64,000 nt of DNA from a virus. The DNA lies in IMG/VR virus record IMGVR_UViG_3300012936_000001, positions 1-64,000 of that record, one strand, 5' to 3'. The translations under genes and the position numbers were made by a program. Within the stretch, counting starts at the first letter, position 1. Every line of letters starts with the position of its first letter. Positions 1 through 64,000 of this stretch are shown here, in pieces. Under the pieces are notes generated by a model that saw nothing but the letters and a program-made list of their open reading frames with translations, searched no databases and was not told the origin of the DNA.

Positions 1-68
1 AACAGGAACAGATTGCAGTTGATAACGAAATCAGAAATAAAAAACCTTATAAGAGATACACAGAATGA
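1..68 (+). CDS. C-terminal end of an upstream gene (partial)
   Basis: Only the last 21 codons are present: the open frame starts at base 3 and ends with TGA at 66-68. The stop overlaps the ATG of the next gene as ATGA, the same junction used throughout this region, which supports it as the tail of a real gene in the sugar operon. The visible tail is hydrophilic and basic, ending KPYKRYTE. No family can be assigned from so short a piece. Confidence 0.5.
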   Translation, partial: QEQIAVDNEIRNKKPYKRYTE

Positions 69-823
69 TTACTTTTTCTCAATTAGGAAAGTACGGCCGC
101 TTAGGAAATCAAATGTTTCAATACGCAGCACTGTATGGAACCGGTTTTATTAGAGGCTATGAAATAGGAATTCCAGATGACTGTGAACTAAGAGATGTTT
201 TTAATCTAGGTTCTGCAAAAAAGATACAATCTCCACAATTTGTTTATCAGGAACCTAGTTTTCATTATGACCCTCATGTATGGCTTATTAGGGACAAGAC
301 TGATCTCATAGGTTATTTTCAATCACCACGCTACTGGAAACATTGTATAAAGGACATCGGGAAAGAATTTGCTTTTCAAGAACACATAGAGACAAAAGCA
401 AACGATTGGATAGAACAAAATGTTGGTGACACTATATTTTGCAGTATACATGTCCGCAGAGGGGACTATGTAAATCTTGCTGATACACATACGAATCTTC
501 CAATAGAATGGTATCAAATAGCAGTCGATATAATAGAGGAAAACATCAAAGATCCAAATAAAAAATTCTTTATATTTTCTGATGATCCAGAATGGTGTAA
601 AAGAAAATTTGTTGGCGCAAATGTAGTTGAAGGAAATTCAGGCCCACTAGATCTTTGCATAATGAGCAAAGCAAAAATTCATATAATAGCAAACTCTTCT
701 TTTTCTTGGTGGGCGGCAACTTTAAGCGGGTCTCGAGCAGTCATAGCTCCAAAGCAATGGTTCGGTGCAAAAGGCCCAAACAACTGGGATTCGATATACA
801 TGAAGGAGTGGCTAAGACTATGA
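65..823 (+). CDS. GT11 family alpha-1,2-fucosyltransferase
   Basis: This 252-aa protein is expected to move L-fucose (or a close analogue such as colitose) from a GDP-sugar to the 2-OH of a galactose. It shows the GT11 pattern: GRLGNQMFQYAA at residues 11-22, the donor-binding HVRRGDY at 129-135, FSDD at 171-174 and NSSFSWWAA at 210-218. Length is slightly short for bacterial GT11 enzymes (about 280-300). No signal peptide or membrane span is seen, so it should act in the cytoplasm. It starts with ATG inside an ATGA overlap and its own stop overlaps the GT6 start the same way. Gmd and Fcl-type enzymes in the same cluster could supply the donor. Family assignment is firm; donor and acceptor are inferred. 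Confidence 0.88.
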   Translation: MITFSQLGKYGRLGNQMFQYAALYGTGFIRGYEIGIPDDCELRDVFNLGSAKKIQSPQFVYQEPSFHYDPHVWLIRDKTDLIGYFQSPRYWKHCIKDIGKEFAFQEHIETKANDWIEQNVGDTIFCSIHVRRGDYVNLADTHTNLPIEWYQIAVDIIEENIKDPNKKFFIFSDDPEWCKRKFVGANVVEGNSGPLDLCIMSKAKIHIIANSSFSWWAATLSGSRAVIAPKQWFGAKGPNNWDSIYMKEWLRL

Positions 824-1545
824 AAACATGCATAGTATTTATTGGTACAAACAAATATTCTGATTTTTTTTCGGGATATTACAAGGCATGCAAAGACTAT
901 TTTTTGCCAAAACACGAAAAAACGTTTCTTGTATTTACTGATCAACCTAAGAAAGAATATTATCAAAAACCCGATGTACATGTTAATGAAATAACACATG
1001 TTGGATGGCCATGGATTACGTTACATAGATTCAAGTTCATGAATTCTAGAAATGAATTTTTGGCTAACTTTGATTATGTTTTTTTTATAGACGCAGATCT
1101 TTGGCCATGCTCAAAAATAGACGACAAAATATTAGATCATGATTACAGTTTTATAGGAGTTCAGCACCCAGGATTTGTTGATAGAATAGGCACCTTTGAA
1201 ACAAACACTAGATCAAATGCAAATATATTTGATTCTCAGTATGATCTTTCAAAATATAGGCAAGGCTGCTTTTGGGGAGGAAAAGCCGATAAAATTATAG
1301 AAATGATCGGCATTTTGGATAAAAAGGTTGATGAAGATACAGAAAACGACGTTGTCGCAATCTGGCATGATGAAAGCCACATGAATAAATATTTTTTGCA
1401 AAACAACAAAGATGTTTTTACCCTACATCCAGGCTATGCAACGCCGCAACAAGGATACGAAAATATCAAGTCAAATTATAAGACAATGATGGTTCATCTA
1501 CATAAAGACATTAATGAATTTCCTAGATTTGAAGGTGTAAAATGA
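820..1545 (+). CDS. GT6 family (ABO-type) alpha-1,3-Gal/GalNAc transferase
   Basis: This 241-aa protein has the hallmarks of family GT6, which includes the human ABO transferases. A DAD metal-binding motif lies at residues 91-93, HPGF near 116-119, YRQGCFWGG at 146-154, and the catalytic-region WHDESHMNKYF at 182-192. In the family these enzymes add alpha-1,3 Gal or GalNAc to a galactose, often one already carrying alpha-1,2-fucose. The open frame extends upstream to 655 inside the GT11 gene; the ATG at 820 is preferred because it gives the ATGA overlap and places the GT6 core (MKTCIVFIGTNKY) at the N-terminus. No membrane anchor is present, unlike vertebrate members. A GT6 gene is known from a marine cyanophage (P-SSM2). 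Donor specificity cannot be read here. Confidence 0.87.
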   Translation: MKTCIVFIGTNKYSDFFSGYYKACKDYFLPKHEKTFLVFTDQPKKEYYQKPDVHVNEITHVGWPWITLHRFKFMNSRNEFLANFDYVFFIDADLWPCSKIDDKILDHDYSFIGVQHPGFVDRIGTFETNTRSNANIFDSQYDLSKYRQGCFWGGKADKIIEMIGILDKKVDEDTENDVVAIWHDESHMNKYFLQNNKDVFTLHPGYATPQQGYENIKSNYKTMMVHLHKDINEFPRFEGVK

Positions 1546-2477
1546 AAATATGTATTATTGGCCCTGGAATCTTACCTATCCCTCCTAGTGGTTGGGGAGC
1601 TGTAGAAATTCTGATAGATGATTACAGAAAAAATTTAGAAAAATTAGGACATGAAGTTTTTATAGTAAATACAACAGTACGTCAACACATTATTGGACTT
1701 ACTAACGCTTTGAGCCCGGATTTTGTACACATACAGTATGATGACTTTGTACACATTATTCCATACATTGAGTGCAAAAACGTTGCTATAACTAGTCACT
1801 ACGGATACATAGAACAACCTGATAGGTGGGATTCTCATTATAGAAAAATATTTTGGGACTTTGTAAATTCAACCGCAAAGTTGTTTTGCTTGTCTCCCGG
1901 TATTGCGGAAGTGTACCGAAAAGCAAACGTGCCAGAAGATCGTCTTTTTGTCACGCCAAATGGCGTTAGAACAGATCTATTTAGATTTGCAGACAAACCA
2001 AAACATTCAAATCGATCTATGTATCTTGCAAAAATAGACTATAGAAAAAGACAACACATATATCAGAATATTCCCGATTTGTACTTCGCCGGCGGTTGCC
2101 ATGATGATAGATTCGATAAAAACAACCCAAGGTATCTAGGTCACTGGAGCAAAGAAAAGTTATATAACTCTTTGACAGAATACGCAAATCTTGTTTTGTT
2201 ATCAGATGGGGAAGCTCATCCTCTGGTATGCATGGAAGCATTAGCTGCTGGATTAGGGTTAGTGATTAGTGAATGTGCAGCTGCAAATCTTGATTTGTCT
2301 CTACCATTTATCGATGTGATTCCTGATAAGCGCTTGGATGATACGGCGTATGTCGAACAAATTATAAATTCCAATAAAACAACAAGCATCTCAATGCGTC
2401 ACGATATACGAAAATATGCTGAGACTTTTAGTTGGGAAACCACAGTAGCTGGTGCTTACACAAGTTCTATACAATAA
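1542..2477 (+). CDS. GT4-like glycosyltransferase
   Basis: A 311-aa GT-B fold glycosyltransferase. The N-terminus carries the Gly-rich loop typical of GT4 (IGPGILPIPPSGWGAVE, residues 5-21). The C-terminal half has the donor-site pattern SDGEAHPLVCMEALAAG, matching the family's E-x7-E signature region. It is a little shorter than the usual 350-400 aa. It starts in an ATGA overlap with the GT6 gene and is therefore part of the same coupled operon. It presumably adds one sugar to the glycan assembled by the neighbouring transferases; the substrate is unknown. Confidence 0.75.
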   Translation: MKICIIGPGILPIPPSGWGAVEILIDDYRKNLEKLGHEVFIVNTTVRQHIIGLTNALSPDFVHIQYDDFVHIIPYIECKNVAITSHYGYIEQPDRWDSHYRKIFWDFVNSTAKLFCLSPGIAEVYRKANVPEDRLFVTPNGVRTDLFRFADKPKHSNRSMYLAKIDYRKRQHIYQNIPDLYFAGGCHDDRFDKNNPRYLGHWSKEKLYNSLTEYANLVLLSDGEAHPLVCMEALAAGLGLVISECAAANLDLSLPFIDVIPDKRLDDTAYVEQIINSNKTTSISMRHDIRKYAETFSWETTVAGAYTSSIQ

Positions 2478-2487
2478 AGGAAAAAAT

Positions 2488-3333
2488 ATGGAAGGATATA
2501 TCTTAATGGGCTTCGGAAAGAAGTACGTCGATGAATGTAGAATGGCAGTGGACATGATTAACGTTTTTGATAAAAAACGTCCAAAGGCTATTATGACAAA
2601 TAAGTCAGATGAGGAATACGCAAGGTCTCTTGGTGTTTTTGATGATATTGTCATCGTTGATTTTGCAAAAGAACCATTGCTAGCTGCAGAAAATAATCCG
2701 CATAATTTGTACTGTGTAATTCCAAGAATATTAATGCCAAAGTATCTGCCATACGAAAAAACAATAGCTCTTGATTCCGATATCGTAACAATCAGTGATC
2801 CTTCTCATGTTTGGGATTTTTTCAATGCGACGAACCAGGCTTTTTCTTGCTGTGGTTATGACTATGAAAGAGTCTGGCATTGGGGAAGAATAGATGAGAT
2901 TATTGCAAAGTTTGGAAAATCTATTCCATCGATTCATGGCGGAGTTTTATATTTTAACAAATCACATCCAGATATGGGCAAATTTTTAAATGACTGTATC
3001 GATATATGTAAAAAATATGATCATTACGGTTGTCACAGATTTTTTAGAGGCGGAATGACTGATGAAGTAATATTCGCAATGGCCATGGCAAATCAGAATT
3101 ACAAGCCTTTGCACTACACAAAATTCCCAATAGTAAGTTTTAATTTGCCCCCAACCATATCTTTACCGTTTTATGGACAGACTCGAACGGGACATTCGCT
3201 CGATACAGTTACAAAAACAGAAAAGCCTACAGTTTTTAACCACATCTTTTTCCATGAAGCGGGTGGAGAACATTATTTTGAGTGGTATCTAAAATTTTAT
3301 GAACAAGTAACTGGAAAAAAACGTGAAGTATAA
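2488..3333 (+). CDS. GT8-like (glycogenin-type) glycosyltransferase
   Basis: A 281-aa GT-A fold transferase. The DSD metal/nucleotide motif sits at residues 96-98 in a typical context (TIALDSDIVTISD), followed later by GGVLYFNKSHPDMGKF, the region that frames the acceptor site in GT8-like enzymes. The frame is open to 2452, but ATG at 2488 is preceded by AAAGG at a good distance, so that start is used. The next gene starts inside its last codons. The sugar transferred cannot be told; GT8 members often use UDP-Glc or UDP-Gal. Confidence 0.65.
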   Translation: MEGYILMGFGKKYVDECRMAVDMINVFDKKRPKAIMTNKSDEEYARSLGVFDDIVIVDFAKEPLLAAENNPHNLYCVIPRILMPKYLPYEKTIALDSDIVTISDPSHVWDFFNATNQAFSCCGYDYERVWHWGRIDEIIAKFGKSIPSIHGGVLYFNKSHPDMGKFLNDCIDICKKYDHYGCHRFFRGGMTDEVIFAMAMANQNYKPLHYTKFPIVSFNLPPTISLPFYGQTRTGHSLDTVTKTEKPTVFNHIFFHEAGGEHYFEWYLKFYEQVTGKKREV

Positions 3334-3901
3334 CGGCATATACGATAAAGTTGTATTTGTGTCGAAACCTAGGTGCGCCAGTACTGCAATATTCAATTAC
3401 ATATATGGTTGGGACGACGATTCAATGGGAACAAAACCATTATATCATCGTTCTGCAAAATATATGCGAAGCGCACTCGATGCAGATTGGAGTAATTTGG
3501 TAACTTTTGCTGTTGTGCGTTGTCCTATACAGTTAGTCACATCATGGTATGTTCATCATAAATTTGGACGGCCGCACAAACAGACAGGCCAATATTATCC
3601 AAGCGATATAAACAGATGGATTACAGATGGTTGTCCTACTCATTGGCAAGTAGATGAAAAAAATCCACTTATTCAGCATGTCTGGACACACGAAGATAAT
3701 GCTCAAATAGTCGATTATATTATCAGACTAGAAAATCCAGACTGGAAAGAATTTGAGAAAAAGACAGGCATTAACATGGAAAGTCTTCCAATAAGCAATG
3801 CCTCGCCAAAAATAAGTACAAAAAATTGTGTCTTAAGTGAAGAAAGTATAGGTAAAATAAAAAACTATTTTGAAAAAGACTTTGTGCTGTTTGGTTATTA
3901 G
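3323..3901 (+). CDS. sulfotransferase family protein (copy 1)
   Basis: A 192-aa protein with the two PAPS-binding motifs of carbohydrate sulfotransferases: the 5'-phosphosulfate loop VSKPRCASTAI near residues 13-23 and the 3'-phosphate motif VVRCPIQLVTSWY near 65-77. It likely transfers sulfate from PAPS to a sugar hydroxyl. It is shorter than most cellular members, which suggests a trimmed core domain. Translation starts at GTG 3323 and overlaps the preceding gene by 11 bases. Its C-terminus (VLSEESIGKIKNYFEKDFV) matches the next protein's tail (VLSKRTKQKINDMFNKDFV), so the two are paralogues. Confidence 0.72.
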   Translation: MKYNGIYDKVVFVSKPRCASTAIFNYIYGWDDDSMGTKPLYHRSAKYMRSALDADWSNLVTFAVVRCPIQLVTSWYVHHKFGRPHKQTGQYYPSDINRWITDGCPTHWQVDEKNPLIQHVWTHEDNAQIVDYIIRLENPDWKEFEKKTGINMESLPISNASPKISTKNCVLSEESIGKIKNYFEKDFVLFGY

Positions 3902-3964
3902 TATACTACAATTGTACATCGAATGTTTTTACATTATAATTTTATCATTAAAAAGAGATGGCAT

Positions 3965-4600
3965 ATGTTAATGAGCAAAGATGCAAAAATATTCAATGAT
4001 CAAGGATTTGTTTTCATTTCTATTCCGAAAACAGCAACAAATAGTATTTGGAACACAGTACTAAGTGACCCTTCTTACAAACCGTTTCAGCATGCTTATG
4101 CAAAAAAAATTAAGCCAATTATTGAAAATCATTATCCATCTAGATGGGAAAGTCTTTACAAATTTGCCTGTGTAAGACATCCATACAGTATGCTAGTGTC
4201 ATGGTACAAATATCATAAATATCACGATGACATTAGTCAAAACGTAAAAAATTTCTATAACTGCACGTTTGATGAGTGGGCTAATGACAGAAATTTTGTT
4301 ACTCATTGGGAATGGGATATACACAGAAATTGGAATCCATTATGGACAGGCGAAAATCCATTGCATCAATGGAAATGGGTATATGAAAACGATAAGTGCA
4401 TAGTTGATAAGATTATACGTTATGAAAATTTAGAAAAAGATCTTGCTGATGTCGGTAAAAAAATACCGCTAATCAGGTCTCTGCAGAAACTTAACTATAG
4501 TAACAATAAAAAAATAGTATTATCAAAAAGAACAAAACAAAAAATAAACGACATGTTTAATAAAGACTTTGTAATTTTTGACTTTAAGGTGGAAGAATAA
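3965..4600 (+). CDS. sulfotransferase family protein (copy 2)
   Basis: A 211-aa paralogue of the upstream sulfotransferase. The PAPS loop reads FISIPKTATNSIW, close to the canonical IPKTAGTS of Sulfotransfer_2 families, and the 3'-phosphate motif is CVRHPYSMLVSWYKYHK. The frame is open from 3923, but ATG 3965 has an AAAGAGA ribosome site 8 bases upstream and places the PAPS loop near the N-terminus as in the family. A 63-base gap separates it from copy 1, one of the few gaps in this operon. Two sulfotransferases side by side suggest sulfation at two positions or on two sugars. The acceptor is unknown. Confidence 0.75.
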   Translation: MLMSKDAKIFNDQGFVFISIPKTATNSIWNTVLSDPSYKPFQHAYAKKIKPIIENHYPSRWESLYKFACVRHPYSMLVSWYKYHKYHDDISQNVKNFYNCTFDEWANDRNFVTHWEWDIHRNWNPLWTGENPLHQWKWVYENDKCIVDKIIRYENLEKDLADVGKKIPLIRSLQKLNYSNNKKIVLSKRTKQKINDMFNKDFVIFDFKVEE

Positions 4601-4601
4601 A

Positions 4602-5390
4602 ATGAAAACTATGCTTGTTACAGCGCTTTTTGATATAGACAGACAACACCGCGGAGATGGCAGAAGTATTGTAAATTATCTTGAATGGTTTGCAAAAACA
4701 CTTGAGCTTCAGTGCGACATGACTGTTTATACAGAAAAAAGATTCAAAAATTTTGTACTAGACCATAGAAAGAACAACGGTTACACAACAAAAATAGTTG
4801 TACAAAAATTTAATGAAATACCTTTTTATAAGAACAAGGCAACAATCGATGACATAATTAGTACTGCACAATATAAAAACAGAATGGCATACGCCGGCCG
4901 ATTAGAATGCATTTTAGGTAATTATAACGTCGTTATATACTCTAAGTACGGTTGGCTATCTAGGGCTGTAGATGAAAATCCACAACATGATTATTTTTTG
5001 TGGGTTGACGCTGGTATTAGTAGATTCTTCGAAGGTTTTGACACCAGTCTTCCATGGCCAAACAGAAAAGCACTTGATAATAGTAAGTTTCTTATACAAG
5101 CAAATACAGAACACTTTGAAAATTTGCATGACAAACTTAGCATTGCATCCCACATGTGGGATGGCAGATCTATATTAGTTGCTACTTTGTTTGGTGGAGG
5201 CCGCGACATAATAAAAAACATGGAATACTTAATAAACGATTATTGTGCAAATGTACTTTTTAAGGACAATTGCATAAATAATGAACAGATCTGTATGGGA
5301 CTCATATGGCTTGATAATCCGGATATATTCGATGTTAGGAAGTTTTCCGGAAAAACATGGCTTCCTCTTTTCTTGGAATTAAGTAAGTGA
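4602..5390 (+). CDS. HtrL/YibB (WlaTC)-like putative glycosyltransferase
   Basis: A 262-aa protein resembling the HtrL/YibB family found in LPS and capsule loci. Features seen are the N-terminal VTALFDIDR strand, a central YFLWVDAGISRFF (a D-A-G motif where GT-A enzymes have their DxD), and FGGGRDII in the C-terminal half. The start at ATG 4602 follows AAGGTGGAAG; an in-frame ATG at 4578 inside the previous gene is less likely. The family is generally thought to transfer sugars, but its chemistry is poorly defined. The gene ends in a GTGA overlap with the Fcl-type gene. Confidence 0.6.
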   Translation: MKTMLVTALFDIDRQHRGDGRSIVNYLEWFAKTLELQCDMTVYTEKRFKNFVLDHRKNNGYTTKIVVQKFNEIPFYKNKATIDDIISTAQYKNRMAYAGRLECILGNYNVVIYSKYGWLSRAVDENPQHDYFLWVDAGISRFFEGFDTSLPWPNRKALDNSKFLIQANTEHFENLHDKLSIASHMWDGRSILVATLFGGGRDIIKNMEYLINDYCANVLFKDNCINNEQICMGLIWLDNPDIFDVRKFSGKTWLPLFLELSK

Positions 5391-6319
5391 GAATTCTAGT
5401 CACCGGTGGCACAGGAATGGTTGGTTCTGCTTTTACAAGAATAGAGACAGAACACGAACTTTTGTTGTATGGATCAAACGCTTATGATTTGCGCAGAGAG
5501 CAAGATGTATGTGATATGATATACCGCGCACATCCAGACGCAATTATTCATCTCGCAGCAAAAGTTGGAGGAGTTAAGGGAAACACCGATTATGTTGCAG
5601 ACTATTTTTATGACAACATGATCATGAATCTGAACATACTGAATACTGCTCGTATATATAAGATTCCAAAAGTTCTATCTTTGCTTTCAACATGTATATA
5701 TCCTGATAATGTTGAATACCCTTTAACGGAAGATCAGATACATACCGGAGAACCTCATGCCAGCAGTTTTGGATATGCCTATGCAAAAAGAATGTTGGAA
5801 ATTCATTCAAGGGCAATAAGAAGACAATATGGAATAAATTATATTACGGCTGTTCCAAACAACATATATGGACCTAATGATAACTTTGATTTAGAAAACT
5901 CTCACGTAGTTCCTGCTATTATAAGAAAACTGTATGACAAAAAACATAATCAAAAAACTCCAGTTTTTTGGGGATCTGGTAAGTCATTGAGAGAATTTAC
6001 TTATTCTGAAGACATTGCTCGAGCATTATTAATGCTGCTAGAAAATTATGATGGCGAAGAACCTATCAATATTGGTAACCCAAATGAAATAGCAATATTT
6101 GATCTGGTCGGACTGATATCCAATGTTATGGGCGTTGACTTTCCGGATGAATCTTGGGATACTTCTATGCCAGAAGGCCAGTACAGAAAGCCGTCTTGTA
6201 ACAAAAAATTTATAAACATGTTTCCCGACTTTGAATATACGACCCTATCAGACGGGATTAGTATGACAATAGATTGGTTTAACAAAAATTACCCAGATGT
6301 TAGAGGTGTACGTGATTGA
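5387..6319 (+). CDS. GDP-L-fucose synthase or GDP-L-colitose synthase (Fcl/ColC type)
   Basis: A 310-aa extended short-chain dehydrogenase. It has the NADP-binding TGGTGMVGSAF near residues 6-16, the Fcl-specific AAKVGGVKGN, the catalytic Ser-Thr-Cys region LLSTCIYPD, the Y-x3-K pair in YAYAKRM, and VPNNIYGPNDNFD. Fcl converts GDP-4-keto-6-deoxymannose to GDP-L-fucose by 3,5-epimerisation and reduction. The closely related ColC reduces the 3-deoxy intermediate to GDP-L-colitose. A ColD-like gene follows immediately, so both readings are open. Translation starts at GTG 5387 in a GTGA overlap. Gmd at 8545 can supply the substrate. Confidence 0.85.
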   Translation: MRILVTGGTGMVGSAFTRIETEHELLLYGSNAYDLRREQDVCDMIYRAHPDAIIHLAAKVGGVKGNTDYVADYFYDNMIMNLNILNTARIYKIPKVLSLLSTCIYPDNVEYPLTEDQIHTGEPHASSFGYAYAKRMLEIHSRAIRRQYGINYITAVPNNIYGPNDNFDLENSHVVPAIIRKLYDKKHNQKTPVFWGSGKSLREFTYSEDIARALLMLLENYDGEEPINIGNPNEIAIFDLVGLISNVMGVDFPDESWDTSMPEGQYRKPSCNKKFINMFPDFEYTTLSDGISMTIDWFNKNYPDVRGVRD

Positions 6320-7460
6320 CTTGGTAAAAGATACTATTACAAAGGAAGATCGAGAAGCTTTGGCAGGTTGGATTCTATCAGACCCTAAACTGACCAAGGG
6401 AGATCTTACTGTTCAATTTGAAGAAGAGTGGTCATCTTGGTTGGGAACAAAACATTCCGTATTCGTAAATTCTGGTTCCAGTGCAAATCTTCTAATGGCA
6501 TCAGTTCTGTTAGAGTCTGGAAAACTGCGCAATAAAAAAATAATTGTGCCGGCCGTTAGTTGGGCTACGACCGTCGCACCATTTATTCAGCTTGGATTTG
6601 AGCCAATAATGTGTGACTGCGACATGGCCAATCTAGGATTAGATGTAAATCATTTTGAAAGATTAGTCAAAGAGCATAATCCATCATCAGTTATAATTGT
6701 TCATGTTCTAGGTTATCCTAATAACATGAAAAAAATAATGGATACATGCAAAAAATACGATATTTTCCTTTTGGAAGATTGTTGTGAAGCTCATGGTTGT
6801 GAATATGACGGACAAAAAGTAGGAACATTTGGATGCATGTCTTCGTTTTCATTCTACTATGGTCACCACATGTCTACAATAGAAGGTGGTATGGTTTCTA
6901 TGAACAGCAAAGAATTTTTAGATCTGTCTCTTATGATAAGATCCCATGGGTGGATTCGAGACTTAGACGAATATTCCAAAAATTCGTGCATAGAAAATTA
7001 CGGCCTAGATGATTTCGAGGCCCTTTATTCTTTTCTTGTTCCTGGATATAATATTAGATCGACAGACCTAAATGCTTTTTTGGGTATTAGGCAACTGAAG
7101 AGATTAGATGAAACAATCGCCGCAAGAAGAAAAATTCTTTCTGTATACAGCAAAAATTTATCGGAGAAAATCTGGACACAGAGTTGCAAATTATCGAATC
7201 CTTCCCCTTTGGCTTTCGGTATTATATCAGCAGCAAAGGATAACATTGTCAAAAATTTACAAAAAGACAACATCGCATGTCGTCCCCTTATTTGTGGATC
7301 CATAGCAGAACATCCGTTTTGGTATATGAGATACGGCAGCGACAACGATTGTGAGAACGCAAAATCTGTGCATAAAAACGGTCTATATATTCCTTGTCAT
7401 CAATCTATGACTTTGGAAGAAACGGAATTTATTTGCAAAATAATACTGGAGAGTATATGA
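6312..7460 (+). CDS. ColD-like PLP enzyme (DegT/DnrJ/EryC1/StrS fold, His for Lys)
   Basis: A 382-aa (from GTG 6312) fold-type I PLP enzyme. The PLP pocket is seen as NSGSSANL near 53-60 and EDCCEAHG near 155-162. At the Schiff-base position the usual Lys is replaced: the motif reads FYYGHHMSTIEGG (residues 181-193). A His here marks sugar 3-dehydratases such as ColD and RfbH rather than aminotransferases. ColD acts on GDP-4-keto-6-deoxymannose, the Gmd product, toward GDP-colitose. The GTG at 6312 has AGAGG upstream and overlaps the Fcl-type stop; an in-frame ATG exists at 6297. The His substitution is direct; the substrate is inferred from Gmd and Fcl/ColC in the cluster. Confidence 0.75.
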   Translation: MIDLVKDTITKEDREALAGWILSDPKLTKGDLTVQFEEEWSSWLGTKHSVFVNSGSSANLLMASVLLESGKLRNKKIIVPAVSWATTVAPFIQLGFEPIMCDCDMANLGLDVNHFERLVKEHNPSSVIIVHVLGYPNNMKKIMDTCKKYDIFLLEDCCEAHGCEYDGQKVGTFGCMSSFSFYYGHHMSTIEGGMVSMNSKEFLDLSLMIRSHGWIRDLDEYSKNSCIENYGLDDFEALYSFLVPGYNIRSTDLNAFLGIRQLKRLDETIAARRKILSVYSKNLSEKIWTQSCKLSNPSPLAFGIISAAKDNIVKNLQKDNIACRPLICGSIAEHPFWYMRYGSDNDCENAKSVHKNGLYIPCHQSMTLEETEFICKIILESI

Positions 7461-8356
7461 AATATTTAGTAACCGGTGGATGCGGATTTATCGGAAGCAA
7501 CTTGATAAAATCCCTTATTATGGACGACACCACGTTCGTTTATTGTGTTGACAACGAGTCGGGAGGAGATCAAAAATTAGATCATCCTAAAGTAAGATAT
7601 TTCAAAGAGGATATATCAGATTACAAAACGATGGATGTTATTTTCAATGCTCTACGGCCAGATTATGTTTTTCACATGGCCGCTGAGTCTCGTGTTGGAA
7701 CGTGTGAAGAGACCCCAGAAAAAGCAATTAACACTAACATACTAGGCACACTCAATGTATTGAGATTAGCAAAAAAATACGGTACAAAAAGAGTAATATA
7801 CTCTTCCACGTCTGCAACATACGGCAGAACAAAAGAACTTCCTACTTCCGAACATCAACCATCTGATAATTTGGGAGTGTATTCTGTGACAAAAATAGCG
7901 GGAGAAGATCTTTGCATGATGTATTATAAGACCCACGGACTGGATACGGTTGCTTTACGATACTTTAATGTTTTTGGAGAAGGCATGCCAGAAAAGGGAC
8001 AATATGCTCCGGTAATTGCAATATTTTTAAAGCAACGAAGAGAAGGCAAGGATCTCACGGTTGTAGGCGACGGAAGCCAAACAAGAGATTTTGTTTATGT
8101 AAAAGATGTAGTTAATGCCAATATTTTATCTGCATATGCTCCATCGATTCAGGTATCTGGAAAAATAATGAACGTTGGCACTTCTACCTCTTATAGTGTA
8201 CTGCAGATTGCAGAAGCTATATCTGATAAAATAAAATATATTCCACCTAGACCCGGAGAAAGTCCAAATACCCTTGCAGATTCAACGTTGCTCAGATCTG
8301 CCACTGGATGGAAATCAACTGTAGACGTCATCGATTGGATAAAGGATACCAAATGA
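7457..8356 (+). CDS. NAD-dependent nucleotide-sugar epimerase (GalE type)
   Basis: A 299-aa extended short-chain dehydrogenase with the Rossmann motif TGGCGFIGSN near residues 6-15, the active-site region YSSTSATYG, and YSVTKIAGED carrying the Y-x3-K pair. The overall pattern matches UDP-glucose/UDP-N-acetylglucosamine 4-epimerases. It could make UDP-Gal or UDP-GalNAc, the donors used by GT6 enzymes, though dehydratase or reductase relatives look similar. ATG 7457 lies in an ATGA overlap with a GGAG ribosome site just upstream; the open frame reaching 7394 is within the previous gene. Confidence 0.75.
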   Translation: MKYLVTGGCGFIGSNLIKSLIMDDTTFVYCVDNESGGDQKLDHPKVRYFKEDISDYKTMDVIFNALRPDYVFHMAAESRVGTCEETPEKAINTNILGTLNVLRLAKKYGTKRVIYSSTSATYGRTKELPTSEHQPSDNLGVYSVTKIAGEDLCMMYYKTHGLDTVALRYFNVFGEGMPEKGQYAPVIAIFLKQRREGKDLTVVGDGSQTRDFVYVKDVVNANILSAYAPSIQVSGKIMNVGTSTSYSVLQIAEAISDKIKYIPPRPGESPNTLADSTLLRSATGWKSTVDVIDWIKDTK

Positions 8357-8535
8357 ATAAAGAAGACATAAATAAATTACTCAATATAAGAAACAAAATA
8401 ATCGGTTCTTATAATGCACTCGAACATAAAAACGAACCGCATGCAATTATTTCACAGAAAAAAGTCGCACAAGAATTTGAACTTTTGATTAAAATGATTG
8501 ATAATATACTAGAAGGAAAAGTTAAATTTACATAA
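8353..8535 (+). CDS. small helical protein of unknown function
   Basis: A 60-aa protein read from ATG 8353 in an ATGA overlap with the epimerase stop. It is rich in Lys, Glu, Asn and Ile, has no Cys and no membrane span, and looks almost entirely alpha-helical. Coupling to the epimerase and position before gmd argue that it is expressed, but no family is recognised. It might be a small partner of a neighbouring enzyme; that is speculation. Confidence 0.55.
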   Translation: MNKEDINKLLNIRNKIIGSYNALEHKNEPHAIISQKKVAQEFELLIKMIDNILEGKVKFT

Positions 8536-8544
8536 GGCTTTATA

Positions 8545-9576
8545 ATGAAAACTGCTCTAATTACCGGGATCACAGGTCAAGATGGATCTTATCTATGTGA
8601 TCTCCTACTTTCAAAAGGATATAGAGTCATTGGAATAAAAAGAAGGACCAGTATATTGTCAACCAATAGAATAGACAAAAATTTTACTGACCCAAATCTT
8701 ATAATTCACTATGGCTCCTTGCATGAATCAAGTTGGATGTATAGGCTATTGTCCGAGTATAAACCAGATGAAATATATAACTTGGCTGCGCAAAGCCACG
8801 TAAAAGTTTCTTTCGAGTGTCCGCTAGAGACAGTTGACATTGTTGCAAACGGTACCCTAAGGCTATTGGAGGCGGTCCGCCAAGTATGCCCAACTGCAAA
8901 ATTCTATCAGGCTTCTTCTTCAGAAATGTTTGGCGATAATCCAGAGAATCCTCAAAATGAATCAACCGTATTGATGCCAGCGTCTCCATATGCATGTGCA
9001 AAAGTCTTTTCACATAATCTAATAAGAAATTATAGAAAGTCGTATGGTATGTTCTGTTGCTCCGGAATATTATTTAATCATGAGTCTCCGAGAAGAGGTG
9101 AGACTTTTGTTACTAGGAAAATAACAACAGCGGCTGCAAGAATAAAACTCGGTCTACAAGACAAATTATACCTAGGTAACCTAGATGCCAAGCGTGATTG
9201 GGGTCACGCCAAGGATTATGTCAAAGCAATGTGGTTGATGTTGCAACAGGAGACCCCGGAAGATTTTGTAATTGCGACAGGAAAAACACATTCGGTAAGA
9301 GAATTTCTAGAACTGACTTTTAAGCATGCCGTGCTAGATATCGATAAATACGTAGAGATAGACTCTAGGTTATTTAGACCACATGAGGTACCGCTTTTGT
9401 TGGGAGACTCATCAAAGGCTAGAGAAAAATTAGGATGGGAACCTTATTACGATTTGCCAAAGCTAGTTACAGAAATGTATTCTTCAGATTTTAAGGAACA
9501 GTGTGCTGTTAAGATCGGACCAGATGGATTTGGTAGAATAGATCCTCTCGCTAGCTTGACAGAGCCAATATTTTAA
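8545..9576 (+). CDS. gmd: GDP-mannose 4,6-dehydratase
   Basis: A 343-aa enzyme converting GDP-D-mannose to GDP-4-keto-6-deoxy-D-mannose, the branch point for GDP-L-fucose, GDP-rhamnose, GDP-perosamine and GDP-colitose. The N-terminal [14 protein letters not shown] carries the cofactor-binding TGxxGxxG. The catalytic Ser/Glu region is SSSEMFG, and [12 protein letters not shown] holds the Y-x3-K pair. The Gmd-specific [18 protein letters not shown] is intact. Length matches bacterial Gmd (about 340-370). It is separated by 9 bases from the small ORF upstream. Together with the Fcl/ColC-type and ColD-like genes it completes a GDP-deoxysugar route from host GDP-mannose. Confidence 0.93.
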
Positions 9577-9618
9577 CATAAAGACACACTGATGTATGAT
9601 TATCAACAAGAGGTGAGA

Positions 9619-10461
9619 ATGAATGATTTTCCTACCGGGAAACCCCATGTTTCCTATTCAGAAATAAAAAATTGGAAAGAATGTTCATATAGGCACAAAC
9701 TACTCTACGTTGATGGTCTACAAGAATATAACCCAAGTCCTTATGCTGATTTCGGTACAGCGCTACATAATGCAATAGAATTGTTTTTGAAAACAAAAAA
9801 AATGGATATAGAAAAGTGTTTAAGCGAGATTGACAATGCTTGGAAGACCAATCTCTATGAAGGGCCAGAATACTTAGAAAAGATGAAAGATCACTCTTGG
9901 TACAAGAATGAACCTGTGGAAACATGGAAATCATACGCAAAAACTATTCTAGAAAGTTTTCCAAGCTGGATAGATAATGAGTTTCTTGAGTGGGAACTAG
10001 TTGACGCGGAACATGAGTTATATGAAAAGATTCAAGGCGAATCTATATCATTCAAGGGTTTTGTTGATTGTATCATAAAAGCGAAGTCAAAAAGAGGAAA
10101 AGACCTTCTGTGGATTATCGATTGGAAAACAACTGGTAAATACGGATGGATTCCGAAGAAAAAAAGAGATTTCTTGACTACAGCTCAAGTTGGATTTTAC
10201 AAAAAATATATTTCAAAGAAACTAGAAATAGAAATGAAAGATATTCGGTGCGCTTACGTCTTCTTAAAAAGAGGCGCATTACCAGAAAAATGTATCGAAT
10301 CCTTTACAGTTTCTGTTGGACCTAAATTCCTAGAAAAAATAGACAAGTTATTGAATTCTATGATAAAATCGGTCAGAAAAGGCATGGCTCTTAAAAACTA
10401 TAGTTCGTGTAAGTTCTGTCCATTTACAAATACGGAGCATTGCAGTGGCAAAGGATGGTAA
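9619..10461 (+). CDS. PD-(D/E)XK nuclease with Fe-S cysteines (Cas4/AddB-like)
   Basis: A 280-aa RecB-family nuclease. Seen in order: C22 in the N-terminal helix (WKECSYRHK), H50 in DFGTALHNAIE, D150 in FKGFVDCII, the D168-x-K170 pair in IIDWKTTGK, Q190 in the QVGFY motif, and C264, C267 and C275 in SCKFCPFTNTEHC. One N-terminal and three C-terminal Cys match the iron-sulfur staple of AddB and Cas4 exonucleases. ATG 9619 follows AAGAGGTGAGA and is preferred over ATG 9592. It probably processes DNA ends during phage recombination or host DNA degradation. Its place inside a glycan operon is odd. No CRISPR array or cas1/cas2 is nearby. Confidence 0.78.
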   Translation: MNDFPTGKPHVSYSEIKNWKECSYRHKLLYVDGLQEYNPSPYADFGTALHNAIELFLKTKKMDIEKCLSEIDNAWKTNLYEGPEYLEKMKDHSWYKNEPVETWKSYAKTILESFPSWIDNEFLEWELVDAEHELYEKIQGESISFKGFVDCIIKAKSKRGKDLLWIIDWKTTGKYGWIPKKKRDFLTTAQVGFYKKYISKKLEIEMKDIRCAYVFLKRGALPEKCIESFTVSVGPKFLEKIDKLLNSMIKSVRKGMALKNYSSCKFCPFTNTEHCSGKGW

Positions 10462-11701
10462 GAAAAAAATAATAGTTTTGTCCGATCACGCGTTGAGTAC
10501 ATCAGGCGTCGGCACACAAACAAGACATCTTATAAATGGCCTTTTAGAGAAAGGGTGCTGGACTTTTAGGCAGCTCGGCGCAGCTGTCAAGCATGATAAC
10601 TATGATACAGTCGTAGTTAATCCAGACTTTATCATAAAGCCAGTTGATGGTTTTGGAAACCCGGAAATGATTAGAGTCATTCTTGCAACCGAAAAGCCGG
10701 ATGCCATACTGATCTTTACTGATCCCAGGTTTTTTACCTGGTTGTTTGAGATAGAAGACGAAATACACCAGACATGTCCTATATTTTGGTGGCATGTATG
10801 GGACAATAAACCATATCCAGATTTCAATGATCGATACTATAAAGCAACTGACTTGATTAATTGCCACTCTCATCACACGTATATGCAAATAGTAGAAAAA
10901 TATCCCAAAAAGACAAATTTTATTCCCCATGCACTACCAGATAATGTTTTTTTCGAAATCGATGAACAGCAAAAGAAAAACATTAAGAGACAAATCTTAG
11001 GTTCTGACAGAATAGATCACTTTGTCGGCTTCTGGATGAATAGAAATGCAAAAAGAAAAAGGCCAGGCGATTTGTTGTGGGCTTGGAAGATTTTCATAGA
11101 CAAATTAGAGGAATCTACAGGAAATAAAAAAGCGACGTTACTTCTTCATACTGATCCGCTAGACCGAGAAGGTCCTAATCTATATTCTATAATTGAAAAA
11201 CTGGAAATCAAAGATAGTGTTGTTTTCTCAAAAGAAAGAGTCTCTTTCGATGTCGTAAATGCAATGCATAATATTGCTGATTTTACAATAAATGTTTCTA
11301 ATGCAGAAGGATTTGGTCTTTCCACTCTGGAAGCCATGCAGACTGGTACTCCGATTATTGCCCCTAAAACAGGCGGTCAAACAAGACAGGTTGTGGATCA
11401 TAGAGATGGTTCTGAAAATGGATTTGCACTACCAATAGAGCTTCAGACGCTAGTTGGAAGCCAAAATGTGCCTTATATTTTTGAAGATTATTGCTCTACC
11501 GGTACAATCGCAAATGCAATTTGGTCTATGTATGAGCTTGGTCCGGACGGAAGAAAGCAACTAGGTCAAAAAGCAAAAGAGTATGTCAGATCTGAATTTT
11601 CTTACCAAAAAACTATTGATCTTTGGCATGAAACTATGCTAGAAAAAATAAAAAATTGGAAAAAATCTTACGAAAGATATATTATTAAGGAAATAAAATG
11701 A
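10445..11701 (+). CDS. GT4 family glycosyltransferase
   Basis: A 418-aa GT-B glycosyltransferase. The N-terminal part has SDHALSTSGVGTQTRHL, the acceptor-side Gly loop. The C-terminal domain has the donor signature NAEGFGLSTLEAMQTGTPIIAPKTGG (E-x7-E region). Translation starts at GTG 10445, overlapping the nuclease gene by 17 bases; no in-frame ATG is close. It ends in an ATGA overlap with the next GT4 gene, and the pair likely works on the same glycan. The donor sugar is unknown. Confidence 0.8.
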   Translation: MAKDGKKKIIVLSDHALSTSGVGTQTRHLINGLLEKGCWTFRQLGAAVKHDNYDTVVVNPDFIIKPVDGFGNPEMIRVILATEKPDAILIFTDPRFFTWLFEIEDEIHQTCPIFWWHVWDNKPYPDFNDRYYKATDLINCHSHHTYMQIVEKYPKKTNFIPHALPDNVFFEIDEQQKKNIKRQILGSDRIDHFVGFWMNRNAKRKRPGDLLWAWKIFIDKLEESTGNKKATLLLHTDPLDREGPNLYSIIEKLEIKDSVVFSKERVSFDVVNAMHNIADFTINVSNAEGFGLSTLEAMQTGTPIIAPKTGGQTRQVVDHRDGSENGFALPIELQTLVGSQNVPYIFEDYCSTGTIANAIWSMYELGPDGRKQLGQKAKEYVRSEFSYQKTIDLWHETMLEKIKNWKKSYERYIIKEIK

Positions 11702-12855
11702 AAAATGTTTTTATTAGAGGGCCATTGCTCACTCAATCTGGGTACGGTGTTCATTCACGGCAAATTTTTAAGTGGGCGAAATCAAAAGGCTATAATATCA
11801 CCGTACAATTACTTCCATGGGGAATTACGCCATGGTATACTTCCGGAGAAGAACTAGATGGTCTTATTGGCGAAATTATGATGTGTTCAAAGCCGCCTGT
11901 TCAAAAGCCTGATTTGTCCATCCAGATTCAGTTACCGCATGAGTGGGATCCAAGTATAGGAATAAAAAATATCGGCGTCACAGCCGGAATTGAGGCAACT
12001 TCTTGTAATCTGGAATGGATCTCTGCATGCGATAATATGGATCTAGTAATTACACCATCTAAGTTTGCGCAAGACACTCTAGTACAGTCGGGATTAAGTC
12101 CTGAAAAAATAACAGTCATCCCGGAGTCTTTTCCGCAGTGTTTTTTTGAAAAAGAATTACCTGAATTTGAGCTAAATTTGCCTACCGATTTTAATTTTTT
12201 AATTCTAGGACAAATTACTGGAGATCCAGATTGCGATAGAAAAAGAACTATAGAAACTATTGCAAATTTTCTTAATGCATTTAGAGGAGACCCAACAGTT
12301 GGTCTAATTGTAAAAACAAATATGGGCAAAAATTGTTCCATAGATCGCGAAATTACCGAACATTCATTAAGAAATTTTATAAAAACACAAAATCTAAGCA
12401 AAATAGATCCAAAGGTGTATTTATTACATGGTTATCTCCATGAGCGAGAGATCTGTGCGTTATACCGGAGCAAGAATATCAAAGCCCTTATTAGTGGAAC
12501 TAGAGGAGAAGGCTTTGGACTGCCTTTATTGGAGGCGGCTGCCTGTGATTTACCGGTCATCGCAACCGGTTATTCGGCACACACCGAGTTTCTAAATTTA
12601 GGAAAATGGATAAAAATCAATTCGAGTTTGCAACAAATCCCAGATCGAAAAGCAGATGGAAAAATATGGGTAAAAGGCTCAAAATGGGCCAATATAGACT
12701 CCAATGATTTTATTGACAAGATAAAAAAGTTTAAGAAAAAAGGCACATCCATTCCTAACGAATGGGCAAAAAATTTAGGAAGTAAAATCAGAGACAAATA
12801 CTCTGAAAAATCTATTTTTTGTATCTATGATCAAAAATTAGGTGTTTTTTTATGA
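11698..12855 (+). CDS. GT4 family glycosyltransferase
   Basis: A 385-aa GT-B transferase. The N-terminus shows IRGPLLTQSGYGVHSRQ, the acceptor-side loop. The donor site is GTRGEGFGLPLLEAAACDLPVIA, with the two Glu of the E-x7-E motif present. It follows the previous GT4 gene by an ATGA overlap and is the last sugar gene before the sigma-factor/baseplate block, with which it also overlaps, so transcription may read from the glycan operon into structural genes. The substrate is unknown. Confidence 0.8.
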   Translation: MKNVFIRGPLLTQSGYGVHSRQIFKWAKSKGYNITVQLLPWGITPWYTSGEELDGLIGEIMMCSKPPVQKPDLSIQIQLPHEWDPSIGIKNIGVTAGIEATSCNLEWISACDNMDLVITPSKFAQDTLVQSGLSPEKITVIPESFPQCFFEKELPEFELNLPTDFNFLILGQITGDPDCDRKRTIETIANFLNAFRGDPTVGLIVKTNMGKNCSIDREITEHSLRNFIKTQNLSKIDPKVYLLHGYLHEREICALYRSKNIKALISGTRGEGFGLPLLEAAACDLPVIATGYSAHTEFLNLGKWIKINSSLQQIPDRKADGKIWVKGSKWANIDSNDFIDKIKKFKKKGTSIPNEWAKNLGSKIRDKYSEKSIFCIYDQKLGVFL

Positions 12856-13145
12856 TTTTATCGTTAGTAATATGTTTTTTAACATTAGCGTTGGCAGTTT
12901 CGTTATATTATAACTACAAGTTTGCAACAACAATAATAAAATTTGAAGACAGCATATCGGATGCTCTCGATATACTGGATGAAAGATACGCAAGTATATC
13001 AAAAGTGTTAGAAATACCACTTTTTTATGACTCTCCACAAATTAGACAAGTCGTAAAAGATATGCAAGTATCTCGAGATTCTATACTAAGAGCTGCTAAT
13101 GAAATATCAAACGATAACGTTGTCGAGGAGTCCAACAATGCCTAA
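12852..13145 (+). CDS. small single-span membrane protein, unknown function
   Basis: A 97-aa protein whose first ~24 residues (MILSLVICFLTLALAVSLYY and onward) form one hydrophobic membrane span. The remainder is an acidic helical domain with the phrases LDERYASISKVLEIPLF and SPQIRQVVKDM. It overlaps the GT4 gene upstream (ATGA) and the sigma gene downstream by 8 bases. To my recollection similar short proteins occur beside gene 55 homologues in marine T4-like phages, but no function is known. It could be a holin-like or envelope-associated protein; nothing here proves that. Confidence 0.65.
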   Translation: MILSLVICFLTLALAVSLYYNYKFATTIIKFEDSISDALDILDERYASISKVLEIPLFYDSPQIRQVVKDMQVSRDSILRAANEISNDNVVEESNNA

Positions 13146-13875
13146 AATGGTAAAAAAAAGAGTCAAGATCAAGCGTCCTAGCTCAGGAAAAAAGCCGTAT
13201 TTTACAAAAGATACTCAAGAAGCAATCGAAAGTTTCTGTAAGTCTGATTGCTACGACTTTCGTAACAAGGTGTATAATCAGTCTATAAAGCCAGCGCTGG
13301 AAAAATTAGCTGAAAACTTAATTTTTATCTATGGATTCCACAAACAATTTGACGATATCGACCTATTAAAGCACAATTGCGTTATAAACCTATATGAAAC
13401 ATTGCACAAATTTGATCACACAAGAAACAAAAAAGCTTTTTCTTATTTTAATGTCGTCGGGAAACACTGGTTAATAGTACAGGCTAGAAAAGCCAAAAAA
13501 TATAAAGATAGAAATATTTCTATAAATTCTGGCGATGAAAATTTTAATTTTGAATCGTTATTATTAAAAGCTGGTAAAGAAATAAAAATGCCAGATTACA
13601 ATATGATTGTAGAACAAAACAAAACAACAACTACGGATATGCTCTTTGCAATTCGAAAAAAAGTAAAATCAGATGCAGAGATACGATGTATAGAGGCAAT
13701 TATCAAGATTTTTGAATCCGTCGATGAGTTAGACTTTTTGAACAAACGCGCAATTTTTGTATACGTAAGAGAAATATCGGGCCTCAATTCCAAACAATTG
13801 TCGACATGTATGAGTTCCATCAGGCGAATATATAGAGACATAGCTGGACCTGGAAAGGAGTTTGACATACTATGA
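13138..13875 (+). CDS. gp55: gp55-like late-transcription sigma factor
   Basis: A 245-aa protein resembling the gp55 late sigma factor of T4-like phages. The key stretch is a region-2-like segment: FDDIDLLKHN near residues 71-80, then LYETLHKFD near 85-93 and FSYFNVVGKHWLIVQARK near 101-118. This corresponds to the core-binding and -10-reading part of sigma70 proteins. A basic N-terminal tail (residues 1-20) and a C-terminal extension make it longer than T4 gp55 (185 aa). The start at ATG 13138 follows GAGGAG; the frame open to 13099 is inside the previous gene. It should direct host RNA polymerase to late promoters, for which a candidate motif (NATAHTTA) is annotated elsewhere in this window. 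Confidence 0.75.
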   Translation: MPKMVKKRVKIKRPSSGKKPYFTKDTQEAIESFCKSDCYDFRNKVYNQSIKPALEKLAENLIFIYGFHKQFDDIDLLKHNCVINLYETLHKFDHTRNKKAFSYFNVVGKHWLIVQARKAKKYKDRNISINSGDENFNFESLLLKAGKEIKMPDYNMIVEQNKTTTTDMLFAIRKKVKSDAEIRCIEAIIKIFESVDELDFLNKRAIFVYVREISGLNSKQLSTCMSSIRRIYRDIAGPGKEFDIL

Positions 13876-14213
13876 CAACAAACGACGACATACAAAAGAA
13901 AGTAGAGGCTTTTTCTGAACTTCTAGACTCGATTACCAATCTTGAAACTAAGAAAAAACAATTATGGAAAGAGATATACGAGAATGCCTTTGTGGACCGC
14001 ATGAACGCATACACGCTTTTCACGGATGCATATACTAGCATGACAGGGAATGCCAATGACCACGTACAACTGGGATCACTTATGGCAAAATATATTGAAA
14101 GAATGAACAAAGCGAATGATCAATTAATAAAATTAGCAGAAATTATTTCCAGGGAAGAAGAAAAAGAATCTAAAATTAATCCGGATGATCTTTTCAAGGA
14201 GATTTCTGGATGA
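13872..14213 (+). CDS. coiled-coil protein between sigma factor and baseplate genes
   Basis: A 113-aa, almost wholly helical protein with heptad-like runs (VEAFSELLDSITNLETKKKQ and IERMNKANDQLIKLAEII). It is coupled at both ends by ATGA overlaps, to the sigma gene upstream and the baseplate gene downstream. No catalytic motif, membrane span or Cys is visible. Position suggests a small baseplate or assembly protein, or a partner of the sigma factor, but I do not recognise the family. Confidence 0.6.
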   Translation: MTTNDDIQKKVEAFSELLDSITNLETKKKQLWKEIYENAFVDRMNAYTLFTDAYTSMTGNANDHVQLGSLMAKYIERMNKANDQLIKLAEIISREEEKESKINPDDLFKEISG

Positions 14214-15709
14214 GCGATGCTTCGAATGCAGCAACTGGACTGACCCTTGATGCCAGGGTAGAATATAACCATACCAGAATACAAGAATTAAGTTTCAAAA
14301 ATACATTTAGAAGGGGAATCTGTGTTGACGTAATTACGGATCCTAATAATTACGATTTAGAAATTTTTGCAACCATAGAATCAGAAAAAGCAGAAGAACC
14401 CGCGGAAATAGCTGACAATTCTTTATATGACGTGCTTTCTCGCATCAACATCCCTCGCAATACTGTAATATACACAGAAACAGAGACAAAGAGTGACGAC
14501 TTGAAATTTGCCATGCCGTTTTTTCCGGAACATTTAATGATGCCAATTAAACCTGGAGAATCAATATGGTATTTTACTTTAGATGAAGCATCTTACTGGC
14601 TTACAAGAGCTTCGGGCGATTCAATATCCGAAGATGTAAATTATTCTCATTTTGATAGAAAATTTCTTTCTTCGGATCAAGAACCTCAAAACGCTGCCGA
14701 AACTGCAGATAACCAAGAAGAAGAACCAGACCCACCAGGATTTAACGATGGAAATGAAGACGAAGATGGAAAGTCTTTATTGAATCTAACATATGAAAAA
14801 ATAATAAAAGGAACTTGGAAAAATAGCGAATCAGAAAATATAAAGTTGCGGTTTGAACCCGTGCCAGTGTATAGAAAACTACCCGGAGACTTAGTATTAC
14901 AAGGTTCCAATAATTCAGCCATAGTATTAGGGCAAGAAAGAATAACAGATACACAAGAAGATTCGAGTGTTTCTTCTTCTGAATATGCATTTCAGTCACA
15001 AGGAATGATTGATATAGTAGTAGGAAGAGGAAATAAATTTCCGACGTCGGAAATAGAAAACGAGTTAGGGTTTTTAGAAAGAGACAAAACATCTGAGGCT
15101 GTCGACGTTCAACCAACCTGTGAGGGAGATCCTCATATTTCTGATTCATCTAGAATTATTTTATCACAAGTAGAACCAATTGCATTTTTGTTCCCAGAAG
15201 ATAGACATACAGTTTTCGGAGAGAAAGAGCCAAAAGAAACACCGGAAGCTTCTGTTAATATTATATCAGATCATATAAAAATATATTCTAGGTATGACAC
15301 GGAAAGAGAAGAAGAAGTACAAGGCACAATACAGCTTATCAGACAGGGAAAAGACAAAAGCCAAGGTTCTTCAATTATCCTAGGTCATGACGGAATAATT
15401 CAAATGTCTGGTGAAAAAATATTTATTGGAAAGTCCAAAACAGACGGCGGTTCTTTTCCAAGCTCAGGCTCTGAGCTTGGACCGGATAATTCACAGCCAT
15501 ATATTCTTTACAACGAACTAAAACAATTATTAGAAAGATTAATTTCTGATATAGAAAGCTTTTGCAACCAAGCTCAGGCCCAAGTAGGAGTTCCTCCTGG
15601 CGCTCCCCTCGCGCCTTTATCTACAGCAGCTGTAACACTAAGTACAAATTTAAAACAAAGAAAAAATGAAATTACAAAAATAGCGTCAAAAAGAATATTT
15701 GGAGAGTAA
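14210..15709 (+). CDS. baseplate hub/spike-type structural protein (putative gp5-like)
   Basis: A 499-aa protein placed directly before the small 15711 gene and the gp25/gp6 baseplate genes. The N-terminal third ends in a conserved-looking PFFPEHLMMPIKPGESIWYF (residues ~103-122), like the OB-fold of tail-spike hub proteins. An acidic, Pro/Glu/Asp-rich linker follows near residues 160-185. The middle is beta-rich (LPGDLVLQGSNNSAIVLGQ), and the C-terminus is helical with a Pro/Ala-rich segment. No lysozyme active site is evident, unlike T4 gp5. The hub/spike role is inferred from context and the OB-like motif. Confidence 0.5.
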   Translation: MSDASNAATGLTLDARVEYNHTRIQELSFKNTFRRGICVDVITDPNNYDLEIFATIESEKAEEPAEIADNSLYDVLSRINIPRNTVIYTETETKSDDLKFAMPFFPEHLMMPIKPGESIWYFTLDEASYWLTRASGDSISEDVNYSHFDRKFLSSDQEPQNAAETADNQEEEPDPPGFNDGNEDEDGKSLLNLTYEKIIKGTWKNSESENIKLRFEPVPVYRKLPGDLVLQGSNNSAIVLGQERITDTQEDSSVSSSEYAFQSQGMIDIVVGRGNKFPTSEIENELGFLERDKTSEAVDVQPTCEGDPHISDSSRIILSQVEPIAFLFPEDRHTVFGEKEPKETPEASVNIISDHIKIYSRYDTEREEEVQGTIQLIRQGKDKSQGSSIILGHDGIIQMSGEKIFIGKSKTDGGSFPSSGSELGPDNSQPYILYNELKQLLERLISDIESFCNQAQAQVGVPPGAPLAPLSTAAVTLSTNLKQRKNEITKIASKRIFGE

Positions 15710-15710
15710 A

Positions 15711-16007
15711 ATGGCAAAAGACGATGAAAAACCAAAATCATTAGAAAAGGCAAAGCCATTTTTGTTGCTAGCTATTCAAGATGCTTTTGCTGCACAATTA
15801 AAGTTATTTGAGGAAGCGGAAAATCCCTCGGACGTCACTCCGGAAAACGCTATATTAGTACTTGCCGAAGGTTTATCATCTGCAATACATGAATATGTTA
15901 CTAGTGCATCCGTGATAGTCGAAGAAGGTATAGAAGTTTCTACCGAAGGTTCCGAAACGGCTCAAAAAGGCACAACTACTTCTCCAGGTACAGGTAATTT
16001 GACGTAA
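15711..16007 (+). CDS. small structural protein upstream of gp25
   Basis: A 98-aa protein beginning at ATG 15711, just after the stop of the preceding gene and with its ribosome site (GGAGAG) inside it. The N-terminal half is helical (KPFLLLAIQDAFAAQLKLFEEAE). The C-terminal tail is Thr/Ser/Gly-rich and looks unstructured. Its place between the putative hub and gp25 suggests a minor baseplate component. No family recognised. Confidence 0.55.
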   Translation: MAKDDEKPKSLEKAKPFLLLAIQDAFAAQLKLFEEAENPSDVTPENAILVLAEGLSSAIHEYVTSASVIVEEGIEVSTEGSETAQKGTTTSPGTGNLT

Positions 16008-16020
16008 TTTTTCTCTAATG

Positions 16021-16028
16021 GATATTTA
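16021..16028 (+). promoter_or_regulatory. candidate late promoter octamer before gp25
   Basis: GATATTTA in a 39-base gap, ending 18 bases before the gp25 ATG. It fits the shared pattern NATAHTTA found before nine genes here and matches T4 late TATAAATA at six of eight positions. Promoter activity is inferred. Confidence 0.4.
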
Positions 16029-16046
16029 TCTTCAAGGAGATATCAA

Positions 16047-16538
16047 ATGGCAAAGGTCAGAGAAAGAAAAGTATATTCTTTTAAGTCTGTTGGGGAAAAA
16101 CAGGAAGAATTCGAAGCAAAAATAAAAGGCAGGCTTGCAACAGATAAGCCTCCTATAGGAATTAAGACTCCGTTAGAGCTTGGCGAACAATCTTTGTTCA
16201 AAATGCACACAGACTTAGGTAAAAATATTTCTGATAACCTAAGAAACCTGATTCTTACAAATCATGGCGAAAGATTAGGCATGTATGACTTTGGTGCAAA
16301 CCTACTTCCTTTGTCTATGGAATTTGGAACAGAAAATTTTGATTCTGCTGCCATCCAGAGAATATCCCGAGCCGTTCGGAGATACATGCCATTTATAGAT
16401 TTGGGTACTTTTGAGTCTTTTTCTGAAAGGACCGATAATAAAGTTGTTGCGAAAGCAGGTATTCGGATAACGTATACTATACCCAACATAGATAACAATC
16501 CAAGAATGTTGGAAGTAATAATATATTCCGGAGCATAA
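16047..16538 (+). CDS. gp25: gp25-like baseplate wedge protein
   Basis: A 163-aa member of the GPW/gp25 family, the small wedge subunit of contractile-tail baseplates that helps nucleate sheath assembly. The family core is seen as NLRNLILTNHGERLGMYDFGANLLPL followed by a C-terminal beta region (RITYTIPNIDN). The length is a little above T4 gp25 (132 aa) because of a basic N-terminal extension. An AAGGAG ribosome site precedes ATG 16047, and an octamer GATATTTA at 16021 may be its late promoter. Only one base separates it from gp6 downstream. Confidence 0.88.
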   Translation: MAKVRERKVYSFKSVGEKQEEFEAKIKGRLATDKPPIGIKTPLELGEQSLFKMHTDLGKNISDNLRNLILTNHGERLGMYDFGANLLPLSMEFGTENFDSAAIQRISRAVRRYMPFIDLGTFESFSERTDNKVVAKAGIRITYTIPNIDNNPRMLEVIIYSGA

Positions 16539-16539
16539 A

Positions 16540-18348
16540 ATGAAATTAAAGGCAAAAAAACAAAGAAAGTATCTGAATAGAGATTTTGACGGATTTCGAA
16601 AAGAGTTATTGGATTATGCAAGAATATATTTTCCTGATAAGATTCAAGATTTTTCCGAAGCGTCAGTGGGTGGTATGCTCTTAGACCTTGCTTCTTATGT
16701 GGGTGATAATTTATCTTATTATTTAGATCATCAATTCCATGAACTAAATCCGCTAACAGCGGTAGAATCACAGAATATCGAAATGCATGCAAAAAATTCT
16801 GGAGTAAAAATATCTGGAGCAGCCCCATCTGTTGTTGATGTTGACTTTTACATTGAAGTAGGAACGACAACAGTCAACAATAAGATCTTGCCTGATAGAA
16901 ATAGCTTACCAAGAATTCTCAAGAACACCGAACTGTTGGCCGATAACGGAACAACATTCAGTCTTATTGAGAATATAGACTTTGCTGAAACAGATTCCGC
17001 CGGCAACCTTTTAGCAAAAGTAAAACCTATTTCTCAGCCTGGATCGCAAGCAACGTCATTTGTTTTGGTTAGGCCCGGAAAGTGCATATCCGGAAAAATA
17101 ACAACCGAAACATTTACAGTCGGAAATTTTTCTCCTTTTTTGACTGTAAATTTGTCTAATCCGGACGTTTCTTCTATTCTTTCTATATCTGATACTCGAG
17201 GTAACCAATACTATGAAGTAGAACACTTAGGGCAAGACACCGTATTTAGGAAAGTATATAACCCATCTCAGCCAGAACATTCTCTCGAGATCATTTCGGC
17301 ACCATATAGATTTACCGCTGCCACTAGCCTGAATACAAGAACAACCTCGATTACTTTTGGAGCAGGAAACGAAATGTCTCTAGAAGATACAAATATTGCG
17401 GATCCTTCTCAATTGGCTATCCCGTTATATGGAAAATCAACATTTTCTACGTTTTCTCAAGACCCACTAAAATTATTGAGCTCCAGAACTTTAGGTGTAG
17501 CTCCAGAAAACACTAATATAAGCGTTGTATATCGCTACGGAGGAGGCGCCAGCCATAATGTTTCCTCAAGGAACATAAATACTGTCTCATCGTTAGAAAT
17601 AAATTTTCCAGACACAGCCTCTCCACAAGAGGCAATAAATATAAGAGGTTCTCTTGCTGTAAGAAATGAATTAGAGGCTCAGGGAGGAGCTGCTGCTCCC
17701 ACGATCGACGAAATTAAATCTTTTATACCTGTTGCAAAATCATCTCAAAACAGAATTGTCTCAAAAGAAGATCTTCTTTCCAGGATCTATACACTACCAA
17801 ATGAATTTGGCCGCGTTTTTAGAGCTTCGGTTGCACCAAACCCGAATAATCTTTTATCGTCTGTTCTTTATATAATTTCTAGAAATGCTTCCGGAAAATT
17901 GGTGCAGTGTTCGGACATATTAAAATCAAATATATCTACTTATCTAAACGAATATAGACTGATAGGCGACAGTATGGATATATTGGATGTTGCTGTTATA
18001 AATTACAGAGTCAAAATAACAATTGTTGCTCAACTTGGTGCAAATAAGCAAAATTTGCAAATAGAGTTAATCGGCAGAATAAGAGAAATAATTAAGATAC
18101 AAAATTATCAAATTGGCCAACCAATAAATGAATCAGATTTTTTATCTGAAGTACTTAGCGTTCCGGGAGTGCTGTCTTTATCTAGTATCTCTTTTGAAAA
18201 CGTGTATGGGACCATAATTAATTCAACATATAGTGATTATTCTGTAGAATTAGATAATCGATATGTAAATGGTAATTTTTTCGCTCAACCTAATGAAATA
18301 TTCGAGTGTAGATTTCCCGAAACAGACATTTCAGTAGAAGTTATATAA
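16540..18348 (+). CDS. gp6: gp6-like baseplate wedge protein (baseplate J family)
   Basis: A 602-aa protein matching gp6 of T4-like phages, which forms the baseplate wedge ring. The N-terminus carries FDGFRKELLDYARIYFPD and GGMLLDLASYVGDNLSYYLDHQ, strongly conserved in the family. The C-terminal part has the J-like domain (LIGDSMDILDVAVINYRVKI). Length is close to T4 gp6 (660). It follows gp25 by one base, the order expected in many myoviruses. Confidence 0.88.
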   Translation: MKLKAKKQRKYLNRDFDGFRKELLDYARIYFPDKIQDFSEASVGGMLLDLASYVGDNLSYYLDHQFHELNPLTAVESQNIEMHAKNSGVKISGAAPSVVDVDFYIEVGTTTVNNKILPDRNSLPRILKNTELLADNGTTFSLIENIDFAETDSAGNLLAKVKPISQPGSQATSFVLVRPGKCISGKITTETFTVGNFSPFLTVNLSNPDVSSILSISDTRGNQYYEVEHLGQDTVFRKVYNPSQPEHSLEIISAPYRFTAATSLNTRTTSITFGAGNEMSLEDTNIADPSQLAIPLYGKSTFSTFSQDPLKLLSSRTLGVAPENTNISVVYRYGGGASHNVSSRNINTVSSLEINFPDTASPQEAINIRGSLAVRNELEAQGGAAAPTIDEIKSFIPVAKSSQNRIVSKEDLLSRIYTLPNEFGRVFRASVAPNPNNLLSSVLYIISRNASGKLVQCSDILKSNISTYLNEYRLIGDSMDILDVAVINYRVKITIVAQLGANKQNLQIELIGRIREIIKIQNYQIGQPINESDFLSEVLSVPGVLSLSSISFENVYGTIINSTYSDYSVELDNRYVNGNFFAQPNEIFECRFPETDISVEVI

Positions 18349-18358
18349 GGAATCAGTC

Positions 18359-19882
18359 ATGATATTACAATTTACAGCCAGTAAAGACACATACATAACC
18401 AATAAAATAGTTGGTTCATCATACAGGGCAACAGATGGCAACGTAGGTCAGGCTAGTACGCTGGATTTGTTTAAGTTGTATGACGAATCTAAGATTTCTG
18501 GTGAAACTAGACCAATTGAATTATCACGGTTGTTAATCAAATTTCCTTTGTCTGAAGTTTCTGCTTCCCTAAAAGACAAAGTTTCATTCGATGACGCTTC
18601 ATTTAAAGTAAAATTGGAATTGTTTGATGTACAAGGTACACATGTTGCTCCTGAGAATTTTAAAGTTGTAGTTTATCCTCTTTCTAAGTCTTTTGATGAA
18701 GGTATTGGTACTGACTTATATTCTTTTAATGATCTTGGCAGAGCAAATTGGGTTACAGCGTCCTATTCTTCGTCAACCAACAACACGTGGAATCTCACAG
18801 GCGCAAGATCTTCCGGATCCTTGGGTTCATCGGACATCGATGTAATATCTTCGGGTTCGATCGCCGGTGGAAGCATAATAAATTTGTCCGGCGAACAAAC
18901 TTTTTTATCGGGAAGAGAAGATCTTTCCATTGACATAACGACAATTGCTTCTGCAAGCATGTGTGGCTTTCTACCTGACCATGGTTTTCTAATAGCTTTT
19001 TCGGGATCACAAGAGTGGGATACCGAATCTAGGTTTGTGAAGAGATTTGCTAGTCGTCATACAAAGAATCCCTATCTTAGGCCAAGAGTAAAAATAGCAT
19101 ACGATGATTTTTTGATTGATTCATCAAACATGTTTGAATACAATGTAACCGGGTCTTTATATCTTAGAAGTTACAGAGGCAATTCTCCCTTCAATGTACT
19201 TTCAGGGTCTTCTAATACTCAATTGACCGGCGAAAATTGTATGAAATTAATTGTTTCAACCGGTTCATTTGCTCTTACTGAATCAGTCAGTCAAATAATA
19301 CAAACAGGTTATCGTAAAACAGGCATTTACTCGGCATCTTTTGCAATCGACGCTTTCCTAACAACCAATGTCAATAACTCAAATACGTTTCATGACTGTG
19401 TTTTTGCATCATCTTCAATTTCTTTTGACGTTGGATGGTATGACAATTCACAGCAGGTAAAGTTTGCATCTCAAACATTGAAAGTCAAACGTTCGGATAT
19501 ATTAAATAATTTTTCAAGAAGAGATATCAGGATATCACTGGTGGATCTTCGAACAAGTTATATTTCATCATATCCGTCGCGAGTTCGACTGTTTGCCCGA
19601 GATAGAAATGAGATCAATGAGCCAGTAAAAAGACCAATATCGTTACCGTCAAAGACATTTGATCTTGCGTATTATAGAATAAAAGATGCAGATAACGGTA
19701 AAATTGTTGTAGCAATCGATAAAAATGCAACCAGAATTTCGACTGACAGCCAAGGAATGTATTTTGATTTACCGGTAAAACTTTTGCCACATGGAAGAGC
19801 TTATACGATAGATATATTGATTAATGATCGCGGATCGGAAACAATACATGAAACAAATTCAAGATTTAGAGTAGACAAATGA
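18359..19882 (+). CDS. baseplate-region structural protein with DNRLRE-like N-terminus
   Basis: A 507-aa beta-rich protein, downstream of gp6. The N-terminal ~120 residues (TASKDTYITNK, then VGQASTLDLF and LSRLLIKFPLSEV) resemble the DNRLRE beta-sandwich of surface proteins: an ADTY-like opening strand, a G-x-S-x-L strand and an R-x-LL-x-F strand. The remainder is Ser/Thr-rich with RDIRISLVDLRTSY and typical strand-turn patterns. In T4, gp7 and gp8 follow gp6, but no clear similarity to either is seen. It is probably a peripheral baseplate component. Confidence 0.6.
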   Translation: MILQFTASKDTYITNKIVGSSYRATDGNVGQASTLDLFKLYDESKISGETRPIELSRLLIKFPLSEVSASLKDKVSFDDASFKVKLELFDVQGTHVAPENFKVVVYPLSKSFDEGIGTDLYSFNDLGRANWVTASYSSSTNNTWNLTGARSSGSLGSSDIDVISSGSIAGGSIINLSGEQTFLSGREDLSIDITTIASASMCGFLPDHGFLIAFSGSQEWDTESRFVKRFASRHTKNPYLRPRVKIAYDDFLIDSSNMFEYNVTGSLYLRSYRGNSPFNVLSGSSNTQLTGENCMKLIVSTGSFALTESVSQIIQTGYRKTGIYSASFAIDAFLTTNVNNSNTFHDCVFASSSISFDVGWYDNSQQVKFASQTLKVKRSDILNNFSRRDIRISLVDLRTSYISSYPSRVRLFARDRNEINEPVKRPISLPSKTFDLAYYRIKDADNGKIVVAIDKNATRISTDSQGMYFDLPVKLLPHGRAYTIDILINDRGSETIHETNSRFRVDK

Positions 19883-22800
19883 GCACAAGAAAGAAAAATC
19901 TTTGGGGTTATTCCGAATACGAAAGAGCACTCAAGTCCGGTAATTCAAAATTATCCGCTAATAAAGACTCATTATCAAAAAAATACGGAATTAATTCAAT
20001 AAGTTCATGGAAAAATTCTGAGTTAGAATCTGGATTGCAGAATACACAACAATTAAATGTTAATTGGTCTGATTTTTCTCAACACACTTTTTTTAATTCG
20101 GCAGAAGCTAAGGTTAATGTTGCATTTGACAAAATAATAAACCAGTTTCCTTTTGATGGGACGCAACAGGAAGTGCAAGAATACTTGGCTTCTCTTTCTG
20201 GATACGAATCTCACGTCTTGCAAAAGTTTCCAAAAAATATTGGTTACATAACATTTATGTCTTCAAGCAAAAACTATATAAAAGTAACTGATCAGAGAGG
20301 GTATGTTTTTCCTTCAATAACAAAAAATGCAGATTTAAAATCTAGCGTTTTTGACAAACTAGGAGGAAATAATTCGTTGTCGATAGAGTTCTATTATGCT
20401 CACCCGACAGGAAGTATTGGCACAACACAAGAAATGGTCATTTTTCAGGCCCTGAATAACACCGGCACCTCCGGTATCTCTATTTTTGTTTCCCAAACAA
20501 CTGAAATTACACCGGACTTTTCTATAACATCAGTTATAACAGATTCAACAGGGATTCAGCTGCTATCTCAGGTTTCCGGTATAAAAAAAGGAAAATTTCA
20601 TCACTTTGTTATTAATTTTGAACAAGGGACTTCAAATAAATTAAAAACATACGTAAATCAAATATTAAAAGATTCTTCTATAGAACAGAGCGAATTGTCT
20701 TTGCTGTTTGAAGACAATAATGTTTTTTATGTAGGATACGGGAAGCCGCACACATATTATAACGGAGGATTAGTTACATCTGTAGCTACAACTTCATATT
20801 TGACCGGGTCTATGAAGGACTTTAGAATTTGGAATAAAACATTTGCCACTACTGGCGACATGAAATACGTTGCAGAAAATGGTTCATTTGCGCAAGACGA
20901 TCTAAGACTTCAGTTAAAATTTAACGAACCTTCTGGAAGCCATGCTAATTCTACTGTGGTCATAGATTCTTCCGGAAACGGTGTACACGGTCTGTTTTTT
21001 ACAAATGGATCTCAAGCTATCGTAAATAAAAATAGAGAAAAAGAAACGTATAGTTCTCCGGTCATATATGAAAATCCTTTATTGTGTCCAATATTATTTC
21101 CTTCTTTCCCTTCTGTTGTATCCCTAAATCAATTAATGCTTCAAAATGCATTTCAGTATGACATCAATAATCCTAATCTTATTACAAAACTAATACCTGC
21201 ACATTATTTTAGAGAAGCAGAATTTTTTGAAGGATTTTCTCTAGAAGATGTCGGAAACGATTATGAAACTCTTAAGAATTTCCCGGGTGGCGGAAAGATT
21301 CCACAAGCGCAGTTAATAACATTGTTTTTATTTGTGTGGGCAAGATTTTTTGACGAAATGAAACTCTATATCGATAATTTCAGATCTCTTCGTTTAGCAA
21401 ATTATGAAATGAAAGATTCTATTCCGCTTCAGTTTATGCCATTTCTTGCAAGGTATTACGGATTTGAACTACCTAATCCTTTTTCTAATTCTAATATTAA
21501 TCAATATCTAGACTCTGTAGATATTGATATTCAAAACGGAAGGACAACAACATCCTTGCAGTCTAGCCTTGAGCAGATGTGGAATAGAATGTTGGTAGAA
21601 ATGCCTTATGTTATTAGATCAAAAGGCACAAAGTCAGCTATAAAATCTCTAATGAATGCTGCTGGCATAAACATGGAATCAACTTTTCGAATAAAAGAGT
21701 ACGGAGGCTCTACAAAGAAAAAAATATTAAGATCCAGAAAGAAAAAAGAATCTCAATATAGGTATATCGATTTTGTTACAGCTAGTCACATGCAGTCTAA
21801 GCCCCTCAAAGCATTCAGACATGAGCCTGGTGCCCCAGATCCAGCCTCGGGGCCGTCTGAATCAACTGTTCTTATTGAAGCCGGAGATATTAAGATAGTA
21901 AAGCCAGGAAATCCTCCTACACTCACGCAAATTACTTCTGGGTCTTGGACATGGGAAGGCCATTATAAATTTAATGCCGATACAAAAAATTATAATCAGT
22001 CTATATTTAGGCTTGAAGCACAAAGATCAACAGGAACCGCAAAGAACCTTCTTGTTAATTTAATAGCCGCCAGATCACCAGATTTTGCTAGCAATTCCAA
22101 TAGCTTGACTTTACATGTCGATGCTGCAAACACTGGATCAACAAGCATTTCTATAGAAGACATACAACTTTGGGACGGCTCAAGATGGTATATCAACGTA
22201 TCCCATGAATTTGGATTTGTATCATCAAGCTATTATCTTTATGCTTCTAAGCCAGGAATAGATAATATCATATCAGAATATTCTGGTTCTTTTACATACC
22301 CTAACACTTCGGCTAACTTGCTTAGTACATTTAATGCAACAGAAAACCCTGTTAATTCAGGTTCGAGAATAGCAATCGGTGAACCATCCACCCCGACGAC
22401 TTACACCACTAATTATTTGGGATCATCGCTAGCATTAGGGTCAAATGGGTCTACGCAATTCTTTGATGGGGAACTAGGACAATTCAGAATATGGTCAAAA
22501 TTTCTTTCTGGATCAGAAATAACCGAGCACGCAATAAACCCTTTCTCTGTTGGCGTTACTGATCCGATAGTAAATTATAATTTTATTACAGATGTAAATC
22601 TAGACATAGCGAATACGTCGACGCAGCTGGATGTTGGCCTTCCTGTTGGGTCATGGCAAAGAATAAGAGGTCAGTATGAGCTATATCAGAGTGTATCATC
22701 TTCTAATTCATCTGGTCACCTAGAGATTGAGGATGTGTCCAGAAACGAAATATCGTTTTTTGTAACGGGCTCTATTTCCTCAAGAATGATAAAAAGCAAA

Positions 22801-23376
22801 CCAATATCATATACCATAGTAAATCCGTATTTCGCAGACTATACGGAGCAAAATAAAATTAGAGTTCATTCTTATCTTACGCAGTCGAATGCAGAAAAAA
22901 ATTCTGGATTTCACGGATCAGTTTACGACATTAACGAAATAGAAACATTTGATGACAACAGATTTTCAATCGATATGTCTTCTGTACAGTCCATAGACGA
23001 AGATATTATGAATCTCATGCCTTCTACGGATATTCTGAACGAGTATCTAGGTTCTCCGGAAATGCAATATTCGGTGAATTATCCAAAACTAGATAAATTA
23101 TCAGACGTATACTTCAATCGTCTTACTGGGAAAATGAATTATACCCAGTTGTTTGAATTTTTCAAATGGTTCAGAGTTAATTTCGCACCTATAATAGAAA
23201 AATTACTACCATCAAACGTAAATTTCCTTGGAGTTAATTTTGTAATCGAATCACATTTCCTTGAAAGAAATAAGTATGAATATAAGCAAGGTGATGTTCA
23301 TGTTGATTTAAATTCTCGTGTGGCAGCAGAGTTAACACCGTTACCATTTGAGGGTACATTCAAAAAGGAGATTTAA
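19879..23376 (+). CDS. very large baseplate-periphery protein with LamG-like domains
   Basis: A 1165-aa structural protein. Residues ~165-360 form a LamG/concanavalin-like sandwich (SLSIEFYYAHP, GKFHHFVINFEQG, SMKDFRIWNKTF). Residues ~500-610 hold a segment seen in baseplate/tail connector proteins (FMPFLARYYGFELPNPF, MPYVIRSKGTKSAIKSLMNA, RIKEYGG). Residues ~680-890 form a second LamG-like sandwich (GELGQFRIWSKFLSG). The C-terminus returns to helical structure (MNYTQLFEFFKWFRVNF). It takes the place of gp7 in T4 order. The LamG domains suggest glycan binding at the cell surface. It starts in an ATGA overlap. Confidence 0.68.
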   Translation: MSTRKKNLWGYSEYERALKSGNSKLSANKDSLSKKYGINSISSWKNSELESGLQNTQQLNVNWSDFSQHTFFNSAEAKVNVAFDKIINQFPFDGTQQEVQEYLASLSGYESHVLQKFPKNIGYITFMSSSKNYIKVTDQRGYVFPSITKNADLKSSVFDKLGGNNSLSIEFYYAHPTGSIGTTQEMVIFQALNNTGTSGISIFVSQTTEITPDFSITSVITDSTGIQLLSQVSGIKKGKFHHFVINFEQGTSNKLKTYVNQILKDSSIEQSELSLLFEDNNVFYVGYGKPHTYYNGGLVTSVATTSYLTGSMKDFRIWNKTFATTGDMKYVAENGSFAQDDLRLQLKFNEPSGSHANSTVVIDSSGNGVHGLFFTNGSQAIVNKNREKETYSSPVIYENPLLCPILFPSFPSVVSLNQLMLQNAFQYDINNPNLITKLIPAHYFREAEFFEGFSLEDVGNDYETLKNFPGGGKIPQAQLITLFLFVWARFFDEMKLYIDNFRSLRLANYEMKDSIPLQFMPFLARYYGFELPNPFSNSNINQYLDSVDIDIQNGRTTTSLQSSLEQMWNRMLVEMPYVIRSKGTKSAIKSLMNAAGINMESTFRIKEYGGSTKKKILRSRKKKESQYRYIDFVTASHMQSKPLKAFRHEPGAPDPASGPSESTVLIEAGDIKIVKPGNPPTLTQITSGSWTWEGHYKFNADTKNYNQSIFRLEAQRSTGTAKNLLVNLIAARSPDFASNSNSLTLHVDAANTGSTSISIEDIQLWDGSRWYINVSHEFGFVSSSYYLYASKPGIDNIISEYSGSFTYPNTSANLLSTFNATENPVNSGSRIAIGEPSTPTTYTTNYLGSSLALGSNGSTQFFDGELGQFRIWSKFLSGSEITEHAINPFSVGVTDPIVNYNFITDVNLDIANTSTQLDVGLPVGSWQRIRGQYELYQSVSSSNSSGHLEIEDVSRNEISFFVTGSISSRMIKSKPISYTIVNPYFADYTEQNKIRVHSYLTQSNAEKNSGFHGSVYDINEIETFDDNRFSIDMSSVQSIDEDIMNLMPSTDILNEYLGSPEMQYSVNYPKLDKLSDVYFNRLTGKMNYTQLFEFFKWFRVNFAPIIEKLLPSNVNFLGVNFVIESHFLERNKYEYKQGDVHVDLNSRVAAELTPLPFEGTFKKEI

Positions 23377-23378
23377 AG

Positions 23379-24866
23379 ATGGCAAAAGACACAACAAGAT
23401 CATCAAGGTTCTCGCAAAAAAGAGGTACCCAGATAGGACTTGATTCTTATTCAAAAGGACAAGAACTTCCGACGCAAAGAATCCTGCATGCAGGTCTTGT
23501 ATCAATCGGTAGATCTCGAAGTCAGTTTGTAAGAAAAAGATATGATGTTGTACCGGCTGACGCCACCAACAATATACCTCATGAGTCATTTAGGGTAATA
23601 AATTTTCACGAATCTGCTTGGGACGACACAACTTTTGATGCTTATGGTTATAATCCATTCCATTCGGCGAGAAACAACGAGGTATTCATTGCGAGCATTC
23701 TGGACAATGTAAAAGATGGCACCGTTTTTAGATCAGAGGCTGTATTTGATCCTGTCTTTTATAAACACTATAAAGATCATCACGACAGAGAAAGTGTGTA
23801 TCTTGAAAAAGAAGACGTTTCAATGTCAGCTTTCAACGTGCTTGATTTTATGTCCGGATCAAAATATTTTGATTTACCTTTTGATGAAAACATATATTCC
23901 CACAGAATGGGAATTCAAAAAGAATGGATGCTAGAATTGCTAGCAAAACAAACATTTAATTTACGGCAAGAACATCCTATGTCTGCTGCCACAGGTATAC
24001 AAAGAAAATTTGTTCGCACTGATTATTCTGGAGAAATAAGAAATAGCAATATACGAGAGTTGTATTTCGAAGACTGGCCTGTTCTAATAAGTTTTGAGCT
24101 TACTGGCTCTCGTGTAGATGCAGATTATGTTCGGGCAGCAGAGTCTGTCCTGAATGAAGAAATATTTTTTGAAGAAAATGATATAAACATTAATCCTTTA
24201 ATAGATGATCCAATCAACATTCCAAACGCTCATGATCCTGAAATTATGAATCAGCTGTATACGTTCCGGGGAGAATTTGATCATTCTTCGAATCCGACAC
24301 CTATATATTTTGTAAAAAACAGCGAAGGAATATTTGAATTGGCTTTATTAAACGCGGCCAATGCTTCTAAGTCTGATCTAGGTAAATTTGATAGTTCCAT
24401 CATAATTGATCAGTCACACGTGTCGAATCACGGACGTCCTCTAACACTTTTCTTGAACGACGGAACTTACTATGACACAAAGACTGTCCCATCAAACCAT
24501 GCTGCCACAGCTGACTCTGTCCTCAATTACACCGGTACTTTCTCTGTTGGCTATGAGATAAATGGTAGTTCAGTTACGAGGTCTTCATACTTTGCATCTG
24601 TAAAAGCCGGTACATATAGCAAAGCTCAAATAAAATTGGACGCTTCCTTCTCCGGTGACTTGATTATTTTTGTCGACAAAGACGTTAACAGGCAACATCG
24701 CTTAGAAATAGAACCATATTACGTATCTCGTGGCCTGCCAGGAGAAGCACCGTTAACTCCATTCAATTTATATAACAAGAAGAATCATATAAATGGTCAT
24801 TCCGGTCATATAGCAGAGCCATCACAAAGATATGATTCTATTGCGTTCAGAGGTCTAAAAAGATAA
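23379..24866 (+). CDS. structural protein of unknown fold
   Basis: A 495-aa protein starting 2 bases after the previous stop with an AAGGAG ribosome site. The N-terminal ~60 residues are basic and Ser/Arg-rich (SRFSQKRGTQ); the body is acidic and of mixed structure (FHESAWDDTTFDAYGYNPFH). It sits between two LamG-containing giants and is coupled to the next gene by TAATG. Presumably it is a connector in the baseplate or fibre network. No family recognised. Confidence 0.6.
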   Translation: MAKDTTRSSRFSQKRGTQIGLDSYSKGQELPTQRILHAGLVSIGRSRSQFVRKRYDVVPADATNNIPHESFRVINFHESAWDDTTFDAYGYNPFHSARNNEVFIASILDNVKDGTVFRSEAVFDPVFYKHYKDHHDRESVYLEKEDVSMSAFNVLDFMSGSKYFDLPFDENIYSHRMGIQKEWMLELLAKQTFNLRQEHPMSAATGIQRKFVRTDYSGEIRNSNIRELYFEDWPVLISFELTGSRVDADYVRAAESVLNEEIFFEENDININPLIDDPINIPNAHDPEIMNQLYTFRGEFDHSSNPTPIYFVKNSEGIFELALLNAANASKSDLGKFDSSIIIDQSHVSNHGRPLTLFLNDGTYYDTKTVPSNHAATADSVLNYTGTFSVGYEINGSSVTRSSYFASVKAGTYSKAQIKLDASFSGDLIIFVDKDVNRQHRLEIEPYYVSRGLPGEAPLTPFNLYNKKNHINGHSGHIAEPSQRYDSIAFRGLKR

Positions 24867-27800
24867 TGCCTACTTATTCTAGAGACAGATTACCATACAA
24901 CTTATTGAAAAAACAGTACCTTCGTCCAGGCGAAAATGCTTATACCTATTTTGATAATTTGGCAGCATGGATCAGAGCCGGAAGCGCAACTTCGAAGAAT
25001 TATAGTGTTTCTACTACCAGCGGAGGAGTAGTTCAGAACGAATTCGCTCCAACAAGATTCCAGTTCCCAGCTTTCTATGTAAATGAGGGATCTGCTGGGG
25101 GTGGACCAGAGTTTAGGATAACACATACTTCCAATTTTTCTAACACTTTTGCACCGGGACCCACTTTCGATAGTGGCTTCTTGATATCTTTTTGGTTCAA
25201 ACTAACAGAATTTTCTCACGCAGACGCGTCATCTTCAGGGTCCAATATAATTTGCATTACCGATGGTACTAGCGGACAGAGAATAGTTGAGATTTTTTGT
25301 TCTGAATCTGGAGCTAGCCTTCCGCAAGTCGGCATTAGATTTTATGATTCGGTAAGCCCTTCTACCAAATTTGTCGAAATGAAAAGTGCTTTTGGAGTAG
25401 ACGTTACAAAATGGAACCATATAGCCTTTTGGTGTGACGGATCTTCCTTTGGAAACACAATAAAAAATCCGGATTTTAATTTTATTCTAAATGGAGAATA
25501 TCCTAACAGGGCAGGTTGGCAAGAGAGTGAAACTTTTTCCGCGGCTGCCGGCACTCAAATATCAACAGCTCATGCATCTACATCCGTAGTCGTAAAATTT
25601 GGAAATGGAGGTGGATCTTCTGTTCCTTCTTCTAATACCGTTGATGATTCTTATATGAATGGATATATCGCTGATGTTGCTATTTATAACCACGGTGTTC
25701 CACACTTGACGTTTAGTTCCGCTACCGCTAATCCTACAGACGTCAGTTTGCTATATAGACTTTCACTTCTAGGTGCATTCCAGGAACAATCTGGATTCTT
25801 AAATAACCCAGAAAGAATCATGAGAAACACTCTTGATGAAAGATCTTATTGGCCATCGACAGTAAAGGGCGGAGACCAAAGAAGATTAGGAAATCCATCG
25901 ATAAAATGGGACGATGCAAAGCGACCAGAATATACAACCACACAAGTCAGTTATCCATCGTTATTGCACAGAAACGATTCTTTACTTACTTCTTCTATCT
26001 ATCAAACATACGTTGACGGCCAATTAAATGTTCCTACGGGTGCCAGGACGATTCCAAGATACGCATATGATATGTTTTATGAAAGAGAAGATGAAGTATC
26101 TCTGTCGCCGTTTGAAGACTCTAGAGTATACATTGATCGAAGTAGTAATTTTTACCTGAGCGGTTCTGATATTTCTGGTTTCACAGGTTCGCTAGCCGGC
26201 AAGGATGTTGTCGTTATGGAATTTCCTGTACAAAACAGTATTACGTTTATCAAAGGAAATTATAACACGACCACTGGTGACGAAGAACATTATATGGCCT
26301 ACTATAATGTAGCAGAAGAAAAATTAACTTTTCAACCAGGCGCAAGAATAATTAGTAATTCTTTTCCAGATACTAATTCTTCGTTCACCCTAAAGAGTGG
26401 CCAAAGAGCTAACGCAAAGAATTTTGACATTGCCAGACATGCATGCTTCGGCTTTACGCCGTTTCCAAAGACGATATCAACTGGTTCGAGCGTAACCGAT
26501 TTTAACGCATATCCAGCTGCTTACTATTCTGGCAGTGGCAGCCCTACAGAAATAGCAGGTTTTCCGTCCGATTCTAGATATGAACCAGCTTCAGGATCTC
26601 AATCGTTTATCTTGGCTTCAGATTATATAAATGCTCCATTCCTGGTTGAAAAGATCGTTATTTCGCCTACGCAACAGGTTGCTGACACTGCCGGCAATGC
26701 ATCTAGTGCATTCTTGCATTTGTACAACTCGGGTGTAAACCCTTCGACAACTGAAAGAATAAGCGAAGCTGGAGCAAGCGACATCACTCTAATGGCAAAC
26801 TACAGCACTATTTTTATGATGAGGCATTACGACTGCCCGGTTGATGACAACAAAACTATTACTTCCGTTGGTAAAATATTTGATTATGAACAGCCCGGAA
26901 TTACCGGCTCATATGCTGCGTATATCGGTTATCAGATACTACCATACACAGATAGAAACCCGTCATACCCAAATGGTACAATCCCTGGAGCCAGTAGACA
27001 CTCTCAAACGAATGTGACAGGTTCAACAAACAGAGAATTGGTTTTCTATGCTAACATCGGTTTTATAAATGACTTAGACCTTACTCCCTTACACACTAAT
27101 GCAAATCAAGGACTAAGGGAATCGATAGGCATGGAAAACTATTTTGACTTTGCAGTAACAGACGGAAACAAGGATGACTTTCTTCTTTATTTGTCTTCAT
27201 CTGTTTTAATAGAAACTACGCCCAGAGCAATTCAGCAATCAAACCATTTGGGTAGCATCGATCTAGGTAATATTAAGACAACAACCCCCACTGGACAATC
27301 CGCGCGCGGTGGTTGGAACTTAAGATGGACTGGTGGACCAACGACACTTTCGCAAGGCTTCTCATCACGACTTTTCGAAAACCACGTTGCTACAGCTCCC
27401 GAAAAGACAGTTATTGCAGTTAGGCCTGCAGATGAACCCATTGCCCCAGTCGACGTTGAGTTTAATGTTGGCACTCAAAATTCAACTAGTTTTTTATTAT
27501 TTCCTGAAGACAAATTGATATTAGGCATACAAGGTGGAAACATAAATGGAGGTATGTCACTGAGAGTAGATCCTGGTAACATTAAGATACAATTGTTCGG
27601 TTCTTACGTCGAAAACTCTAGACCCAAATTACCTATGCTGAATCAATCCCATGGATACACGGAGGCTGTACATGGTGCAATAGGTGAAATTTCCATACAT
27701 GATCAGTTTGACATATCATATAGACAAGAGTTTTCTGGTTCAAACCCTGATACCTTTATGGGGATAGCTGAATTTATTAACCCTTCAACCGTAAGTGCAG

Positions 27801-28795
27801 CATTTTTTCCGTCGAATGTGGTTAATTTTGAATTGCCAAATCGGGATCGATCCAAGCCGTTTGTCGTCGCCAGTAACGCTACAGCGAATTCTCATCTAGG
27901 AATTGAATCATTAAATAGAGCAAGAGCCGGACTTGCTTCAGATGGAACGGTTGGTGATTATGCTTCGCTTAGAAGGAATACACGAGTATCAGAAAATGGG
28001 TTATTTGATAAGGATTCTATTGTTTTTTCTTTGCCAGATATTTGGGATGTCGATGGGGCAACAGGTGTTACGAATACAGGCACAGCGTCTATTTTCTCAA
28101 TTGGAGATCATGCCGCCTCAAATACGAAATGGGCTTTTGCATTTCCTTTTGAAGACAGATATAACTCTGTTGATAGGGTCTATAAGAGAATTCCAGGTTT
28201 CCCTCTACCGATAATTTCAGACGGATCAAGCAGGCCGACTCATACAATAGGGTCTACTGGCGGAGGCACAGGAAATATGATCTATCCTAAAGCTTGGTTT
28301 TTTAGAGATTCGTATTCTGCTTTTGATAATGCCGCTGATACTGAAGACTGGGCCGCATTCGGAATGTTTTTTGGATTTGGATCTGGACCTAGAGGAATGC
28401 ATAATGCAATCCGGTTAACCATAAACAGTTTGCCTGTTGATTATGGCGATTGCCCAAGAGGAGCAAAATATGGGCTTTCTAATTGGTGGCCAACATCTCG
28501 ATCCGCGGTCTTTCGAAGAACCTCACATGGCCAATTCAGGGATATGCTAGAACCTAGACTATACGGACCAACGCTTGATGACACTTTAACACAAATAGAC
28601 GACTCAATAGTTTCCAGAGTACTAATTAGTAATGGGGCAGTAGAATTCTTGGATGCCGCTGATTCTGTCATTGGAAATAAGGATGAAAACTACAAAGTAA
28701 AAGTTCCTTTTTTCGATATAGATAAAGTCGTGCCTACCACGAACCCTCTGCCTCCGACTAACAATGTTGTCACTACAGTTATCGATTCGTTATAG
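24866..28795 (+). CDS. giant tail/baseplate protein with LamG-like domain
   Basis: A 1309-aa protein. Residues ~90-290 form a LamG/ConA-like sandwich: GFLISFWFKL, WNHIAFWCDG and GYIADVAIYNHG are its hallmark strands. The rest is long, beta-rich and Gly/Ser/Asn-rich with few charged helices, as in adhesins and fibre-associated proteins. It starts in a TAATG overlap with the preceding gene and is followed 2 bases later by the fibre gene, so all are made together. A glycan-binding or receptor-contact role is inferred. Confidence 0.65.
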   Translation: MPTYSRDRLPYNLLKKQYLRPGENAYTYFDNLAAWIRAGSATSKNYSVSTTSGGVVQNEFAPTRFQFPAFYVNEGSAGGGPEFRITHTSNFSNTFAPGPTFDSGFLISFWFKLTEFSHADASSSGSNIICITDGTSGQRIVEIFCSESGASLPQVGIRFYDSVSPSTKFVEMKSAFGVDVTKWNHIAFWCDGSSFGNTIKNPDFNFILNGEYPNRAGWQESETFSAAAGTQISTAHASTSVVVKFGNGGGSSVPSSNTVDDSYMNGYIADVAIYNHGVPHLTFSSATANPTDVSLLYRLSLLGAFQEQSGFLNNPERIMRNTLDERSYWPSTVKGGDQRRLGNPSIKWDDAKRPEYTTTQVSYPSLLHRNDSLLTSSIYQTYVDGQLNVPTGARTIPRYAYDMFYEREDEVSLSPFEDSRVYIDRSSNFYLSGSDISGFTGSLAGKDVVVMEFPVQNSITFIKGNYNTTTGDEEHYMAYYNVAEEKLTFQPGARIISNSFPDTNSSFTLKSGQRANAKNFDIARHACFGFTPFPKTISTGSSVTDFNAYPAAYYSGSGSPTEIAGFPSDSRYEPASGSQSFILASDYINAPFLVEKIVISPTQQVADTAGNASSAFLHLYNSGVNPSTTERISEAGASDITLMANYSTIFMMRHYDCPVDDNKTITSVGKIFDYEQPGITGSYAAYIGYQILPYTDRNPSYPNGTIPGASRHSQTNVTGSTNRELVFYANIGFINDLDLTPLHTNANQGLRESIGMENYFDFAVTDGNKDDFLLYLSSSVLIETTPRAIQQSNHLGSIDLGNIKTTTPTGQSARGGWNLRWTGGPTTLSQGFSSRLFENHVATAPEKTVIAVRPADEPIAPVDVEFNVGTQNSTSFLLFPEDKLILGIQGGNINGGMSLRVDPGNIKIQLFGSYVENSRPKLPMLNQSHGYTEAVHGAIGEISIHDQFDISYRQEFSGSNPDTFMGIAEFINPSTVSAAFFPSNVVNFELPNRDRSKPFVVASNATANSHLGIESLNRARAGLASDGTVGDYASLRRNTRVSENGLFDKDSIVFSLPDIWDVDGATGVTNTGTASIFSIGDHAASNTKWAFAFPFEDRYNSVDRVYKRIPGFPLPIISDGSSRPTHTIGSTGGGTGNMIYPKAWFFRDSYSAFDNAADTEDWAAFGMFFGFGSGPRGMHNAIRLTINSLPVDYGDCPRGAKYGLSNWWPTSRSAVFRRTSHGQFRDMLEPRLYGPTLDDTLTQIDDSIVSRVLISNGAVEFLDAADSVIGNKDENYKVKVPFFDIDKVVPTTNPLPPTNNVVTTVIDSL

Positions 28796-28797
28796 TT

Positions 28798-31700
28798 ATG
28801 CCACCAAAAAAAATATTATCAGTATCAAACAAACCAAATCATCAGTATACTAAGGCACAGCTAGAGGTTACTGATTTTATTGTTCTTAGGAAGTCTAACA
28901 ATAGACATATTATCAAAATCGTTTCCCCTAACGATTATCAGATAGGTCTAAATCAATCCGGCTTCGAGGCCTCCTTAAATGTAATAGGTGACATAACTGG
29001 ATCAACAGTAGAGGCAAAAAATGAATTCAGGGGTTCATTAACTAAATTAACTGATGGCACTGCCTATCTCTTAGCAGGCTCAAATATTACTATAACGACC
29101 GGTTCATCTGGTGCAATAACTATTGCAACTAGTACGGCGACAGGAACAACGACAAACGCACTTACTATATCTGATGGTCTTCAGTTGAATTCTGGTACAA
29201 CGTTCGACGGATCTGCAGCGGTAACACTTTCTGCAGACTTAAAATCTTCTGGTGGCCTAAAAATTGATTCTGGAGAATTAGCAATAGAGCCTGCAGACTT
29301 TGCCGGCGCCGGTCTGACCGATGATGGTTCTGACAATTTGGCTATTGATATTTCCGGACAAACTCTGGTTTCCGCCACGACTTCTGACCATGTACTTATA
29401 CTTGATGCTACAGATGGAGCATTGAAAAAGGCAACTGTCGCCACGATACAGGCCGCTGGAGCAACTCTAGATATTGCCGGATTGTCCAATACACTTACCG
29501 AATCTACGCTCGCCACAGGGGACTTGATAGCTGTTGCAGATATCAATGCGTCAAATGAGGTGAAAAAAATTACAGTAGAAGACGTTGGACAATATCTCGC
29601 ATCCGCAACTAATTCCGGAATAGGTGAATCCTCAGGTAAATTAAAAATTGATGCTAATGACCTCGCGACATCTTCTAATATAAACGTTGCTGCAGACTCC
29701 ATTATTTTTGTTGATGCCGATGATAATGTGTCTTATAAAGACTCTATAGCTGATCTTGTCACCGGAATAGCCGGTACAGTAACAGCAACTGGACTTGCGT
29801 CATCTTCTGGTACCCTTGTCTTAGATATAACAAATCAATCAAGCGTAGGGTCGCTGAGTAATAGTGACGAGATAATAATATATGATGTTGATGCTGCCGC
29901 TCTCAAGAAAACCACGATTGCAGATGTCCAGTCTGCTTCTGCTGCCCCAACAACTGCACAGTATATAGTACTAACAACAGACTCCACTCTTTCAAACGAG
30001 CGAGTATTAACAGCTGGCGACGGCTTGGACCTGGCAGACGGAGGAGCAGGTTCCTCAGCAACTTTGGCTGTTGATGTAACTGATTTTATTGACACAAGCT
30101 ACGGTTTGACAGAATCGTCTAACAATATTAGGCTAAATTTAAAGTCCTCGGCAGGACTAAAATTTGATTCTGGTGCGCTATCTATTGAACCAAATGATTT
30201 TGCAGGTACCGGACTGCAGGATGATGGAGCCGATAATTTGGCTGTCGTGTACGGTACATCAGCCTCAAGCGCTGCAAAGGGATCAAATACAATTTCTGTT
30301 AACGCTGGAGATGGTCTATCTGGTGGCGGAACAATGACGATTGGTCATACATCGGACTCTGTTACTTTGAACATAAGGCCTTCTGATTTTGCCGGTACTG
30401 GAACATCTGTATTCAACTCAAATATATCGACATATATTCAAGGAGGATCGAATATTACAGTTACCACCGGTTCGGACAATCAGCTTGTTATTGCAGCTAC
30501 ATCAGGAGGCGGTGGTTCCTCTATCGGGTCAATGAGTTCATTTACGGTTACAGCCGACTCAGGCGTCAATCAAGTAATAGAAGACTCAAATACTCTTAGG
30601 ATTTCTGGCGGCACTGGAATCACAACCGCGGTGTCTGCAACCGATACAATCACAGCAACAATCAATGATTCTGTTGTCGCGACCCTAACCGGGTCTCAAT
30701 TTTCTGGAAACATTGGAGTAACCGGTTCAATAGAAGCAACATCCCATATTAGCGGATCAGTTATAAGTGGATCTGTTATAATAGGCCAAGCTCTTTCCGG
30801 ATCTTTGACGAAACTTCAATCTGGCGGTGATTATCTTATAGCCGGTTCAAATATTACGATTTCTACCGGTTCTTCTGGAGCGATTACAATTGCTTCTCTT
30901 GATGGAGGTACAATCGGTGTTGCCGAAGACGGAACGTATGAAGATGGTATTTTTACAGACTTTGTTGCAACGACTCCTACTGGTACAGCTATAGATAGAT
31001 TCAATGAATTATTTAAACTTATGGCGCCTGCTCCGGCTCCGGACCTTGACAATTTTGATGTCGACACACCAGATGGCATAACTGCCTTTCTTTCCTTTGG
31101 CGCAAGCAACAATCAATTTTTTGCAACACCCAGCTATGCGTCGAGTAGTGCAGAGGCCGGATTCAGCGCTGTTGATGTAAATGGATCGTATGCACCAGGC
31201 ACATCTGGTACGAACATAAGAAAAGGAATTTATACTGGGACTGATATTATAAGCGGAACCTTGAATGAAGATGTAGCAATCGCACAACACAATTCCGGAG
31301 TGACCAATCATGTTGCAAATGCTTTTGGAAACGCAAATGAGGGAACTTTGCGATTACATGTAAATGGAGTAGTTGTACACAGCGTTGACTTGTCATTGGC
31401 TTCTGCCGGTACAGGCGTTCCTGGTTCTGGCACCGGCACTCAATTAAACAGTAATGCTTCAGGATTCGTAACACTATCTCAGACTGGATCTGCAGTTCAA
31501 TCAACTGGTGTAGATTTTGATACTTTTCAACACAGAACAGGACAATTTCAGGTTGGTACAGCTGATCAAAGAAATGGATGGAATTATGCGCAAGTCGTTC
31601 ACGATAAAGGTGGAACTAGTGTCACAACAAACTATGTTGAATGGATAAACGATTCTAATTCAGATGTTCTTGCCGCAGCAGGAAATTCAATTAGTTTTGA

Positions 31701-34500
31701 AGGTTCCGGATCTATACATCTTTCCGGAGTTGAATACTTTCAGAGTGGATCAATAGAATACAAAACACGCGTCACAAACGCATACCGATATGTTTTTGAT
31801 AATACCGCAATTGTTTTTCCTACGTCTGATTCGGCATCATCTCAATCAGGTCTGAGTTTTTCTCTTGCAAATCAAGCAAAGCCTACAATTAATTTTGCCG
31901 GAGGTGAAGATCATACAAAGGTTTTACACCTTACTTCTTCGGCTGCAATAACAGCAAACTATTTCTTGAGTGGAACCATCACTGCGGGAGCAACTGTTAC
32001 ACATCCCCTAAAATCTGATCTTGTAAATTCGGGCCAGTCAACGTTATCGCCTGTCTTGATGTATAATCTATCAAATAATTCAACCGCTTTGGTTGAAAAT
32101 TTTCGAAGAGAAAACTATAGAATTGTTTCTGGTTCTTATGATACACAGACATCTGTAACCGCAAGTGCAAATGTTTGGGATTCTACGGTTTACATGACAG
32201 CCTCCAATGGAGGACATTCAGATGGTTTGCAATTTTATGATGAAAAATTATTGTCACCCATCAACACAATTAATTCTGGTAATTTCTCTTTATTTTCAAA
32301 CGGACCCAGTCAAAATCCTGATTATTCTGGCCAGACAGGTACGAGAACTTTTATTAGGTGGTTTAAAAACGAGACAGGCAATCCACAAACTGATTTGTCC
32401 TTGGCAATCAATGGATCATCAACAATTGTATCAGATGGCACTTCGTTAACATCTTCTAGAATATCAGTATTATTAAAGTTTCCAGGCACTACTGGATGGA
32501 TGGACCTAGCACTGCCTTACGTCCTAGATTCCATTTCTGACTCTTCCGGGGCCCATATTGATAATTCGATATTAGATTTTGATGATAGTCTCAACGCAAC
32601 CAACTACGTAAATTTTGGTAACGTCGCGATTCCAAATAATCATTACGTAATCATAAAGGTGCTAGCAGATGAATCATGGACAGGAAATATTTCTCAAATT
32701 ACTGTTGATTTTGGTGCCGGAACAGGAACTCTAACAGCCGTTCCAGATCTTGATGATATAGATTCTGATAACACTGGTGCGTCTGCTAATTTATCTTTTG
32801 GATCATTAAAGTCAATATCTGGTTATTCTGATCCGACAACAGGAGCTGGCTTCACGGCAGCCAACCTGAATGATCTTTATCAAGTAAGTGAAAATAGTAA
32901 TAATCTTCGAAGAGCTGTGTTTAATGGATCTCAAACAATGGAAGGAGATCTCAACGAAGATGTAGTTTCTCCTGGAAATGATTTTGTTGCAAACGCTTTT
33001 TCCGACGCAAACAGCGGTAGTATTAAGCTTGAGGTAAACGGTGCCGTAATACATACGTTGGAAATCACCGGCTCACAGTCGTTAGTTGGCTCAGGAGTCC
33101 CAGGATCGGGAACTGGAACTAGTTTAAATAATGATGGATCTGGATTTATTGCTCTGTCTCAGTGGAGTCCTGGATTATTTGATAATGGAGTTCCAAAATT
33201 TTCTGAAATACAAAGAACAGGAAGATATAGAATAACGCCAACAAATCAAAGGCCAGGTTGGAATTACGCACGAGTAATTCACACAGTTGGTGGTTCTGAC
33301 AGAGAAACAAACTACATCGAATGGGTGAATGATTCAGAGGCAACCGCTCTATCTTCTAGTTCTGGACTAAGTGCTTTTGGAGACGATTCTTTCTCCTATA
33401 TAAGCGGAGTTAAATATTTTAACTCACCGTCTGGCTCAATTGAATTGACTGTTGACCATATATATAAAAATGTTTATTCTGATAGTTCTAGTGCCATAGG
33501 CTTTACAAGCCTTACGAACGCAACGGCTATACAAATTGTACAATCAGGCTCCGGATTATCTTCTACAAAAACAACCGCGGCTTCGACTGATTCTCTTCAG
33601 ACGCTGAGCATCAACAACAATTCTCAAAACGAAACTCTTCACATAACTGGCACAATAAACTTTACTCAATCAAAGTCGTTGCCTGGAACATATACCACTG
33701 CTTACGGGTGTGGCGGTGCAATGACGTTTGACCACCCGCTGAAGTCGCCTCATACGTCCGCTACTGTGAACACGACAAATTTACTGGTCTGGACACCTTC
33801 AGATACTTCAAATGCAAATACTAATGAGTACTTTACCGGAGAGTCTTATAGGCTTGTTTCTGCAACATACTCGGCACAATCTGATGTTTCGGGAGGTTCA
33901 TATAACTGGAATTCTCAAAGATCAATAAACGATCAGGCAAGTTATCCAGAACACGCCACCGGTTTGCTGATATACGACACATACTTGATTCCTCCGAAAG
34001 ATGGAGGAGTAAACGGAAATTTTAGAAATCATAAGGAAGCCGGAAGTATAGAGTCACCTTTGGGAAATGTAAACTATACGTCTTTGACAAATACAACAAG
34101 AGATTATTATCGTTCTTTTTTAAATAATACGTCTGATGACAGGCCAAGCGTTCAAATAACATTATACGGAGACGCTACTATAGTAGGACGAGTAGGAGCA
34201 AATTCCGGAACGTTAGGATCAAACAAGAATATATTTGTTGAAGTTGGAATACCAGGAAAAACAGGGTTACTTGATCTAGGAAGGCCTTCGGCTGGATCAG
34301 GAAACTATAATGATGGCGATGGTTCGTTATCCGGAGATCTAACGTCAGCTGTTACAGGAGGAGGCGCAACAAACACCTGTACATTTAATGGTCAAACCGT
34401 TAATGGAACATCTGGAACTGCCGAATACTTAATTATAAGAATATCCGCATCTGAAAACTGGACTGGTTACTTAGATCGGATTGATGTAAGTTGGAGTTAG
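28798..34500 (+). CDS. giant modular tail fibre protein
   Basis: A 1900-aa fibre protein, the largest in the window. The N-terminal 750 residues are repetitive beta-strand sequence low in aromatics: a ~40-aa unit (SSGGLKIDSGELAIEP ... FAGAGLTDDG) recurs at residues ~144-183 and ~446-483, and a second unit (GSLTKL ... AGSNITI) recurs at ~80 and ~667. The C-terminal 1150 residues are two consecutive copies of a ~570-580-aa module, each opening with PDLD, passing through GVPGSGTGT, a WNYA-V-H motif and an EW-ND motif, and closing with an E-x-WTG motif. Such repeats are typical of trimeric fibre shafts; the duplicated modules may be receptor-binding lobes. No clear ribosome site precedes ATG 28798. 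Confidence 0.75.
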   Translation: MPPKKILSVSNKPNHQYTKAQLEVTDFIVLRKSNNRHIIKIVSPNDYQIGLNQSGFEASLNVIGDITGSTVEAKNEFRGSLTKLTDGTAYLLAGSNITITTGSSGAITIATSTATGTTTNALTISDGLQLNSGTTFDGSAAVTLSADLKSSGGLKIDSGELAIEPADFAGAGLTDDGSDNLAIDISGQTLVSATTSDHVLILDATDGALKKATVATIQAAGATLDIAGLSNTLTESTLATGDLIAVADINASNEVKKITVEDVGQYLASATNSGIGESSGKLKIDANDLATSSNINVAADSIIFVDADDNVSYKDSIADLVTGIAGTVTATGLASSSGTLVLDITNQSSVGSLSNSDEIIIYDVDAAALKKTTIADVQSASAAPTTAQYIVLTTDSTLSNERVLTAGDGLDLADGGAGSSATLAVDVTDFIDTSYGLTESSNNIRLNLKSSAGLKFDSGALSIEPNDFAGTGLQDDGADNLAVVYGTSASSAAKGSNTISVNAGDGLSGGGTMTIGHTSDSVTLNIRPSDFAGTGTSVFNSNISTYIQGGSNITVTTGSDNQLVIAATSGGGGSSIGSMSSFTVTADSGVNQVIEDSNTLRISGGTGITTAVSATDTITATINDSVVATLTGSQFSGNIGVTGSIEATSHISGSVISGSVIIGQALSGSLTKLQSGGDYLIAGSNITISTGSSGAITIASLDGGTIGVAEDGTYEDGIFTDFVATTPTGTAIDRFNELFKLMAPAPAPDLDNFDVDTPDGITAFLSFGASNNQFFATPSYASSSAEAGFSAVDVNGSYAPGTSGTNIRKGIYTGTDIISGTLNEDVAIAQHNSGVTNHVANAFGNANEGTLRLHVNGVVVHSVDLSLASAGTGVPGSGTGTQLNSNASGFVTLSQTGSAVQSTGVDFDTFQHRTGQFQVGTADQRNGWNYAQVVHDKGGTSVTTNYVEWINDSNSDVLAAAGNSISFEGSGSIHLSGVEYFQSGSIEYKTRVTNAYRYVFDNTAIVFPTSDSASSQSGLSFSLANQAKPTINFAGGEDHTKVLHLTSSAAITANYFLSGTITAGATVTHPLKSDLVNSGQSTLSPVLMYNLSNNSTALVENFRRENYRIVSGSYDTQTSVTASANVWDSTVYMTASNGGHSDGLQFYDEKLLSPINTINSGNFSLFSNGPSQNPDYSGQTGTRTFIRWFKNETGNPQTDLSLAINGSSTIVSDGTSLTSSRISVLLKFPGTTGWMDLALPYVLDSISDSSGAHIDNSILDFDDSLNATNYVNFGNVAIPNNHYVIIKVLADESWTGNISQITVDFGAGTGTLTAVPDLDDIDSDNTGASANLSFGSLKSISGYSDPTTGAGFTAANLNDLYQVSENSNNLRRAVFNGSQTMEGDLNEDVVSPGNDFVANAFSDANSGSIKLEVNGAVIHTLEITGSQSLVGSGVPGSGTGTSLNNDGSGFIALSQWSPGLFDNGVPKFSEIQRTGRYRITPTNQRPGWNYARVIHTVGGSDRETNYIEWVNDSEATALSSSSGLSAFGDDSFSYISGVKYFNSPSGSIELTVDHIYKNVYSDSSSAIGFTSLTNATAIQIVQSGSGLSSTKTTAASTDSLQTLSINNNSQNETLHITGTINFTQSKSLPGTYTTAYGCGGAMTFDHPLKSPHTSATVNTTNLLVWTPSDTSNANTNEYFTGESYRLVSATYSAQSDVSGGSYNWNSQRSINDQASYPEHATGLLIYDTYLIPPKDGGVNGNFRNHKEAGSIESPLGNVNYTSLTNTTRDYYRSFLNNTSDDRPSVQITLYGDATIVGRVGANSGTLGSNKNIFVEVGIPGKTGLLDLGRPSAGSGNYNDGDGSLSGDLTSAVTGGGATNTCTFNGQTVNGTSGTAEYLIIRISASENWTGYLDRIDVSWS
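29227..29346 (+). repeat. fibre shaft unit, copy 1
   Basis: Codes for a 40-aa unit in the 1900-aa fibre with SSGGLKIDSGELAIEP and FAGAGLTDDGSDNLAI. A closely similar unit is at 30133-30246. Confidence 0.65.
30133..30246 (+). repeat. fibre shaft unit, copy 2
   Basis: Codes for a 38-aa unit with SSAGLKFDSGALSIEP and FAGTGLQDDGADNLAV, matching copy 1 at most positions in protein though diverged in DNA. Confidence 0.65.
31039..32742 (+). repeat. fibre C-terminal module, copy 1
   Basis: Codes for ~568 residues of the 1900-aa fibre. It opens PDLDNF, contains LNEDVAIA, GVPGSGTGT, GWNYAQVVH and YVEWINDS, and closes with ADESWTGNISQITVDF. Copy 2 follows directly. Confidence 0.7.
32743..34497 (+). 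repeat. fibre C-terminal module, copy 2
   Basis: Codes for ~585 residues. It opens PDLDDI, contains LNEDVVSP, GVPGSGTGT, GWNYARVIH and YIEWVNDS, and closes with ASENWTGYLDRIDVSW. Order and spacing of motifs match copy 1, so this is an old tandem duplication. Confidence 0.7.
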
Positions 34501-34507
34501 TTTTAAT

Positions 34508-35698
34508 ATGGCTGGTAAAAGTAATACATCAGCAACCTTCTTTGCACAAAAGAAGCTACTGGGAAAGGCTCATACCTCGAATCTGAAGGTCGATGGTGAA
34601 GAAGTCATTGGTTCAAATATCCAGGCGGCAACCAATTTGCTATTTGGGGAATCAATTCCGACGTCGCCAACTCTCACACTCAACACTGTGCAATCAGCAT
34701 CCAATGGTGCCCCGGCAACAGTAGAATATATACAATTCGACTTGGTAGAATATCCAGGCACAAGATACGATGCGAATGCTACGGGAGGTGGTTCAGGTAC
34801 TGACTCCGGAGAATCTTCACAAATATCAGGACCTCATACTTATCAATTCAGGTTACCGTCCAATTATGAAAGCGCTAGTAATAATTCTAGAGCTGGAAAC
34901 GGAGTATTCGATAACAGTAAAATAGTCCATGAAACCCTAGGCTCTCTTCAACTAATTCCTCCTTTCTTTTCTAGAGATGCGCCAAATCCTTATATTGTCA
35001 AGATATATAAAGACAACGGCAGTGGCGGCCTCGGAGATGAAATACCATTATTAGATAACATTGACTGGAATGTAGACTTTTATAACGGCATCCTTTTCCT
35101 TCAAGATTATGTTGCTAGTAAAGTTCCTGCTTTTGCGAAAGCTTTTGCTTACGTAGGTAAAATGGCAGAAGAAGTCATTACTTCTGGATCTGGAGGGGGT
35201 GGCGGTGGAACCCCTGGTGGTTCAAATACGCAAATACAATTTAATGATTCTAATTCTTTTGCGGGAGATAGCAATCTTACGTTCAACAAAACAACGGATA
35301 CGTTATCAACTGTAAATCTTTCTGGTTCATTGACTAAACTTTCCGATGGTTCTTCGTATTTGATAGCAGGGAATAATATAACAATTACTTCTGCCTCGAA
35401 CGGTTCTGTTACAATCGCCTCTTCTGCTGGTGATTCAAACGGAAATTTGGTTTTCAACGAATATGTTGGAATGGGAAATGGCTCGAACACTTTGTTTTCA
35501 TTAGACAATACTCCAACTACAAATAACAATGTTTCTATATTCGTTAATGGTCTTTTGCAGATGCCGGCAACCTCTCTCACGGGCGCTCCATTCCAGGATT
35601 ATTCAGTAACCGGCTCTTTAGTTTATTTTACAACATCATCTCTCCCAGACGAAGGTAGCATAGTTATGGCAAATTATACGACAAATGATGCAATTTAA
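34508..35698 (+). CDS. fibre-associated structural protein
   Basis: A 396-aa protein downstream of the giant fibre. A Gly-rich hinge (GSGGGGGGTPGGSN, near residues 227-240) joins a globular N-terminal half to a beta-rich C-terminal half. The latter contains the same ~34-aa unit (GSLTKLSDGSSYLIAGNNIT) that occurs twice in the giant fibre. The C-terminus (IFVNGLLQM ... IVMANYTTND) resembles the end of the 606-aa fibre protein at 36093. It is likely a fibre joint or tip subunit that pairs with one of those fibres. Confidence 0.65.
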   Translation: MAGKSNTSATFFAQKKLLGKAHTSNLKVDGEEVIGSNIQAATNLLFGESIPTSPTLTLNTVQSASNGAPATVEYIQFDLVEYPGTRYDANATGGGSGTDSGESSQISGPHTYQFRLPSNYESASNNSRAGNGVFDNSKIVHETLGSLQLIPPFFSRDAPNPYIVKIYKDNGSGGLGDEIPLLDNIDWNVDFYNGILFLQDYVASKVPAFAKAFAYVGKMAEEVITSGSGGGGGGTPGGSNTQIQFNDSNSFAGDSNLTFNKTTDTLSTVNLSGSLTKLSDGSSYLIAGNNITITSASNGSVTIASSAGDSNGNLVFNEYVGMGNGSNTLFSLDNTPTTNNNVSIFVNGLLQMPATSLTGAPFQDYSVTGSLVYFTTSSLPDEGSIVMANYTTNDAI

Positions 35699-35746
35699 AT
35701 TGTTGTAATTCTAGGCATCAATTTAAGGTTTCAAACTTTTTTACAA

Positions 35747-35754
35747 CATATTTA
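35747..35754 (+). promoter_or_regulatory. candidate late promoter octamer before the DUF5659-like gene
   Basis: CATATTTA, ending 20 bases before ATG 35775, in the short gap after the 396-aa fibre gene. It fits NATAHTTA. Confidence 0.4.
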
Positions 35755-35774
35755 AGAATATGACAGGAAATAAT

Positions 35775-35990
35775 ATGTACAAAACATCCGATTTATCAAT
35801 TGCCGCTTTCCTAATGATGAAAGGAATGTCTCTCATCAACGCATACAGGATGCAAAGCGGCCAGTTTATGTTTGAGTTTAATGACCCTGATCAAAAAGGA
35901 GTCCAGTTCGCAATTGAGTTTGCTTCTTCGGAGTGCGCAACCTACGATAATCACGTCCGAAATTTAAAGAAAATTTTATATCGAAATTAA
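35775..35990 (+). CDS. small DUF5659-like protein
   Basis: A 71-aa protein. The pattern YKTSDLSIAAFLMMKGMSLINAY, then FEFNDPDQKG and a C-terminal NLKKIL helix, matches what I recall of DUF5659, a family of short phage and bacterial proteins without known function. ATG 35775 is chosen because AGGA lies about 8 bases upstream; an ATG at 35760 is in frame. A candidate late promoter octamer CATATTTA (35747) precedes it. Its place between fibre genes suggests a late gene, perhaps a chaperone or small tail part. Confidence 0.6.
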   Translation: MYKTSDLSIAAFLMMKGMSLINAYRMQSGQFMFEFNDPDQKGVQFAIEFASSECATYDNHVRNLKKILYRN

Positions 35991-36011
35991 ATTTAAGTTT
36001 GAGACAGACGT

Positions 36012-36019
36012 TATACTTA
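36012..36019 (+). promoter_or_regulatory. candidate late promoter octamer before the 606-aa fibre gene
   Basis: TATACTTA in the 102-base gap 35991-36092. It lies 73 bases from the ATG, giving the longest leader in the window, which may help message stability of an abundant protein. It fits NATAHTTA. Confidence 0.38.
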
Positions 36020-36092
36020 TAGACAAGTTCAGTCAGTTCAGCTCCGGTTGGTTTCTTAAAAGTATTTCAATTATAGCCACAAGGAGAAAATA

Positions 36093-37913
36093 ATGGCAAT
36101 AAAAACACAAATCAGATTAGCACAGCTTACCGGATCTATTGACGACGGTTCTGCAGCTAACGATCCAACGTCAACCAATAAGTCACTTGCTGCAGATAGT
36201 TTGCAAGGTGTTCTTGATGCGGTTGGTGCTGGACTTCAAAAAATTCACGGCGCGGCTTCTTTTAACTTGGCTTCTGCTGGTGAATTCTCACACTCAATCA
36301 CACCAAACGCTGCTAGCAGTGAAATTGCTCTTGGTTCTGCCTCTAAAGAATGGGCTGATCTATACCTTGGTGACGGCGCTGTTATCAACTTGGGTGATGA
36401 TCAAGATGTAACACTTACTCACGTTGCGGACACTGGAATTTTGTTAAACAGCACTAGAGCGATTGCGTTTTCAGACGGAAACTCTGCTATTTCTAATCCA
36501 GGCGCTGGTCTCAAACTTGAAGATCACGCTGTAATTGAGGTTGAGGCTGCAACATCAATCCAGCTGGACTCACCAATCGTCGACTTTGAAGACGACGGAG
36601 TTGCTTTACAATTTGGCGACGGTGACGATGTTGTATTGACACACATCCATGACGTTGGACTTCGTTTGACTGGTGGAGCATCTGGACAACACCCTAAGTT
36701 GCAGTTGAGAGATAGTGATATCGCTCTTGAAAGTACTGCTGACGGCGAAGTTGGATTGCAGGCAGATCTTAATGTAAACATTGGTACACGAGCTTCTGGG
36801 GTTGCGATTGCAATTGGTCACGGAACATCTGAAGTTACTGTTGGCGATAACCTTACTGTTGAAGGTGATTTGACTGTAAACGGTACTACCACAACTGTTA
36901 ATTCAGCAAACTTGACTATTGATGATGCTATCATTCTTTTGGGACAAGGAAACAATGCAAACCTCAAAGACTTGGGTATGATTCTTGAGCGCGGCGGAAA
37001 CAACGTTGCTCTTTTCCTCGATGAAACAGATGACGTTTTCAAACTCGGGTTTACTGCTGAAACAGCAAGTGATGACGAAATCACCGTTGCTGATGGAGCT
37101 TTGACAACACAAGTTGACAAACTTCAGATTACTGGATCTGCTCACTTTATCTCTTTTGAGAACAGAGGCGGTGGTGACACTTTCAATATCAAATCTTCCG
37201 GAGACTTCTTTTTTGATGCTGACGGCGGAAAAATAATGTATACAGATCTTAGTGCACAAACGACTAACGCCGTTGCCTATGTTCTTGATATGGGAACTGA
37301 TCAGCAGGCAAAATTCAAAGATGGCAATGAGTCAATTGACTTCTTCACCTTGGATTCTGCAAACTCAAGAATGGATATTGATAGCACTATTCGTATCGCA
37401 AACGGTGGTTCCTCTACCGGTGGAACAATCACATTCCTCGAAGATTCAGACAACGGAACAAACTTTTCTGTGTTGCGAGGACCAAGACAGCTAGCTGACG
37501 ACAATACGGTTTTTGAACTTCCTGCAGATAACGGTATAAGCGGATATGTTCTCCAGACCGATGGATCTGGTCTTACTTCCTGGGTTGCAAAAGGTTCTGC
37601 TGGAAACTCGGTCAAGACTTATGCAACAATTCAAGCCGCGGTTGCTGCAGACGCAAACCTCTCGTCAGACGGTGGTTACTCTGTAACAAACTTCAGTGCA
37701 ATCTCTACAGAGAACGCTGCAAAAGCTATTGACGTATACGTAAATGGCCAATTGTTGCAGTCAGGATCTGGTCCATATACGACAGATGTATCTGCTGGTA
37801 GTTTTACTTCCGGTGATTACCTTGCAAAGACTCTTACAATGAACGCGTTGGATATCAAGTTTGCTTTTGCTCTTGAAGCTGATGATGTTGTTTGTATTAT
37901 TGGTCGTGCATAA
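36093..37913 (+). CDS. tail fibre protein, probably highly expressed
   Basis: A 606-aa beta-rich fibre protein. It contains the motif DLTVNGTTTTVNSANLTIDD near residues 255-275, common in marine phage fibres, and repeated strands of the type ALQFGDGDDVVLTHIHDVG / VINLGDDQDVTLTHVADTG. Codon use differs from neighbours: more G/C at third positions and favoured Gly, Ala and Asp codons, as in abundant virion proteins. A long leader with an AAGGAG site precedes it, and a strong hairpin terminator follows. The C-terminal VNGQLLQSG ... DDVVCIIGRA resembles the end of the 34508 protein. Confidence 0.72.
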   Translation: MAIKTQIRLAQLTGSIDDGSAANDPTSTNKSLAADSLQGVLDAVGAGLQKIHGAASFNLASAGEFSHSITPNAASSEIALGSASKEWADLYLGDGAVINLGDDQDVTLTHVADTGILLNSTRAIAFSDGNSAISNPGAGLKLEDHAVIEVEAATSIQLDSPIVDFEDDGVALQFGDGDDVVLTHIHDVGLRLTGGASGQHPKLQLRDSDIALESTADGEVGLQADLNVNIGTRASGVAIAIGHGTSEVTVGDNLTVEGDLTVNGTTTTVNSANLTIDDAIILLGQGNNANLKDLGMILERGGNNVALFLDETDDVFKLGFTAETASDDEITVADGALTTQVDKLQITGSAHFISFENRGGGDTFNIKSSGDFFFDADGGKIMYTDLSAQTTNAVAYVLDMGTDQQAKFKDGNESIDFFTLDSANSRMDIDSTIRIANGGSSTGGTITFLEDSDNGTNFSVLRGPRQLADDNTVFELPADNGISGYVLQTDGSGLTSWVAKGSAGNSVKTYATIQAAVAADANLSSDGGYSVTNFSAISTENAAKAIDVYVNGQLLQSGSGPYTTDVSAGSFTSGDYLAKTLTMNALDIKFAFALEADDVVCIIGRA

Positions 37914-37936
37914 TATAAAATAGGTACTAAATACCG

Positions 37937-37964
37937 GGTCGGCATTTACATGCCGACCTTTTTT
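37937..37964 (+). terminator. rho-independent terminator after the fibre gene
   Basis: A 9-bp perfect stem (GGTCGGCAT / ATGCCGACC) with a TTAC loop followed by six T. It lies 24 bases after the stop of the 606-aa fibre gene and is the only clear intrinsic terminator seen in the window, so it probably separates the fibre unit from the next structural unit. Confidence 0.88.
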
Positions 37965-38001
37965 GTTTTAATTAGAGTGAACACAACAAAAGGAGATAAA
38001 C

Positions 38002-38373
38002 ATGCCTGACGTTACCAAGTCTGTTTTACAAAAAGAGATACGCCAATGCGATCAAGATTTGTCTGAGCACAACGATGCTTCGAAACTTATCACAAAGATA
38101 AAATCTGAAGTTACAAAACTAATAAAATCATCGATTCAATCTGCCAATAGTACTAGTTCGATAGACGAAAGATTAAAATGCCTAATCGATGGTCTTCAAG
38201 CTATTATGAATTTTGTTGAAGAATCTGAAAGGCTTCATCTTTTGAAATATGATCAAATCACAGCCAATGCTCAGTTACTAAGAGAGATTCTACAAAAAGT
38301 CGATAAAAAAATCGAAGAGGAAAAAAAAGACAATAAGTCTAATAAACCAGAACAAGGGCCAAAGGATATTTAA
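38002..38373 (+). CDS. small coiled-coil protein
   Basis: A 123-aa helical protein with heptad-like segments (LITKIKSEVTKLIKSSI, NAQLLREILQKVDKKIEEEK) and a charged Lys/Glu tail. It is the first gene after the fibre terminator, preceded by AAGGAGATAAAC, so it starts a new transcription unit or survives by read-through. No family recognised. It may be an assembly chaperone for the following structural genes. Confidence 0.6.
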   Translation: MPDVTKSVLQKEIRQCDQDLSEHNDASKLITKIKSEVTKLIKSSIQSANSTSSIDERLKCLIDGLQAIMNFVEESERLHLLKYDQITANAQLLREILQKVDKKIEEEKKDNKSNKPEQGPKDI

Positions 38374-38462
38374 AACCAGACAAAAAGTTGGAGAAAGACC
38401 GATATCCTTGAAGGAACAGAGGAGATTGAAAAAGAAACTTCTCGAGACAAAAGGGTCAACAA

Positions 38463-38470
38463 CATAATTA
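38463..38470 (+). promoter_or_regulatory. candidate late promoter octamer CATAATTA before 38487
   Basis: CATAATTA ends 16 bases before the ATG in a 113-base gap. The same exact octamer recurs at 46257, 59184 and 63611. The rest of this gap holds only a weak 5-bp hairpin (TCCTT/AAGGA near 38404) and no supported gene. Confidence 0.45.
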
Positions 38471-38486
38471 GTATCTGGAGAATGTT

Positions 38487-39440
38487 ATGGCAGGTATACT
38501 AGACCCTAAACAAAGAATATTTGATATAATTTTGACTACTCATGGAAGGGCAAAAATAAAAGACGGAAATTTTGATATAAAATATATCAGTTTTTCCGAT
38601 TCTTGTGTTGACTATAAACCGGACAGAAGTCTAGATGAGCCGGACCAGGATATAAAAAATAACTTGGTCCAACCGGATGGATTACAACTAGAGGCTTTTT
38701 CATCTTCAAGAGATATACTCTTTCCGGAAATTGATAGAAATGGCGGTAATACATCTCTGGACGCAAGAATAGATAATTCTTTTACGATAAGAAAAAATAA
38801 AATATATAAAAAATTAGGTCAATCTAAAACAATTGATCGTTTTCTCTTAGTCACAGGATCTGTCGATCTTTTTTCTTCGTCTGTTTCTTTAACAGAAAAA
38901 GCGCTGAACAATTATAAAGATCTTCAGTTAGTAAGATCGAAAGAGAATAACAGCAATCTTTCGCTATCTATGAACGAGGTTATTTTCGATCAAAAATTTT
39001 CTAATGTTGCAGATTTTAAGCTTGAGTCTTTAGATCCCATTACATTGGATACTAGATTTTCCAATTCTTTAAGATTAGATTATCTTCCTCCGGTAGTAAA
39101 CGACCAAGGAACAATGAAAAATATAGGGATTTTTCCAAAGTATACGGAAGAAATAACTGATCAATATTCAAACTACATTGATGAACAGTCAAAAATCTGG
39201 CAAAATCAAACCGTTAAATTTTACAAATCAAAGCTTACAACGCTAGATATATTTGGTCAAGTTTTTGAAGTAGCAGGTTCAGAAGTAAAAAAACTAGTTA
39301 TTGCAGAGATCGGGCCTCTATATGAAAGAAATATCCCCGTAGGAAAGCTATTCTATTTGGGCCATATTTTTCGAGACAAATATGATATTCCTAAGTTTGT
39401 CAGATTATTCACTTTAGTTACGAGGACGAAGAATGTCTAG
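38487..39440 (+). CDS. structural protein with LTxxGRxxI N-terminal domain
   Basis: A 317-aa protein. The N-terminus (FDIILTTHGRAKIKDGNFDIKYISFSDS) shares its layout with the 215-aa protein at 46288 (IDAVLTNEGRNAIAEGGLDI ... FALSDDEVDY), so the two contain a common domain. The rest is mixed and unassigned. A TGGAG ribosome site and an upstream CATAATTA octamer (38463) mark a likely late gene start. The stop overlaps the next gene by 8 bases. Likely a baseplate or tail part. Confidence 0.6.
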   Translation: MAGILDPKQRIFDIILTTHGRAKIKDGNFDIKYISFSDSCVDYKPDRSLDEPDQDIKNNLVQPDGLQLEAFSSSRDILFPEIDRNGGNTSLDARIDNSFTIRKNKIYKKLGQSKTIDRFLLVTGSVDLFSSSVSLTEKALNNYKDLQLVRSKENNSNLSLSMNEVIFDQKFSNVADFKLESLDPITLDTRFSNSLRLDYLPPVVNDQGTMKNIGIFPKYTEEITDQYSNYIDEQSKIWQNQTVKFYKSKLTTLDIFGQVFEVAGSEVKKLVIAEIGPLYERNIPVGKLFYLGHIFRDKYDIPKFVRLFTLVTRTKNV

Positions 39441-41781
39441 TGTTCTTAAAATAAAAAAAGGAGAACAATCATTTTTGTTTTTATCTAGAGGCGGATTGAT
39501 AGTACTCGATATTCAGGTAGATTACAGTCAGATTATGCCGGGTGTTCAGCCCACGGTACAAATACAGACTGTATTTATTTCAGAAAAATTTGGAAACTTA
39601 GCAAACTCAACTCTTGCAGTTGGAACTCCGACACCACAGGAAAATAAATTAGTAGCCTTCTCCGTTCCTGGTCAAAAAAAGATCTTAGAAGAAGGAATTT
39701 TAACTGCTGACTTTTCGAACTATATAAAAATAGAGGAACTTTCTAAGCTAGAAAGGTACTATCTAGGAATGCTAAAATTACAAGAAGGAGTATGTAGAGA
39801 TGACCCGAATTTGTTTTCGATAGATGATTTGTCATTTATGCCAAAGAAGTTTATGTTAGCCGCCGATTATAACGGTGGATTAAATAGTTTAGATCAACCG
39901 ACATTTTATTCTCTTTTTGAATGCAGTAAGAACAATGACTGGTTTTCTCAAGTTCCCGGTGCTTTTTTATCTCAAGAAAGAGCAAAAATTATTTCTGTAA
40001 AATTAGAAGAAAAAAATTATTCTATACTAGCAGACTGGGACGAAAACTTAGTAGACGAGTGTGACATAGTCCAAAGAGAAGTCTTAATAAAAACTAGAAT
40101 CGGTCCTGAGCAAATTTTTGTTCCAACAATCAAAACCGGCACGATAACAAGCCCGTCTGATCAACTGATAGAATCGGCAGACGTCTCAAAATATTTTATG
40201 ATTCAGCCTAAAATCGATGGATTTGCAGTAAATAATTTTTTTAAGATAGGAAACCAGGGCACATTTGTCGGCTCTCCGTTCTTAAATCAGCTTGGAATAG
40301 ATGTTTTTATCGACTGCTTTAATTTAGATGGTGTAAATGAATTTGTGGTGTATTATAGATTACTAAACTCATCACAAGACAAAGAATATTCGATAAACAT
40401 TTACGACTCGAATACTTTGATTTATCATGGCGAAATTTCTTCAAGCGGGGATAAAATAATAATATCGGAATACTTGAAAAAACCAAATTTTTTATACGTT
40501 GAAGTTCTTGAAAATAAAAATAAAAAAATATTTCAAAAAGAACTAGTGTCCTATCGATATACTGGAAAAGGATATGGGGGAATATCATTGCGAGACCAAC
40601 GAGAGGCATTCGGCGAATTTGAGTTTGATATAGAACTGAATGTTCGCAGTGAAGATATCTGGACTCCGATAGAAAAATCCCTAGATGATATTGATCTTTC
40701 GAATCCTGCCACCGATGAACAAATAAAAAACGCACAACTTACCTATCAGGTCGTAATAACAAAAATATTTGACGGCAAGTTCTTTGATGAAGAAATTATA
40801 TTCGTAAATAGAAACTCAAACGGCTTTTTTATTGAAGGAGCAGATGGATCGGACTTTGAAATTATAAAAGAAAGCTCCAATAAAAGACTAGTTAAATATA
40901 AAACAAAACTTCCGGCCGGTGGTTCTGTTGTGTTGTTAGCAAACGTCAGAGTCTATCCTGTATCTATGTACCTATATGAGAAAAAAGATTTTTTTCTAGA
41001 ATACATCGACTTGATCGAAAGAGGGAATACGGTTATTCCTAAAAGAAAAAAATTATACTTTAGAGATCATCCTTCTAATGCAATCAAAGTGTCTCCACAT
41101 TTTAACACCGACACTAGAGAAAACGTTAGATTTTTACAAAAAACTGGCACATCTAAAAAAGGAATAGTCTTGTATGAAAATCACGAATCCAGTTACGCAG
41201 CTATTCCGGCTTCTTCGGACCAAAGATTTGAAGAATTAGTGAATATTTCAATTGTACAAAAAAATCTGTATTATGAGTCAAACATAGCTGGGTCGATACA
41301 TCCGCAAGTATTGCCTTATCAAATAATCGACATAGAAGTAGATGACGAATTAAAACCACAAATTACAAAAATAGAATTATATTCTTGTGTCCATGAGAAT
41401 AATGTTGCTCGCAAACTAAGATTAATTGGTAGTTTTATTCCAACAGCTACGATAAGAGCGGTTGATTTTTCTTCAGCTGCGATTATGTATTCGGTACAAA
41501 TTAATCATTCTGAATTGCCTTTCGAGCAAGATAACCCACCCGAAGCCCTTGAGGCTGTAATCGGTGATTCATTTCTCTCAAAAAGAAGAGTATTCAGTCA
41601 GTTCAACCCAACCGATAGACACACCATATCTTATAAGGTAGTCATACAAAGGGACTCAATCGCCACACCAATCGAGGTCGATTCTAGCAAAATTGAACTG
41701 CCATCGATAAGGCTTCCCGAGCCTATTATCTATAACCGTATAGAAAAGATGGGACCATCCTTCGAATTACAGTCGGAATAA
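39433..41781 (+). CDS. large structural protein, unknown
   Basis: A 782-aa, beta-rich acidic protein with no recognised family. It starts at ATG 39433 inside the preceding gene's end. Visible features include many alternating hydrophobic strands (DIELNVRSEDIW, TYQVVITKIFDGKF) and no Cys cluster, coiled coil or membrane span. Operon position among virion proteins is the only guide to function; it probably belongs to the baseplate or a tail appendage. Confidence 0.6.
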   Translation: MSSVLKIKKGEQSFLFLSRGGLIVLDIQVDYSQIMPGVQPTVQIQTVFISEKFGNLANSTLAVGTPTPQENKLVAFSVPGQKKILEEGILTADFSNYIKIEELSKLERYYLGMLKLQEGVCRDDPNLFSIDDLSFMPKKFMLAADYNGGLNSLDQPTFYSLFECSKNNDWFSQVPGAFLSQERAKIISVKLEEKNYSILADWDENLVDECDIVQREVLIKTRIGPEQIFVPTIKTGTITSPSDQLIESADVSKYFMIQPKIDGFAVNNFFKIGNQGTFVGSPFLNQLGIDVFIDCFNLDGVNEFVVYYRLLNSSQDKEYSINIYDSNTLIYHGEISSSGDKIIISEYLKKPNFLYVEVLENKNKKIFQKELVSYRYTGKGYGGISLRDQREAFGEFEFDIELNVRSEDIWTPIEKSLDDIDLSNPATDEQIKNAQLTYQVVITKIFDGKFFDEEIIFVNRNSNGFFIEGADGSDFEIIKESSNKRLVKYKTKLPAGGSVVLLANVRVYPVSMYLYEKKDFFLEYIDLIERGNTVIPKRKKLYFRDHPSNAIKVSPHFNTDTRENVRFLQKTGTSKKGIVLYENHESSYAAIPASSDQRFEELVNISIVQKNLYYESNIAGSIHPQVLPYQIIDIEVDDELKPQITKIELYSCVHENNVARKLRLIGSFIPTATIRAVDFSSAAIMYSVQINHSELPFEQDNPPEALEAVIGDSFLSKRRVFSQFNPTDRHTISYKVVIQRDSIATPIEVDSSKIELPSIRLPEPIIYNRIEKMGPSFELQSE

Positions 41782-41793
41782 AAGGAAAATTAA

Positions 41794-44517
41794 ATGCCAA
41801 CAAATATCGAAACAGTAGAAATATCAGGTGATTACGAGTCCATAAGTTCGTTTTCAGCTTTTAAGAAATTGCTAAGAAATATTTTTACGACTCCTGCGCC
41901 AATGTTTGCATTTCTCGATGCTAACAACATATCAAAAGGCAACTTTGATTCTGGTTACATTTCTGGAAACAGAGTATATGTTTCTATAGTGGCGGGTGCT
42001 AGTTATCTTTTTGAAATAAATAATGACTCATACACTGATATAACAAATGTTCCTTTCGTTCCACAAGAGCCGCCAGCCATCGAAGTTCCGTCTACGGGTA
42101 GATTGATAACAAAGATTTCGCCTGTATCTACAAATGTATCGCTGACCTCTGCAACCAACTACATCGTCACTGATCCTATAGAGTCACCTATCATAGAGGA
42201 CGAAACGCTTTCTTCACTAGGGATATATTCCGATCGGCCGGCCCTTTTGTCTGTAATACAGCATGCATATTCAGAGGATTTGTTCGACCTGGTAAAAGAG
42301 TACAGATTGTCAAAGATACAAGAATGCAAAAGCAAAATAGATGGACTAGATTCAAAAATTAGAATCAAGCTACAGGAAGAATACTCGGAAGAAATACAAA
42401 AAGTAAATGATCTTATTGCTTATTCAAATGACTACCTAGATATTAAAGATAGGTTGCGACAAAAAAAGAAAAAATTATTCCGAAGAAAAAAACAATTAAG
42501 GGATCTTGACGAGATAATAGAAAAGTTATCGCAAAAAAACGAGTTAATAAAACTAGAAGACGGCGCTATATTAACAACTCTGAATCCACAGGTTGAGCCA
42601 TCAGCTATAGAGGCTTGGATTCTCCAACAAGGAAATGCAAATCCTCCAGGTATTGAAGTGCCGATAGTGGCCTTGTCGCAGCTCGATGCCCTATTGGAAA
42701 TCCCCGCGGTCAATGAAAATGACGACACAAATACCGTCGGAGATAAAATAAGCAGAATAGACACGATTTTATCATATTTTGACCTTACTAAGATATATAA
42801 TTATTATTATACCGATCCCGCAAAGATACTATCCGAGTACGCTGTCAAATACGAAGCGTTAGAAGTTATAACCGATATTGGACTTACGACGTGGACAGCT
42901 GGGGTTCTTCAAGGCGTCAAAGGTTTTCTCACGTTTCTTGAATATGTTGATAACCAAGGATTGTTTGTGCAAGCCGGCTTTCCAAATTTTGGATCTCTGC
43001 AACTTGACGTCGACGAAATATTTGAAAACAATAATGGAGACGGCCCCGGACATGTCGCAAAAATAGCTGTCTTAGAAAAATTAGAAGGCCTAGTCAAGGA
43101 AAGAAGACAAAACCTAGTAAAAATACTAGAAATTCTAGAACTTGAACTTGAATTACCAAGTACAGACAGAAAAAACCTTGAAGAAAATATACAGTCGTTA
43201 GAAGAAGAAATACAATTTTTAGAAAAGGTAGTTATTGACTTAGACATAACAGGATACACAGGAGTAGAAGAGATCTTTGAACTTTCAGGTTTCGATCTAC
43301 CTAGATTTACTTCGTTCCTGTCCGAACAAGAATTGATTACAATCCAAAGGCAAAAGCAGATGTATCTACCAAATTCTGCCATTGGGTTTCTTCCAAAAAA
43401 AGAACTGCAAGTATATAATGAGGCACAGTGGTATCTCCTAAGGAGATTCGCTGAATTTCTTTCAAATCTAGATAATCCTAGATTGATAACTTTTGGCATA
43501 CCATCAAACGCAGAGGAAGAATTTGGTGACTTAATAGCCGCAGAGATAAGAATAGAGCCAGAAGATCCTGCTCCTGCTGGCACTACTGTAAAATTTGAAG
43601 GGCCTATGTTCCTGTATAGCAAAGATGCCTTCCTAGTTATGAAAGACGATTTTACTACTCAGAAGGTTGATGATTTATTTAACGTGACCAATCTTACCTT
43701 TACTAAGTTTAGAAAGCGACTTTATGATAAGCTTGGAGACTTCTTTTCTAGACATTTCATGAGAAAAACCGGCCCAAAGACGAGGCCTGCTGCCTCTTCT
43801 TTCGTTCCAGGAAGCGTTTTAACTGCTTTCCGCAATAACATTATAGACTTTTATGATGGAAATGGAGAAGAGCCTCCTTTATCAACAGACAACACCGGTT
43901 ACATAACGACGTATAAGAAGCTTCCTAATCATGCCAACTTAACCGGTCACCAACCATTCAGTCAAAAAGCAATATTTGTTAATCACGGAATAGACTTTTT
44001 AACTAAGGAGTTGCAGCGAGTATACGCTGGCATAAACCTAGATGAAGATTCGTTCCCGCTCGATGACGAGTCTCAAAATTTTATTATATCATCAACAGCC
44101 ATAGAGTCGATAGAATCATTGGCTCCGGATGGTTTTGACGGGAATATACCTCTGCCTGAAACATACAGCGAACCTGTTCTTTCGTCTCAATTAGTTTCGC
44201 CCGAATATTCATTAAGAAAGATATGCTCTGATAAAATTTTCTCAAGGACTTTTTCTACTTTTGTAGATGAACAAATGTTTCCCGTAACAACAAGAACCCC
44301 ATCACTATACCAACATCAGGCTTCTGGCCTTTTTGGCACCGCGCCAAAATGGCAGCGTGTTCTAGACGTTAGTAAAATTAAATACAAATCAGGCGCTGAG
44401 TCCGGACAAAACAAGTTCGTGTTTTTTAAGGTGAAAAATAGTTCTAATAATAAAAGAACCGGAAACCTAAAAGTGATTATTTATCATAACGGATCAAACG
44501 GTGTCGGGGTACCATAA
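41794..44517 (+). CDS. large structural protein with central coiled coils
   Basis: A 907-aa protein. Two long charged helices suggest coiled coils: residues ~165-260 (with RLRQKKKKLFRRKKQLRDLDEII) and ~425-485 (NIQSLEEEIQFLEKVVIDLD). N- and C-terminal parts are mixed alpha/beta. It begins after an AAAGGAAAAT site and ends in a TAATG overlap with the next gene, so the two products are probably stoichiometric partners. The coiled coils could drive trimerisation of an appendage. It is too short and too interrupted to be called a tape measure. Confidence 0.6.
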   Translation: MPTNIETVEISGDYESISSFSAFKKLLRNIFTTPAPMFAFLDANNISKGNFDSGYISGNRVYVSIVAGASYLFEINNDSYTDITNVPFVPQEPPAIEVPSTGRLITKISPVSTNVSLTSATNYIVTDPIESPIIEDETLSSLGIYSDRPALLSVIQHAYSEDLFDLVKEYRLSKIQECKSKIDGLDSKIRIKLQEEYSEEIQKVNDLIAYSNDYLDIKDRLRQKKKKLFRRKKQLRDLDEIIEKLSQKNELIKLEDGAILTTLNPQVEPSAIEAWILQQGNANPPGIEVPIVALSQLDALLEIPAVNENDDTNTVGDKISRIDTILSYFDLTKIYNYYYTDPAKILSEYAVKYEALEVITDIGLTTWTAGVLQGVKGFLTFLEYVDNQGLFVQAGFPNFGSLQLDVDEIFENNNGDGPGHVAKIAVLEKLEGLVKERRQNLVKILEILELELELPSTDRKNLEENIQSLEEEIQFLEKVVIDLDITGYTGVEEIFELSGFDLPRFTSFLSEQELITIQRQKQMYLPNSAIGFLPKKELQVYNEAQWYLLRRFAEFLSNLDNPRLITFGIPSNAEEEFGDLIAAEIRIEPEDPAPAGTTVKFEGPMFLYSKDAFLVMKDDFTTQKVDDLFNVTNLTFTKFRKRLYDKLGDFFSRHFMRKTGPKTRPAASSFVPGSVLTAFRNNIIDFYDGNGEEPPLSTDNTGYITTYKKLPNHANLTGHQPFSQKAIFVNHGIDFLTKELQRVYAGINLDEDSFPLDDESQNFIISSTAIESIESLAPDGFDGNIPLPETYSEPVLSSQLVSPEYSLRKICSDKIFSRTFSTFVDEQMFPVTTRTPSLYQHQASGLFGTAPKWQRVLDVSKIKYKSGAESGQNKFVFFKVKNSSNNKRTGNLKVIIYHNGSNGVGVP

Positions 44518-46232
44518 TGCTAATTCCTTCTAATAATTCAGTACACATAAATCCAGAAGGCCCAATTGAAATTATTGGCCAATTTGAATATAATTATTTT
44601 ACGGAAGATGAAAGATCGGACGAACTAAATACGTTTTTTGAAAATCAGTCTGAAAGATATAAAACTTTGATAGGGGAACCTAGAAGAGTTTTACTGAATG
44701 TTACAATGCCCTCTTTTATCAGGCAGCCAACCATATTTACAGTTCCTCCAAATGTTCTAGAAATAATTAACGAATGTTCTGAGAATTTTTTTGAATATTC
44801 AGATGGACAAAATATAGAAAACGCAGATGCTGTATTTTCCGACGCAATCAACTCCGGATTTTTTACATTAAACCTTTTCCCTCAAGATCTCGAACAGAAT
44901 ATCGTTACACAGTTTTCTGAACCTGGAGAACTAACAAAAAACAGGTTAGAGAGATTTTTAGTCGGCAATTACGGAGAAAACTCTGGAGAATCATTGGAGG
45001 CTTCGATAAGAAATTCTGAAAGTTTTGTCCCTGTCATTAATCAATCTTCTGGCACAAAGATAAAATCTTCTTTTGCCCCAATGCAAGATAAATCTCCAAT
45101 TAGTCAATTGTCTATGGATTTTGGAAGCTCTATTGTAAAAGCCTCTCTGAATCCGTTAAATCCATACCTAGATGAGTTGTTGTCAGTCACGCAAGAAACA
45201 GAAAAGTTACAGCAAAACAGCAGAGGGAGCAATCTTACTTCTGTTTTTGAACCGCAAACGCTCGATGATTTTGGGTCTGTTGCAATTCCAAAGGCAAAGG
45301 AATATAACGAAGTTGGAACAACTCAGCAATATCGGCACGAAGGTCTTTGGTTTATCGGATACTTTGTTATAAAACAAGACGTCACGGTTGTTCCGACAAG
45401 AATAGTAAATTATTCTTTTTATTCCTCACTGTCTCTTTCTATTGACATTGACGATCCGTATGTAGCGTATGGCAGAAATTACCGCTACTCTGTTCATGCA
45501 GTGTACGCTAGGGTGACATATTCCGCACTCGGTTATTCTGCATCAACGGTTATATCACAAGACTGTGAGAGGATAGAAATAAAGACAAAAGAATTTATTC
45601 CTCCACTTCCTCCAGAAAATCTTAGAGTTAGAAAAGATGGCCGATCAACCAGGTTATCGTGGCAGAGAAATATAAGAGAAAGACAAGTAGGTGAGAGATT
45701 TGTAAAATCAGATGATACGGCAGCCACCATGGTCTATTTAAGAAACTCGGTCAGTGAGCCATACGAACTAGTTTGTTACGTAATCAATACAAAAATAAAA
45801 AACTATACGATGCCGGCCGAGATCATACCTGAAAACATAATAAAATATTCTGCAGACCCCGATATAGAAATAGGGCTTTCAGAGAATAGAAATTATTACG
45901 TAGCGTTGGCAGAAGTAGACGTGCATGGTAATATTTCAAACCTATCAGAACAAATATTAGTTTACAGAGACAAATTGAGAAATACTTTTATATATGAACT
46001 GACTTCTAAAGCAGGCGCACCTAGGGCTTATCCAAACATGTATTTTGAAGATGTTTTGTTAAAAGATATAATCGATACTGACGACATAAAAGAAATGACG
46101 ATTTTTTATTCGCCAGATCTTCCTCAATATGAAAATGTAAATGACGAAGTTCCTTCTTATAGAATGCAGCTGATAGATATTAATTCACAATTGTCTAAGA
46201 CTATCGATATCAAGGTAAAATTCAAAACCTAA
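44517..46232 (+). CDS. structural protein with fibronectin type III-like domain
   Basis: A 571-aa protein. Residues ~360-485 resemble a fibronectin type III fold, opening with PPLPPENLRVRKDGRSTRLSWQ and containing ENRNYYVALAEVDVHGNIS, the usual Y-x-V-A-x-D strand. FN3-like domains on tail proteins are commonly linked with carbohydrate contact. The upstream half is unassigned. The gene is coupled to its predecessor by TAATG. Confidence 0.62.
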   Translation: MLIPSNNSVHINPEGPIEIIGQFEYNYFTEDERSDELNTFFENQSERYKTLIGEPRRVLLNVTMPSFIRQPTIFTVPPNVLEIINECSENFFEYSDGQNIENADAVFSDAINSGFFTLNLFPQDLEQNIVTQFSEPGELTKNRLERFLVGNYGENSGESLEASIRNSESFVPVINQSSGTKIKSSFAPMQDKSPISQLSMDFGSSIVKASLNPLNPYLDELLSVTQETEKLQQNSRGSNLTSVFEPQTLDDFGSVAIPKAKEYNEVGTTQQYRHEGLWFIGYFVIKQDVTVVPTRIVNYSFYSSLSLSIDIDDPYVAYGRNYRYSVHAVYARVTYSALGYSASTVISQDCERIEIKTKEFIPPLPPENLRVRKDGRSTRLSWQRNIRERQVGERFVKSDDTAATMVYLRNSVSEPYELVCYVINTKIKNYTMPAEIIPENIIKYSADPDIEIGLSENRNYYVALAEVDVHGNISNLSEQILVYRDKLRNTFIYELTSKAGAPRAYPNMYFEDVLLKDIIDTDDIKEMTIFYSPDLPQYENVNDEVPSYRMQLIDINSQLSKTIDIKVKFKT

Positions 46233-46256
46233 ATACTATTGATAATTTTTGTTAGG

Positions 46257-46264
46257 CATAATTA
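46257..46264 (+). promoter_or_regulatory. candidate late promoter octamer CATAATTA before 46288
   Basis: CATAATTA ends 23 bases before the ATG in a 55-base gap. A weaker sigma70-like pair (TTGATA 46239, TATGAT 46263, 18-base spacer) overlaps it, so host-type recognition is an alternative. Confidence 0.45.
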
Positions 46265-46287
46265 TGATCATGATTAGGAGATAACAG

Positions 46288-46935
46288 ATGGGATTTTTGA
46301 ACCACAGCACCAATAACATAGTTATTGATGCAGTATTAACAAATGAAGGAAGGAATGCTATAGCTGAGGGCGGTCTTGACATTACAAAATTTGCTTTATC
46401 TGATGACGAAGTAGATTATACAATTATAAAAAAATACGGAAGAATTGTTGGAAAAGAAAAAATAGAAAAAAATACTCCAATATTCGAAGCATCAACGGCG
46501 GCTGATCTAGGATTAAAATATTTTCTCAACAACGGAGATACGGAGCAGGTTGGTCAAATATTGCAAACTTTTACTTTGGCGCTCTCCTCCGGGGATGGTA
46601 TTACTGCCGGTAATAATATTGCTTATAATCAAAATTCTTCAAGCGGAAATACAACAAACACGTTTCAGATTCGTATTGACGCAACTGGAGTCCTTTCAGA
46701 GACACTTACAAACGTCGCACTAATCGAAGACGGCTATGAATTTCAATTTAGCAGCACCTTTTTATCACATGACGGTTCGTCTAGCATGCCGGCCCAGTTT
46801 GGAATAAAAGCAGCCGCAAAAAATCTGCCCGCGTATCATAATGCCAATCAAAAATTGGTTCTTCCAATAACGATAAAAAATCAAAATGGATTTGAACAGA
46901 CAATCTTTATAACAATCGACCCGTTCGCAGCATAG
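46288..46935 (+). CDS. structural protein with LTxxGRxxI N-terminal domain (short paralogue)
   Basis: A 215-aa protein sharing its N-terminal arrangement (IDAVLTNEGRNAI, then FALSDDEVDY) with the 317-aa protein at 38487. The C-terminal half is beta-rich and ends FITIDPFAA. A TTAGGAG site precedes ATG 46288, and the octamer CATAATTA lies at 46257. Both paralogues have this same octamer and both head a block of large structural genes. Confidence 0.6.
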   Translation: MGFLNHSTNNIVIDAVLTNEGRNAIAEGGLDITKFALSDDEVDYTIIKKYGRIVGKEKIEKNTPIFEASTAADLGLKYFLNNGDTEQVGQILQTFTLALSSGDGITAGNNIAYNQNSSSGNTTNTFQIRIDATGVLSETLTNVALIEDGYEFQFSSTFLSHDGSSSMPAQFGIKAAAKNLPAYHNANQKLVLPITIKNQNGFEQTIFITIDPFAA

Positions 46936-46944
46936 GAAACAAAA

Positions 46945-48531
46945 ATGGCCATAATAACTAAAACTGTAAATACTACAACTGCAAAACCGTCTAATTTAAA
47001 TCAATTGATAGATGTTGTGCAAGAAGACGTGTCGTCATCAGTTTCTAGAAAAAAATATCAAGTATTCGTTACCGGTGGTATAGGGCCGGGAATTACTTCC
47101 TCTCTTTATCAGACAGTATTCGATCAAGATTTTTCGCTCCAAACAGCAAACCCTATTATGGACATGACCATCGGGTTATTTTGGAACGAACATTTCACGG
47201 CAACCAGTCCAACCGACGCCAATGGAAAATCCTCTACAGCCAACATCGTGTCAACAGCACCAGGATTTTCAACTTCTGGTGATAGTGGAGCAAAGAGATT
47301 GTCTTTTGCAAAGAATGCAGTGATGATGCGCGAAAAAGTAAATAACTATCGTCAAATGGCTGCGCACCTCTTAGGAAACGCTGATCTTTGTTTTTCTCTT
47401 GCAGATAATACATGGCCTGGGGCAACTTCTACGAACGACATAAGTTCATTGTCGACAACCAACAGTTTATCAAATGGGACCGGGCTAGGAGCCATTATTC
47501 ATGAAGCTCTATTTATTAACATAAAAAGACTTTTTGCACGAGATGGCATAAGAAAAGAAACTTTTGCAATGCGAGTACACAGATCGGCTTCTCTTACTGG
47601 ATTTGACGATCTTGTAACTGCAGATTCGGACGGTATACAAAGAAATCATTTTTCCAGTTTTTATCACGCCGGTGTACTACAATCTTCGGTTCAAGTACAT
47701 CCAGATCTCGCTGGTCTTGATGGATATGCGGCAAACTTTCCAGTTGTAACTGGATCAAATGTTAGTTATCTTTCTGATGAAATGGCAGCAGGGACTTTTA
47801 TGCCGTTCCTGCCAGATATTATCGCCGATATAGGAGCTCAACAAAATCTACGAGTTTCAAAGGCGGGTGATGTGGCAAGAATTCTGACCGCAAATGGTCA
47901 AGACCCGGTAGGTCTTTTATTCTATGAGGCAGGTGTGGCTGTATTTGATATGCGAAAGTTATTCTGGTCAGATCAACATGTATATGGTCGTATTGACGCT
48001 ATGACAGCAACAACAATGGCTAATACAGTGTACAAGCAAGGCAACACAGCCAACGCTGGAGATTTTGGTACGATACCAGCTGGCCAGACTGTAATAGGTT
48101 GCGATGGCACCGCGGCTTATAACCTGGGAAGTGGTGTTGAAAATACGCAGGCCAAGTTTATACCTGACTTCTTAGTATCTGCGTCCATAGATAACATTGT
48201 TGACCATATTGCAAAAGTAAGATTCGGCTCTGGTTCCCTAACTGCGATGGCATTCCAGAATCAAACCAAGATTCAGTCAAACATATACTTCTGCAGAGCC
48301 GAAGCCTCAGAATTTAATTTTAGCGGCAATCCTACTTTTACTGACTCAACGGGTAAGATAAATACCCTTGAAAATGTCACGGTAGATTCTACAGAAACTA
48401 GCTTTACTTTTATCACTGGTGTTGGTCTAATGAACGATGCAGGCGACCTCCTAGCTGTTGCAAAATTAAACAGACCTATAGAAAAGAACGATGAGACGGA
48501 ATTGACCTTGAGGATCCGCCTTGACTTCTAA
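46945..48531 (+). CDS. conserved-looking virion structural protein
   Basis: A 528-aa protein. Its N-terminal segment (SRKKYQVFVTGGIGPGITSS, FDQDFSLQTANPIMDMTIGL) and C-terminal tail (GVGLMNDAGDLLAVAKLNRPIEK, ending RIRLDF) are the kind of motifs I have seen in marine phage structural proteins of unknown role. The size could suit a sheath or tail-surface protein, but typical T4 sheath motifs were not found. It starts 9 bases after the preceding stop. The C-terminal strand pattern recurs at the end of the next protein (VYLHDENLNIVGKIKLANPL, ending RARIDL). Confidence 0.6.
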   Translation: MAIITKTVNTTTAKPSNLNQLIDVVQEDVSSSVSRKKYQVFVTGGIGPGITSSLYQTVFDQDFSLQTANPIMDMTIGLFWNEHFTATSPTDANGKSSTANIVSTAPGFSTSGDSGAKRLSFAKNAVMMREKVNNYRQMAAHLLGNADLCFSLADNTWPGATSTNDISSLSTTNSLSNGTGLGAIIHEALFINIKRLFARDGIRKETFAMRVHRSASLTGFDDLVTADSDGIQRNHFSSFYHAGVLQSSVQVHPDLAGLDGYAANFPVVTGSNVSYLSDEMAAGTFMPFLPDIIADIGAQQNLRVSKAGDVARILTANGQDPVGLLFYEAGVAVFDMRKLFWSDQHVYGRIDAMTATTMANTVYKQGNTANAGDFGTIPAGQTVIGCDGTAAYNLGSGVENTQAKFIPDFLVSASIDNIVDHIAKVRFGSGSLTAMAFQNQTKIQSNIYFCRAEASEFNFSGNPTFTDSTGKINTLENVTVDSTETSFTFITGVGLMNDAGDLLAVAKLNRPIEKNDETELTLRIRLDF

Positions 48532-48542
48532 GGAGATCCGAA

Positions 48543-51014
48543 TTGTCTTTTTTCAAATTTCAACCAGAATTTGCGAAGATCACCACGGTAGAACTTAACG
48601 CAAAAAGAAAGTTTATATCTGGCTCCAGTGGAATAACTGGGTCAGTTTTTGTATTTCCAAACAGATCGGATACACAAAAAGACAATATAGACGAAAGATT
48701 AGAATTCTCCGAGTTGCAACCTTTCAGTGGGTTATCTTTTGAAGCTAGAAGAATAGAGATATATGGAGGACAGAATCCTATATTCGGCTCGGGTGGACCT
48801 TTTGCCGATCGCGCAGCAGGAGAATCCTTTCCGACGGGAAATTTTGAACCTGCTTTGGCACTTCTCTTGGATGGTGCCCATCCTTATGACGGCGCTGACG
48901 ATCACCCTCCGGAAGTAACAAAACCAGGAGTAGTAGCACTAAATTTGAATCTTGCGCATCAAGGCTACTCAGATCTATCTACGCATCCTAGAAATGCAAC
49001 TAAGAAGAACATTCGAATGTTAAAAGCTGACGGAAACACTTTTTCTTCGGCCTCAAACGCTGTGCAAATGTTCGCGAGAACTCTGTCAAAAGCACAACAG
49101 TCTTATAACAATAGATCAGGAAATTATTATGATAATTTTCATTGTCTCAACTTCTTTCAGGTATCCCAGACTGCTCCGACCTTTATTAACTATCCCAATA
49201 GGAATGATCAGTACACACTGAACTATACAAAAGGATTTACGATAGAATTTTGGATAAAACCAACAACACACCAAGTATCAAAAGGAATAATTGCACAACA
49301 TCACGGATTATATGCGATTGCAATCGAACCGGCCAAATATAACAAATCAGGAGAGCCTTCTGAATTTAAAATGATATATCACCATACCTCTTCTGGTCTT
49401 CCCGGTACAGGTACATATGAATCACTAACGACTATTCCTGTAGACGAATGGTCACATGTTGCTTTTCGATATGGCCCAAACTACAACAAAGATAATTCTA
49501 CTCAGAACGGAAAGTTATCTATTATCTTGAATCACTCAGCATCTCTAGAATCGATAATGACATCCGGGTCGATATCGAACATAGGGCACGTGTTGACGCT
49601 TGGCGCATGGACGTCAACAGGTTCTGCCTCGCAATTCAACAGAAGCGTCACATATAATCATCAGAACTTAACAAATATGACATTAGGGGCCTTTGGACAC
49701 TCCGTAAGTCAAACAACAACAGGCATTCTAGGCACATTCTATAGTGGGTCAAGCTGCGAAATTCAGGAAGTGCGATTCTGGAAAGAACCAAAAACAATTC
49801 CGTTCTTAAAAAATAATTCTTCTGGATCGTTGACGTCATCACTTTCTTCGGAGCTGTATTTATATCTTCCTTTTTTCTATTCTTCTTCTCTTCCCGGGAC
49901 GGAAAAATATTATGTGTTTGAACCAACCGACTCCAGCGATTTATCGTATTCGAATTATGAAGGAACGATTGTAGGTTCTTCCGAAACTTTCGCCACATCT
50001 TCCGGATTTGGTAATGCTCATTATGCTCATGTTCTCGGGTATAACAGCTTGAATGTTCATCGGTACCTAAAAGATTTTGTGAGAGACGAGTACCCTTTTC
50101 TTGTACATCTTTCTTCTAGTTTTAATGCAGTCGACACAAGAAATAATTCAGCCGCAAAATACAATTTGGCAGATGTCTCTGGTTCCTATAGAAACTTTTC
50201 TCAAAACATTCTACGAAACACGCTTTTACTTCCGTGTGATAACTCCAAGTTTTCTCCAAGGTACAATCTGATTCCAAGCGGTTCAGAGTATTTTGCCAGG
50301 AATAGTTCGATGATCTCTTTGTTGAATATTGGTTCTTCCGACTCAAAAGGCGACACTCTCAACGCTTGGAATGACGATCTTTCCACCATGTCTGCATATG
50401 AATCAGAAAATGGTCAACCAGCATCCGAGTCTGTAATTCCGGACCCAGAGACTTTTATTAACAGGCTGGATTCCATAGACAAAATATGGCCATTTCAGAT
50501 TGCTATTGATATACCAATTATTTTTTATGGGGAAAAAATACAACCAGAATCTCTTAAGATTACTAGTAGAATTCTAGAGTCGAAAAACAAAAAGATAATA
50601 ATAAAAGACGATGGATTTGGAAACCTTTATAGGGCCAATACAAAAAACCCAAATAAAAAGAACAAGATAGGCCAAATAATATATGAGTCCGGTCTCATAA
50701 TAATTCAGAACCCTCATCTATACGATCTTTTTGACATAGAAATAGAATTTGCCGGAACCAATACATTGCCTATTTTGGAATTGGCTGTTCCTATGCCAGA
50801 AGGGAAAATAAATGATCCTAAGAACCCTACTTATCGAGGCGATTCTATCTCTTCATTAAATGCTAACCAGGATCCTGATGAAGCCTTTGCCTACATATCA
50901 GAGGTTTACTTGCACGACGAAAATCTTAATATAGTAGGTAAGATAAAGCTTGCGAATCCTTTGTTGAAGAAATCAAACGATTCGTACCTTTTGCGTGCAA
51001 GGATAGATTTATGA
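48543..51014 (+). CDS. large tail protein with LamG-like domain
   Basis: An 823-aa protein read from TTG 48543, a rare start supported by the AAGGAGATCC site just upstream and the absence of a nearby in-frame ATG. Residues ~220-420 form a LamG-like sandwich (GFTIEFWIKPTTHQ, EWSHVAFRYGP, CEIQEVRFWKEP). The C-terminus (AFAYISEVYLHDENLNIVGK) echoes that of the preceding protein. Together with the proteins at 19879 and 24866 it makes at least three LamG-bearing tail proteins. It ends in an ATGA overlap with the resolvase gene, joining structural and DNA-metabolism genes. Confidence 0.68.
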   Translation: MSFFKFQPEFAKITTVELNAKRKFISGSSGITGSVFVFPNRSDTQKDNIDERLEFSELQPFSGLSFEARRIEIYGGQNPIFGSGGPFADRAAGESFPTGNFEPALALLLDGAHPYDGADDHPPEVTKPGVVALNLNLAHQGYSDLSTHPRNATKKNIRMLKADGNTFSSASNAVQMFARTLSKAQQSYNNRSGNYYDNFHCLNFFQVSQTAPTFINYPNRNDQYTLNYTKGFTIEFWIKPTTHQVSKGIIAQHHGLYAIAIEPAKYNKSGEPSEFKMIYHHTSSGLPGTGTYESLTTIPVDEWSHVAFRYGPNYNKDNSTQNGKLSIILNHSASLESIMTSGSISNIGHVLTLGAWTSTGSASQFNRSVTYNHQNLTNMTLGAFGHSVSQTTTGILGTFYSGSSCEIQEVRFWKEPKTIPFLKNNSSGSLTSSLSSELYLYLPFFYSSSLPGTEKYYVFEPTDSSDLSYSNYEGTIVGSSETFATSSGFGNAHYAHVLGYNSLNVHRYLKDFVRDEYPFLVHLSSSFNAVDTRNNSAAKYNLADVSGSYRNFSQNILRNTLLLPCDNSKFSPRYNLIPSGSEYFARNSSMISLLNIGSSDSKGDTLNAWNDDLSTMSAYESENGQPASESVIPDPETFINRLDSIDKIWPFQIAIDIPIIFYGEKIQPESLKITSRILESKNKKIIIKDDGFGNLYRANTKNPNKKNKIGQIIYESGLIIIQNPHLYDLFDIEIEFAGTNTLPILELAVPMPEGKINDPKNPTYRGDSISSLNANQDPDEAFAYISEVYLHDENLNIVGKIKLANPLLKKSNDSYLLRARIDL

Positions 51015-51547
51015 TATTAGGATTAGATGTTTCAACTTCAACAACCGGCTACTGTATCCTCACTGATAATGGTGTAATAAAAGAGATAGGCTATGTGTCG
51101 TTGTCCAAAGAGCCAGAATTATCCATCAAAGGTGTTCTGTTTCAAGAAAAGTTAAGAGATATACTGAAAAAATTTGACATAGACAGGATCATCATTGAGA
51201 AGATCTTTACAAGATATGGAAAGGGGATGTCGTCTGCACAAACTATTACAAGACTAGCGTCCTTCAATGGCATCGTACAATTCATATGTCATCAGCAGAC
51301 AGGAAAAATACCAGAGTTAATCCCAGTCTCGGAAGCAAGAAAACTAGTTGGCATAAAAACAACCACAAAAAAGAAAGCCGGAAAAACTGTCAAGGAACAA
51401 GTGTTCGAATGGGCGCTTGAAAACGTAAATTATCAGTGGCCCACAAAGGTCTTGAAAAGCGGGCCTAGAAAAGGCCAAACCACTTATCTTAACGAAGCCT
51501 ACGATATGTGTGACGCCTGGGTTGTTGCTAAGTCTGGTTGTAAATAA
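51011..51547 (+). CDS. RuvC-like Holliday junction resolvase
   Basis: A 178-aa RNase H-fold nuclease like RuvC. The first acidic residue is D6 in LGLDVSTSTTGY, the second E63 in IIEKIF, and the final acidic pair lies near 165-168 (YDMCDAWVVA). It would cut branched DNA made during recombination-dependent replication and clear junctions before packaging, the job done in T4 by endonuclease VII (gp49), which was not seen here. It starts in an ATGA overlap with the tail gene. Size fits cellular RuvC (about 170). Confidence 0.82.
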   Translation: MILGLDVSTSTTGYCILTDNGVIKEIGYVSLSKEPELSIKGVLFQEKLRDILKKFDIDRIIIEKIFTRYGKGMSSAQTITRLASFNGIVQFICHQQTGKIPELIPVSEARKLVGIKTTTKKKAGKTVKEQVFEWALENVNYQWPTKVLKSGPRKGQTTYLNEAYDMCDAWVVAKSGCK

Positions 51548-51566
51548 TAAGCATTACTGATATAAT
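51538..51566 (+). promoter_or_regulatory. sigma70-like promoter for the primase gene
   Basis: TTGTAA (51538-51543), a 17-base spacer, and a perfect TATAAT (51561-51566). The predicted transcript start falls on or near the primase ATG at 51573, which lacks a ribosome site, so the message may be leaderless. The -35 box overlaps the stop codon of the resolvase gene. Confidence 0.6.
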
Positions 51567-51572
51567 CTATGC

Positions 51573-52508
51573 ATGCAAGATAAGATAGATTTTTTAACAA
51601 AAGTATTTGGTAGAAGCAAGGTGCAAAACAACGGCATCGAGCTTATGGTTCCCTGCCCGGTCTGTAAAAGTGCCGACAAGATGAAGATGAATATTCGTCT
51701 AGATAACGGATTATATCATTGTTGGGTCTGTAATACAAAAGGCAGAAGTGTAGCTAGGCTTATAAAACACAAAAGACCAGACCTCGTTTCTACATGGTTT
51801 GACAAATATCAGTCTAGCTTTGCTTACAATAATTTGTCTGAATTGCAGCAAATACAAGAGCCAATAGTCATACCAGAAGACTTCGGTCTTATCATGGAAT
51901 CACTCAAAGATCCGGACGCAAAGGCTATACGTTCCTATGCAAATTCACGCGGCATAAATGATGACCTACTGTGGCGATATAGAATGGGCTATTCATCAGA
52001 ATGGCGACTCAAAAGACGGCTGATCATACCTTCATTTGACGATGAGGGAAACTTGAATTACTGGACAGGGAGAACAATAGATCCGGATAATTCTTATCGA
52101 TACTTCAACTCTCCTGGAAACAAGAAACAGATCATATTCAATGAGATCGATATAGACTGGACCAAGCCTATCTATCTGGTAGAGGGTCCTTTGGATCTGG
52201 TCAAGTGTGTCAAGCTTAATGCCACCTGCTTATTAGGTTCTTCCCTTACGGAAGACTCTCTCTTATTTTATAAGCTAGTACTATTTGCCGATGAGATTAT
52301 CCTTTGCATGGATAAGGACGCTCGAGCCAAGCAGGACAAGATAGCAGAACTTTTGATGTCTTACGATAAAGAGATATGGTGGGTCGATCCTCCCCAGGGA
52401 GACAAAGACTGGGGTGATATGAGCCCGCAAAAAGTATATGATGCCATGCAACAAAAAAACAAATACGGTCGTGATACAAAACTTTTAAGAATGATTTCGG
52501 AATTTTAG
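51573..52508 (+). CDS. gp61: DnaG-type DNA primase (gp61-like)
   Basis: A 311-aa primase that would make RNA primers for lagging-strand synthesis with a helicase encoded elsewhere. The N-terminal zinc ribbon is C28-x2-C31 and C50-x2-C53 (CPVCKS, YHCWVC). The Toprim domain shows VEGPLDLVK with E204 and CMDKDA with D247 and D249. The ATG at 51573 has no Shine-Dalgarno sequence. A near-consensus promoter at 51538-51566 would put the transcript start at or beside the ATG, suggesting a leaderless message. No later ATG keeps the zinc ribbon. Confidence 0.85.
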   Translation: MQDKIDFLTKVFGRSKVQNNGIELMVPCPVCKSADKMKMNIRLDNGLYHCWVCNTKGRSVARLIKHKRPDLVSTWFDKYQSSFAYNNLSELQQIQEPIVIPEDFGLIMESLKDPDAKAIRSYANSRGINDDLLWRYRMGYSSEWRLKRRLIIPSFDDEGNLNYWTGRTIDPDNSYRYFNSPGNKKQIIFNEIDIDWTKPIYLVEGPLDLVKCVKLNATCLLGSSLTEDSLLFYKLVLFADEIILCMDKDARAKQDKIAELLMSYDKEIWWVDPPQGDKDWGDMSPQKVYDAMQQKNKYGRDTKLLRMISEF

Positions 52509-52509
52509 T

Positions 52510-52517
52510 TATATTTA
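52510..52517 (+). promoter_or_regulatory. candidate late promoter octamer before the GNAT-like gene
   Basis: TATATTTA ends 22 bases before GTG 52540. It fits NATAHTTA and would make the GNAT-like protein a late product, as expected for a virion protein. Confidence 0.4.
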
Positions 52518-52539
52518 TTCTCGACTACAGGGGATTCAT

Positions 52540-53340
52540 GTGAAGATTACCAAAAGAAACCTCAGAAGAATTATTTCAGAAGCGATTGAGTCGAGTATGT
52601 TGTTAGAAAGTGCAAGAACATTTTGGCAATACACCGCGGTAATTACGCTGAACAATGTTGACCTATCGTCTCCCGTTGCACCTCGAAACAACAGGCTATA
52701 TCTTGTTATGGAGAGCGCTGATTGGTTTCATATGCCAAAGTATGCAAGGCTCATAAGTTCTGGTATGTTTGATAACTCTTATAAGATTGCCGAAATGGCA
52801 TCAAAAGAACGCAAGATCCTAGGAATGATGGTTGTGAAGAACCCTGATTCTGGTAGAGCCTATGGCGCAGCAGAAGTCGTTCAGGCAGCCGCAAAAAGAG
52901 GATATGGCCCAGCTCTCTATGACTTGGTGATTGGCGATCAACCGGTTGGAATATATGGCGACAGAGATTCAATTGATCCACGTGCATATGATATTTATGA
53001 TTATTACCTCAATAAAAGAGACGACATTGAAAAACTTCCGTTAGATGATCCAGAACAAAGATACACAAAAGATACAATTGATGACATGATTGCATCAACC
53101 GGTGGAAGTTATTTACCATGGAATTATATCGAAGAACCATCACATTCTCTGTGGCTTCAGGATGCAGCAAATCATGTGTATAAAGGCCCAAGACATCCTA
53201 ATATGCAAGAATATTTACAGGCTGGAGAACTTGCAAAAGAATCATTTGCAGAAAGGTGGAAGATATCCATCAAAGACGTTAACGATTTTTTTGCGAAATT
53301 AGCTTTAGATTTCTTTGATGTAAGAGATAATGAAGGCTAA
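52540..53340 (+). CDS. GNAT-like protein with putative capsid-targeting N-terminus
   Basis: A 266-aa protein from GTG 52540 (CAGGGG site upstream; the ATG at 52537 is out of frame). The first 14 residues, KITKRNLRRIISE after the initiator, form a basic amphipathic helix ending I12-S13-E14, the T4 gp21 protease rule. The protein at 53385 starts almost identically. Residues ~100-165 (AAEVVQAAAKRGYGPALYDLVIGD, then DPRAYDIYDYY) resemble the acetyl-CoA-binding helix region of GNAT acetyltransferases as seen in other phage proteins. A late-type octamer TATATTTA (52510) precedes it. A packaged, injected modifier of host proteins is an attractive but unproven idea. Confidence 0.55.
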   Translation: MKITKRNLRRIISEAIESSMLLESARTFWQYTAVITLNNVDLSSPVAPRNNRLYLVMESADWFHMPKYARLISSGMFDNSYKIAEMASKERKILGMMVVKNPDSGRAYGAAEVVQAAAKRGYGPALYDLVIGDQPVGIYGDRDSIDPRAYDIYDYYLNKRDDIEKLPLDDPEQRYTKDTIDDMIASTGGSYLPWNYIEEPSHSLWLQDAANHVYKGPRHPNMQEYLQAGELAKESFAERWKISIKDVNDFFAKLALDFFDVRDNEG

Positions 53341-53353
53341 TAAAAGGTTATGT

Positions 53354-53361
53354 GATACTTA
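53354..53361 (+). promoter_or_regulatory. candidate late promoter octamer before 53385
   Basis: GATACTTA ends 23 bases before ATG 53385. It overlaps a TATAAT (53360-53365) within a 13-base sequence repeated upstream of the Mre11-Rad50 gene, so the exact promoter type is uncertain. Confidence 0.38.
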
Positions 53362-53371
53362 TAATAAGACT
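53359..53371 (+). repeat. 13-base direct repeat, copy 1
   Basis: TTATAATAAGACT upstream of the 136-aa gene; identical to 53819-53831. Both copies lie just before a ribosome site and contain TATAAT, so they may be paired promoter elements. Confidence 0.55.
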
Positions 53372-53384
53372 TAGGAGACTACCG

Positions 53385-53795
53385 ATGAAAATCACCAAAA
53401 GACAGTTAAGAAGAATTATAAAAGAATCCATGAACAGCATGGAGCAAAGCTATATATCCAAGATAAACGAACTTCTTTCGGCCGGCGATTACGAAACACA
53501 CATGCAGGGCATTGAACTCATTAAAGCCCTCAGTGAAGAAATACCAGGATTAAAGAATCATCCGGATCTCATGATTCACTCTGCCCACGACGACGATGGT
53601 GAAGTATTTCAAATTAAACATCCTGTTTATAGATCTACTTTGACAAAAGCAGAAGCAGAATCATTCACAGAATATGATGGGGAAAAAGTATACATAGTCG
53701 ATATACACGAGTCTTCAGACGGAATTGGTACTCGTGTCGAATATGGTTATTCTTTTCCAGGTATGGACAAAGTTTATAATCTACGCCGAAGATAA
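53385..53795 (+). CDS. small protein with putative capsid-targeting N-terminus
   Basis: A 136-aa protein from ATG 53385, preceded by TTAGGAG. Its N-terminus MKITKRQLRRIIKE differs from the 52540 protein's in only two of 14 residues, while the remainders are unrelated; this argues for a portable leader rather than whole-gene duplication. I12-K13-E14 fits the gp21 cleavage rule. The mature part is acidic, with a helical stretch (INELLSAGDYETHMQGIELIKAL) and a beta-rich C-terminal half. A GATACTTA octamer (53354) lies upstream. Function unknown; an internal head protein is proposed. Confidence 0.55.
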   Translation: MKITKRQLRRIIKESMNSMEQSYISKINELLSAGDYETHMQGIELIKALSEEIPGLKNHPDLMIHSAHDDDGEVFQIKHPVYRSTLTKAEAESFTEYDGEKVYIVDIHESSDGIGTRVEYGYSFPGMDKVYNLRRR

Positions 53796-53818
53796 ATTAT
53801 AAACCTTTGTAAATTATA

Positions 53819-53831
53819 TTATAATAAGACT
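53819..53831 (+). repeat. 13-base direct repeat, copy 2
   Basis: TTATAATAAGACT upstream of the Mre11-Rad50 gene; identical to 53359-53371. No good -35 box sits 16-18 bases upstream of its TATAAT. Confidence 0.55.
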
Positions 53832-53848
53832 ATCTTACAGGAGATTCG

Positions 53849-56800
53849 ATGAAGATAGTACATATTGCTGATGTTCATTGGCGTGGTCTTACCCGTCATG
53901 AGGAATACAAAAGCTGTTTTAGAGATATGTTTGAGAAGTGTCGAGAATTAGAACCCGATGCAATAGTAATAGCTGGAGATATAGTCCATTCAAAGACACA
54001 GGGCATATCTCCAGAGCTAATTGATTGCCTTAACTGGTGGTTTACAGAGCTGAGTAGAATAAGTCGTGTACATGTACTTCTTGGAAATCATGATGGTCTT
54101 ATTCTTAATTCAGATCGACAAGACGCAATATCTCCTATTCTTAATGCCCTCAATCTTCCAAATGTACATTTGTACAAAGATTCAGATGTATACAAAGATC
54201 CAGACTTTCCGGATGTAAGATGGTGTGCGTTTTCTCCTTTTGACGAAAAAGGCTATTCGAACGTAGTACCAAGGCGTGGAAAAATAAATATTGCACTGTA
54301 TCATGGCGCAGTATGGGGATCACACACTGACATGAACTTTATGTTGGATGGTGATTGCAAAATGGACTTCTTCCGCGGGTTTGATTATGTAATGCTAGGA
54401 GATATACACAAACGTCAGCAATTAGATAAGGACGGAAGAATATGGTATTGCGGTTCTCCTATTCAGCAAAATTATGGAGAATCTGGAGAAAAAGGCTTCT
54501 TGCTATGGGACATAAAGTCAAATTCTGATTTTACTGTCGAGTTTCATCCTATTACTCACAATAATCCATTTGTAACAGTACTTTGGAAAGGATCTGTACA
54601 AGCAACCGTAATGGAATGTATGTCAGTCTGGCCAGCTGGTGCAAGATACAGAATAAGATCCACTACAGAACTAGATCCAAAATCAAAAAGAAAACTAGCA
54701 ACGGTTCTTCGGAGAGAACACGACGCACATGAAGTGGTCTATCAAATTAAATCTAATTCGAAAAATTCAGAAAGAATTAAATCCGAAAAGGTAAAAATAG
54801 AAAACCTATCGGATCCTCATACACATAAAAAGTTATTGAGAGAGTGGTGTGATGATATAGTTGAAGAAAATGGATTCTGGAAAGAGGTCGATAGAATTGT
54901 AGACGAGACCGTTCCAAAGCTATCCGTGCCAGAAGAACAAAAAGGAAATATTTGGTCAATAAGAGAAATGAACTTTGATAATACCTTTGGCTACGGAAAA
55001 GACAATATAATTAATTTTATAAAACTGCAAGGAATTGTTGGGCTGTTTGGAAGAAATAGAAGCGGAAAGTCTTCAATCCCGGGCACAATGATGTATGCTT
55101 TGTATAACTCAAATGATAGAGGTATATCGTCTGTTCAACACGTAATCAACACTAGAAAATCGAACTGTTCTGCTGATATAACTTTTTCTGTTAACGGAAA
55201 ATTATACAGGCTCGAAAGACATTCTGTAAGATACGCTGCGCGCGGAGGAAAAAACGAAGGAGCCATGTCATATCTTTCTCTCTTTGAAGTAAACGACGAA
55301 GGGCAAATAATAAAAGACCTTTCAGGAGAACAAAGAAGAGATACTGAGAAAGTATTAAGGTCACTTATAGGCGCACCAGAAGACTTTATGATGACATCTT
55401 TTGCAGCCCAAGGAAACATGAATTCCTTTATCGGTCAAGGCCCAACAGAAAGAAAAAAGACAATCTCTGGATTTATGGGCCTTGATGTATATGACCAATT
55501 TCAATCTATAGTCAGAGAAGAATCTGCTGGCGTAAAGACCATGTTAAAAAGATTGGCAGAAAAAGACTGGGTAGCGCTTATAAGATCTGAAAGATTAGAT
55601 ATATCAAATCTAGAAGAAAGTATTGAGTACCTAAATGAAAAAATACATACTTTGCAAGAAGAATATGTGTCTCTTCGAGACAAAGCGTCACATGAATCTA
55701 ATGGTGATTTTGTAGATCCTGCCGTGCTGTCTAGAAAAAAGAAGTGGGTAGAGTCAAAAAAAGATTCAATTTTAGATTCTAATCAAAAACTAGAGTCGTT
55801 GAAAGAATCGCTAAATCATAAAAAAACAATTCTTGAAAAATACGAAAATAAAAGAGACAATTTTCCTTTGGAATCATATCAGAGAAGACTAGACCTGCTT
55901 AATTCGTTAAGAAATTCAATGCAGAAAATGCAGTCAAATCTAAAGCAAGAAAAAACAATACTAAGCGGTCAAAAAAATTCTGTTTCCTTACTGAAAGAGG
56001 TGCCGTGCGGAGACGCTTTTCCAACATGTAAATTTATTGCCGAATCACACAGAAACAAGCAGTTAATCAAGGAACAAAAGATTTTAGTTCAAGATCTTGG
56101 AAAGGAAATAAAGCAAGCAAAAGAAAACCTAAAACAATTAGAAGACGAAGGCCTAAGGCAAAAGATCGAAAGATATAATGAACTATGTTCCGCCATTCAG
56201 GATATAAAACTGGATATTGTTGTGAAAGAATCGAAAATACAAAAAGAACAATCTATTGTTGAGACGACGCAAAGAGAGATAGAAAGATTGTCTGATGAAA
56301 TAACAGATATGGAATTAAGAACAGATGAAAAAAAATCAGCTGCCTTGAGAAGGCTACAGCAAAAAATGAAATCTATTAATGTAGAAATAGAGACTGGAAA
56401 GTCTGAATTGAGAAGTTATTCGCAGAAAATAGGTGAAAAGAAAGCAAAAATAAATCAATTACAAAAAGAATCTGAAGAATATGACAGGTTACAAGTAGAA
56501 TGGCAGGTATACGATTATCTTTTGAAAGCCACTAGCTGGAGAGGTATTCCGACCTATATTATGAAGAAACAATTGCCGATAATAAACGAAGAGATTTCAA
56601 ATATATTACAAGATATAGTTGGTTTTACAGTAGAGTTAGACATAACAGATAAAAAGACAGATGTGTTTATCAATTATGGAGATTCAATGCGTCCTATCGA
56701 ATGTGCGTCAGGAATGGAAAAAATGGTTTCATCCATGGCTTTGAGAGTAGCTCTTGGAAATGTTTCTAATTTGAACAAGTCTGACATGTTCATAGTCGAC

Positions 56801-56980
56801 GAAGGATTCGGGGCATTAGATCCCCAGAATCTAGAATCTGTGACTAGCCTATTAAAGAAACTTAAGTCTTATTATCGTCTAATCTTGGTGATTTCTCATG
56901 TTGATGTTATCAAAGATTCTGTTGATGATATAATAGAGATAAGAAAGTCTAGCAACGATTCAAAGGTAGTCTATGAGTGA
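53849..56980 (+). CDS. single-chain Mre11-Rad50 fusion (gp47-gp46)
   Basis: A 1043-aa protein combining both halves of the DNA-end-processing nuclease. Residues 1-~360 are Mre11/SbcD/gp47: D8 and H10 (ADVHW), GD in IAGDIVH (41-47), GNHD (79-82), YHG (151-153) and GDIHKRQ (184-190). Residues ~365-1043 are Rad50/SbcC/gp46: Walker A GRNRSGKSS (401-409), long coiled coils, a hook-like C720/C727 pair (CGDAFPTC), SGMEKM signature, Walker B FIVDEGFGALD (981-991) and the His-loop SHVDV. No stop or ribosome site separates the halves. In T4 genes 47 and 46 are separate, in this order. It should resect ends for recombination and degrade host DNA. Confidence 0.9.
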   Translation: MKIVHIADVHWRGLTRHEEYKSCFRDMFEKCRELEPDAIVIAGDIVHSKTQGISPELIDCLNWWFTELSRISRVHVLLGNHDGLILNSDRQDAISPILNALNLPNVHLYKDSDVYKDPDFPDVRWCAFSPFDEKGYSNVVPRRGKINIALYHGAVWGSHTDMNFMLDGDCKMDFFRGFDYVMLGDIHKRQQLDKDGRIWYCGSPIQQNYGESGEKGFLLWDIKSNSDFTVEFHPITHNNPFVTVLWKGSVQATVMECMSVWPAGARYRIRSTTELDPKSKRKLATVLRREHDAHEVVYQIKSNSKNSERIKSEKVKIENLSDPHTHKKLLREWCDDIVEENGFWKEVDRIVDETVPKLSVPEEQKGNIWSIREMNFDNTFGYGKDNIINFIKLQGIVGLFGRNRSGKSSIPGTMMYALYNSNDRGISSVQHVINTRKSNCSADITFSVNGKLYRLERHSVRYAARGGKNEGAMSYLSLFEVNDEGQIIKDLSGEQRRDTEKVLRSLIGAPEDFMMTSFAAQGNMNSFIGQGPTERKKTISGFMGLDVYDQFQSIVREESAGVKTMLKRLAEKDWVALIRSERLDISNLEESIEYLNEKIHTLQEEYVSLRDKASHESNGDFVDPAVLSRKKKWVESKKDSILDSNQKLESLKESLNHKKTILEKYENKRDNFPLESYQRRLDLLNSLRNSMQKMQSNLKQEKTILSGQKNSVSLLKEVPCGDAFPTCKFIAESHRNKQLIKEQKILVQDLGKEIKQAKENLKQLEDEGLRQKIERYNELCSAIQDIKLDIVVKESKIQKEQSIVETTQREIERLSDEITDMELRTDEKKSAALRRLQQKMKSINVEIETGKSELRSYSQKIGEKKAKINQLQKESEEYDRLQVEWQVYDYLLKATSWRGIPTYIMKKQLPIINEEISNILQDIVGFTVELDITDKKTDVFINYGDSMRPIECASGMEKMVSSMALRVALGNVSNLNKSDMFIVDEGFGALDPQNLESVTSLLKKLKSYYRLILVISHVDVIKDSVDDIIEIRKSSNDSKVVYE

Positions 56981-57179
56981 TAGAATAGTGAAAAAAATAT
57001 CGGAAGATTTGATAGTGACCTATCCTAAAGACTGGAAAGAGAAAAAGAAAGATTGTCCTCAGTGTGGCTACGCTTTTAGAGATAAATCTGATGTTATCTC
57101 ATATTTACAATATGGTGTTTGTACAGATTGTAGACTCGAAAATTACAAAAAAGAGTATACTTATAAAGAAAAGGAGTAA
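56973..57179 (+). CDS. small zinc-ribbon protein
   Basis: A 68-aa protein with two Cys pairs, C28-x2-C31 (CPQC) and C50-x2-C53 (CTDC), consistent with one bound zinc. The flanks are Lys/Glu-rich. It overlaps the end of the Mre11-Rad50 gene by 8 bases. It may bind nucleic acid or a protein partner in recombination or transcription; no specific family recognised. Confidence 0.6.
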   Translation: MSDRIVKKISEDLIVTYPKDWKEKKKDCPQCGYAFRDKSDVISYLQYGVCTDCRLENYKKEYTYKEKE

Positions 57180-57183
57180 GAAA

Positions 57184-57597
57184 ATGCCTCTAACAATGGA
57201 AGATTATAACGTTTTGGGTTCTGTGGTTGATTCATCATTTGCAAACAGTTCTGCTAATCAGAAAGGGTATTACGTAAAGGTAAAATTTGCTGGAACAAAA
57301 TCAGACTCTAGAGTCGAAGATAAAGTTAATCCAATGCTCGAAATATACTTTTCTCATGTTGTCAACTTTAATCCCAGGCATGGCATGGATCAACAGAAAA
57401 AAGAACTCGATCGAGTTTCTATGCAGATGTTGAATGATAAATTGTCAGAAGTAAAGAAAGATTATCGAGATTTGGCAGGAAAAACTTTGACTACAAAGCT
57501 ATTCAAGGAAGTAGACCATCCAATGGAACATATTTCACACAACCCTTCCCTGATTCGCGCAGTATACAAGAAGTCTATACTGGTAGAAATAACTTAA
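57184..57597 (+). CDS. unknown protein preceding the large terminase
   Basis: A 137-aa protein from ATG 57184 with an AAGGAG site; a frame open to 57064 runs through the zinc-ribbon gene and is rejected. It has a beta-rich N-terminal half (GYYVKVKFAGTK, PMLEIYFSHVV) and a Lys-rich helical second half. It sits where T4 carries the small terminase gp16, one base before the large terminase, but lacks the helix-turn-helix and coiled-coil look of gp16. I do not assign a function. Confidence 0.55.
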   Translation: MPLTMEDYNVLGSVVDSSFANSSANQKGYYVKVKFAGTKSDSRVEDKVNPMLEIYFSHVVNFNPRHGMDQQKKELDRVSMQMLNDKLSEVKKDYRDLAGKTLTTKLFKEVDHPMEHISHNPSLIRAVYKKSILVEIT

Positions 57598-57598
57598 G

Positions 57599-59179
57599 AT
57601 GGCAGTAACTACAAAGCAAAGACAAATAAAAGAAATAATTAAGTGTGGAAAAGATCCGTCTTACTTCTTTAATAGATATTGCAAAATACAGCATCCAATC
57701 AAAGGTGCCATTCCTTTTAAGACATATCAGTTTCAAGATGATTGCGTCAAAGACTTCGAAGAACATCGGTTCAACATAGTCTTAAAGTCTAGACAGTTAG
57801 GCCTGTCAACGATTTCTGCTGCATACAGTGCTTGGCTGGCTATTTTTCACAAAGACAAAAACATACTTGTTATTGCAACGAAGCTAGCTGTAGCACAAAA
57901 TTTTATAAGAAAGGTAAAATTTCTTATAAAGTCCATGCCTAATTGGCTTCTGCTTCCAGAGATAGTAAATAATAACAAACAGGCTCTAGAGTTTTCGAAT
58001 GGATCGACGATAAAAGCCATTCCAACGTCGGAAGATGCAGGTCGTTCAGAAGCTTTGACACTTCTAATTGTCGACGAGGCTGCTTTTGTAAGAAATTTTG
58101 ATACATTGTGGACTGGTTTGTATCCAACCCTATCAACTGGTGGTCGAGCAATTATTCTGTCTACGCCGAATGGAGTCGGCGGGCAATATTATGATCTGTG
58201 GATGCAGGCAGTTTCAAAAGAGAATATATTCAATCCAATTAAATTGGCTTGGGACGTTCACCCAGAAAGAAATGATGAATGGTATGAAAAAGAAACCAAA
58301 AATATGTCTAGACAACAGATTGCGCAAGAATTATTGTGTGACTTTCAAGCTTCTGGCGACACATTCTTGCAAGTTGAGGATATAGAGTACATCAGAAATT
58401 GGATTCGGCCACCAACAGACAAATGGGGTCCTGATATGAACGTCTGGGTTTGGGATTATCCTCTATCTTCCAAGAAATACGTCATATCAGCTGATGTTTC
58501 GCGGGGCGATGCTAGCGATTATTCCACATTTTACGTAATAGACACAGAATCTTCTTCTGTTGCTGCAGAATATAGAGGAAAATTACCTCCAGATAAATTT
58601 GCGCAGGTCTTAGCAGAAGCTGGAAGAAGATATAACGAAGCATTAATATGCCCAGAAAATAATTCTTATGGATACGCGGTAATTATGAAATTATCTGAGA
58701 TGAATTATAGAAATCTTTGGTTTCAAAACGAAAAAGACCGATATTCTTACATGTACGGCAATAAAGAATTAGGAAAGATAGGATTTCAAACAAATGCAAA
58801 GACTAGAAATCAAATTCTTACAAAACTAGAAGAAGTTTTACGTACAAAGCAAGTAATGATAAAATCAAGTCGACTATACGAAGAACTTAAGACTTTTGTT
58901 TGGAAAAATGGAAAGGCGCAAGCTCAAAAAGGGCAAAACGATGACCTTATTATGGCTCTTGCAATTGGAGTATGGTTATATGACACTAGTCCTCAACTAA
59001 ATAAACACTCATACGATATCAATAAAGCAATGTTACAAGCCTTTTCTGTAAATTCAAACAAATTAAAAGATTCAGTTATTGATCCAAATCCAAAATATGA
59101 TAAAGATGGAAATAACGAAAGAAAAATATGGGGAAAGAACAATCCTTATTACTCGAATTTTAAGTGGGTAATAGAGTAG
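57599..59179 (+). CDS. gp17: large terminase subunit (gp17-like)
   Basis: A 526-aa DNA-packaging motor. The ATPase domain has a Walker-A-like SRQLGLST (64-71) and Walker B LLIVDE (155-160), followed by the coupling motif ILSTPNG. The RNase H-fold nuclease domain has D299 in ISADVSRGDASDY and a C-terminal acidic site in QNDDLIMALAIG. Length is near T4 gp17 (610). It is followed after 33 bases by the portal gene. It would cut concatemers and drive DNA into the prohead, giving headful packaging in T4-like phages. Confidence 0.93.
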   Translation: MAVTTKQRQIKEIIKCGKDPSYFFNRYCKIQHPIKGAIPFKTYQFQDDCVKDFEEHRFNIVLKSRQLGLSTISAAYSAWLAIFHKDKNILVIATKLAVAQNFIRKVKFLIKSMPNWLLLPEIVNNNKQALEFSNGSTIKAIPTSEDAGRSEALTLLIVDEAAFVRNFDTLWTGLYPTLSTGGRAIILSTPNGVGGQYYDLWMQAVSKENIFNPIKLAWDVHPERNDEWYEKETKNMSRQQIAQELLCDFQASGDTFLQVEDIEYIRNWIRPPTDKWGPDMNVWVWDYPLSSKKYVISADVSRGDASDYSTFYVIDTESSSVAAEYRGKLPPDKFAQVLAEAGRRYNEALICPENNSYGYAVIMKLSEMNYRNLWFQNEKDRYSYMYGNKELGKIGFQTNAKTRNQILTKLEEVLRTKQVMIKSSRLYEELKTFVWKNGKAQAQKGQNDDLIMALAIGVWLYDTSPQLNKHSYDINKAMLQAFSVNSNKLKDSVIDPNPKYDKDGNNERKIWGKNNPYYSNFKWVIE

Positions 59180-59183
59180 ACCA

Positions 59184-59191
59184 CATAATTA
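59184..59191 (+). promoter_or_regulatory. candidate late promoter octamer CATAATTA before the portal gene
   Basis: CATAATTA ends 21 bases before the portal ATG in the 33-base gap after the terminase gene. It is identical to the octamers at 38463, 46257 and 63611. Confidence 0.45.
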
Positions 59192-59212
59192 AAGTTACCC
59201 AGAGGAAAAATT

Positions 59213-61237
59213 ATGGCAGAAGAATCTCTTTTTAGAAGGTTAACGAAGTTATTTCGTTCCGGGCCTACTATCAAAAGAAAAGTGAGAAACATTTCAAAGC
59301 AGGAGCAAAATGCATCTTCTGCCGTTGAATTATTTAAGAAGCACCATTCAGATGTATACAATTCGACCCTCAGTGCCTATGGCACTTTTGATAGAATGGC
59401 AAGATATTCAGACTTTTCCGAAATGGAAGCAACTCCGGAGATAGCTTCAGCACTTGATATTTATTCTGAAGAGTGTGTATCTCCAGATGTAGAAGGAAAG
59501 TGTCTACACATTACTAGCGACAACAGAAAAATAAAAGAACTATTAGAAACTTTGTTCTATGACACTTTAAATATTGATTTCAATCTAGTAATGTGGACCA
59601 GAAACCTTTGTAAATACGGTGATTTTTTCATGTTTAATGATGTGCATCCCGAATATGGAGTAATTAATGCCTATCCGATTCCCATCACAGAAATGGAAAG
59701 AGAAGAAGGGTTTGATAAAGATGACCCATCAGCAATACGATTTAGATGGATCACACAGGGAAATCAGGTTCTGGAAAATTGGCAAATATGTCATTTTCGG
59801 CTACTTGGTAATGATGCTTTTTTACCTTATGGTTCTTCCGTTTTGGAGTCTGCTAGAAGAATATGGCGGCAGCTCATTCTTATCGAAGATGCAATGCTGG
59901 TATATAGGGTTGTGCGTTCTCCTGAACGCCGTGTATTTTATATCGATGTTGGTAATGTCCCTCCAGAAGACGTAGCAAATTATATTGAACAAGCAAAAAC
60001 AGCGTTAAGAAGAGACATGGTTGTAGCCAAAGGATCTGGAACTGTTGACCTTAGATATAATCCAATGGCTGTCGATGAAGATTACTACATTCCTGTTCGT
60101 GGCGGAGATTCTGGTACAAGAATAGATAATTTGGCAGGCGGTCAGAATACTTCGGCTATTGAAGACGTTGAATACATACAGAAAAAATTATTTGCCGCGT
60201 TGAAAATACCAAAAGCTTACTTGGGATACGATGAAGAGATCGGAGCAAAAGCAACCCTTGCACAAGAAGATATAAGGTTCAGTCGTACAATACAAAGAAT
60301 ACAGAAGACCATAATTTCAGAACTCAACAAATTGGCAATGATCCATCTCTACGCACACGGTTTTGAGGGTGAACAATTGCTTGATTTTTCCTTGGGATTG
60401 TCTAACCCATCATCCTTAGCTCAACAGCAAAAATTAGAGTTAATAAGAACAAAATTTGACATTGCCGGCGCAGCTCCAGAGGGAATGGTTTCTCGATCAT
60501 GGATATATCGCAACATATTCTCTTTTACAAGGGACGAAATCGAAAGAATACAAAGAGAGAAGGTCGAGGATAAAATATCAGATGCAGAGCTTGAAAAAGC
60601 CGGTAAAGAACCAGAAGGCGGAGAAGAAGGCGGAGACGCCGGGGGCGGAGGACTTTTTGCCGGTGATTATGTTTCTGGAGATATATTAGATGCAAATAGC
60701 GGTGCAGTTCCTACTGCCGCATTAAAAGAACTCGACGAAGATGATTCGCTAGACGAGTTCGACGTTGATGATTTGGACGAAATAGACCTAGAAGGTATTC
60801 AGTCTAACAATTCTAAAATTAAAGCATCGTCATCCGCGAAGAATGCTTTTGGCGGAAATCTAAAAAAGAAAAGAGACAGAACAGTAAGAGATGGTCCTGC
60901 AAGTACTCATATGCCAGATTTTAAGAAAATGGTTCTAACTGGTAAAGCAGGAAGATCGCAAGATACACTGAATAAACCATATGATAGTGATTTTCTAAAA
61001 AATCCGTTTGGAAACACTTTCTTAGAAACAAAAGATCCAAAATCTCTGGCTGATTACATATTGGGACTCGAGTCAAATGACGAGCCCGTTTACAGAGGCT
61101 ATCGTCCAGTAATGACAAAAGAACTACAGAATATGTTTGAAAGATTAGGAAGCAAATTAGGGAAAAGGTCTATAATTAATGAAACACGGGAATTCTTAAC
61201 TGAAGAATTCGATATTGAACTCGAAGAAGACGAATAG
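59213..61237 (+). CDS. gp20: portal vertex protein (gp20-like)
   Basis: A 674-aa portal protein, larger than T4 gp20 (524). Core motifs include the N-terminal SALDIYSEECVSPD, GDFFMFNDVHPEYGV, the clip/stem region with LAGGQNTSAIEDVEYIQKKLF and IPKAYLGYDEEIGAKATLAQEDIRF. The C-terminal part adds a Gly/Glu-rich linker (GGEEGGDAGGGG) and a highly acidic run (DEDDSLDEFDVDDLDEIDLE) before a short closing domain. An AGAGGAA site precedes ATG 59213, and a CATAATTA octamer lies at 59184. It forms the unique vertex through which DNA enters. Confidence 0.92.
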   Translation: MAEESLFRRLTKLFRSGPTIKRKVRNISKQEQNASSAVELFKKHHSDVYNSTLSAYGTFDRMARYSDFSEMEATPEIASALDIYSEECVSPDVEGKCLHITSDNRKIKELLETLFYDTLNIDFNLVMWTRNLCKYGDFFMFNDVHPEYGVINAYPIPITEMEREEGFDKDDPSAIRFRWITQGNQVLENWQICHFRLLGNDAFLPYGSSVLESARRIWRQLILIEDAMLVYRVVRSPERRVFYIDVGNVPPEDVANYIEQAKTALRRDMVVAKGSGTVDLRYNPMAVDEDYYIPVRGGDSGTRIDNLAGGQNTSAIEDVEYIQKKLFAALKIPKAYLGYDEEIGAKATLAQEDIRFSRTIQRIQKTIISELNKLAMIHLYAHGFEGEQLLDFSLGLSNPSSLAQQQKLELIRTKFDIAGAAPEGMVSRSWIYRNIFSFTRDEIERIQREKVEDKISDAELEKAGKEPEGGEEGGDAGGGGLFAGDYVSGDILDANSGAVPTAALKELDEDDSLDEFDVDDLDEIDLEGIQSNNSKIKASSSAKNAFGGNLKKKRDRTVRDGPASTHMPDFKKMVLTGKAGRSQDTLNKPYDSDFLKNPFGNTFLETKDPKSLADYILGLESNDEPVYRGYRPVMTKELQNMFERLGSKLGKRSIINETREFLTEEFDIELEEDE

Positions 61238-61246
61238 GAGCAAAAA

Positions 61247-62086
61247 ATGTCAAAAAAATCCCACAACAAAAAAAGAAATGTCGGGATTATATACGAGCAA
61301 CTGATACAATATATATCTGATCGCCTCGTCAATAATCAGACCACTAGTGCTAACAAGGCAAAGAGAATAGTAAAAAAGCATTTTGTCAAAGATAGTCAGT
61401 TGTATAAAGAGTATAGGTTGTTTATGGCTCTATCAGATACTCATTCGGTAGATCCATCTTTGGCAACACAGATAATTTCAGAAGCTCGAAGAGGTTCTAG
61501 AATACACGACAAAGAAAGATTAAAGAAAGAAAAGTCTATTTTAATAAGAGATATAAATTATCATCTAGGCCAAGATTTTTATAAAAGAAAAATAAAAGAA
61601 TATAAAAAGTTTGCTACAATTCAAGTGCTCTTGAACGAATGGCGATGCGGAAATATATGTGTTGAATATGAAAAAAAATTACACGAAATGCTTACAGAAA
61701 AAAAATCAATTACAAGCTTAGAAGAAGAGAAAAATAAAGATGTTAATAGACTAGTATTGAAATTGGCAGAAGAAAAATTCAATAAAAAGTATTCGAGTTT
61801 GTTAAATGAACAACAAAAAGCAATATTGAACGAATATGTTTTTTCTCAATCCAGCAAAGACTATACAAAGATAAAATCTTCTATCAAAAAAATAAAAGAA
61901 AAAACTGTCGACGCATTGACCAAATATTCTATAGATTGTAAAAATGAAACAGTCAGCAAAAAGATTCAGCCAGTTATAACAGAAGTTCGAAATTTAAGTG
62001 AAAAAAATATAAACGACGAAACTATAAAAAAAGTTTTATCTATAGTTCAATTAAGAAATGAACTTTTGGAGAATAACAATGAGTGA
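61247..62086 (+). CDS. putative prohead-core protein between portal and protease
   Basis: A 279-aa, Lys/Glu-rich, largely helical protein. Its location matches T4 genes 67 and 68, prohead-core components between portal and protease. Helices such as EQQKAILNEYVFSQ and KKIKEKTVDALTKY alternate with charged linkers. It contains an IISEA sequence near residues 76-80, which fits the gp21 cleavage rule. The N-terminus is basic (MSKKSHNKKRN). No direct homology to gp67 or gp68 is visible, so the core role is inferred from place and composition. Confidence 0.6.
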   Translation: MSKKSHNKKRNVGIIYEQLIQYISDRLVNNQTTSANKAKRIVKKHFVKDSQLYKEYRLFMALSDTHSVDPSLATQIISEARRGSRIHDKERLKKEKSILIRDINYHLGQDFYKRKIKEYKKFATIQVLLNEWRCGNICVEYEKKLHEMLTEKKSITSLEEEKNKDVNRLVLKLAEEKFNKKYSSLLNEQQKAILNEYVFSQSSKDYTKIKSSIKKIKEKTVDALTKYSIDCKNETVSKKIQPVITEVRNLSEKNINDETIKKVLSIVQLRNELLENNNE

Positions 62087-62684
62087 TTTGAAATTATTAA
62101 CTGAGTTTAATGCATGGGAATTTGACAAAGAAAAAATGTTGAACGAAAGAACCAGTTCAAACAGATACGTTATGAAAGGTATTCTTCAAAAGGCAGACAC
62201 TCTAAACCAAAATGGAAGAATATATCCGCAGGATATCTTGGAAAGAGAGGTGCGAAATTATCAAAAATTTATTGCCGAAAATAGAGCGCTTGGCGAATTG
62301 GATCACCCGGATTCTTCTGTAGTAGAGTTGAAAAATGCTTCCCATATTGTTCGAGAAGCTTATATGGACGGAAAGATATGTTATGGAACAGTAGAAATTC
62401 TTGATACTCCTGCTGGCAAGATTCTTAAGTCTTTGGTTGACAACGGAGTGACATTAGGTATATCGTCCAGAGGCGTAGGGTCTACGAGATCTGAAGGAGA
62501 TTATCAGGTTGTTCAAGACGATTTTCAACTTATCTGCTGGGATTTCGTGTCGGAACCATCAACCCCCGGCGCCTTCATGATGAAAGAAGCAAAAGAAATA
62601 AAGCCATCCGATCTTAAGAAAGTATTTAATAAATCGGATAGAATTGATAGAATATTCAACAACATATTAGATTGGAGAAAGTAA
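62079..62684 (+). CDS. gp21: prohead core protease (gp21-like, S78-type)
   Basis: A 201-aa serine protease that would mature the head by trimming scaffold, shell and internal proteins. Family signs: NGRIYP near 45-50, H76 in GELDHPDSS, and the Ser in LGISSRGVGST (129 or 130). Size fits T4 gp21 (212). ATG 62079 has a TGGAG site and overlaps the upstream gene by 8 bases; the ATG at 62058 is less likely. T4 gp21 cleaves after Glu in (I/L)-x-E, which is the basis for the candidate sites noted in several proteins here. Confidence 0.9.
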   Translation: MSDLKLLTEFNAWEFDKEKMLNERTSSNRYVMKGILQKADTLNQNGRIYPQDILEREVRNYQKFIAENRALGELDHPDSSVVELKNASHIVREAYMDGKICYGTVEILDTPAGKILKSLVDNGVTLGISSRGVGSTRSEGDYQVVQDDFQLICWDFVSEPSTPGAFMMKEAKEIKPSDLKKVFNKSDRIDRIFNNILDWRK

Positions 62685-63167
62685 ATGGCAAATTATTGGA
62701 GAGACTACGATAGAAGAAATGGAGCCGGCTCTACTCAAACCGCCCAACAATCAGGCCTACAGTGGCAAGGACCAGGTCTTAATTTCGCAGCAGAATATCA
62801 GGTTGCAGGAATTCCAGCCGTATATACTATAACAACTTCAACGGGCGCAAGCGATCCTATTGTTTTTCCAGGTGTTACACAATGGATCATGATATCTCAC
62901 AAAGGAACTAGTGACTCTTTTATTTCTTTCACTGCAAATGCTTATGATGGCGATAAAAAGTCTGATGAAAACACAACAAATGGAAATGCGCTATCTGCTT
63001 GGATGCTTCCACGATCCGCAACTATAGAATCAACAGGAAGAATTCCTATCAAGTGCACAAAATTGTATGTCGAAGTAGGATCTTCTTGTACAGTATCTAT
63101 TATCGCTGGAATCACAAATATACAAACCCATCACATGCCGGTCCTCACGGGATCAGGAGTAGGATAA
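62685..63167 (+). CDS. small beta-rich head-region protein
   Basis: A 160-aa protein whose ATG directly follows the protease stop. It is beta-rich and Gly/Ser/Thr-rich (GIPAVYTITTSTGASDPIVF, WIMISHKGTSDSFISF), suggesting a compact jelly-roll-like fold. The first 45 residues look flexible. Position suggests a head decoration or minor capsid protein. No family recognised and no I-x-E leader present. Confidence 0.6.
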   Translation: MANYWRDYDRRNGAGSTQTAQQSGLQWQGPGLNFAAEYQVAGIPAVYTITTSTGASDPIVFPGVTQWIMISHKGTSDSFISFTANAYDGDKKSDENTTNGNALSAWMLPRSATIESTGRIPIKCTKLYVEVGSSCTVSIIAGITNIQTHHMPVLTGSGVG

Positions 63168-63170
63168 AAA

Positions 63171-63587
63171 ATGAAATTAAAACGTTCAGTTCTAAAACAG
63201 CTAATAAAAGAATGCCTAGTAGAGATTCTCATAGAGGGAATAGATTCCGAAGGACAAGAAGACCGTTTGGTTGAAGCAGCTGTCTCTTCTAGAAAACAGC
63301 AATTCAAAAAACCTCAAAACGACTATGTACCAGCATCATCTAAGAGTCAAAGAAAACCTATGATTAATGAACATGCTGTCTCTGCCATGGCCGGCGGTGA
63401 CAGCATTATGGCAGATATATTTCGTGACACCGCCTCAACGACCCTGCGAAATCAAGGCATGAAGAACGAAAACGCAAGAATACCTGCCGACAATGCCGCC
63501 GCTGTCGTTGCAGATCACGATCCAACAGAACTTTTCGAAGGTGCAGGAAACTGGGCAAAATTAGCATTTATGGGATCAGAAAAATAA
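63171..63587 (+). CDS. head-region protein with putative capsid-targeting N-terminus
   Basis: A 138-aa protein. The first 14 residues, MKLKRSVLKQLIKE, form a basic helix ending I12-K13-E14, in the same register as the 52540 and 53385 proteins. The rest is hydrophilic and of mixed charge, with an Ala/Asp-rich segment (ADNAAAVVADHDP). It follows the 160-aa gene by 3 bases and lies just after the protease gene. An internal or scaffold-like head protein processed by the protease is likely, but not shown. Confidence 0.58.
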   Translation: MKLKRSVLKQLIKECLVEILIEGIDSEGQEDRLVEAAVSSRKQQFKKPQNDYVPASSKSQRKPMINEHAVSAMAGGDSIMADIFRDTASTTLRNQGMKNENARIPADNAAAVVADHDPTELFEGAGNWAKLAFMGSEK

Positions 63588-63610
63588 ATTGCAATAATAT
63601 ATTTCTGTCT

Positions 63611-63618
63611 CATAATTA
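63611..63618 (+). promoter_or_regulatory. candidate late promoter octamer CATAATTA before 63651
   Basis: CATAATTA ends 32 bases before ATG 63651 in a 63-base gap. The flanks differ from the other three copies, so the octamer itself is what is conserved. Confidence 0.45.
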
Positions 63619-63650
63619 GATTTATAGTCAAAAATTGTTAGGAGAAAACA

Positions 63651-63947
63651 ATGAGAAGAAAAAGATCCATGAGTGCAAAAGCATTCCGAAATTTTGTTAT
63701 TAGAGAAGCCAGAAAACTTCAAAAAGAAGCGGTATCTGGAAAGATCGAAGACGTTTCAAAAGTTAAGGCAAAAGAAGTTGATGCAGATGGATATGCTGAT
63801 ACGTTAGAGCAAGATATAGATTATATTAAAGCACTGAAAATCAAAGAAAATAAGATACGTAGACAGCATGCAAGAATGAAGCGCCAATTGAAAATGATCC
63901 AAGAAAGAAAAAGAAGATTGCGTGCTAGAGTTCTTAAGAACATATAA
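63651..63947 (+). CDS. small basic head-region protein with I-x-E leader
   Basis: A 98-aa, very basic, fully helical protein. Its leader MRRKRSMSAKAFRNFVIRE ends in I17-R18-E19 followed by Ala, again fitting the gp21 cleavage rule. The rest is a long charged helix (KIRRQHARMKRQLKMIQERK) ending in Arg/Lys-rich sequence. It has its own TTAGGAG site and a CATAATTA octamer at 63611. It could be a DNA-binding internal head protein or a scaffold component. Confidence 0.58.
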   Translation: MRRKRSMSAKAFRNFVIREARKLQKEAVSGKIEDVSKVKAKEVDADGYADTLEQDIDYIKALKIKENKIRRQHARMKRQLKMIQERKRRLRARVLKNI

Positions 63948-63958
63948 GGAGACTATAG

Positions 63959-64000
63959 ATGTCAAAAAATTTTAGCACAATAAATTACAGAGGTGAGCCG
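63959..64000 (+). CDS. start of a gene cut by the window end
   Basis: An ATG at 63959 with an AAGGAG site 7-12 bases upstream opens a frame of 14 codons (MSKNFSTINYRGEP) to the edge of the window. In T4-like order this would fall near the scaffold and major capsid genes, but the sequence is too short to name. Confidence 0.5.
   Translation, partial: MSKNFSTINYRGEP

Follow-up and report, generated by a model that had tools for sequence, protein, structure and literature searches.

A shared N-terminal leader as a candidate capsid-targeting tag in a lineage of T4-like phages

A short, basic N-terminal leader ending in hydrophobic-x-Glu is shared by otherwise unrelated proteins of a T4-like virus and its relatives. 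Read from the sequences, it is most probably a capsid-targeting propeptide processed by a gp21-type protease, with which both accessory and head-module proteins are tagged. The best reading is that the leader is specific to one lineage, is analogous to the T4 leader MKTYQEFIAE and would have been expanded into a general packaging tag; by the same analogy, we infer that the leader proteins are located in the virion, cleaved and injected. The principle of leader-tagged head cargo is known from T4. New here are an unrelated putative leader with a basic P2 residue matched to the lineage's own capsid site, a scale that reaches 29 tagged genes in one genome, the presence of the tag on conserved head-module proteins, and apparent polyproteins. 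Among 5.39 million open-access papers, none was found with MKITKRQ or the related core leader strings in its text.

The leader and the genes that carry it

The analysed window comprises bases 1-64000 of a 167,118-base IMG/VR virus record (IMGVR_UViG_3300012936_000001), whose head module is T4-like (Table 1). The gp21-like protease that the sequence-only reading had placed at 62079 was recovered by both family searches, with a PF03420 score of 93.1 bits, above the curated cut-off of 27. Homologues of this S77 protease commonly have KLLTE or KLITE close to their own N-terminus. In one relative (G047, C1:102559-106161), the portal match lies in three pieces within a single 1897-aa open frame, which suggests in-frame insertions, e.g., inteins, in the portal gene.

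Table 1. Head-module genes, leader genes and a related enzyme gene; "genome" marks positions in the whole record, and an arrow marks a putative cut.
Feature	Position	Strand	Remarks
Accessory leader protein, 266 aa	52540..53340	+	GTG start; ribosome site ggggatt
Accessory leader protein, 136 aa	53385..53795	+	ATG start; ribosome site taggaga
T4-type portal protein gp20	59213..61237	+	PF07230 E=9e-77
gp21-type prohead protease, Peptidase_S77	62079..62684	+	PF03420 E=2e-26; PHROG 207 E=3e-50
Conserved head-module leader protein	63171..63587	+	Glu14 and Glu22 sites, MKLKRSVLKQLIKE↓CLVEILIE↓G
Second conserved head-module protein, variant leader	63651..63947	+	...FVIRE↓A, Glu19; 69 homologues
Scaffold-like acidic protein	ends genome 66915, beyond window		named by position and sequence features
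gp23-like capsid protein	genome 66962, beyond window		named by position and sequence features
Further leader genes	genome 107239, 107649, 131365, 132448, 133609, 134906		
Further leader genes	genome 162177, 162913, 163337, 163762, 164274		
Weaker leader forms	genome 125839, 148506		
Fe/Mn superoxide dismutase, phage-encoded	genome 125839-126525 (L006:5839-6525)		Pfam E=1e-22; PDB 1coj E=1e-25

The two accessory proteins at 52540 and 53385 had been described as sharing a leader and nothing obvious besides, and BLASTP agrees: the alignment is significant over residues 1-18 only, 13 of these 18 being identical. The leader of the first covers codons 1-14 (52540-52581), MKITKRNLRRIISE, with A after the putative cut, and that of the second (53385-53426) is MKITKRQLRRIIKE, with S after it. 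Pfam and PHROG gave no match for the 52540 protein and no convincing match for the 53385 protein. Homologues of the former and of the protein at genome position 133609 were sought in cultured and IMG/VR phages and none were found; a weak match to the 52540 protein (22% identity) occurs in L105, in a protein that itself starts leader-like. The AlphaFold model of the 52540 protein built without an alignment has a mean pLDDT of 33.5 and is uninformative. A promoter common to the leader genes was sought and not found, with TATAATAAGA repeated upstream of 53385 and 53849 only. A promoter-like repeat, TATAATAAGAC, lies 25-29 bases upstream of 53385 and 53849 (window 53360-53370 and 53820-53830) and was not seen ahead of other genes with an upstream gap.

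Four leader proteins had been noticed initially; across the whole 167-kb genome, the consensus M(K/R)ITKRQL(K/R)RII(K/R)E is carried by at least 14. Five tandem genes at 162-165 kb have the form M(K/R)(I/L)(T/S)KRQLKRIIREEY...GLI(K/R/S)E or GLLRE, that is, with a second hydrophobic-x-Glu. A strict 14-residue DNA pattern was found in 77 stretches on 49 IMG/VR contigs, with up to eight copies per stretch, and a looser pattern matched 3-29 genes per large record, these records having been picked beforehand for the leader. In ten further S77 contigs, the looser pattern gave 14 matches in one (G050) and 0-2 in the other nine, and accessory leaders are absent from several of the lineage's S77 contigs of 110-127 kb, which are probably fragments. 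The leader is not a chance pattern, since the looser pattern read backwards had no match in the same large records and no leader was found in 46 control records, T4-like phages included. These controls were T4, KVP40, P-SSM2, S-RIM2, HTVC008M, Mel-JY01 and immuto, all with S77, together with phiKZ, SPO1 and 37 IMG/VR contigs, one of these 37 with S77, that had been chosen through a polymerase motif. A leader-peptide tblastn search against cultured phages returned nothing, a weak result given the BLAST low-complexity filter, and pattern searches were therefore used.

Of the 49 leader contigs, 13 have the S77 protease and the T4 portal, always the two together; these 13 are among the 15 leader contigs of at least 100 kb, and the remaining ones are without both, as expected of fragments. 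The leader is thus not concentrated in phages without a gp21-type protease, although shared ancestry confounds the link with S77. A search of 84,980 species genomes of bacteria and archaea with the strict pattern gave matches in three metagenome bins only, in one of which a single contig has 19 of the bin's 20 looser matches as well as the S77 gene. This distribution, together with the controls, indicates that the tag is a feature of one phage lineage with S77 and not of T4-like phages in general. Contigs of leader phages have been sorted into the bacterial MAGs Methylococcaceae TMED69 and Halobacteriovorax SP2999 (G097:C5, that is NHDW01000006.1, 305,838 bp, by inference; PBIO01000025.1, 101,404 bp), which is either a host hint or binning contamination.

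In 1.13 Mb of the lineage, 490 distinct leader ORFs were collected by the core pattern (Glu14 not required), a set gathered by the leader itself, whose figures describe the family and not its frequency among phages at large. The median length of these proteins is 107 aa. Single-linkage clustering of their mature parts (E<=1e-3) gave 236 clusters, of which 178 are singletons and one has 91 members. Pfam recognised only three families among 99 representatives, HD_4, SET and LysM, with one member each. The HD_4 domain (PF13328, E=6e-9) is in the protein at L023:1322-2263 (minus strand) and is a domain type of SpoT-like alarmone hydrolases. The accessory leader genes are arranged in tandem clusters, apart from the head genes.

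Two conserved genes that adjoin the gp21-type protease gene on its downstream side also carry the leader. The N-terminus of the 63171 protein, MKLKRSVLKQLIKE, is in the same register as the leaders of 52540 and 53385, as had been claimed, and a homologue of this protein is present in 84 S77 loci. Glu14 is present in every one of the 65 homologues aligned and Glu22 in at least 90% of them, and these two positions match the sites of the accessory leaders. Given the homologue alignment, AlphaFold places residues 5-29 of the 63171 protein in a single helix, with a pLDDT near 90 for the first 20 residues; the stretch after the helix is predicted with low confidence. The 63651 protein begins MRRKRSMSAKAFRNFVIRE↓A and had been suggested as a fourth case. 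Many of its 69 homologues begin K(I/L)TPxxL(K/R)(K/R)(I/L)(V/I)xxE, with N-termini such as KLTPALLKKLVMEEKAKLME and KITPEILKKIIVQEARKL, and because their leader is of the type seen above, its Glu placed one alignment position later, the 63651 protein is considered a true member.

In the lineage, the C-terminus of the scaffold-like protein reads RWxKLAGIxxK (L003:3886-3915). Two leader proteins (genome 132448 and 133609; regions L006:13564 and L006:14857) have RWNKLAGLLKD at their C-terminus and contain ILDGHHRW, which may represent a second, C-terminal head signal for a few proteins. As a general second signal, RWxKLAG was rejected, since all 472 leader proteins in the main set lack it.

The putative cleavage site

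Glu14 is found in 472 of the 490 leader proteins and Asp takes its place in none, while Asp is as common as Glu within these proteins. The 18 proteins without Glu14 often have a shifted hydrophobic-x-Glu (e.g., MISLITEA or IRKTLLEA). Residue 13, corresponding to P2, is Lys or Arg in 425 of the 472 (90%). A second hydrophobic-x-Glu occurs at residue 21 in 15% and at residue 22 in 32%, compared with about 2.3% per position further on, and about one third of the leaders have no second site in residues 16-30.

The leader site resembles the lineage's own capsid-protein maturation site, (V/L/I)L(R/K)E↓(S/A/Q/T), whose cut position was placed by alignment with T4. Glu and a basic P2 occur in all 60 capsid sequences covering this site, and the basic P2 is common to both sites; in the capsid proteins of T4, Mel-JY01 and immuto, P2 is T, S and S, respectively. 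The P1' residue after Glu14 is Glu in 61% of the leaders, and the capsid site most often has Ser or Ala. Of the sequence evidence for a single enzyme cutting both sites, the agreement at P2 is the most direct. A test of whether the mature parts are depleted of [IL]-x-E showed no clear depletion overall, and gives no support to the cleavage reading.

A total of 38 in-frame internal leaders were found, each at least 60 residues into the open frame. In 15 of them, the leader does not begin with a start codon, and these therefore look like true fusions, with individual assembly errors possible among these 15; some of the other 23 may be the starts of separate in-frame genes. A hydrophobic-x-Glu within eight residues before the leader Lys2 accompanies 23 of the 38 copies, as in FMEGKM^KISKRQLRRIIKEE; 4.4 such copies would be expected, and 2000 random draws yielded 11 at most. 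Among the 15 copies without a start codon, the upstream site occurs in 10, versus 1.7 expected. Sites flanking an internal tag are what a protease-resolved polyprotein would require.

The phage-encoded superoxide dismutase was spotted through its leader-like start, and its homologues were gathered by the enzyme, not by the leader. Its N-terminal extension begins MDRTIKKIIKE. In this protein and 37 homologues from IMG/VR phages, the extension is of variable length and sequence but ends in x-x-E↓(A/S/N)(Y/F/L), with Glu in 38 of 38 and a hydrophobic P3 in 37 of 38. The junction is thus conserved and lies at the edge of a known fold, and the enzyme is a cargo candidate, possibly packaged in the virion. 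Recognisable exceptions among the tagged unknown proteins include the HD_4 protein, and the superoxide dismutase has a related propeptide.

Comparison with known systems and alternative explanations

In T4, gp23 is matured at FLTE↓AEIGG, and the internal proteins IPII and IPIII at FIAE↓A. The first 10 residues of IPIII suffice for targeting into the prohead core; residues 4 and 7 are used for targeting and residues 8 and 10 are needed for processing, with Asp at position 10 stopping processing but not targeting (PMC9026906). The T4 internal proteins are described as a diverse defence set in which the targeting sequence alone is conserved (PMC3012670), and the leader proteins show this pattern on a larger scale. 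The leader described here is similar to the T4 targeting sequences (CTS) of IPI, IPII and IPIII in being short, N-terminal and ended by hydrophobic-x-Glu, in preceding unrelated hypervariable mature parts, and in the presence of an S77 protease in the same genome. It differs in sequence and length (14-22, sometimes 27, residues, compared with 10-19 in T4), in its basic P2 (T4 sites, FLTE↓A and FIAE↓A), and in the number of tagged genes (up to 29 per genome, by pattern, against a few in T4). Internal tags in fused proteins and the tag on conserved head-module genes are further differences, and targeting and cleavage, shown for T4, are predicted here from sequence. The leader is not T4's MKTYQEFIAE, being different in sequence and absent from T4, and no homology to the T4 targeting sequence was detected; it is therefore classified as working like the T4 CTS and not as belonging to that sequence family.

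The 63171 and 63651 proteins are comparable to the T4 prohead core proteins gp67 and gp68, being small and encoded in the portal-protease-capsid gene block, and gp67 contains LIKEEKIAIARNFLIEG, a leader-like string. They differ in lying after the protease gene and not before it, and the comparison is one of size, position and string. In giant phages such as SPN3US and phiKZ, head proteins with propeptides are reported to be cut by a phage prohead protease and ejected into the cell (PMC5694885, PMC10052503). The likeness would lie in this processing and ejection, whereas both the leader and a PF03420 match are absent from phiKZ.

The strongly basic character of the leader, the helix predicted for 63171 and the absence of a second site in some leader proteins would also suit a localisation helix that is never cut, directed to a membrane, DNA or an assembly compartment of the infected cell, with Glu14 in the helix interface. 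This is improbable, as Glu14 is never exchanged for Asp despite the abundance of Asp in these proteins, P2 agrees with the phages' own capsid site, hydrophobic-x-Glu brackets the internal copies, and the superoxide dismutase junction keeps the site alone and not the helix sequence. Very similar leaders and tandem gene clusters could likewise mark one ancient protein family with mature parts diverged beyond recognition, but this is hardly credible given the 236 clusters (mostly singletons) with differing lengths and domains, and a leader that is also found internally and on conserved head proteins.

A further possibility is that the leader is a gp21-cut module binding the core or scaffold, with the accessory proteins serving head assembly or size and not being injected. 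Such a role would fit the leader on the conserved head-module proteins 63171 and 63651, as well as the scaffold's C-terminal RWxKLAG motif on two leader proteins of the genome. The hypervariability of the accessory proteins, their clustering apart from the head genes and the HD_4, SET and LysM domains behind the leader, unlike structural parts, make this account unlikely, though it deserves weight. For the capsid-targeting reading, nearly every sequence prediction that could be tested was favourable (Glu14, the capsid-site match, the lineage, the head genes and the internal copies).

Proposed pathway and significance

According to the capsid-targeting reading, the first 14-22 or so residues would form a basic amphipathic helix, as predicted for 63171, which may bind the prohead core and so enclose the new protein in the assembling head. 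The gp21-type protease would cut after Glu14 and often again after Glu21 or Glu22, and the GLI(K/R)E form of this genome may have its second cut after Glu27. Cleavage would leave the mature protein free inside the head, possibly to be injected with the DNA in a further step. The 63171 and 63651 proteins would be constitutive users of the tag, behind which many fast-changing accessory proteins, sometimes as tandem fusions, would also be placed. Taken further, the leader may constitute a general cargo-loading platform in this lineage of large environmental T4-like phages, in which each genome would place 10-30 proteins, most of them unknown, behind the one cleavable tag, site-flanked head-to-tail fusions included, all delivered from the head at infection; this broader proposal appears reasonably likely.

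If the proposal is true, a simple N-terminal motif would predict which of the many unknown genes in this phage group travel in the virion, probably to be injected, and the tagged genes would likely be first-line take-over or counter-defence factors. Candidate proteins would become available by the hundred (236 clusters in this set), along with a second, independent capsid-targeting code for comparison with that of T4.
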